DNA of 32,643 nucleotides, from contig JAJDAH010000004.1 in NCBI GenBank assembly GCA_029261965.1, positions 1-32,643 of the forward strand, given 5' to 3'. Source of the stretch: Polyangiaceae bacterium (lineage in GTDB: Bacteria; Myxococcota_A; Polyangia; Polyangiales; Polyangiaceae). A program made the position numbers and the translations under genes. Below the pieces are notes generated by a model, which saw only the letters and a program-made list of their open reading frames with translations, had not been told where the DNA came from and ran no database searches. Below, one piece after another: positions 1 through 32,643 of the stretch. Position 1 is the stretch's first letter. Every line of letters begins with the position of its first letter.

Positions 1-1833
1 GGTGGCCCCGTCGATTGGACGTGGTTGATCGGCCACATCGAACAGAACCACGTCGGGGGCTTCTTGCCGAACGACGGCGTGACACCGAGTGGAGTCGCGC
101 CGCTCCTGACGCCGACGCTGCCTTACGAGCATTCCCAATCGTTCAACCAGTGGTGGTACGAGTTTCCGAAAGAGGGCAACGGCGGAACGTTCGACCGGTC
201 CGAGTACGTGCAGATCTTCCGCGATCTGGCGTTGATGTTCGGCAACCCGAACGGTCACAACACGATGGCCGGGGCAGAGAACCTGCCTGCCGGAGTATCG
301 CCGACCGATCCGTCGGTCATGGGCAACCGGAGCGACCGATCGTGCGTGTCTTGGGTGGATCCCATCGACATGCACCCGGACAATGCCGCTCAGCAGACCC
401 TGTTCGACGCCTGCCCGGCCGAGCGCTGCGGCAACGTGCTGCGGCTGACGAATTACTTCGACGACGAGTTCAACCCCAACGGGACATTCCCCGTCATCAC
501 GGTGTGTGACGGCACGCCTCAAGACGAGACGCTGTCGCCTTATGCGAACACGTGGAAGCCCGGCTTCAACGACAAGCCGCTCGAGGTTGCGCTCGCCGTC
601 GACTACAACGACAACGGCGTACGCGACGAGGACGAGCCCATCATCCGCTCGGGTCACGAGCCGTATTCGGACGTCGGTCCCGACGGCCTCGCGAGCGATC
701 AGGAGCCGGGCTACGAAGTCGGTGTCAACGAAGATCCGGCGAACGACGACTGGCACCCGCAGTTCAACCCCGCCGGGACCGAGAACAACCTCAGGTGGGA
801 CACCGGCGAGCCTTTCCAAGATGTCGGGCTCGATGGGGTGGCGAACACCATGGCCAGTCCCTACGACTTCGGGGAGGGCAACGGGACCTACGACCGCTCG
901 TTAGGGTTGCAGACCTTCCTCGAGCGGGACACTCGAACCGTCATCGAGCGACAGCCCTTCGGGACTCACCCGAACGAGCTGACCGACGATGCGCTCGCCC
1001 GGATCGACATCTGGTCGGATGGCGGAACCCGTGACCTCTTCAACTTCGGGGTCGACGCCCAGGCATTGATCGGTGCGTGGAGCGCGCGCGGGCGAGTCGT
1101 GCACTACTACACCGGGTCCCAATACATCCCTGGGCAGGACCCGGCGGATGCGGCGCAGTTCGTCGCCGGCAACATTCCCTGGGAGGACGTCCCCGGCGGC
1201 GTGCTCTACCGCTACGGTCACATCGACCCGAGCGACAACAACATCACGCGGGGCAGCGGCCAGCACGTCGGGACTGCGGACGAAATCGTTCGGCGGCTAC
1301 AAGCGGCGCTCTACTACATCGGGTCTCGTTGGCCGGACGCACCGACGACTCTCGACGACTCGTCGAGCCTCGCGCCCGATCCCGACGTCGAGCAGTGCAT
1401 TCCCAATGGCGCCTGCGACTTCGATTTCACTGACAGCCGTGGACGCACGGGGCCGGTCTCGGTCGTGTTCCCGCCGGGGTATGGCAACGTCGGAAGCCGA
1501 AACAAGACCTATCCCGTCATCTACATGCTGCACGGCTATGGCCAGACCCCCGAGGACCTCAAGGCTTCGCTGCTGTTCCTCCAGAACTGGATGAACAGCT
1601 CGGCGGACTCGTCCGTGACGCGCCTACCGAAGGCGATTCTCGTCTTCGTGGACGGTCGCTGCCGCCCAGGCACTGGCACCGACGGGGAGTCGGAGTGCGT
1701 GCGCGGCACGTTCTTCACCGACAGCGTCCGAACCAACGGGCCGAAGATGGAAGCCTGGTGGCTCGAGCTGATGGACGAGATCGACTCGCGATACCGCACG
1801 ATGCCCGAGACCACCGTCGAATGGGTCGAGTGA
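1..1833 (+). CDS. Secreted-type protein with Ca-binding-like repeats and a truncated esterase-like C-terminus (5' partial)
   Basis: The reading frame is open from the first base, so the N-terminus lies outside the window. The middle holds an aspartate/asparagine-rich calcium-loop-like stretch (nt 598-639, DYNDNGVRDEDEP) followed by two related modules, EPYSDVGPDGLAS (nt 658-696) and EPFQDVGLDGVAN (nt 808-846). From about nt 1440 the protein resembles the start of an esterase-D/enterochelin-esterase type alpha/beta hydrolase: strand plus oxyanion loop PVIYMLHGYG (nt 1513-1542), then AILVFVDGRC. The protein stops soon after ELMDEIDSRYRTMPE, about where this family normally reaches its GxSxG nucleophile elbow, which is absent. 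Cysteines in the hydrolase part fit an exported protein. The gene ends one base from the convergent arsC-like gene. Either a non-catalytic relative or a truncated enzyme; substrate unknown. Confidence 0.75.
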   Translation, partial: GGPVDWTWLIGHIEQNHVGGFLPNDGVTPSGVAPLLTPTLPYEHSQSFNQWWYEFPKEGNGGTFDRSEYVQIFRDLALMFGNPNGHNTMAGAENLPAGVSPTDPSVMGNRSDRSCVSWVDPIDMHPDNAAQQTLFDACPAERCGNVLRLTNYFDDEFNPNGTFPVITVCDGTPQDETLSPYANTWKPGFNDKPLEVALAVDYNDNGVRDEDEPIIRSGHEPYSDVGPDGLASDQEPGYEVGVNEDPANDDWHPQFNPAGTENNLRWDTGEPFQDVGLDGVANTMASPYDFGEGNGTYDRSLGLQTFLERDTRTVIERQPFGTHPNELTDDALARIDIWSDGGTRDLFNFGVDAQALIGAWSARGRVVHYYTGSQYIPGQDPADAAQFVAGNIPWEDVPGGVLYRYGHIDPSDNNITRGSGQHVGTADEIVRRLQAALYYIGSRWPDAPTTLDDSSSLAPDPDVEQCIPNGACDFDFTDSRGRTGPVSVVFPPGYGNVGSRNKTYPVIYMLHGYGQTPEDLKASLLFLQNWMNSSADSSVTRLPKAILVFVDGRCRPGTGTDGESECVRGTFFTDSVRTNGPKMEAWWLELMDEIDSRYRTMPETTVEWVE

Positions 1834-1834
1834 G

Positions 1835-2191
1835 CTAGAGAATTTCGAGCACGTTTTCGGGCGGACGCCCGATGGCGGCTTTTTTGCCAACGACCACCAC
1901 CGGTCGTTCGAGCAAGATCGGGTGCTGGTTGATGGCTTTGGCGATCGCGGCCTTCGAGCTCGACGGCGTCAGACCGAGCTCCTTGTAGGGGGCTTCCTTT
2001 TTCCGCAATAAATCGTGTGGCTCGATGCCGAGCATGTCGACGATCTCGGTGACACGTTTCGCCGACGGTGGGGACTGCAAATAGAGGATGACCTCCGGCG
2101 TGACGCCTTGCTCCTCGAGCAGGGCCAGGGTCTGCCGGCTCTTCGAGCACTTGGGGTTGTGATAGATGCTGACTTTTTTGGCCATCGTCAT
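1835..2191 (-). CDS. arsC: ArsC-family (YfgD-like) glutaredoxin-type reductase
   Basis: A 118-residue thioredoxin-fold protein of the ArsC/Spx family. The N-terminus has the active-site loop YHNPKCSKSRQ with the reactive cysteine at residue 15, and the C-terminus has the family tail ERPVVVV..KAAIGRPPE. The overall sequence resembles E. coli YfgD more than plasmid ArsC, so true arsenate reduction is plausible but unproven. The start overlaps the proC stop as ATGA (2188-2191), indicating translational coupling; an alternative ATG lies at 2185. No ars repressor or efflux gene is nearby, which argues against a dedicated arsenic-resistance operon. Confidence 0.9.
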   Translation of the reverse strand: MTMAKKVSIYHNPKCSKSRQTLALLEEQGVTPEVILYLQSPPSAKRVTEIVDMLGIEPHDLLRKKEAPYKELGLTPSSSKAAIAKAINQHPILLERPVVVVGKKAAIGRPPENVLEIL

Positions 2192-3027
2192 CGTCCCTTG
2201 TCGAGCTTGGCGCTCATGATTTCGCCGAGCTCGATGGCGCGTTTAGTGGCGGTGTCCACCGCGTCGATGAGCGTTCGCCGAAGCCCGCCGGATTCGAGTG
2301 TGTGCAAGCCAGCGATGGCGGTTCCGCCGGGGCTAGTCACCATGTCCTTGAGGCGCCCAGGGTGCTCGCCGGTGTCTAGAAGCAGCTTGGCTGAACCGTA
2401 GACAGTCTGCGCGGCGAGCAAGAGCGCGGTATCGCGATGCAGTCCGACCTTCACTCCGCCGTCGGCGAGCGCGTCGATCATGAGCATGACGTAGGCTGGC
2501 CCGCTGCCGCTCAGGCCTGTCACGGCGTCGATGAGCGACTCGTCGAGCACCACGGTGCGGCCGACGGCGTCGAACAGGGCGCGAGCAAGCTCGACGTCTT
2601 CGGGGGTCGCGTGGGATCCCGGTGCCACCCCCGTGGCACCGGCCAGGACGATGGCCGCCGTGTTCGGCATCGCCCGCACCACACGAACGCCCGGTGGCAA
2701 CTGGGATTCGATGACACTGATGGGTACACCCGCGGCTATCGAGACCACGAGGGTCTTTGGGCCGAAGGAGTTGCGACTCGCTTCGAGCACCCGGTCGATC
2801 ACCTGGGGTTTGACCGCGAGTACGAGCACGTCGGACCACGCGATGAGATCGTCGTTGGCGGCGAACTTGGTGATGCCGTGCTCGGCGGCCAGGTCGTCGA
2901 GGTGGTCGGAGCGCACGTCGCTCGCGCCGATTTGCGCCGCCTCGACCGTTCCGCCGGCGATCATCCCCCGGATGAGCGCGCCGGCCATGTTGCCCGCTCC
3001 GAGCATTCCGATCTTTTGACCCTTCAT
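2188..3027 (-). CDS. proC: Pyrroline-5-carboxylate reductase
   Basis: The last step of proline synthesis: NAD(P)H-dependent reduction of 1-pyrroline-5-carboxylate to L-proline in the cytoplasm. The 279-residue length is normal for the family. The N-terminal Rossmann nucleotide site is KIGMLGAGNMAGAL (residues 5-18). The C-terminal dimerisation and active-site region contains GLSGSGPAYV and the conserved VTSPGGTAIAGL stretch. ATG start at 3025-3027. It is followed with a 4-base overlap by the arsC-like gene and preceded by the repeat-rich spacer separating it from dnaJ on the same strand. Confidence 0.97.
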   Translation of the reverse strand: MKGQKIGMLGAGNMAGALIRGMIAGGTVEAAQIGASDVRSDHLDDLAAEHGITKFAANDDLIAWSDVLVLAVKPQVIDRVLEASRNSFGPKTLVVSIAAGVPISVIESQLPPGVRVVRAMPNTAAIVLAGATGVAPGSHATPEDVELARALFDAVGRTVVLDESLIDAVTGLSGSGPAYVMLMIDALADGGVKVGLHRDTALLLAAQTVYGSAKLLLDTGEHPGRLKDMVTSPGGTAIAGLHTLESGGLRRTLIDAVDTATKRAIELGEIMSAKLDKGR

Positions 3028-3039
3028 GATTTCCCCAGG

Positions 3040-3132
3040 CTAGTCCCCTGGATCTGTGATTGCTTACAAGACTCGGCGGCCCCTCCGGGGCGAGGCTGCC
3101 GAGTCTTGACGGCAAAAGGCACAGATCTGATC
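3040..3132. repeat. Imperfect palindromic element with nested stems
   Basis: An 11-bp perfect inverted repeat CAAGACTCGGC/GCCGAGTCTTG (3067-3077 and 3098-3108) is enclosed by GATCTGTG/CACAGATC (3051-3058 and 3120-3127). A further GCCCC/GGGGC hairpin sits in the loop. The left half of this element is repeated at 3394-3439. It lies just upstream of proC and has no coding potential that I trust. Confidence 0.75.
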
Positions 3133-3152
3133 CGTGTCCCGATTCTTTCCAG

Positions 3153-3181
3153 AGTGTGGTGGACTCCTGGTCCACCACACT
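3153..3181. repeat. 12-bp perfect inverted repeat (strong hairpin)
   Basis: AGTGTGGTGGAC (3153-3164) pairs with GTCCACCACACT (3170-3181) around the 5-nt loop TCCTG. It could act as a transcription terminator or RNA-processing stem in the dnaJ-proC spacer, but there is no U tract on either side, so a repeat-element origin is equally likely. Confidence 0.75.
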
Positions 3182-3398
3182 AGTGCTCTGTCTCGAAAGT
3201 AACAATCGTAACCGCCGACGGCCCCCCTCGGGTGAGGGCCGCCAGCGGTTACGGGTCGCCACTGCTGTAGACAGACCCTTCCCTGTTTCCTTGCGGTGCT
3301 TCGCACCGCGAGTGCCGCGTCTCCCGCCGAAATCCCGAGCTGTGCGAGAATACGTGCCGCGCGAATTCCCTTCGCGACTCTTGAGACGCGGCACTAGT
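3179..3398. mobile_element. Possible MITE-like element bounded by ACTAGTGC ends
   Basis: The two ends are imperfect inverted copies: ACTAGTGCtctGTCTCgaaAGT at the left and, on the opposite strand at the right, ACTAGTGCcgcGTCTCaagAGT. The 220-bp interior holds more stems: GTAACCGCCGACGGCCC (3208-3224) against 3236-3252 with two mismatches, GCGGTGC/GCACCGC (3293-3309), TCTGTCT/AGACAGA (3187-3193, 3269-3275), and 13-bp AGTGCCGCGTCTC/GAGACGCGGCACT (3311-3323, 3383-3395). No ORF for a transposase. Calling it mobile is inference from structure; several smaller repeat units placed side by side would look the same. Confidence 0.45.
3311..3395. repeat. 85-bp element with 13-bp perfect terminal inverted repeats
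   Basis: AGTGCCGCGTCTC at 3311-3323 is the exact reverse complement of 3383-3395. A smaller GCGAA/TTCGC stem lies inside, near the right arm. The arms alone would make a very stable stem with a roughly 59-nt loop. Confidence 0.7.
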
Positions 3399-3439
3399 CC
3401 CCTGGATCAGTGATGGCGTACAAAACTCGGCGGCCCCTC
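3394..3439 (+). repeat. Second copy of a 46-bp imperfect direct repeat (first copy 3040-3085)
   Basis: The copy begins CTAGTCCCCTGGATC and matches 3040-3085 at 42 of 46 positions by eye. The similarity stops abruptly after CGGCCCCTC: copy 1 continues into its palindrome, copy 2 continues into unrelated sequence. The pair brackets the stem-loop block in the same orientation. Confidence 0.8.
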
Positions 3440-3474
3440 AACCGCCGGCGGCGCTCGCCCCAGGTGAGGTTCGC

Positions 3475-3496
3475 GCCTTCCGGCCCGTCCGGAGGC
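3475..3496 (-). terminator. GC-rich hairpin after dnaJ
   Basis: GCCTTCCGG (3475-3483) pairs with CCGGAGGC (3489-3496) with one bulged base, starting about 7 nt past the dnaJ stop. There is no T-run after it, so it is a weak terminator candidate or a 3'-end stabilising stem. Confidence 0.35.
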
Positions 3497-3503
3497 TAAG
3501 CAA

Positions 3504-4613
3504 CTAACCGAAGAGGTTCTTCAGCTTCTCGACGAAGGTGCGCTGCTGTGGCTGGACGTCCTCGCCGAGCTCGCCCGCGAGCTCTTCGATGAGAGACCGC
3601 GCTTTGTCGCTGAGCTGGGTCGGAACCTCCACCGAGACTTCGACGAGTTGGTCTCCACGACCCGAGCGCAGTCGGTGCGGCATTCCCTTGCCGCGGATCC
3701 GCAGGACCGAGCCTGGCTGGGTGGCGGGTGGAACCCGCATCTTCACTTTTCCTTCGAGAGTGGGCACGTCGAACTCGCCGCCGAGCGCAGCCTGCGCGAA
3801 CGTGATGGGCATCGAGCAGATGACGTCGCTTCCGTCGCGGCGAAAAAGTGGATGCGTCTCGATTTCGATGATCAGCTCGAGATTGCCGGCAGGGCCGTCG
3901 GGGCCCGTGCGGTTTCCCGCGCCCTCGATCACGCGACTCGAGCCGGCCTCCACCCCTGCGGGCACGGAGACTTCGAGGGTGCGCAAACGCTTGAGCAACC
4001 CCACCCCCGAGCAGCCGCTGCACGGCTTGGTGGGGATCCGGCCGGAGCCGTGGCAGCTCGAGCACGCGCGTTCGACCGCGAGAGGGAGCACGCCCTGTTG
4101 GAACCGCACCTTTCCTTGGCCGTTGCAAGCCGTACACATGTCGACAGGCGTCCCCGGCTCGCCGCCTCGGCCTCGGCAGCGGTCGCAGACGTCGACCCGT
4201 TCGTATTCGATTTCTTTTTTGCACCCGAGGGCGGCCTCTTGGAACTGGATCTTGAGACGCTTCTTGATGTTCCCGCGCTCACCGGTTCGTATTCCGAAGG
4301 CGTTCAAGATGTCGCCGAACAAGCCGTCGAGGCCGATGTTGATGTCGACACCGACGCCGCCCGGGCCGCCACCCCCGGCGGGCCCCGCGAACGCGGACGC
4401 TCCGAACCTGTCGTACATGCGACGTTTGTTCGGGTCGCTCAACAACTGGTAGGCGTCGTTGATCTCGTTGAAGCGCTGGCCCGCCTCGGGGGCGGTGTTC
4501 TTGTCAGGATGGTACTTGGCGGCGAGTTTGCGAAAGGCTCGCTTGATCTCGTCATCTGACGCACGCTGACCGACGCTGAGCACCTCGTACGGGTCGCGCA
4601 CGCCGTGTCTCAT
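3504..4613 (-). CDS. dnaJ: Chaperone protein DnaJ (Hsp40)
   Basis: Co-chaperone that delivers unfolded clients to DnaK and stimulates its ATPase through the J domain. The 369-residue protein shows full class-I layout: J domain at residues 6-70 with HPD at 35-37, a glycine-rich linker (about 71-105), four zinc-finger repeats (CDRCRGRG at 143, CTACNGQG at 160, CSSCHGSG at 184, CSGCSGVG at 198), then the client-binding beta domains and dimerisation tail. The start is the ATG at 4611-4613; a second J-domain-compatible start is not visible. It is not next to grpE-dnaK, which lie about 13 kb away on the other strand, so the Hsp70 system is split here. Repeat-rich DNA follows its 3' end. Confidence 0.96.
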
Positions 4614-4698
4614 ACCATGTCCTCGCTGGGCCGGCTCCCGCGCGGAGAGCGCCTTGGGGCTGGCCGCTCGGGCGTCCGGCGACTACCCTGGTCCTCCG

Positions 4699-5097
4699 AT
4701 GACGGAGGAGGACGACCGGCGCAGGGATTTTCGGGCACCAATCGAGCTCAAGGTCGAATACCGCCGTCTCAACACGTTCTTCGCCGACTACACGAAGAAC
4801 ATCTCTCGTGGTGGGACGTTCATCGGCACCGAGCGCCCGCTCGACATCGGGACGGAGTTCGTGTTCGCGCTCGGCATTCCTCAACTCGAAGAGCCGTTGC
4901 GGCTGCGCGGCAAGGTCATGTGGACCACGAGCACCGACGACGCGAGCAAAGCGAACCCCGCGGGGATGGGCATCGAGTTTCTCTGGGACGACGAGGGCGA
5001 GCGTCGGACCAAGGAGTCTCGCGTCGAGCGCCTGCTCACCGAAGAGCTCGGCGAGATGCTCGCCGAGAAATTGCTCGGCCGAAAACCGCAGCTCTAG
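4699..5097 (+). CDS. PilZ-domain protein (myxobacterial TIGR02266-like)
   Basis: A 132-residue single-domain protein. It carries the PilZ c-di-GMP signature in two parts: the basic RRRDFR stretch near residue 8 and NISRGG about 30 residues later, followed by the family's beta strands (GTEFVFALGIP, LRLRGKVMW, GMGIEFLW). The size and order match the many-copy PilZ-related family of Myxococcus. A role in c-di-GMP signalling or motility is family knowledge; no target is indicated by neighbours. I chose ATG 4699 because the acidic MTEEDD start leads straight into the domain; an in-frame TTG at 4654 would add 15 residues. It diverges from dnaJ and converges on the 5115-7325 gene with a 17-nt gap. 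Confidence 0.9.
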   Translation: MTEEDDRRRDFRAPIELKVEYRRLNTFFADYTKNISRGGTFIGTERPLDIGTEFVFALGIPQLEEPLRLRGKVMWTTSTDDASKANPAGMGIEFLWDDEGERRTKESRVERLLTEELGEMLAEKLLGRKPQL

Positions 5098-5114
5098 CCC
5101 TGCGCCGGGTTCGG

Positions 5115-7325
5115 TCAGGGGACCGTGACGCCGCTCGGCAGCTCGAGCGCCGGTGGTTTTTTCGACGCCGCCACGAGGTCCCGAGCAATCGTCACCTCGA
5201 CGAGGTCGATAGCGGGGCTCTTCGCGACGTTTTCGAGTTCGGTGAGGGCCATGGCTTTCTTGCCTTTTGCTCGGGCCATCATCGCGACGTAGAAGCGCGC
5301 TTCGACCCGTTCGATCGTCGAGCGGGCGGCTTTTTGAAGCCCGGCGTCCGGGAGCTTGCCCACGGCCCAAGCGCGAAGCCGAGAGGGCCAGCCGCCGCCA
5401 TCGATTCTCGACATGGCGTCTTCGACCGTGCCATCGCCGACTTCGCCGAGGGTGCGCTCGACGAGCAAGAGCCATAGCGCGACGTACACGATGTCGTCGT
5501 CCTCGAGGTCGGCTTCGATGGCGCGCCGCGCGGCGGCTCGCGATTCTCCGAGGTCGGCGCGGGTCACGGCTCGGCGCGCCGCTTCGATCGTCGTGGCGGT
5601 GATCTCCTGGAGGTTCGCCCCGGCGAGCTCGTAGGCGCGCTCGGTGGCGCGGCGCGCGCCCTTGTTTTCCCCGTAGTGGTCGAGAACGCGTGCGAGTAGT
5701 CGCTCGGCGCGTCCCAGCGCGGGTGCGCTTCGGACGGACTGGCGCGCGTCGAGAATGCGGAGGAGGGCTTGTTTCAGCGATGACGCCGCCCGGCTGTCGC
5801 CGCTGTCTCGGTGGATCTCGAACGCCGTCAGATGGGCTTCGGCCTCCGAAAGCGGATCGTGCCCTGCGCGCGCCAAGGCGATGAGCGCTTCCAGAGACTG
5901 GATCGCGGCGGCGGCGTCCCCTCGTTGGCGATCGATCGACGCGAGAAGTGAAAAGGCGGCGATGCTCGGTTCGGTTTTCACCGAATCGGCGATGTGCGGA
6001 CGGGCGAGCTCGAGCTCACCGGCCCGTATTTCAATTGCGCCTATGACGTACCGTAGCCGCGCCGCGCTCGGCCGCACTCGGCCAGCGAGCTCGGGCCCCG
6101 CAGCCAGATCGACGATTCTTCTTGCGGCCTGGAACGTGCGGCGCGCACCAGCACCGTTGCCCTGATCCGATTGCGTGACGATCGCCTGGTGAAGAAGCGC
6201 CAGTGCCGCGCTCGCCTCCCGTGGCCCCGGGTCCCCACCGAGCGCACCTTCGAGCGCGATCGGCGCTGCTTCGACCATGCCCAAGTCGAGCAGACGTTGG
6301 GCCATTGCCAAGCCGCTTCGCATGCTGTTCGGGTCGACACGATAGAGCTCGAGCGATGCACCCCACGCGGCGGCATCCGCCAGCAGGGGATCGATCGCAG
6401 TTTCTGGTAGCTCCGGCGACGTCGCGGACTCGTAGAGCTGAACGAGATCCCACCAAGCCTCGGGGTCTTGGTTGTCGACGATGGCTTCGAGTCGCTCGTG
6501 AATGCCGGGATGGACCAAGCGCGTGAGCTCGGCCGCTTCGAGCGCAGCGAGCGCGCCTGCGGGATCGCCGAAACGAAGGTAGAGGCCAACCAGAGTCGCA
6601 GCCCCCGCGCGTCTAGCCCGGAGCGCTTCTATCGCCTCTTCGCGCTCGAAGTGGCTTCGCGGCGGAAGGTTCTCCGAGCCGAGTTCGAACGAGTGTCGGA
6701 TCCATTCGACGGTGGTCGAATTGGCCGCCTCGACGTTCGCTCGGGTGGGCTCGAGCAGCGCGCGGCGCACCGCAGTCCGCTGCGCCGCGCCGTAGGCTTG
6801 CATGGTTCCGGGTTTCCGGGTCGCGCTTGCCCAGCGACGAAGCTCGGTGAGGTGCGTTTTTGTGTCGTTGCGTCGACTGGCAGGAAGCGATCTCGACAGC
6901 ATTTCGTAGAGCGCGGTCGAGCGACCTTCGTCCCCCATTCGGGCGACCTCGCGCGCCGCGTAGCTCAGACTGTCGTTGCCGCCTTGCAGCATCTCGTCGC
7001 GAAGCTCGCTGGGTCGCACGAGGTAGAAGGCTCCGGTGAGCGCCGCCAAACCTGCATCGCGTTGACCGCTGCGAAACTGCGCTCCGGCTCGTTGTAGCTG
7101 TCGGCGAACCACGCCGACCAAGAGGTTCATGCGATCCTGTGTTGGTGCGCCGTCGATGAGGAGCTGATGGAGCTTCGGTGCAAACTGTGCGTCGTCGACG
7201 GGGACCGCGTGGATCGGCCCGACGGGGACTTTGGGCGACTTCGGTCCGCTTTGCCCATGCGCCCCAGTGCACGCCGGCATCAGAGCGATCAAAGCGATCG
7301 TTGCCGCGTGGGCGAGGCGACTCAT
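5115..7325 (-). CDS. Putative lipoprotein with TPR-like helical repeats
   Basis: A 736-residue protein starting, most plausibly, at the ATG 7323-7325, because it opens a hydrophobic signal peptide (MSRLAHAATIALIALMPACTG) with a cysteine at residue 19 in a loose lipobox. An upstream in-frame start at 7370 would bury that signal. The mature part is almost entirely helical, Ala/Leu/Arg/Glu rich, with runs such as LVGLYLRFGDPAGALAALEA and LLASIDRQRGDAAAAIQSLE that look like degenerate tetratricopeptide repeats. No catalytic motif seen. It would sit in the envelope as a scaffold. It is divergent from kinase 1 across a 129-nt spacer, and kinase 1 also ends in TPR-like repeats; a functional link is speculation. 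Confidence 0.75.
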   Translation of the reverse strand: MSRLAHAATIALIALMPACTGAHGQSGPKSPKVPVGPIHAVPVDDAQFAPKLHQLLIDGAPTQDRMNLLVGVVRRQLQRAGAQFRSGQRDAGLAALTGAFYLVRPSELRDEMLQGGNDSLSYAAREVARMGDEGRSTALYEMLSRSLPASRRNDTKTHLTELRRWASATRKPGTMQAYGAAQRTAVRRALLEPTRANVEAANSTTVEWIRHSFELGSENLPPRSHFEREEAIEALRARRAGAATLVGLYLRFGDPAGALAALEAAELTRLVHPGIHERLEAIVDNQDPEAWWDLVQLYESATSPELPETAIDPLLADAAAWGASLELYRVDPNSMRSGLAMAQRLLDLGMVEAAPIALEGALGGDPGPREASAALALLHQAIVTQSDQGNGAGARRTFQAARRIVDLAAGPELAGRVRPSAARLRYVIGAIEIRAGELELARPHIADSVKTEPSIAAFSLLASIDRQRGDAAAAIQSLEALIALARAGHDPLSEAEAHLTAFEIHRDSGDSRAASSLKQALLRILDARQSVRSAPALGRAERLLARVLDHYGENKGARRATERAYELAGANLQEITATTIEAARRAVTRADLGESRAAARRAIEADLEDDDIVYVALWLLLVERTLGEVGDGTVEDAMSRIDGGGWPSRLRAWAVGKLPDAGLQKAARSTIERVEARFYVAMMARAKGKKAMALTELENVAKSPAIDLVEVTIARDLVAASKKPPALELPSGVTVP

Positions 7326-7454
7326 CGGTCCCGGAAGTCTACACACCTCTCGGGGACAATCCACGTGCAAGCCGGAAAGCGCTAACGTACGCTACCGTAC
7401 CTTGTCCATCGACTTGTCGTTGGTTGCTTCTGCGGCCCCCGGCGGGCCCTCGTC
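7326..7454. promoter_or_regulatory. Divergent promoter spacer between the lipoprotein and kinase 1
   Basis: The 129-nt gap must serve both genes. It contains a GTACG/CGTAC inverted repeat (7387-7400) and a GGCCC/GGGCC hairpin (7434-7448) ending 6 nt before the kinase ATG, where it could hide the ribosome site. I see no convincing -35/-10 pair and no strong Shine-Dalgarno sequence for the kinase. Confidence 0.35.
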
Positions 7455-10400
7455 ATGAGCGATCCGCCTGGCCGCTCCGACCCGCAAAGGCTCGCGGACT
7501 TCGAGATCATTCGGCGTCTGGGCGCCGGCGGCATGGCGGAGGTTTTCCTCGCGAAGAAGCGAGGGGCCGAGGGCACCTACAAGCTCTTGGTCGTCAAGCG
7601 AATCCTCCCGTCGCACGGATCGTCGAGGCGATTTCAGGCGATGTTCGCCGAAGAGGCTCAGCTCGCCACGCGGCTGAATCACCCGAACATCGTTCAGGTT
7701 TACGATTTTCAGGACTATGGCGACGAAGGCCAGCTCCTCAGCATGGAGTACGTCGAAGGGCCCGACCTCCGAAAGATGATGCGCGGGGCCAAGTCGAAGG
7801 GCGTGCGTGTCCCGCCCTACGTCGCCGCCTACATCATTTCCGAAGTCGCCAAGGGCGTTCACTACGCGCACGAACGAAAAGACGAAGGCGGTGCGCCGCT
7901 CGACATCGTGCACCGCGACGTGTCCCCGCAGAACGTGCTCCTGAGCTTCGAGGGGGCGGTGAAGATCGCCGACTTCGGTATCGCGACGGCCAATCTGTTT
8001 CGGGAAGAAGTCGGTGTTCTCAAAGGCAAGACCGGCTACATGTCGCCGGAGCAGGCGCGAGGCGAGCGTGTCGATCGGCGCACCGACATCTACTCGTTGG
8101 GGGTGATGTTCCACGAGCTGCTCGCCGGACGCCCTCTGCACGGCGCCGCCGAGGGTCAAGAGCTGCTGGACGCGGTGCGGTCGGGCGCCGTGGAGCCGCC
8201 GAGCATGTTCGCTCGAGACGTTCCCAACGAGCTCGAGCAAATCGTGATGCGAGCTCTGGCGAAGAACAAGGAGGACCGATACCAGACGGCTCGCGACATG
8301 GCGGGCGCGATCACTCGCACGCTTTTTCAGAAACAGGTGCTGGTCGACTCGCATGTGCTCGAAGGCGTCGTTGGACAGCTCGTCAGTCGCGAGCACACGT
8401 CGCCGGGTGTCGAGAATCCCGAAGCTGGGGACGCGGCCTACGGCGAGGCCAGCGAACGCGCCTCTTCCGTTGGCGGCGACAGCGTCGACGACGGTGAGCG
8501 CGAAGCCACTGGACCCGTGCGTCCGTCCCGGAGGCTTCGGGACCGGGCCGGTCGAGAAGTGCGGCATGTCGCCGTGGTCACCCTGCGCCTGCTCGGGCTG
8601 AGCGAGCTCGAAGAATCCGTCGGGGCAGCGAACTCCGCTCGCTTCGCGGCCCAGCTACGCCTGACTCTCGACGAGATTGCGTTCAAGCGCGGGGCTCGGC
8701 TGACGTGGGAGCACGACAGCCAGGGGCCGAGCGAGGTCGAGAGAAAACTCGGCGCAGCGAGCGCCGTCGTCGGTCTCATGGCGGATCCCGCCCGGGCGGC
8801 GACCGACGCGGCCTGGTTCGCCGTCGACGTGCACGAAGCCATCGCCGGCGCGTGTGATGGCATGACGGTGCAGCTCCGCGCGAGTGTGGGAGTAGTCCGC
8901 GGCATCGCCACCGGCGAACGGGACGAAGCCGGCCACCTCATCAATCATTCGCTCCAGGAGCCCGCCAACTACCTCTCCCAGCTGCTGGGGGATCACGCGC
9001 CCGCGGGTGGAACGTGGGTGGCTGGCGGCCTCTATCGGTTGGTGCGTCGCGATTTCGTCTGGGGGGACGCGCCGAACATCGACATCGAGGACGCCGCCGA
9101 CCGGAAGCTCCCGGCGCAAATGCGCATCTACTCGTTGGTTCGACCGCTGACCCGCGACGAAAAGCTGCAAGCGGTGGCGCTCGCATCCACCGACCTGATT
9201 GGCCGCGACGCGGAGCTCGCGGACTTGCAGGCGGGTTATCACAAGTCGGTTTCGACGGCGGACGGCCAGCTGGGCAAGGTCGTCAGCCGCTTGGTCATCG
9301 GGGAGATGGGCATCGGCAAGAGCGCCGTCGTGAACGCTTTTCTGTCCGAGCTTCCGCCGGATGCTCGGGTCCTTCGGGTCGAGTGTTCTCCTGCGAGGAG
9401 CGACCTGCCGTTTGGCAACGCGGCGCAATGGGTTCGTGAGCTGCTCGAAACCGAGCCGGACGCGCCGGCCGAACAGGTGCGCGCCGAAGTTCAGAACGTC
9501 ATCGGAGATTTCGCGACGGGTCGCAATGGCGAGCAGATGATCGATGCGTTGACGCTGCTGGTCACCGGCAAGGCGGCGGAGTTCGGCGACGAAGCCGACG
9601 TGGCGCTTCATCGGCGGCTCGTGGCGGCCGGGCTCAGGAGGTTTTTTGCCGTTACGGCGGCGGAGCAGCCCTTGGTGGTCGTGGTCGAGAGCGCTCAGTG
9701 GGCGGATAGACCGAGCTCCGAGCTGTTCGCCGCGCTCGTCAGTCGCGGAGATCCCTTGCCGATCATGGCCATCGTCGTGGCGCGACCGAGCGAACGCATC
9801 GAAGGGGCGCTCGAGGGACTCGTCCGAATCGAGATCAAGGGACTGTCGGCGGAAAGTCAGATTCGGCTGCTCCAGGCTCGCCTCGGCGCGAGCGAGGGTG
9901 TGGCGGCCGTTTGCGCGGACCTACTGCCTCGTGCGGCGGGCAACCCGTTTTTTCTCCTCGAGATGGTCGACGCTCTGCTCGAGCGAGGCACGCTCGAAAT
10001 TCGAGAACGAGAAGACGGCACTCACGAGCTCGCCCGCATCGAGCGTCCCGGCGACGCGGCGATGCCGCTGCCGTCGACGCTCGAGCAGTTGATCGCGGAT
10101 CGACTGACCGAGTTGCCCGCCGAGGAGCACGTCATCGTGGACTGGTTGGCAGTGTCCGGGGGACCGCTCAAGATGCAAGCCCTCGAGGCGCTGACCGAGG
10201 AGGAGTGTGAAGAGGCGGTGGCGCGCCTGTGCGCGCGAGGTTTGTGCGACAGCACCGACGACAGCGTCGACGTGCGGCACCCGTTGACGCGCGACGTCGC
10301 TTACATGTCGCTCGACAAGACCGATCTGGCGCGCATGCATCTTCGCCTCGGAGACCACCTGGCCGACACCCGGTTGGCCAGGGGGCTGACGGCGGCCATC

Positions 10401-11930
10401 GTCGGTCGGCACTTTGCCAAAGGGCAGGATCGGAACCGCGCCGCGGACTTCTATCTCGAAGCGGCCCGCGCCGCACGCACGAGCTATCAGACCCAGCTCG
10501 CCACCCGCTACTACCGGCGCGGCGTGGCGTTGCTCGACGAGAAGGACTTCCGCAGCATGGAGGCCCACGAGGCGCTCGAAGCCATCTATCGAGTGCGCGG
10601 TCGGTGGCGCGAAAGAAAGAAGCACCTCGGCGCATTGCGTCGGCTGGCGCGGGTGAGCGGCAAACCGTATTGGGTGGCGACCGCATTGTTGGCGACCGCG
10701 CGCATGAATCTCGACGCCGGACACTTGGCGAAGGGGCTCACGGCAGCGCAGAAGGCCGAGCAGGTCGCTCGCCAAGCGGGCTCCGCGGTTCTGGAAGTGA
10801 GCGCGCAATCGCTCATGGCGGAGATGCTGCGAGATCTCGGTGACATGCAAGGGGCGCTGGCTGCTTGTGACCGAGCGCTCGACTCGGCGGATGACCCGAA
10901 GGTGCCCGCGCGTCTCCGCGCCGAGGTGTTGCGGGCTCGCGGCACGTTGCTGCGTCGGGTGGGCCGGGTGCACGAGGCGGTGGCGGCACATGCCGAGGCC
11001 ATCGGCATTTGTCGAAAAGCGGGGGCGCGGCGTCTCGAAGCTCGCACGAAGAACTCGCTCGCGTACGCGCTGTTCGTGCTCGCGCGGTTCGAGGACGCGA
11101 TTGCGCTGGCCCTCGACGCCATCCGCATCGATCTCGCGATTGGCGGCCGATTTCAGATCGCCAAGACCTTGAGCAACATTGGCCAGTCCTACGCTCGGCT
11201 CGGGGACGTGCCGCGGGCGCTCGCTTACCTCGGTCGAGCCCGCGAGGCCCACGAACGCTACGAAGACCAGGACGCGCGCGCCGATACCGCGCTTTGCACC
11301 GCCGAGGTGCTGCTCGAGGCGGGAGATCTCGACGCCGCCGATACGTTGGTCGGCGACGCGGGCGCGCTGACCGCCGTCACCGGGAGCGCCTACGATTCTG
11401 TTCACGAGAAGATTCTTCGCTCGCTCTTGTGTCGAGGAATGGGGGACTCCGGCGCGGCAGTCATGCACGCGTTCGATGCGCGACAGGCGGCCGAGGCTCA
11501 GGCCTACGTCGCGTTTCATTTCTACGCGATGGCCGCCGAAGCGGCGGCTCGCGTCGACATCGGTGAGCAGCACACGGGCATTTTGCTCGCGACCACCGCG
11601 ATGGGTGCCATCGAGACCGTGCAGGGGTCCGAGTTCGGGCTCGAGACCCGGGCGCTCTGCTGTGAAGCGCTCGAACGCGCAGGCTCGCCTCAGGCGGTCG
11701 AAATGAAGCGGCGCGCCGCGGTCTACGCGCAGGCGATCCACGATTGGGTGCGCGATCCGCACCTCCGTCGGCTCTATCGGCAGAGACCACTCGCGCGGGT
11801 GTTGCTCGACGGTACCGATGGTGGCGAGCTCGATCGGACGAGAGCCGCGAGCACCAATCCCGCAGGCGGCGTGGGCTGGCAGATCGAAAATGTGCTTTCC
11901 GGGGACGGGAAGGGTAGCGTCTCGACGTAG
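7455..11930 (+). CDS. Giant Ser/Thr kinase: kinase, degenerate cyclase-homology, AAA ATPase, TPR (kinase 1)
   Basis: A 1491-residue cytoplasmic-looking signalling protein with no clear membrane segment. The N-terminal Hanks-type kinase (about 15-290) is complete: glycine loop GAGGMAEV, Lys48, HRD at 153-155, Asn160, DFG at 173-175 and SPE at 197-199. Residues about 370-560 align with class III nucleotidyl-cyclase homology domains (HVAVVTLRLLG; later EPANYLSQLLG, AGGTWVAGGLYRLVRRDF), but the first metal-binding Asp position is Arg378, so it is probably non-catalytic. An AAA_16-type ATPase follows, with Walker A GEMGIGKS (616-623) and an atypical Walker B VVVVESAQWAD. The remaining ~600 residues are helical TPR-like repeats. 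The layout matches regulators that gate a kinase by partner binding. The stop overlaps the patatin start by one base (TAGTG), so the two are likely co-translated. Confidence 0.93.
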   Translation: MSDPPGRSDPQRLADFEIIRRLGAGGMAEVFLAKKRGAEGTYKLLVVKRILPSHGSSRRFQAMFAEEAQLATRLNHPNIVQVYDFQDYGDEGQLLSMEYVEGPDLRKMMRGAKSKGVRVPPYVAAYIISEVAKGVHYAHERKDEGGAPLDIVHRDVSPQNVLLSFEGAVKIADFGIATANLFREEVGVLKGKTGYMSPEQARGERVDRRTDIYSLGVMFHELLAGRPLHGAAEGQELLDAVRSGAVEPPSMFARDVPNELEQIVMRALAKNKEDRYQTARDMAGAITRTLFQKQVLVDSHVLEGVVGQLVSREHTSPGVENPEAGDAAYGEASERASSVGGDSVDDGEREATGPVRPSRRLRDRAGREVRHVAVVTLRLLGLSELEESVGAANSARFAAQLRLTLDEIAFKRGARLTWEHDSQGPSEVERKLGAASAVVGLMADPARAATDAAWFAVDVHEAIAGACDGMTVQLRASVGVVRGIATGERDEAGHLINHSLQEPANYLSQLLGDHAPAGGTWVAGGLYRLVRRDFVWGDAPNIDIEDAADRKLPAQMRIYSLVRPLTRDEKLQAVALASTDLIGRDAELADLQAGYHKSVSTADGQLGKVVSRLVIGEMGIGKSAVVNAFLSELPPDARVLRVECSPARSDLPFGNAAQWVRELLETEPDAPAEQVRAEVQNVIGDFATGRNGEQMIDALTLLVTGKAAEFGDEADVALHRRLVAAGLRRFFAVTAAEQPLVVVVESAQWADRPSSELFAALVSRGDPLPIMAIVVARPSERIEGALEGLVRIEIKGLSAESQIRLLQARLGASEGVAAVCADLLPRAAGNPFFLLEMVDALLERGTLEIREREDGTHELARIERPGDAAMPLPSTLEQLIADRLTELPAEEHVIVDWLAVSGGPLKMQALEALTEEECEEAVARLCARGLCDSTDDSVDVRHPLTRDVAYMSLDKTDLARMHLRLGDHLADTRLARGLTAAIVGRHFAKGQDRNRAADFYLEAARAARTSYQTQLATRYYRRGVALLDEKDFRSMEAHEALEAIYRVRGRWRERKKHLGALRRLARVSGKPYWVATALLATARMNLDAGHLAKGLTAAQKAEQVARQAGSAVLEVSAQSLMAEMLRDLGDMQGALAACDRALDSADDPKVPARLRAEVLRARGTLLRRVGRVHEAVAAHAEAIGICRKAGARRLEARTKNSLAYALFVLARFEDAIALALDAIRIDLAIGGRFQIAKTLSNIGQSYARLGDVPRALAYLGRAREAHERYEDQDARADTALCTAEVLLEAGDLDAADTLVGDAGALTAVTGSAYDSVHEKILRSLLCRGMGDSGAAVMHAFDARQAAEAQAYVAFHFYAMAAEAAARVDIGEQHTGILLATTAMGAIETVQGSEFGLETRALCCEALERAGSPQAVEMKRRAAVYAQAIHDWVRDPHLRRLYRQRPLARVLLDGTDGGELDRTRAASTNPAGGVGWQIENVLSGDGKGSVST

Positions 11931-13213
11931 TGACGCGGTCCGCACCCCCCGCACAGCGACGGCTCGCGCTCATCCTTTCCGGCGGTGGAGCGCGTGGCGC
12001 CTACGAAACCGGCGTTCTTTGGTTTCTGTTCGACGAGCTGAAGCGGCTTCGCGGCGCGGTGCCGCGGGTCGACGTGCTGTGCGGTACCAGCGTGGGGGCG
12101 ATCAACAGCGCCTACCTCGCCGCCCACTTGAGCGATCCCGTGCTCGGGGTTCGACGGCTGGTGGACGTCTGGAGCGGGATGAGCCTCGACGCCGTACTCG
12201 GTTTCGGGGTCAAGCACGTCATCGGGCTGCCCCGCATGCTGTTCGGCGGTGGAGACGGCTCGGGTTTGTTCGACGTGACGCCGATGGCCAAGCTCGTACA
12301 GCGCGAGATCCCCTGGCGAGCGATCACGCGGACGATGCGCCAAGGCAAGCTCCGGGCGCTGAGCGTTTCCGCGACGGAGGTTTCCACCGGCAGGACCGTC
12401 ATCTTCATGCAGACCGGCCCGGGCACGGCCCTGCCGACCCGTGCGCCGCCGCGCACATTGATTCGGGCCGACCGCATCGGACCGCACCACGCTCTAGCGT
12501 CTGCGGCCATTCCGCTGCTTTTTCCCCCGGTTCGGGTGGGCAATCAGCTCTACATCGACGGTGGCGTCCGTCAGAACACGCCGATCGCGCCAGCAGTGCG
12601 CTTGGGCGCGACGCACGTCATGGTCGTCGGCACGTCGAAGCTCGTTCGCGGGGTCACCCATCCGACGAGCTCGCACAAGAAGGCGCCGAGCCTGCCGTTC
12701 TTACTGGGCAAGATCATGAATGCGCTTCTTCTGGACCATCTCGACAACGATCTGGGGATGGTGAACCTGCTCAACAACATGATGGCGAGCGGAGTGTCCG
12801 CGTTTGGGCCCGATTTCGTGCCGAAGCTCAATGACGCTGCGGTTCGTCGGGGCGCGCACGAGTTCCGTCCCATTCAAACCCTGGTGCTCCGTCCGACCGA
12901 AGGCATCGGTCACATCGCCGCCGATCACATTCGCCGCGGAAAGATCGCCGGCGGCCCCGTGATCACCAAGCAGCTCCTCAAGGTTCTCGACGTCGGAGCC
13001 TCGGACGATGCCGATCTCGCGAGCTACCTTCTCTTCGACGGTGGCTTCGCCCGTCGCCTCATCGATCTCGGGCGCTCGGACGCTTATGCGCGTCGCGCGG
13101 AAATCATGGATTTTCTTGGCGCCGCCGAAGACGATGCGCCGCCGCCGGTGGAGCCAGAGGACGGTGCGCCGGGTTCCTTCAATTGGTCCATCCCACCGCC
13201 AGCGGTCGGATAG
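11930..13213 (+). CDS. Patatin-like phospholipase
   Basis: A 427-residue Ser-Asp dyad lipid acyl hydrolase. The patatin hallmarks are all present: oxyanion loop SGGGARGAY (residues 17-25), nucleophile elbow GTSVG with Ser54, and the aspartate of DGG at 210-212 (LYIDGGVRQNTPI). There is no signal peptide. The GTG at 11930 is chosen because it overlaps the kinase 1 stop and precedes the fold by only ten residues. The C-terminal 200 residues extend beyond the core and end in a proline-rich tail. Bacterial patatins act on phospholipids, sometimes as effectors; here the tight coupling to a kinase/AAA/TPR protein suggests regulated lipase activity, which is inference. Confidence 0.93.
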   Translation: MTRSAPPAQRRLALILSGGGARGAYETGVLWFLFDELKRLRGAVPRVDVLCGTSVGAINSAYLAAHLSDPVLGVRRLVDVWSGMSLDAVLGFGVKHVIGLPRMLFGGGDGSGLFDVTPMAKLVQREIPWRAITRTMRQGKLRALSVSATEVSTGRTVIFMQTGPGTALPTRAPPRTLIRADRIGPHHALASAAIPLLFPPVRVGNQLYIDGGVRQNTPIAPAVRLGATHVMVVGTSKLVRGVTHPTSSHKKAPSLPFLLGKIMNALLLDHLDNDLGMVNLLNNMMASGVSAFGPDFVPKLNDAAVRRGAHEFRPIQTLVLRPTEGIGHIAADHIRRGKIAGGPVITKQLLKVLDVGASDDADLASYLLFDGGFARRLIDLGRSDAYARRAEIMDFLGAAEDDAPPPVEPEDGAPGSFNWSIPPPAVG

Positions 13214-13232
13214 GCAGCCGGCTGCTGCGAGC

Positions 13233-13547
13233 TCAGCTGCACGCCTGGCCGAGGGCGGCTTGGAGCTCGCTCAGTGCTTTGTTGTCGCTTTTTTTCTTTG
13301 CCAGCTCGATGCCCTGTTCGAGCCAAGGCACGGCGTCGGCGTTGCGATCCTCGTCGATGAGGCATTGTCCGGCCATCAAGTACATCGCGAGATAGTCGGG
13401 GTCTTTCTCCCGCAGTGTCTCGAACGTCTGGAGTGATTCCTCGATCCGGTCCGCGCTCTTGTACTCGAGGGCGAGCGCGTACCACGCGAAGGAATCCGCC
13501 TGATCCGACGAGGTCATCTGCTCGAGCATCGCGAGGCGCTTTTTCAT
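13233..13547 (-). CDS. Small TPR-like protein
   Basis: A 104-residue soluble protein. The stretch ADSFAWYALALEYKSADRIE followed by LQTFETLREKDPDYLAMYLM and a third helical hairpin reads as about two and a half tetratricopeptide repeats, so it probably mediates a protein-protein contact. I take the ATG at 13545-13547 (MKKRLAMLEQM) rather than the one at 13583, because the extra residues are unlike the family. It converges on the patatin gene with a 19-nt gap and diverges from the peroxiredoxin. Partner unknown. Confidence 0.8.
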   Translation of the reverse strand: MKKRLAMLEQMTSSDQADSFAWYALALEYKSADRIEESLQTFETLREKDPDYLAMYLMAGQCLIDEDRNADAVPWLEQGIELAKKKSDNKALSELQAALGQACS

Positions 13548-13685
13548 CGGGGCCCGGATCGTAGCCGACAATCGGAACGCCACTCAACCGCCGCGGCCCA
13601 TTGCGGTGCGCTGCGTCTTGACTCCGGAGCGCCACCGGGGCTTCTCTGTCGTCCCCCATTCACCCGACATACCGATCGAGGCATC

Positions 13686-14171
13686 ATGGCAATCAAGGTT
13701 GGAGATCGAATTCCTTCTGTCACTCTCAAGCGCCTGGGCGCTGATGGCCTGGAGGACGTCAAGACGGACGAGTACTTCAAAGGAAAGAAAGTCGTCGTCT
13801 TTTCGGTTCCTGGCGCCTACACGCCGACCTGCTCGAACACCCACCTTCCCGGTTACGTGCAGGAAGCCGACGCGATCCGCGGCAAGGGCGTCGATGACGT
13901 CGCTTGCTTGTCGGTCAACGATCCCTTCGTGATGAAAGCCTGGGGTGCCGCGCTCGATCCCGATGGGAAAATCGGCTTGCTCCCCGACGGCAACGGCGAG
14001 CTCACCCAGGCGCTCGGGCTCGAGATGGACGGCAGCGGCGCCGGTCTCGGGACTCGCGGCAAGCGTTTCAGCATGGTCGTCGACGACGGCGTGGTGAAGC
14101 AGCTCGAAGTCGAGGAGGACGCTCGGGCCGTCACCGTCAGCGGTGCCGATGTCTGCGTGAAGGGCCTCTGA
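13686..14171 (+). CDS. Prx5-type peroxiredoxin (AhpC/TSA redoxin family)
   Basis: Thiol peroxidase that reduces H2O2 and organic hydroperoxides. The 161-residue protein carries the peroxidatic motif PGAYTPTCS with Cys49. Cys74 lies 25 residues later, the spacing of the plant type-II peroxiredoxin resolving cysteine, and a third cysteine is at 157 near the C-terminus, close to where human Prx5 has its resolver. The reductant (glutaredoxin or thioredoxin) cannot be told; no fused glutaredoxin domain. A GAGG ribosome site lies at 13678-13681 before the ATG. The gene stands alone, divergent from the small TPR gene and convergent with the helicase (7-nt gap). Confidence 0.93.
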   Translation: MAIKVGDRIPSVTLKRLGADGLEDVKTDEYFKGKKVVVFSVPGAYTPTCSNTHLPGYVQEADAIRGKGVDDVACLSVNDPFVMKAWGAALDPDGKIGLLPDGNGELTQALGLEMDGSGAGLGTRGKRFSMVVDDGVVKQLEVEEDARAVTVSGADVCVKGL

Positions 14172-14178
14172 GGGCGCT

Positions 14179-16425
14179 TCAGCTTCGTTCGAGAAAGTCC
14201 GCGCGGACTTTCTTGCTGCCATAGCCTGGGAACTTGGCGACGATCTTCGGGTCGGCGCCGGGCTCCACCTTTTCGACGACGCCTCGGCCGAAGCGCTGGT
14301 GCACCACTCGATCGCCCGGCCGCACGTGGACTCCTTCTTCGTGCATGTCGTCGAACGCGTCGGCATCGACGTACCGTTCGCCAGGTGCGAGCGCGGGTTT
14401 GGAACTCCGGGGCTCGGGCAGCCCGGGCCATCGCCCCGGTCGGGCATACGCCGGTGAGGGCCACCGCCCGGCACCACCCGCGTTTTGGCTCCCCCAAATC
14501 GAACCTTCGCGCTCGACGACGTCTTCGGGCAAGTCCGCGAGGAAACGGCTCGGTTCCAAGTAGCGGGTCTGTCCGAACAGCATGCGCATCGGAGCGTGCG
14601 TGATGAACAATCGCTTTCGGGCTCGGGTGACCGCGACGTAGGCGAGCCGTCGCTCCTCGTCGAGCTCTTCGACCTCTGCGGCGTCGAGCCCCCGGTACGG
14701 GAAGATTTCCTCCTCCATGCCGGTCAAAAAGACCGAGTCGAACTCGAGGCCTTTGGCGCTGTGCACCGTCATGAGCGCCACCTTCGGGTCGTCGGTCATC
14801 GTGTCGACATCGGAAACGAGCGTCACTCTCTCGAGGTATCCACTGATGCTCGGTGTGTCGCCAGCTTCGTCGGCTTCGGCCTCGTATTCGACGATCGAGC
14901 CCACGAGCTCTTTCAAGTTTTCGAGTCGAGCGTCGCTTTCGGCGGTGTCCGCTTCTCGGAGCTGACTCTCGTAGTGCGTCAGCTCGAGGATTTTCTTCGC
15001 AAGCTCGCTCGGCAGCAGTCGAGCCGCGTCTCTGCGCACCGTGTCGAGTAGCTCGAGAAACGCCGAGAGTTTTTTCTTCGCGCCGGTTCCCAGGGTGCCG
15101 CCCCGCACTGCGACGCCGAGCGCGGCGTAGGCATTCGTATCGTTGTCGGCGGCGACCTCGAGCAGCTTCGTCACGGTCTTGCCGCCGATGCCGCGAGCCG
15201 GCACGTTGATGATGCGAAGCAAGTCCGCGTCGCTCGCGGGGTTGTCGACGAGCCGAAGGTAGGCGATCAAGTCCTTGACCTCGGCGCGCTCGAAGAACTT
15301 CATCCCGCCGATGACTTGGTATGGGATGCTCGAGACCCGCATCGCCTCTTCGAGCACACGCGATTGGGCGTGGACTCGATAGAAAATGGCGATCTCGTCC
15401 GGGTTCGTGCCCTCGTCGATGCGTCGCTGGACTTCTTGCGCGACGTACTGTGCTTCGCCTCGTTCGTCGCGCACCGAGCGAACGACGATCTTTTCCCCCG
15501 CTTCGGCCTCGGTCCAGAGCTCTTTCGGCTCGCGCTCGTGCGCTCGGGCGATGATTCCGAGCGCTCCGGACACGATGTTCGCGGTCGAGCGGTAGTTCTG
15601 CTCGAGCTTGATCACCGTGGCATCGGGGAAGTCGCGGCGGAAGCCTCGGATGTTGCGGATGTCGGCGCCGCGCCATCGATAGATCGACTGGTCGTCGTCT
15701 CCGACCACGCAGAGGTTGCGCTCGCGCGCGGCGATGGCGCGCACGAGGCGATACTGAGCTGAGTTGGTGTCTTGGAATTCGTCTACCAATACGTGCCGAA
15801 ACTGGCGCCGGAGCTCTTCTCCGCCGCGACTCTCCGGGTTCTCGGCGATTCGCATCACGTGCACGATCAGATCCTCGAAATCCACCGCGCTCGCCTGCGC
15901 GAGCGCACGTTGATACGCCTCGAAGATCTCGACCGTCGTCTCGTCGAAGTTCGGGGTGATGTCGACCTCGCGAGGTCGGATCCCGTCCCGTTTCTGGGTG
16001 TGAATGCGCGAGAGCACGAGCTTGGGCGGATAGCGCCGGTCGTCGACTTTCATCGCTTTGATGATCCGACTGACCACCGCTTTCTGGTCCGACGTGTCGT
16101 AGATGACGTACTCGCGCTTGAGGTCGACTTCGGCGTGATAGCGTCGAAGGAGTCGGGCGCACGTCGAATGGAAAGTGCCCACCCAGAGATCGCGGGTGAC
16201 CTCTGGTCCCGCGAGCTCTTCGAGCCGCGAGCGCATTTCCCCAGCCGCCTTGTTCGTGAACGTGACGGCCAAGATCCGGTAGGGCGGCACCCGATGCTCC
16301 GCGAGCAGGTTGGCGACTCGGTAGGTAATCACCCGGGTCTTGCCGCTGCCCGCGCCCGCAAACACGAGCAGCGGGCCGTCTACTTTGGCGACGGCTTCGG
16401 CTTGCGGCTCGTTGAGCTCCGGCAC
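14179..16425 (-). CDS. pcrA: UvrD/PcrA-type ATP-dependent DNA helicase
   Basis: Superfamily 1A 3'-5' helicase for nucleotide excision/mismatch repair and clearing of replication blocks. The 748 residues are typical. Visible motifs in order: Q-motif LNEPQAEAV, Walker A FAGAGSGKT, motif II VLVDEFQDTN, motif III GDDDQSIYRWRGAD, motif IV LEQNYRST, motif V MTVHSAKGLEFDSVFL and motif VI RRLAYVAVTRARKRL. The C-terminus is the PcrA/UvrD Tudor-like tail (GDRVVHQRFGRGVVEKV). The start is the GTG at 16423-16425; an in-frame stop lies just upstream. The tail favours PcrA/UvrD over Rep. Confidence 0.95.
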   Translation of the reverse strand: MPELNEPQAEAVAKVDGPLLVFAGAGSGKTRVITYRVANLLAEHRVPPYRILAVTFTNKAAGEMRSRLEELAGPEVTRDLWVGTFHSTCARLLRRYHAEVDLKREYVIYDTSDQKAVVSRIIKAMKVDDRRYPPKLVLSRIHTQKRDGIRPREVDITPNFDETTVEIFEAYQRALAQASAVDFEDLIVHVMRIAENPESRGGEELRRQFRHVLVDEFQDTNSAQYRLVRAIAARERNLCVVGDDDQSIYRWRGADIRNIRGFRRDFPDATVIKLEQNYRSTANIVSGALGIIARAHEREPKELWTEAEAGEKIVVRSVRDERGEAQYVAQEVQRRIDEGTNPDEIAIFYRVHAQSRVLEEAMRVSSIPYQVIGGMKFFERAEVKDLIAYLRLVDNPASDADLLRIINVPARGIGGKTVTKLLEVAADNDTNAYAALGVAVRGGTLGTGAKKKLSAFLELLDTVRRDAARLLPSELAKKILELTHYESQLREADTAESDARLENLKELVGSIVEYEAEADEAGDTPSISGYLERVTLVSDVDTMTDDPKVALMTVHSAKGLEFDSVFLTGMEEEIFPYRGLDAAEVEELDEERRLAYVAVTRARKRLFITHAPMRMLFGQTRYLEPSRFLADLPEDVVEREGSIWGSQNAGGAGRWPSPAYARPGRWPGLPEPRSSKPALAPGERYVDADAFDDMHEEGVHVRPGDRVVHQRFGRGVVEKVEPGADPKIVAKFPGYGSKKVRADFLERS

Positions 16426-16513
16426 CAGGGTGTCCTAGCAACTCGGTCGGGGGGGTCCTATCGTCGGCGCGTCGGGCGGACAAAGGCCCAGATTTGCCGC
16501 AGCCGGACCAACC

Positions 16514-17596
16514 GTGTCAGACAGGGTCGTGCTGGGCGCGACAATCGAACGGCTGCGCGGTCGGGTGACCGAGGGCCGGGAGATCCGCGTGGGGACCGAC
16601 GGGCTGCTGTTTCCAGCCAGTTGCTCGTGCTGCGGCGAACCGGCGGGAGTTTCGCGCCGAGAGACCCGAAGCGGAGACAGGCTCGCGGTCATCGTTCCCT
16701 ACTGCTCGGCCTGCCTCAAGCATGCGTCGAGCGCGTCCACCCACGTGCTCAGCGTGGCGCTGGCGTCGGCGCTCTTGGGCATGGCGGCGACGGCTGGGCT
16801 CCCGCTAGCGTGGCCGGAGCTTTCGTTTGTCGGGTTCGTTCCCCTGGCGGTGAGCTTCGGTCTGCTCCCCGTCGGCTTCGCTGCGCTCTGGCGCCGCTCT
16901 CGGGCGTCGGGTCACGCCGCGATTACCCGCGCCGCGTGGTTCACTCGGTCGGGCCGCTTGTTCCTGGTTTCCTCGCGCTTCGCGTCGGAGCTCGCCGACG
17001 CTAATGGGCTCGATGCCGAACCCGCGCGGGGGCGTGAGCCGTGGTTGAGCCCTTGGATGGCGAATGGTGCCTTGCTCGCGTTCATTGCGGCGCCGTCGCT
17101 CTACTACTTGCACCACCCGACACTGCGCATCGTGAACCTCACGCCGCACCGAATAGAAGTGTTCGTGGACGACCGCGGCGTCGCCGAGCTCGGCCCGAGC
17201 ACCGCTGAGAGCCCCGCTGCCGGCGTGGAAATCCGCGTGGCGTCAGGGCGCCGCAAGATTCAGGCGCGGGCGGCGAGCGGCGAGGTGGTTCACCTGGATG
17301 TCGCCGACGTCGTCAGCGGCGCCGCCCACCTCTACGCCCCTGGCGCGGTCGGCGTTTGCTTCTGGTTGGAGACGACGGCGTATGGTCGCCACGGTCAACA
17401 CCGAAGCGTCGCGCCGCTGGAGCCCGAACGACGCTTTTGGGTGCTGTCGGAGCGTGTCGATACATGGTTCAGCCCCAACCCGCCGCCCGAGGAGCTCGAC
17501 GCCCGTTCGAGCGGGGGGACCCTCACCGCGTTGCGCCAGGCACCTTGTGTGGAGGCGCCGAACCCCGTACGGCGCGCTAGCACTTTGCACGAATGA
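16514..17596 (+). CDS. Unknown membrane protein with N-terminal zinc-ribbon-like cysteines
   Basis: Not a family I can name. A GTG at 16514 gives 360 residues. The N-terminus has paired cysteines SCSCCG (37, 39, 40) and YCSAC (64, 67) spaced like a zinc ribbon. Hydrophobic segments follow at about 78-97, 104-125 and 182-199. The C-terminal half, after the last segment, is predicted beta-rich ([19 protein letters not shown] and later repeats of short strands), somewhat like PEGA-type surface domains. It is 25 nt upstream of grpE on the same strand, so it may be the first gene of the grpE-dnaK cluster. Its role there is unknown. Confidence 0.75.
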
Positions 17597-17621
17597 AGCG
17601 TTACATGTAGTAGTCGGAACC

Positions 17622-18311
17622 GTGCAGGCCGCGGACGACGACGAATACCCCGACTCGGGGGCCAACGGAGCGGCGCCCTCCGATTCCACGCCCCCGGACG
17701 CCGAGGACGCCGAAACTCCCGAAGAGCCCAAGGATCCCCTGGAGGAGGCGAAGGCAGAGGCGACTCGTTTCCGCGAGCAATTGCTCCGCACGGCCGCGGA
17801 CTTCGATAACTTCCGCAAGCGGAACCGTCGCGAGCTAGAAGACGCCGATCGGCGAGGTCGCGAGGACATGCTCAAGGAGCTGCTCCCGGTATTCGACAAC
17901 CTCGAGCGAGCCGCGAGCCACGCGGTGACCGCCTCGGACGTCGCTTCGCTGGGCGAGGGCATCCGAATGGTGCTCCGCCAGTTCTCCGACGTGCTCGGCC
18001 GGCTGCAAATCGAGCGTATCGAGTCCGATGGGCAGATGTTCGATCCGATGGTGCACGAGGCCATCCAACAGCTCGAGACGACCGAGCACCCGCCGGGTAC
18101 GATCACCGCGGAGGTGCAGGCCGGCTATCGCCTGGGAGATCACTTGATCCGGCCTGCCATGGTCGTGGTCGCCAAGGCGCCCATCGAGCCCGAGCCGGGG
18201 CCCCCGGCGACCGAGGATGGCGGGGATGACGGGGCGGCGGCCGATGAACCCTCCTCGCCGTCGAACGATTCTGCCGACGCGGAAGAGGAATCCGCGCCAG
18301 AGTCGAGCTGA
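17622..18311 (+). CDS. grpE: Nucleotide exchange factor GrpE
   Basis: Releases ADP from DnaK. The GTG at 17622 opens [13 protein letters not shown]; the frame runs further upstream, but that part overlaps the previous gene. The core (about residues 45-185) has the long coiled-coil helix ([20 protein letters not shown]) and the signature region [11 protein letters not shown]...[18 protein letters not shown]. At 229 residues it is longer than usual because both ends carry acidic, Pro/Ser-rich, likely disordered tails. It precedes dnaK by a 115-nt spacer in which I see no CIRCE element. Confidence 0.94.
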
Positions 18312-18426
18312 CACCGTTGTTTCGCCCAAAATAGCAGAAACTACGCATCCATCGCTTGCCGGATACCGATGGTCGCGACTGCCTTCGCGAGAGACTTTCG
18401 TCGGGCTATGCTTCCCGACCTTCCGA
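18312..18426 (+). promoter_or_regulatory. grpE-dnaK spacer, possible internal dnaK promoter
   Basis: At 115 nt this is the longest gap in the cluster. It has no CIRCE (GCACTC-N9-GAGTGC) and no clear sigma-32 consensus. A TATGCT hexamer near 18407 could be a -10 box but lacks a matching -35. No good Shine-Dalgarno sequence precedes the dnaK ATG. Confidence 0.25.
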
Positions 18427-20280
18427 ATGGGCAAGATCATCGGCATCGACCTCGGCACGACGAACTCGTGCGTCGCGGTCCTCGAAGCGCGCGGTACCGA
18501 CGGTGAGCCCGAGGTCAAGGTCATCCCGAACTCCGACGGTGCGCGCACGACGCCTTCGGTGCTCGCGTTCACGACTTCCGACGAACGCCTCGTCGGTCAG
18601 GTGGCCAAGCGGCAAGCGACGACCAACCCGACCAACACCGTCAGCGCCGTCAAGAGACTCATGGGCCAGCGCTTCGATGCGCCGGAGGTAAAGACTCAGG
18701 CGGCTTCGGTAGCTTACGAGATCGTCGAAGCCGACAACGGTGACGCTTGGGTCAAAGTCCGGGACAAGCAGATGTCGCCGCCGGAGATGTCCGCGATGCT
18801 CCTGACGGCCATGCGCGAGATCGCCGAGGCCTACATCGGCGAGCCAGTCAGCGAGGCCATCGTCACGGTCCCCGCCTACTTCGACGACGCCCAGCGCCAG
18901 GCCACGAAGGACGCGGGCAAGATCGCTGGACTCGACGTCAAGCGCATCATCAACGAGCCCACGGCTGCATCGCTCGCCTATGGGCTCGACGCCAAGGAGG
19001 CCGAGCGGATCGCGGTCTACGATCTGGGCGGAGGCACGTTCGACATTTCGATTCTAGAGATCGCCAAGGGCGTCTTCAACGTGAAGTCCACCGGCGGCGA
19101 CACTCACCTCGGTGGCGAGGACTTCGACATCAGGATCCTCGAAAAGCTCTCGGCCGAGTTCGAGAAGGAGCACGGGATAAAGCTCCTCGAGGACCGCATG
19201 GCTCTGCAGCGCCTGAAAGAAGCGGCAGAGAAAGCCAAGCACGAGCTCAGCTCTTCGCTCGAGACCGAGATCAACATTCCCTTCATCGCCACCGGCGAAT
19301 CCGGGCCGATGCATCTCGAGCGCACGATGAAAAGGAGTGAGCTCGAGATACTGACGCGCGATCTGGTCGAACGCACCATCGAGGCCTGCCAAAGGACGCT
19401 CGACGACGCGAAGGTCAAACCGGAGGACATCGACGAGGTAGTACTCGTTGGCGGCATGACACGCATGCCGGCGGTGCAGAAGGCGGTCAAAGAGCTGTTC
19501 GGTCGGGACCCCAACAAGGGCGTCAATCCCGACGAGGTCGTTGCGGTCGGCGCGGCCATCCAAGGCGGTGCGCTCGGCGGAGAAATCGACGAGGTCCTGC
19601 TGCTCGATGTGTCTCCGCTATCGATCGGTGTCGAGACCGGTGGCGGTGTGTTCACCAAGCTCATCCCCCGCAACACGACCATCCCGACGGAAAAGGCAGA
19701 GATCTTCACGACGAGTGTCGACAACCAGCCCTTCGTGCCGGTCCACGTTCTGCAGGGCGAGCGCGAAATGGCTGCGGACAACCGCAGCCTCGCCCGGTTC
19801 GAGCTCACGGGGATCCCGCCGGCACCTCGCGGGGTGCCGAAGATTCAGGTGACGTTTCAAGTCGACGCCGAGGGGATCCTCAGCGTCGAAGCCAAGGACC
19901 TCGGGACGGGCAAGGCCCAAACCATCAGCATCACTCCCACCAGTGGCCTGACCCAGGACGAGGTCGACCGCCTCGTGGGCGAGGGGGAGAAGTTCAAGGA
20001 AACGGACGAGCTTCGCCGTGAGCTCGCCGAGCTCAACAACCAGGCCGAGACTCTCATCTACACGACCGACCAGGCGATCGAAGGCTATTCGGACTTGCTC
20101 GAGCCCGAGAAAGTCGAGTCGATCAAAGCGGACGTCGATGCACTCCGGCAGGTCCTGGCCGGAGGCAGCGACATCGACGCCATCCGCGACGCTTACACAC
20201 GCCTCGAGACGCGCACCTTCGAAATCGCCGAGGCGATGTACGGCAGCGAGGGCGAGTCCGACGGACAGTCCGAAGGGTGA
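18427..20280 (+). CDS. dnaK: Chaperone protein DnaK (Hsp70)
   Basis: ATP-driven chaperone. The ATG at 18427 gives 617 residues beginning [18 protein letters not shown], the first Hsp70 signature; the frame extends upstream without homology. The other signatures are present: [13 protein letters not shown] and [14 protein letters not shown]. The substrate-binding beta domain includes the [15 protein letters not shown] region and the helical lid follows. The C-terminus ends in [10 protein letters not shown] instead of the usual EEVKDK-like tail, so it may lack that co-chaperone-contact motif. Its stop overlaps the GTG of kinase 2 (GTGA at 20277-20280). Confidence 0.97.
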
Positions 20281-23200
20281 CGGACAACTCGAGCTCTTCC
20301 ACTCGCTACGGCCGTTACCAACTACTCGAGCTGCTCGGCCGAGGGGGGATGGCCGAGGTTTTTCGTGCCAAGAGCTTCGGCGTCGAGGGCTTCGAAAAGA
20401 CGCTGGTCATCAAGCGGATCTTGCCGGAGCTGTCTCGCGACAAGAAGTTCGTCGACATGTTCATCCGCGAAGCCAAGCTCGCGGTTCGGCTGAGCCACGC
20501 CAACGTCGTGCAGGTCTTCGATCTGGGCCGAGTCGAACGTGGCGACTCGGAAACGACGTTCTACATGGCCATGGAGTATGTCGGCGGTTTCGACCTGGCG
20601 ACCCTTTTGTCGAGGTTTAGAAAAACCGGACATCCGTCCCCAACGGAGCTCTGCGTCTACGTGGCGGCCGAAGCGGCGAAGGGGCTCGACCACGCCCACC
20701 GCCGGCGCGACGAAAAGCTCATGTCCCTGGGCATCGTGCACCGAGACGTGAGCCCGCAGAACATCCTCTTGAGCTGGGACGGCGAGGTGAAAATCACGGA
20801 TTTCGGTATCGCCAAAGCGCGGCACGAAGTCGGCGACCCCAGCCGTGCGCTGGTCGGAAAGTACGCCTACATGAGCCCCGAGCAGGCGCTTCGGGGGGAC
20901 GTGGGCCCTGCGAGCGACATTTTTTCGCTGGGCACGGTTCTCTACGAGGCCATTGCTGGCCAAAATCCATTTTTTTCGTCCGATCCCGAGGAGACGCTCC
21001 AACGGGTGAGGTCGGCCGTCGTGCGCCCGATCACCGACGCTCGGCCCGATGTGGGACCCGAGCTGGCCGGCCTCGTCGCGCGCGCCATGGCGGTGGACCC
21101 CGCGGATCGTTTTACGAGCGTCGCCGACATGTACGAAGCGCTGCTGGCTCAACAGTACGCCTCGGGGGCTCGGTTCGGTGCCGGAGACTTGTCGACGTTC
21201 ATGGAGCGCTTTCGCGATGTGGCCGCGGCTGCCGACGCTGAAATCGACGAGCTTCTGGAACAACCCACCAGCGTCGAAAACGTTGCGCCGGACACCTTCG
21301 TGGAGGACCGAGACAATCCGACGTCGACGGTTCCCAGCCGCCGCGAGATTTCCGTCCTGGTGCTCGCGCTCCCTGCCGGCGCCGGCGAGGCGGCAGAGCG
21401 CCGGGTAGAACAGTTGATGGCGCGCTACGGCGCTCACATCGCCTCCCGCCAACCCACCGAGGTCGTCGGGCTTTTCGGCCTCGAAGAGGCGGACGGCCGA
21501 GACATCGAAAACGCGGTCCGGTGCGCCCTCGAGATCGTGCACGCCACGGGTGACGTTCAGAGTGGCGCGGCGATCGTGGTTGGTGGTCTCCGAGTCGAGC
21601 GTGATCGCGCGCTCGATCTCGAGCAAGCGGGCGAACTCACCACCGCCGCACGTCAGCTAGCGTCACCCGGTCAAGTGGTCGTGTCCGCGCGGGCGGGCAA
21701 GGCCGTGCGCAAGAAGTTCACGATGGAGGGCGCGGGGGAATCGCGCCTGGTGACCGGTGTCAAAGAAGAGGATCTCGGACCGTTCGTCGGGCGTCGCACC
21801 GAGCTCAAGGCGCTCGGCGATGCCGTGAGCGAAGCGGCTCGGGGCAAGCTCGTCGTGCTCGGCCTCGTCGGCGAGCACGGCACCGGGAAAACCCGATTCG
21901 TCTACGAGGTTCGTCGCCGGCTCGACCGCGGCGCTGGAAGCGTCGGTTTCTACGTTGCGGACTGCTCGCCGCGGGGTCGAGAGCTGCCTTTCAGCGGTGT
22001 CGTGTCGATGTTGCGCAGTCTGGCTGGCGTGCGCGAAAGCGATTCCACTCATCGGACCTCGGGTGTCGCTCACGCGCTGCGTGCGCTCGGTCTCGTCGAG
22101 GACGAAGTGGACATCATCCTCGCTCACTTGGGGGTGACGCCGGCTCGCACGCCCCAGGTGACCGCCAACTCGCTGCGAGCTGCGGTCGGGCGTGTGCTCC
22201 GGAGCCTCGCCCGCGATCGGCCGCACCTGTTCGTGTGGGACAACGCCCAGGAGCTCGACGCCGAAAGCGCGACCTTGCTCGAAGCCGTGGCGGCCCAGCT
22301 CCAGGGCTCGCGGGCCGTCCTTTTGTTCGCGGCTCGCCCACGCGAGAACGCACCCTACAACAAGGTGCCGGGATATCGCGAAATCGAGCTCGGGGCGTTG
22401 AGTGCCGAGGAGGTGCTGCGGCTCGTAGGCCTGAGGGTCGGCGCAGAGAACGTGCCCCACGAGTTGGTGCACTTCGTGCTCGAACGCGCCGGCGGTCACC
22501 CCATGTTCGTCGAAGAGCTCTTGCACGACGTCGTCGAATCCGGCGCGGTCATCGTTCAGGGCAATTCGATAACGGCGCTCCGGTTGCACGACGTGCACAC
22601 CGTCCCGCGGTCGCTCTCCGCGCTCTTGGGGGACAGGTTCCAGCGGCTTCCGGAAGATCAGCGCAACGTATTGGTGTCGGCGGCGATCATCGGCTCACCG
22701 ATGGACACGGCCGTCTTGGCCAGCATGCTCAAGCTCCCGATTGGTGCGGTGAACCGAGCCGCCGAGCAGCTGCAGAAACAGAAGCTGCTCCGACGAGACG
22801 GCCCGGTCACGCTCCGGTTCTGGTCCGCGCTGTTCGCCGAGGTGATCGAGTCCGAGCTCGACGCCGAGGGGAGAAAACAGCTGCACCAACGAGCGGCGGA
22901 CGCTTACCGCGCGGTTCTCGGCGAGGACATCGATTCTCAGGCTTCTCGCGTGGCCAGGCATCTCGAAGAGGCCGGCCGCACGGGTGAGGCGGCGACGTTC
23001 TACGCCAAGGGCGGTCTCGAGGATTTTCGTGCGCGGCGCCTCGAGCAGGCTGCGGTGGCGTTGGCTCGCGCGGTCGACCTCGTGGACTTCGCCGATCACC
23101 CCGCCGAAGAGACTCTGGAATGGATTACGACGTTGTCGTTGGCGCTTCGGCACCTTCGTAGCGGAGAAGGATTGTCGGACCTGGTCCTGCGCGTCGTGGA

Positions 23201-24095
23201 GAAGGTGCGCCGCTCTGCCGCTTTCGACGACGTGACTCGCTCACGGGCCTACATTTCGATGGCGCTCATGCTCGGCTCGCTCAACCACTACGACGAAGCG
23301 CATCTGTTGCTCGCCAAAGCGGTCGAGACGAGCTCGTCCGCGGAGCTTTCGCTCGCGACCTGCATGGCCGAGGGCGAGCTCGCGCTCCGCCAGGGTGATT
23401 TTCGACTGGCAGTGCAAGCCTTTGGAAAGGCCGAGGTGCCCGCCGACGACCCGGCCGACCAACATCGGCGCTTGGTGTCGATCGCCCACTCGTTTGCTGG
23501 TTCGGGGGACCATGCGCAGGCCCTCGCGGCGATCCAGCAGGCTTCGCTCGTCGCTGGGGCAGAGGACCCTGTGCTCGCCTGCGAACGGACCAAGGTGCAC
23601 GCGCTCATCCTGGCGTTTCGGCGCGACTGGGCCGGTTGCGCCGAGGCCGCCGAGCAGGCCGCCGAGCAGGGCAGGGCGGCGGGAATCGGCCACGAGCTCG
23701 CCGTCAATCTTCACAACCGCGGCGAGTCCCTCCTGCGAATGGAGGACCACGCGCGCGCCTACGTGGCGTTTCAAGAGTCCTTGGCCGCGTCCACTCAGAT
23801 GGGCAGTGACCGCCTCGTGAACATCAACCGGATGTTCATCGCCTATCTCGACGGTCTCAAGGGCTCGCCGAGCGCGGCGGAGGCGCTCGAGGAACGCATC
23901 ACGCTCGCCGAGCAGCGGCGCTGGACTTGGGACGCCTTGTCGGGGCGTTTCTGGCTTGGCCGCCTCCTGGTGCATCAGGGGGACCGCGCCGGCGCCAAAC
24001 GCGAGCTCGACCGGGCGAGCGCGATGGCCGAGGCGAGTCAGAACGGCATGGCGATCGAGGATTGCCGAAGCGAGCTCGAAAGGCTCGGTGTCTGA
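20277..24095 (+). CDS. Giant Ser/Thr kinase: kinase, degenerate cyclase-homology, AAA ATPase, TPR (kinase 2)
   Basis: A 1272-residue paralogue in layout of the kinase at 7455-11930. The Hanks-type kinase (about 14-290) has glycine loop GRGGMAEV, Lys46, HRD at 155-157, DFG at 175-177 and SPE at 200-202, so it should be active. Residues about 355-495 resemble a shortened class III cyclase domain ([11 protein letters not shown]; later [20 protein letters not shown]), with alanine (364) at the first metal-Asp position. An AAA_16-like ATPase follows, with [11 protein letters not shown], Walker A GEHGTGKT (532-539) and Walker [12 protein letters not shown]. The last ~500 residues are TPR-like. GTG start overlaps the dnaK stop by four bases, so translation is probably coupled to dnaK. 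Confidence 0.93.
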
Positions 24096-24110
24096 GTCGA
24101 GCTCGAAAGG
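24071..24110 (+). repeat. Short tandem duplication across a gene junction
   Basis: CGAGCTCGAAAGG occurs exactly at 24071-24083 and again at 24098-24110 (period 27), each followed at slightly different spacing by CTGAG. The first copy encodes the end of kinase 2; the second lies in the start of the next gene. Confidence 0.7.
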
Positions 24111-24903
24111 ACGCTCGACGGCTGAGGCGTCGTCGAGCCGGCGCTTCGGCTGGCCAATGCGGCTCTTTCTGGTTCTGTTCGTCGCCGACATGCTCGGTCG
24201 GAGCCTGATCTCCGTCACCCCCTTCGCCGACGAGTGGGGCGATGAGCTCGGGATCGACGACGTGCCGAAGCTCGTTCCCCGAGATCGAGATTCGTTGCGC
24301 TCACGAGTGTCGTCGCTCGCGGCGTTTTTCGACCCCCGCTCTGCGGGCAACTCCGCGAAGGTCGATGCGCGAGCCCGACAGCGACTGAAAACCATCGTGA
24401 CTTGGGCGGGGTTCCGGCTGGCGTTCGTCGAGGGGCTCGTGGGCATCGATCAGGACTGGCCGATGTTTTCGCCGGACATCGCGACCGAGAGCCGCCATGG
24501 GCGGTTTGAATTGCTCTATCGGGACGGCACCCAGCTCGAGGTTCGTTCGTCCACCGATCCCGAGGATCTGACTGACTTCACCAGGTTTCTCGACGAGAAG
24601 CGGCTGCAAGCGAGCGAGGCCGCCATCAGCGACGCCGATGCGCTCTTGGGGTACTGCAACATGCTCTCTCACCGGCACCCCAAGAGCCCGAGCGGTGCCG
24701 TTCTCGAGTACATCGTCGTCAGCATCGTCGAATATGCGCATCCGCCGCCGGGGGTCGAGCCCGGGGAGTTTCTCGAAGCGCAAAACGATCCGGCGAACCA
24801 ACGAATCGACCGAGACCTCTGGTACTTCGACGCCTCGACGGGCCAGGGCCGCCTCTTGATCGGCCAGAGCGGTGAGAGCGGTGAGAGTCGTGCCGGCATT
24901 TGA
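24088..24903 (+). CDS. Unknown membrane-anchored protein paired with an HTTM-type gene
   Basis: The GTG at 24088, overlapping the kinase 2 stop by 8 bases, gives 271 residues; other starts in this frame lie further inside kinase 2 or after the first helix. A Ser-rich N-terminus ([16 protein letters not shown]) leads to one hydrophobic segment (MRLFLVLFVADMLGRSLIS). The rest is soluble and includes WPMFSPDI, FELLYRDGTQLEV and a dense acidic/aromatic end. The W-x-M-F-S-P stretch resembles small proteins often found beside HTTM-domain genes (such as DUF5819-type), but I cannot assign the family firmly. The 3' end overlaps the HTTM gene by up to 32 bases, which suggests the two work as a pair. 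Confidence 0.7.
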   Translation: MSESSSKGRSTAEASSSRRFGWPMRLFLVLFVADMLGRSLISVTPFADEWGDELGIDDVPKLVPRDRDSLRSRVSSLAAFFDPRSAGNSAKVDARARQRLKTIVTWAGFRLAFVEGLVGIDQDWPMFSPDIATESRHGRFELLYRDGTQLEVRSSTDPEDLTDFTRFLDEKRLQASEAAISDADALLGYCNMLSHRHPKSPSGAVLEYIVVSIVEYAHPPPGVEPGEFLEAQNDPANQRIDRDLWYFDASTGQGRLLIGQSGESGESRAGI

Positions 24904-25828
24904 GCGCGTGCTCGCTTGGCATCGCTCGTATTGGCACTCGCCGGTCTCGCCCAAACCGCTCGCCGCGACCCGGATAGCGGTGGCCGCAGCGCTGCTCGCC
25001 GACCAGGTGTTGCAGTATCTGCCCAACCTCGAATTTCTCTACGGCCCCACCGGCGTGGCCCCGGCGGGCACCTTCGACGATCTCGCGAGGTCGAGCTGGC
25101 AGTGGCCAGCGTTGCTCTTCTCGAGCGACGACCCGCTCACTGTCGCGGGATTGTTCGCATTTTGGGTGGCGTCGACGGTGGCGTTGCTGCTCGGTTGGCA
25201 CACGCGCGTGTCTGCCGTCTTGGTATGGGTGCTCAGCAATGGTTTCATCCTGCGTAACCCCGTCGTCGCCAACGGCGGGGACGATGTCCTGAGGATCGCG
25301 CTCTTCCTCCTCGTGATTTCTCCTTCTGGTGCCGTCTGGTCCCTCGACCGCCGGCGCTCGCCAGCGGTCACGAGAATCGCTCCGTGGTCGCTCCGGCTCT
25401 TTCAGTTGCAGCTGTGCGTGATCTACCTCACCACCGGCATCCACAAAGCGCTCGGAGAAATGTGGCGTGACGGCACGGCGATGCACTACGTGCTCAATGA
25501 CATCACCACGGTCAGGTTTTCTTTCGCCGAGGTGCCGTGGCCGCTCTGGGTGACGATGCCGATGACCTACGGTGCCCTCGCGTTCGAGCTGTCGTTCGTC
25601 GTTCTCGTGGCGTGGTCACGCACCCGCCGGGCGACGCTGCTCGCGGGCATGGCGTTCCACCTCGCGATCGTCGCTGTTTTGGAAGTCGGCTGGTTCAGCT
25701 TTTACATGATCGCGATGTACGCGCCGTGGTTTTCGGCGAGCCGACTGGACGCCGTCTCGGCGACGGTGCAAAGGTTGCGGGGACGCGACGCGGGCGCGCC
25801 AGTCAGGGAAGAAGCTCCAGCAACTTGA
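24872..25828 (+). CDS. HTTM-domain (vitamin K-dependent gamma-carboxylase-like) membrane protein
   Basis: A 318-residue polytopic membrane protein. The domain is recognised from the N-terminal helix with a conserved Arg (SPKPLAATRIAVAAALLAD), the extracytoplasmic LYGPTGVAP loop, the helix LLLGWHTRVSAVLVWVLSN, and the GGDDVLRIALFLLVISPSGA segment that marks HTTM proteins. Later helices include LQLCVIYLTTGIHKALGEMW. Bacterial members are not shown to carboxylate glutamate; function is open. Three GTG codons (24872, 24881, 24890) could each start it; I use the first. It overlaps the preceding gene and, at its 3' end, overlaps the convergent epimerase gene by 26 bases. Confidence 0.85.
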   Translation: MRAVRVVPAFERVLAWHRSYWHSPVSPKPLAATRIAVAAALLADQVLQYLPNLEFLYGPTGVAPAGTFDDLARSSWQWPALLFSSDDPLTVAGLFAFWVASTVALLLGWHTRVSAVLVWVLSNGFILRNPVVANGGDDVLRIALFLLVISPSGAVWSLDRRRSPAVTRIAPWSLRLFQLQLCVIYLTTGIHKALGEMWRDGTAMHYVLNDITTVRFSFAEVPWPLWVTMPMTYGALAFELSFVVLVAWSRTRRATLLAGMAFHLAIVAVLEVGWFSFYMIAMYAPWFSASRLDAVSATVQRLRGRDAGAPVREEAPAT

Positions 25829-26840
25829 GCACGCCGAGCTTCACCGGGGAGCGATGGTGCGAAGCGTCGGTGCGCTTCATGACCTCGTCGCGATGCTCGA
25901 TGTACCAGTCGTAGCTTTCCGAAATCATTTCCTCGCTCGAGTACTGCGGCTTCCAGTCGAGGGTTTCCATCGTTTCTCGGATGTCGAAGAACATCGACCG
26001 GCCGTACATGAGCGTGTGGTAGTCGCCGAGCGGCGAGACGCCGAGCTTGCTGGTCGCGGCCATGGCGAGCTGGGTCGCGCGGAACGGGAGCGAACGGACC
26101 GACGAGCCGGTGCCGGCGTGTCGAGCTAGCCCTTCGAGCAGCTCTCGCATCGTGCCGAAGCGGTCAGTTCCGACGAGGTATTCGCCCGAAGCGTCTCTCG
26201 CGTCGGCTTTCAAGCACGCGCTCGCGAGGTCGTCGGCGTGAACGAACTGGTAGACGTTGTCGCCGCCGCCGAGCACGTACACCGGTCTCCCTCGCCGGAT
26301 CCATTCGAACAGGATCTGAAAGATGCCGAGCCTCCCGTGGCCGAGCACCGTTCTAGGGCGCACGACATCGACCTGAAGCCCACGCTTGCGCATTTCGATT
26401 CCGAGACGCTCCCCGGCGAGCTTGGCGCGGCCGTATTCTTCCTGGGGCATGGGTTCTGTCGAAGCGTCCACCGGATTGCGGTCCGGAACGCCGTATATGG
26501 CGCTCGAGGACACCAGGACGACCTTGCGCACTCCCTCGGCCAAGGCGGCCGACAGGACGTTTCTCGTCCCGTCCACGTTGACCGACCAGAATTGATCGCG
26601 GTCTTTGGCCAGTGGCACCTGGGCGACGTCGTGGTGCACGACCTCGACTCCCTCGAGCGCGCGGCGAACCAGAGCTTCGTCCCGCACGTCGCCCTGGAGG
26701 AGCTCGACGTCGGCGGAGCGGTTGTCGTTTGCGACCAGGTCGAGAATGCGCACCTCGTCGCCGCGCTCTCGTAGGCGTTCGACGACGACCTCGCCGAAGT
26801 AGCCGGACCCGCCGGTGACGAGCGTCCTCACCCGACGCAA
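25803..26840 (-). CDS. NAD-dependent epimerase/dehydratase (extended SDR)
   Basis: A 345-residue Rossmann-fold enzyme of the nucleotide-sugar or sterol-type extended SDR family. Visible: dinucleotide motif TGGSGYFG (9-16), an acidic residue after the second strand, catalytic serines in VLVSSSAIYG (111-113), and the YxxxK pair Tyr136/Lys140. The C-terminal part (VYQFVHADDLASACL, then a substrate-domain with LDWKPQYSSEEMI) is typical. No sugar pathway genes are adjacent, so the substrate is unknown. It lies downstream of dnaA on the same strand, separated by two hairpins. Confidence 0.92.
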   Translation of the reverse strand: MRRVRTLVTGGSGYFGEVVVERLRERGDEVRILDLVANDNRSADVELLQGDVRDEALVRRALEGVEVVHHDVAQVPLAKDRDQFWSVNVDGTRNVLSAALAEGVRKVVLVSSSAIYGVPDRNPVDASTEPMPQEEYGRAKLAGERLGIEMRKRGLQVDVVRPRTVLGHGRLGIFQILFEWIRRGRPVYVLGGGDNVYQFVHADDLASACLKADARDASGEYLVGTDRFGTMRELLEGLARHAGTGSSVRSLPFRATQLAMAATSKLGVSPLGDYHTLMYGRSMFFDIRETMETLDWKPQYSSEEMISESYDWYIEHRDEVMKRTDASHHRSPVKLGVLKLLELLP

Positions 26841-26848
26841 CGTAGCAG

Positions 26849-26868
26849 GCCTCGGTGTTCGCCGAGGC
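26849..26868 (-). terminator. Hairpin GCCTCGG/CCGAGGC between dnaA and the epimerase
   Basis: A 7-bp perfect stem with a 6-nt loop (TGTTCG on the + strand). It sits 8 nt upstream of the epimerase start and 33 nt past the dnaA stop. No T-run. Confidence 0.4.
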
Positions 26869-26878
26869 GGTCAATCGT

Positions 26879-26898
26879 CGGTCGGCGGCCGCCGACCG
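26879..26898. terminator. 20-bp perfect palindrome just after dnaA
   Basis: CGGTCGGCGGCCGCCGACCG reads the same on both strands and begins 3 nt after the dnaA stop codon. Without a U-tract it is not a classic terminator; it may protect the mRNA 3' end or bind a protein dimer. Confidence 0.5.
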
Positions 26899-26901
26899 CG
26901 C

Positions 26902-28329
26902 TCAGTCGTCCGAAGCGGCGAGACGCTCGGCGATGGCCTCGAGGTGTGCGTCGACCTCGGGGTCCTTCTTGCGCAGCTGCTCGACTCGACGGACCGCGCT
27001 CATGACGGTGGTGTGGTCACGATTGCCAAAGGCTCGTCCGAGCTCGGGGAAGCTGCATTTCAGTCGTTGACGGCAGAGGTACATCGCGACCTGCCGAGCG
27101 AAAGCTACGCTCTTGTGGCGGTCCTTGCTCAACAGCTCGGCACTGGACAATCGGAAGTGTCGGCACACCGCGTTTTGGATGTCCGCGACGCTCATCACCT
27201 GGGCGCGTCGGGGCGTGGTTGCGGCGAGCTCTTGCTGGGCGAAGTCGATGTCGATCGGACGCCCGGTGAGCGACGATTTGGCAGCAAGTCGAATCAAGGT
27301 GCCTTCGAGCTCGCGAACGTTGCTCTTGATCTTCTGCGCCAAAAGATGCGCGACATCGTCCGCCAGGGGGATGCCTTCGATCTCGGCCTTTTTCTTGACG
27401 ATGGCTACCCGTGTCTCGAGCTGCGGTACCTGGATGTCCGCGACCAATCCCGAGGTGAATCGAGACACGAGCCGTTCGGGCATGCGTTGCAGCTCGTGCG
27501 GGTACTTGTCGCTCGTGACCACGATCGGCTTGTCCGCGTCGCGTAGCGCGTTGAACGTGTGGAAGAACTCTTCCTGGGTCTGGTCGCGTCCGGCGAGGAA
27601 CTGGATGTCGTCGAGCAACAAGAGGTCGCATTCGTCCCGGTAACGGGTACGGAACTCTTCCATGCGGTGGTGCTGGAGCGACTCGATGAACTCGTTGGTG
27701 AAGCGCTCGGCGGACACGTACACGATGCGCACGTTCGCCCGGTCGATGACCATCTGGTGGGCGATGGCGTGCATCAGATGCGTCTTGCCGAGACCCGTGC
27801 CGCCACAGAGAAAGAGCGGGTTGTATCGGCGGCCGCCGCCGCCCGCCGAAGCATTGGCAGCGGCGTAGGCGAGCTCGTTCGACGGGCCGACGACGAAGTT
27901 GCCGAAGGTCTGCTTCGGGTTGAGCATTTCGGAAACGCCGGCGCGCGGTGTTTCGCCGTCCGAGGCCCGCGGTCCCGACCTGGGTGGCGGGCTCTTGGAC
28001 TCGAGTCGACGCGGTCGTTCGACCGCCGGCTCTGCCTCGGGCGGTTTTGCTTCGGAGATCGGATCGTCCAACTTGGTTTGAATGCGCCAGCGCACCTGTA
28101 GCCCTCCGTCTCCCAGTTGCTCTTGGATTTGATCGAGCAGCGCGGGTAGGAAGTGCTTCTTAACCCAATCGCGGACAAATTCGTCCCGCGCTGTGAGTCC
28201 GAGCACTCCATCGCCCAACCCGTCGAACTGCACGCCGGAAAACCACTGGTCGAATGATGCGGGTGCCCGAAGACGCGTCTGATCGACGGCATCGCGCCAC
28301 ACTTGAAGAGCTCCGGGAGAGGTTCTCAT
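26902..28329 (-). CDS. dnaA: Chromosomal replication initiator DnaA
   Basis: Binds DnaA boxes at oriC and opens the origin. I start at the ATG 28327-28329 (475 residues, MRTSPGALQVWRDAV); an upstream ATG at 28401 would add 24 residues and place the two DnaA boxes inside the coding region. Domain I is at about 1-80, a Pro/Glu/Arg linker at 88-135, and the AAA+ domain from MLNPKQTFGNFVVGPSN with Walker A GGTGLGKT (176-183) and Walker B LLLLDDIQ (236-243). Domain IV ends with the DNA-binding signature GNRDHTTVMSAVRRV. dnaN, recF and rpmH are not next to it, unlike the classical arrangement. Confidence 0.97.
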   Translation of the reverse strand: MRTSPGALQVWRDAVDQTRLRAPASFDQWFSGVQFDGLGDGVLGLTARDEFVRDWVKKHFLPALLDQIQEQLGDGGLQVRWRIQTKLDDPISEAKPPEAEPAVERPRRLESKSPPPRSGPRASDGETPRAGVSEMLNPKQTFGNFVVGPSNELAYAAANASAGGGGRRYNPLFLCGGTGLGKTHLMHAIAHQMVIDRANVRIVYVSAERFTNEFIESLQHHRMEEFRTRYRDECDLLLLDDIQFLAGRDQTQEEFFHTFNALRDADKPIVVTSDKYPHELQRMPERLVSRFTSGLVADIQVPQLETRVAIVKKKAEIEGIPLADDVAHLLAQKIKSNVRELEGTLIRLAAKSSLTGRPIDIDFAQQELAATTPRRAQVMSVADIQNAVCRHFRLSSAELLSKDRHKSVAFARQVAMYLCRQRLKCSFPELGRAFGNRDHTTVMSAVRRVEQLRKKDPEVDAHLEAIAERLAASDD

Positions 28330-28376
28330 GGTCACTTGGATGTCAGCGGTGCTTTCCAATGCAACAATCCCCCATC

Positions 28377-28398
28377 TTGTCCACAGTCCTGTGGACAG
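28377..28398. promoter_or_regulatory. Two inverted DnaA boxes upstream of dnaA
   Basis: TTGTCCACA (28377-28385) is the preferred DnaA box form of high-GC bacteria. The opposite-strand CTGTCCACA occupies 28390-28398. Together they form the palindrome TGTCCACAGTCCTGTGGACA (28378-28397), about 50 nt upstream of the dnaA ATG. Autoregulation of dnaA and/or origin binding is the likely job. Confidence 0.8.
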
Positions 28399-28920
28399 CA
28401 AGTGCTCCGAACCTGCTTTTTCGCTGCGGCGCCGGAGAGACCAAGTCGGACCTACCCCTCGTGCTTACGAACTCTTGATAGCTGACGGTCCCCTGCCTCT
28501 TTTGCATCGGGAAGATTTTGGGGAACTGCGACTCTCGCGCCCGCACGCGTGCCGCACGAGCGGCTTGGGCCACAACCTCTCGAAACGGGAACGCCAGCTA
28601 TACCGAGACCGCCGTCGAGTTCAATGCTTGAAATTCACGAAACCACGATCCTCCGAAAAAAACGGCGAAACCCAACGGCTCGTCGACCGCGTTCGACGCG
28701 TTTCGCGGCGCGAACAAACGACGGCACCTCTTAAGCACTGAAAGTCAGTTAACAAACGGACGCTGCCGGTCGCCGATCGATTTCTGCCAGCGTCAACTTC
28801 CGCCCTTCCATTCGTCAAGAGGCAACGGTCAAGAAAGTTGTCGCCTCCTCGGCGGTTTTCTTGGCCTGGCACCTCGCACTTGGGTAGCAGTCGTCGGTCG
28901 GCGGTCCGTGCCCGCTCTCG
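28399..28920. other. Gene-free region upstream of dnaA, candidate oriC or double promoter
   Basis: About 520 nt between dnaA (-) and the outer-membrane protein gene (+) with no convincing gene on either strand. Apart from the two boxes at its edge I find no further good DnaA box. There are modestly AT-richer patches (28646-28672 with an A-run, 28728-28762 including TTAAG and GTTAACAAA) that could be an unwinding element, but box number is low for a complete oriC. It must at least carry promoters for both flanking genes. Confidence 0.4.
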
Positions 28921-29922
28921 ATGCCTCATCTCTTCACCCACCCCCGTCTCGTTTCGCTCGTTGGCGCCGCCGCCTTCGCCGCGACGGGCGTGCTTTCCGC
29001 CCCAGCGGCCGCGGATCCCAGCGATCTGCCTCCCGAGGTCGGATACAACTACGGCAACATCGAGACCCCCCGGGTCGCCGCCATGGCCGGCGCGCTCCGT
29101 GCATGGGGGACCTCGACCGGCGCTCTTTTCATCAATCCGGCCAGCATGGCGATTACTCGCGTCTACCACCTGGGTGCCTTCGCCCAGATCTGGCCCGAGG
29201 CGCGGCGACAGAGCTACGGCGGAGCGGCGGTAGATTCGATCGTCTCGAGCTCCGGCGTCGCCGGGGGCATCGGCGGGACCTACAACCTGCAGGACGCCGA
29301 CGGTATCGACCGAACCACCGGTGATATCCGGTTTGGGTTGAGCATCCCGATTGCCGATCGCTTCTTCATGGGCCTCGGCGGTCGATACCTCACGGTCAAA
29401 CAGAACGACGGCGATCGCGCCGGGCCGCTCGGGACGAGCCTGGCTTCCAGCGGGCTCGCTCGGAAGAAAATCGTGCGATCCTTCGCTTTCGACGCGGGAG
29501 CGACGTTCAAGCTCAGCGACGAAATCGCCCTCGGCATCGTCGGAAACAACCTGAATAATCCCGATACGGGCTTTCAGCCGACGAGCGTCGGCGGCGGGCT
29601 GGGCTACGGCAACGAAAATTTCACTCTCGAGGTGGACGCTGTCGGGGATTTCACTACCTACGACCAGACCAAGATGCGGGCCATGGGCGGGTTCGAGTAT
29701 CTGATCAGCGGCACCTACCCCATTCGACTCGGATACCGCTTCGACGACGGCCAGGAGTCCCACGCCATCACGGGCGGTGTCGGATACGTCGACCAGCAGT
29801 TCTCCGCGGAGGTCGCGGTTCAGCGCACCGTGTCGGGGCCCGAGTACACGGTCGTCGTGCTCGGCTTCAAGTACCACCTCGAGTCTGCCGGGCTCGGTCT
29901 TCAGACTGGCGCCGGCTTCTGA
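28921..29922 (+). CDS. Outer-membrane beta-barrel protein (PorV/FadL-like)
   Basis: A 333-residue exported protein. The signal peptide is clear: VSLVGAAAFAATGVLSAPAAA, with cleavage predicted after Ala31. The mature N-terminus has GTSTGALFINPASMA, like the NPA element near the N-terminus of FadL/PorV-type barrels. The rest is a series of alternating, glycine/aromatic-rich strands (FGLSIPIADRFFMGLGGRYL, EIALGIVGNNLNN, YPIRLGYRFDDGQ) ending in FKYHLE, consistent with a 12-14-stranded barrel. Transported ligand unknown. It faces the dnaA upstream region and converges on the next gene with a 36-nt gap. A long open frame on the other strand here is a shadow. Confidence 0.85.
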   Translation: MPHLFTHPRLVSLVGAAAFAATGVLSAPAAADPSDLPPEVGYNYGNIETPRVAAMAGALRAWGTSTGALFINPASMAITRVYHLGAFAQIWPEARRQSYGGAAVDSIVSSSGVAGGIGGTYNLQDADGIDRTTGDIRFGLSIPIADRFFMGLGGRYLTVKQNDGDRAGPLGTSLASSGLARKKIVRSFAFDAGATFKLSDEIALGIVGNNLNNPDTGFQPTSVGGGLGYGNENFTLEVDAVGDFTTYDQTKMRAMGGFEYLISGTYPIRLGYRFDDGQESHAITGGVGYVDQQFSAEVAVQRTVSGPEYTVVVLGFKYHLESAGLGLQTGAGF

Positions 29923-29958
29923 TCCGCATCGCGCCGCCCGGTCGGTGACCGGCCCTGG

Positions 29959-31317
29959 TCAGCGTTCGAGCGGACCGATGATCGAGAGCGCCAGCGCCTC
30001 GACGCCTTCGTCGAGTTGCTCGTCGGTGGCGCGCACATCGGGTGACGAATCGGCGAGGCAGCGAAGCTCTTCGGTCGCTCGGGGGTTTCGGAACCAATCC
30101 TCGTCGTGAGCTTCGACCATTCGGCGGCTCGCGCCAGCCGCGAGCAAGAGGCCAGCGAAGCGCTGACCGTCGTCGACGTCGAGTCGCCAGAGCACGCCAC
30201 GGGTTTCCGGACGTGGGGCGAAGCCAAAGGTCGACTCGACGTGTTCCTGAAACGCTTCGCTCCACTGGTGCTGTCCCGCGAGCGCGGGGGCGCGCAGTAG
30301 CACCTTCAAGGCGGCGCTGCGCGAAGCGACGAGAAGCATCGTCAGGACCGCCCTTCGATGGTGTTCCGCCGCCCGTCGGTCGAGGCCGAGGGCTCGCCGA
30401 GTGAACGCGGGGTCGGCGGCGAGCGAGGCCAGGAGCGCTCCGTACTCGAACCGGCGAAGGCCGTAGGGATCGTGGGCGACGACAAACGGCTGATGGGCGG
30501 GCGCTGCGGCGTCGACGAAGGTCGCGCCGAGTCTCGCTAGACCCCGGACGAAGCTAGCTGGGCCAATCGCCGCGGGCATCGGGCCTGTATCGAGGTCTAG
30601 GCTCTGAAAGAGCTTGGTTTCGCGGAACCATCCGACGAGGGTGCGTAAGTCGAGGCGGGCCGGCCAGCCTTCGACGGCGCCGATGCCGAGCGCAGGGTCG
30701 ATGAGCTGAACGAGCCCATCTCGCGGCAGAAGCTCCCGCGCCGCGTCGTCGGATCGGGCGAGCCACCGTCGAGCCACTTCCGCGACGTTGGGGTTCGGCG
30801 CCTCGATGTCGTCGGGGGAGCCGAGCCCCATGCGGCGAGCGATTTCGTGGCGCCGTTCCCAGAGAATCGCCGCCGCCTGACTCGCGTTCCCCGCGTGCTC
30901 GCCGAACACCTCGATCCATGGTTGTCGCTTCGGGGCGTCCGCGAGCGCTCGCGTCAGCATCTGGCCGAGCGAAAGCTCGATCTTCTCTGGGGCGTCGAGC
31001 GCGTAGGGGCGCGCGGTGCGTTCGAAAGCCCCGATGCTGAGCACGCGGAGGTTGATGCGCTGCTCGGCGAGCCGATAGATCCAACGTCGAAGTGGCTCCC
31101 GCAACGGATCTTCGGCCGGCGCCTCGGTCACGGCTTGAAACGCGGTGAGCCCGGCCAGCTTCGTGAACACGAACGGGTCTTCCGCGATACCCGCGCCGCG
31201 TCGCAGGCGCTGTCGCCATAGCCGCCACTCTCGAGCCGAGCGGCGAAGCTCGCGATCGATCGAAAGGGGGTCGAGCGGGTCGAGGGGGTCGCGCATTTCG
31301 CCCGAGCGAACGTACAC
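29959..31317 (-). CDS. Unrecognised 452-residue helical protein
   Basis: I do not recognise the family. No signal peptide or membrane segment. The N-terminus has a DPLDPLDPLS repeat encoded by a short GGGTCGAGC-like repeat, and a later in-frame ATG at 31296 (MRDPLDPLDP) could be the true start. The protein is Arg/Ala/Leu-rich and largely helical. Near the C-terminus, EAHDEDWFRNPRATEEL resembles a tail segment seen in some metallopeptidase-like proteins, but there is no HExxH, so catalysis of that type is unlikely. It is divergent from the 31380 membrane protein gene by a 62-nt gap. Confidence 0.65.
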   Translation of the reverse strand: MYVRSGEMRDPLDPLDPLSIDRELRRSAREWRLWRQRLRRGAGIAEDPFVFTKLAGLTAFQAVTEAPAEDPLREPLRRWIYRLAEQRINLRVLSIGAFERTARPYALDAPEKIELSLGQMLTRALADAPKRQPWIEVFGEHAGNASQAAAILWERRHEIARRMGLGSPDDIEAPNPNVAEVARRWLARSDDAARELLPRDGLVQLIDPALGIGAVEGWPARLDLRTLVGWFRETKLFQSLDLDTGPMPAAIGPASFVRGLARLGATFVDAAAPAHQPFVVAHDPYGLRRFEYGALLASLAADPAFTRRALGLDRRAAEHHRRAVLTMLLVASRSAALKVLLRAPALAGQHQWSEAFQEHVESTFGFAPRPETRGVLWRLDVDDGQRFAGLLLAAGASRRMVEAHDEDWFRNPRATEELRCLADSSPDVRATDEQLDEGVEALALSIIGPLER

Positions 31318-31379
31318 CGTCTCTCGCGGGGCTTGGGTGGCCAGCGTGCCGCCGGTCGCGCTACACCAAGAAGCGAGCC

Positions 31380-31907
31380 ATGGTCCGTCGACTCCCAGTG
31401 ATTCAGACCGAAGAGGCTGAGGACGAAGCCGCGGCCCGGCGCCCCAAATGGCAGTGGGTCGCCATCGGATCGCTCATTGCGTTCGTCCTGTGGATGCCGC
31501 TTTTGATGCTGGCGTCGCTGGTGCGGGCGTCGCTGGTGGTCAGGATCGTCGGCGGAACCGACGCTGTGGCGGTTTCTGCGTTCGCAGAAAGCGCCTCGCC
31601 ACTTTCGCACGCGCTCTTGTCCGCGGCGACGGTGCTGCCGGTGCTGCTTTCCCTGGCCACCGCGTGTGCGCTCGGCGGGTCGTTGGTCGGACGGTTTGGT
31701 GGGGCGTCACGGGCACGAGAGGGAGCGAAGGCGGGCCTTTTGGTGTCGGGCGCCGCCTGGTCGATGGCGGCGGGGGCGGGCGTGCTGCCCGGCTGGGTGG
31801 CCGCGCTGGCGAGTCTGGCGATTCTGGCGGCGACCGGGGCGCTGTTCGGCTTCTGGGGCGGCAGATGGGGGGAGAAGCGGCGCCCCTCGCTCCTGGGCCG
31901 GAGGTGA
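31380..31907 (+). CDS. Small polytopic membrane protein of unknown function
   Basis: A 175-residue protein with a charged N-terminus (TEEAEDEAAARRPK) and four predicted membrane helices (about 25-48, 75-102, 118-138, 140-160). The helices are small-residue rich (Gly/Ala/Ser), and the C-terminus is basic (RWGEKRRPSLLGRR), fitting a positive-inside tail. It is 39 nt upstream of ccmE on the same strand and may be co-transcribed with it. No named family seen. Confidence 0.7.
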   Translation: MVRRLPVIQTEEAEDEAAARRPKWQWVAIGSLIAFVLWMPLLMLASLVRASLVVRIVGGTDAVAVSAFAESASPLSHALLSAATVLPVLLSLATACALGGSLVGRFGGASRAREGAKAGLLVSGAAWSMAAGAGVLPGWVAALASLAILAATGALFGFWGGRWGEKRRPSLLGRR

Positions 31908-31946
31908 GTGGACCGTCCGTGGGGCCGGCGTTAGGCTTTCTGGACG

Positions 31947-32540
31947 ATGAGCAAGTTGGACGAAGAGCTCGCGGAGGCGGTGGAGCAGTCGCAGGCCCAC
32001 GCACCCGTCGAGACGCCAGTGACCGCCGGGGCCTCCTCCCTGGAATCTGGCGGGGCGAGCACTCGCAACCTCGGGCTGCTCGCGGCGTTGCTCGTCATGG
32101 GTGGCGCCATCCTGTGGCTCGTCTTCACCAGTGTCGACAAGGCCGCCATCTACTCCAAAGGGGTGGACGAGCTCGTGGCCGAAAAAACGAAGCTCGCTGA
32201 CCGGAGCGTTCGAGTCGAAGGCACGCTGGTCAAGGGCACGCTCAAGCGACGCGACGAGCCATGCGAGTATCGCTTCAGCATCGCGAAAAACGGCGCCGAG
32301 ATCGACGTGAGGTTCCCGCAATGCGTCGTTCCAGACACCTTCCGTGACGTGCCGGGCATGGACGTCACGGTCACCGCCGAGGGCAAGCTCAACGAGGCCG
32401 GGCACTTCGACGCCAACCACATCATGGCGAAGTGCCCGTCGAAGTACGAAATGAAGGAGCGTCAGCAGCGCGGCGAGAAGGCTCCCCACGAGGAGATCAC
32501 TTCGAACACCGTGGCGCCCGGCGATTCCCTCACGAACTGA
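31947..32540 (+). CDS. ccmE: Cytochrome c maturation haem chaperone CcmE, CxxxY type
   Basis: CcmE carries haem in the periplasm from CcmABCD to the CcmF/H ligation complex. The 197-residue protein has a cytoplasmic N-terminus, one membrane anchor (about 42-60), then the OB-fold: VRVEGTLVKGTLK, EIDVRF, VVPDTFRDVPGMDVTVTAEGKL and FDANHIMAK. Directly after it, where classical CcmE has the haem-binding HxxxY, this protein has CPSKY (Cys163, Tyr167). That CxxxY form is known from Desulfovibrio and archaeal CcmE. Two more cysteines (106, 126) lie in the OB domain. No other ccm gene is in the window; hemE follows after 12 nt. Confidence 0.92.
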   Translation: MSKLDEELAEAVEQSQAHAPVETPVTAGASSLESGGASTRNLGLLAALLVMGGAILWLVFTSVDKAAIYSKGVDELVAEKTKLADRSVRVEGTLVKGTLKRRDEPCEYRFSIAKNGAEIDVRFPQCVVPDTFRDVPGMDVTVTAEGKLNEAGHFDANHIMAKCPSKYEMKERQQRGEKAPHEEITSNTVAPGDSLTN

Positions 32541-32552
32541 TCCGACGCTAGG

Positions 32553-32643
32553 ATGTGGGATCGGTTTCTGCGCGCATGCCGCCGCGAGGCGGTCGACGCC
32601 ACCCCGATTTGGCTCATGCGCCAAGCCGGCCGCTACATGGCGG
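32553..32643 (+). CDS. hemE: Uroporphyrinogen decarboxylase (3' partial, runs off the window)
   Basis: Only the first 30 codons are present. The start [11 protein letters not shown] and the conserved [13 protein letters not shown] segment, which contains the active-site arginines, identify HemE, the haem-pathway enzyme that makes coproporphyrinogen III. It begins 12 nt after the ccmE stop, so it is probably in the same transcript. Confidence 0.9.

Follow-up and report, generated by a model that had tools for sequence, protein, structure and literature searches.

Two families of CTAG-bordered miniature elements, one best read as IS630-derived, stacked end to end between dnaJ and proC in a Polyangiaceae bacterium

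RUP of Streptococcus pneumoniae, a MITE derived from IS630-Spn1, is described in the accessible part of PMC2229807 as a non-coding element of about 100 bp that is present in many copies and uses TA as its target; its mobilisation by an IS630-type transposase was deduced from its ends. RUP provides a precedent for a MITE mobilised by IS630. A preference of IS630 for the TA of CTAG has been published (Tenzen and Ohtsubo, 1991, as cited in PMC2170065), and insertion into TA with duplication of the TA has been shown in vitro for an IS630-family transposase (PMC2170065, in its accessible part). Targeting of CTAG is not unique to IS630, according to the accessible parts of two further reports. MITEPsy1 of Pseudomonas syringae, a 100-nt MITE, produces a 4-nt duplication on insertion, which takes place after CTAG or YTAA, and its ends resemble ISPsy2 of the IS5 family (PMC3189936). 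TnRErm46 of Rhodococcus equi, which belongs to the IS481 family, also targets CTAG (PMC6794481).

The window analyzed here, a stretch of 32,643 nucleotides from the genome of a Polyangiaceae bacterium (GCA_029261965.1, contig JAJDAH010000004.1), contains a nest of palindromes between dnaJ and proC that is very probably a stack of MITEs, composed of an IS630-derived element (B) and a second CTAG-targeting element (A) that was itself probably moved in trans by an IS630-type transposase. Elements A and B are new families of a known kind, IS630-type or CTAG-targeting miniature elements, and their stacking is explained. Both are non-coding and numerous like RUP, but RUP differs in sequence and host, often lies in regions of IS elements, and CTAG stops are not part of its description in the accessible text (PMC2229807). 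MITEPsy1 differs in having IS5-type rather than IS630-type ends (PMC3189936). TnRErm46 shares the CTAG target of A and B but is large and encodes its own IS481-family transposase, and the accessible part of its report describes neither miniature elements nor a genome-wide count of insertions at stop codons (PMC6794481). The features of the locus are as follows.

2188 to 3027, minus strand: proC, pyrroline-5-carboxylate reductase, flanking gene (Pfam P5CR_dimer, 8e-41)
3040 to 3183, plus strand: element A, complete, CTAG to CTAG, 97% to the family consensus
3060 to 3115, plus strand: long internal hairpin of A, left module (inverted-repeat search and folding)
3151 to 3183, plus strand: right terminal hairpin of A, AGTGTGGTGGAC/GTCCACCACACT (inverted-repeat search and folding)
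3180 to 3183, no strand: CTAG common to A and B (sequence, BLAST borders)
3180 to 3397, plus strand: element B, complete, CTAG to CTAG, with IS630-type ends, 97% to the family consensus
3180 to 3200, plus strand: left end of B, CTAGTG-CTCT-GTCTCGAAAGT (sequence)
3207 to 3253, plus strand: hairpin in the left half of B, terminator-like on the minus strand (inverted-repeat search, terminator scan)
3290 to 3312, plus strand: short central hairpin of B (inverted-repeat search, folding)
3311 to 3395, plus strand: right half of B with a perfect 13-bp stem, AGTGCCGCGTCTC/GAGACGCGGCACT, the inner arm of which itself resembles an IS630-type end
3377 to 3397, minus strand: right end of B, CTAGTG-CCGC-GTCTCAAGAGT
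3394 to 3397, no strand: CTAG common to B and the truncated A (sequence, BLAST borders)
3394 to 3439, plus strand: A', a truncated A, consensus positions 1-46, 93% (direct repeat)
3440 to 3469, plus strand: probable old, decayed piece of the left half of B (local alignment)
3504 to 4613, minus strand: dnaJ, flanking gene, stop at 3504 (Pfam DnaJ, DnaJ_C, DnaJ_CXXCXGXG)

Positions 3040-3439 thus consist of three repeat copies placed end to end, with one CTAG per joint, and the first CTAG lies 13 bp from the start of proC at 3027. The dense cluster of inverted repeats that the initial annotation had reported between the two genes is real. An inverted-repeat search recovered the stems at 3060-3086/3089-3115 (27 nt, 78%), 3153-3164/3170-3181 (12 nt, 100%), 3207-3224/3236-3253 (18 nt, 89%), 3290-3299/3303-3312 (10 nt, 90%), and 3311-3323/3383-3395 (13 nt, 100%), and folding of 3040-3496 as single-stranded DNA was far beyond that of shuffled sequences (z = -7.7, with none of 100 shuffles as good). 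The same search gave a 46-nt direct repeat between 3040-3085 and 3394-3439 (91%), which was absent from that annotation. The stretch at 3440-3469 is probably an older remnant of B, since it aligned to the left hairpin of B with a local alignment score of 31, whereas none of 500 single-base shuffles exceeded 29. A short hairpin seen by eye at about 3476-3495, beside the dnaJ stop, was assigned to neither A nor B.

Counted across the genome (9.59 Mb, 480 contigs), the units are multi-copy: A was found in at least 41 places and B in at least 36, with E values up to 0.01. These counts derive from scoring 40 of 86 (A) and 40 of 59 (B) first-look candidates and include partial copies, some of which lie at contig ends, so that in a few cases the halves of a single copy may have been counted separately. 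Fourteen near-complete A copies were 83-98% identical to a consensus running from CTAG to CTAG, and 10 near-complete B copies were 85-97% identical to a CTAG-to-CTAG consensus of 219 bp. Both elements are short, dispersed in many copies, and contain no transposase gene. A search of a further 182 genomes from the order (E ≤ 1e-6, three candidates scored per genome) detected neither element. A search of 58 relatives returned two short matches of 32-35 nt, the B-end pattern with at most one mismatch gave single matches in two of 58 relatives, and the plasmid collection gave no match. Loss of a hairpin is seen in several copies (A 1-28+70-143 and B 1-35+73-219 are examples), and a derivative of A that fuses about position 19 to about position 90 occurred in five contigs and beside the B copy of contig C318. 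At the borders of B, the bases inside are constant and those outside vary, so no duplication wider than CTAG is seen; many single copies have a mutated or lost border. Just to the right of a truncated A copy (L027, G000 C48), a short tandem run of CTAG was observed (ctagctagctagctag). The A copies L011, L018, and L030 contained paired changes in both stem arms, such as C-G to G-C in L018, a pattern resembling templating of one arm by the other; palindromic DNA can copy changes from arm to arm.

The two ends of B both read CTAGTG-N4-GTCTCAAAAGT, with an N4 that differs between left and right. This end pattern was present in 78 loci of GTDB genomes, and tblastn detected an Acidovorax transposase in 32 of them. 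In Acidovorax temperans, a 1186-bp insertion sequence (L108:3706-4891) has CTAG borders and the B-type end motif on both sides, CTAGTG-N4-GTCTCAAAA, although its right end reads AAAAAT instead of AAAAGT, one base off at the inner edge. Its 359-aa product belongs to the IS630 family (Pfam DDE_3; 293 bits to NCBIfam NF033545, for which the cutoff is 100). Elements A and B differ from such insertion sequences in lacking a transposase, in the unlike left and right N4 of B, and in having a separate hairpin at each end. Some of the other B-end loci contained elements of 167-451 bp without that transposase; those of Pseudomonas (L153, 167 bp), a deltaproteobacterium (L169, 330 bp), and Planctomycetota (L176, 169 bp) have the same terminal motif and CTAG borders. 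Elements of this type fold mostly as long left-to-right palindromes, whereas A and B fold as separate hairpins.

A DDE_3 search of the Polyangiaceae genome itself gave one match, an IS630 relic, and thus no intact IS630 in the 480-contig assembly; the Acidovorax protein retrieved the same relic and two weak partial matches (E 0.013 and 0.85). The stop codon of the relic lies inside an end motif, and the tip of the motif is 13 bp further out. The relic end agreed with the right end of B at 26 of 40 bases and with the left end at 25, while nothing in 778 kb of this genome, searched on both strands, matched the right end of B at more than 25. The agreement is modest, but the position beside a transposase is telling. 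Judged from sequence, B is best read as an IS630-derived MITE because its ends match those of intact IS630-family insertion sequences and the end of the relic in its own genome. The palindromes had initially been described as having no known label; this does not apply to B, but it holds for A, for which no transposase with A-type ends was found.

Element B could itself be a fused pair of shorter IS630 MITEs (positions 1 to about 100 and about 130 to 219), each internally symmetric, that move as one, and the chance of this falls only a little short of even. The two halves are palindromic independently of one another. The outer right end has the same N4 as the inner arm of the right half (CGAGTG-CCGC-GTCTC), which looks like an IS630-type end, and the N4 of the left half differs. 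Copies consisting of one half also exist (L055, 130-219; L056, 137-219; L053, 1-84; L058, 1-89), but deletion may account for them, and they lack a clean CTAG at the inner border. Furthermore, MITEs of Desulfobacterales also have unlike left and right N4 yet are unfused.

The origin of A is less direct. Its ends share only CTAGT-N4-TGGAYC, and its borders are CTAG as in B. With at most one mismatch, the A-end pattern matched this genome alone among 377 genomes of the phylum, and the exact pattern was absent from the viral contigs. No transposase with A-type ends occurred among 30 IS630 loci of the order, taken from more than 150 listed matches. One IS630 of the order (L186), with ends CTAGTGCGGGGATC and CTAGTGCGGGATTC, has GATC/GATT in a similar place to A, a weak resemblance. 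An A-end match at L183 was set aside, because by our arithmetic chance alone would give about as much and because it faces away from the transposase. Element A is probably a second CTAG-targeting miniature element served in trans by an IS630-type transposase; its placement in IS630 is only the likelier guess because the end similarity is short, no matching transposase was found, and CTAG is not unique to IS630.

An unlikely but realistic alternative is that the transposase responsible for A came from a different CTAG-targeting family, such as IS481 or IS5, and that A stacks with B only through the common CTAG. The short sequence shared by the A ends leaves room for this, and both families provide examples, namely the R. 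equi transposon (PMC6794481) and MITEPsy1, which has IS5-like ends and inserts after CTAG or YTAA (PMC3189936). However, the CTAGT-N4-core layout of A is like that of B, the IS630 ends of L186 resemble those of A, if weakly, and both ends of A are unlike the IS481 inverted repeat given in the accessible part of PMC6794481.

Far less probable is an origin of A as a REP- or BIME-like element moved by a Y1 (RAYT) transposase, which would account for ends in the form of separate hairpins, a tetranucleotide foot, and scarcely any terminal inverted repeat. In known REPs, one foot carries GTAG. Element A does fold as two separate hairpins, and the genome contains three genes with a Y1_Tnp domain, but A has CTAG on both borders as in B and shares junctions with B. 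In addition, the loci of about 3.2 kb around the three Y1 genes contained neither A nor B, with BLAST matches of only 11-22 nt at E ≤ 1, and the Y1 origin was rejected since no A or B adjoins any of these genes. Two of the Y1 genes, L259 and L260 (G000 C260 and C8), are RAYT-like and share 81% identity across 649 nt. At L260:279-800, diverged repeats recur in tandem about every 140 bp, and a 55-bp tandem pair lies at 1196-1310.

The IS630 reading of B and, as the likelier guess, of A offers a simple rule for the nest: end-to-end stacking follows when an element recreates the rare target that it uses. Insertion by the transposase would occur at the TA within CTAG and duplicate that TA; with G as the first base of the element and C as the last, CTAG would be rebuilt on both sides. 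Each insertion would turn one target into two, and later elements could land at the ends of earlier ones. Stacking therefore needs no special mechanism, as every insertion would regenerate CTAG at both ends. We infer this mechanism of transposition, the order of insertion, and the membership of A in IS630 from the sequences; we likewise infer target duplication in A and B, for which TA and CTAG fit alike as the duplicated unit. Junctions sharing CTAG were found for A-B and B-A' (C224) and for B-A (C243), and junctions sharing a one-base variant of CTAG for B-B (C239) and A-mini-B (C318), giving five shared junctions in four contigs. In contig C307 (L023), A lies inside B at an internal CTAG, as determined partly by eye, an arrangement consistent with target duplication. 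The initial annotation had suggested repeated insertion of small palindromic elements into one another. The repeated insertion is borne out by two multi-copy, CTAG-bordered families, but the elements here adjoin one another through CTAG, and nesting was seen at another locus, C307.

The extent of stacking is approximately what random targeting of CTAG predicts. The control described below implies about 2,300 CTAG sites outside gene interiors; by our own arithmetic, roughly 150 element-borne sites would then receive about 5 of 77 insertions by chance. IS630 insertion sequences stack in the same manner as A and B: in A. temperans (L165:926-4457), three IS630-type insertion sequences lie in a row with CTAG common at the joints, and the transposase of the middle one is 61% identical to the query, compared with 99.7% for the outer two.

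The weakest alternative is a single large structured RNA, as also suggested initially, or a regulatory leader in the dnaJ-proC interval. In its favor, RNA folding was strong relative to shuffles (3040-3183, z = -5.5; 3180-3397, z = -4.9; none of 200 shuffles as good in either case), and two terminator-like hairpins are located on the proC strand, one in the left half of B and one spanning A' and sequence beyond. Covariation was compared across copies. In A, five pairs had changed on both sides compared with 1.6 in shuffles (2 of 500 reached five), and the covariation score was 0.058 compared with 0.040 (0 of 500 as high). However, a control with the structure of A slid by two columns equaled the true structure (6 two-sided pairs, 7 cells), and B showed no covariation (1 two-sided pair vs. 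1.1 in shuffles). Substitution rates in A were similar in stems (77/1661, 4.6%) and loops (40/690, 5.8%; p = 0.25), and in B only slightly lower in stems (76/1658, 4.6%) than in loops (57/846, 6.7%; p = 0.03). A structured RNA is thus extremely unlikely and was rejected on the basis of the copy distribution, as the parts are dispersed repeats found independently elsewhere in the genome, of the lack of any Rfam match up to E = 1, and of the covariation tests. A simple sigma-70 scan found no promoter inside the nest. The two terminator-like hairpins suggest that the stack of elements may separate the transcription of dnaJ from that of proC.

The insertion sites of A and B were compared with genes. 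Sixty places (30 A and 30 B) were fetched and 47 were used, after exclusion of L040, the nest of the window, any copy that was stacked or nested, and any copy lying at a contig end or close to one. The borders of truncated copies were set by hand, each site was rebuilt as the flanks plus one CTAG, and genes at the rebuilt sites were called by a simple home-made method based on codon usage. In the first count, the CTAG coincided with a gene stop in 23 of the 47 insertions, was intergenic in 22, and was inside a gene in two. The real in-frame triplet was TAG in 22 of the 23 stop cases. The remaining one, a B copy at L049 (G000 C376:2833-3051), reads TAA, and the coding frame continues for at least 500 codons past the insertion, so that this copy seems to interrupt one long reading frame and was recoded as inside (22 stop, 22 intergenic, and 3 inside). 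Under the gene model of the control, the same 47 insertions comprised 24 stop, 21 intergenic, and 2 inside. As a control, 778 kb of this genome (stretches L219-L258, with 4 sites near A- or B-like sequence masked) provided 460 CTAG sites, which were distributed as 53 stops, 133 intergenic, and 274 inside. In these stretches, CTAG occurred at 0.60 per kb compared with 3.18 expected from base composition and was thus 5.3 times rarer.

After recoding, insertions were enriched at stops relative to all other sites (p = 2.5e-8) and, more moderately, relative to intergenic sites (odds ratio 2.5, p = 0.012), and few were inside genes (inside vs. rest, p = 3e-13). Among copies with exact CTAG on both borders, 9 of 15 were at stops; with at most one mismatch per border, 10 of 20 were. 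The depletion inside genes is most simply attributed to selection, and the surplus of stops relative to other intergenic sites may reflect selection or targeting. An insertion at a C-TAG stop would leave the protein unchanged because the first G of the element rebuilds TAG. This stop-sparing arrangement has itself already been described for the IS481-family transposon of R. equi, whose CTAG border supplies the TAG stop of some target genes (PMC6794481, in its accessible part). The proposal that A and B use CTAG stops as safe landing sites genome-wide, with gene ends as a main niche in a GC-rich, CTAG-poor genome and with hairpins that may serve as portable terminators, is made tentatively, and we consider it less probable than its opposite. 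If true, the genome-wide stop excess for IS630-type MITEs and the terminator role would be new, and the result would suggest a way for transposons to insert at genes without damage to proteins. The nest in the window is intergenic, upstream of proC, and not at a stop.

In other genomes, 7 of 72 B-motif ends were at a stop (counted one-sided) compared with 5 of 73 background CTAG sites (counted two-sided), which does not show that the excess is general. This count used 62 of the 78 B-end loci and omitted six duplicate flanks and one short flank; by group, ends at stops numbered 2/27 in Acidovorax, 1/13 in Nevskia, 2/18 in Desulfobacterales and kin, 1/8 in other deltaproteobacteria, and 1/6 in Acidobacteria. 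Five proteins of the Polyangiaceae genome that terminate at such landings were compared with NCBIfam profiles. One of them, dipeptidase-like by eye, had no NCBIfam match. Most of the tested proteins end at their natural end, as the profiles reach near their last position: the last residue of a DnaE2-type polymerase corresponded to profile position 1047 of 1047, GltD ended at position 484 of 485, and an epimerase-like protein at 317 of 321, while for an aldehyde dehydrogenase the last positions were 484 of 526 in the best profile and 468 of 475 in the second.
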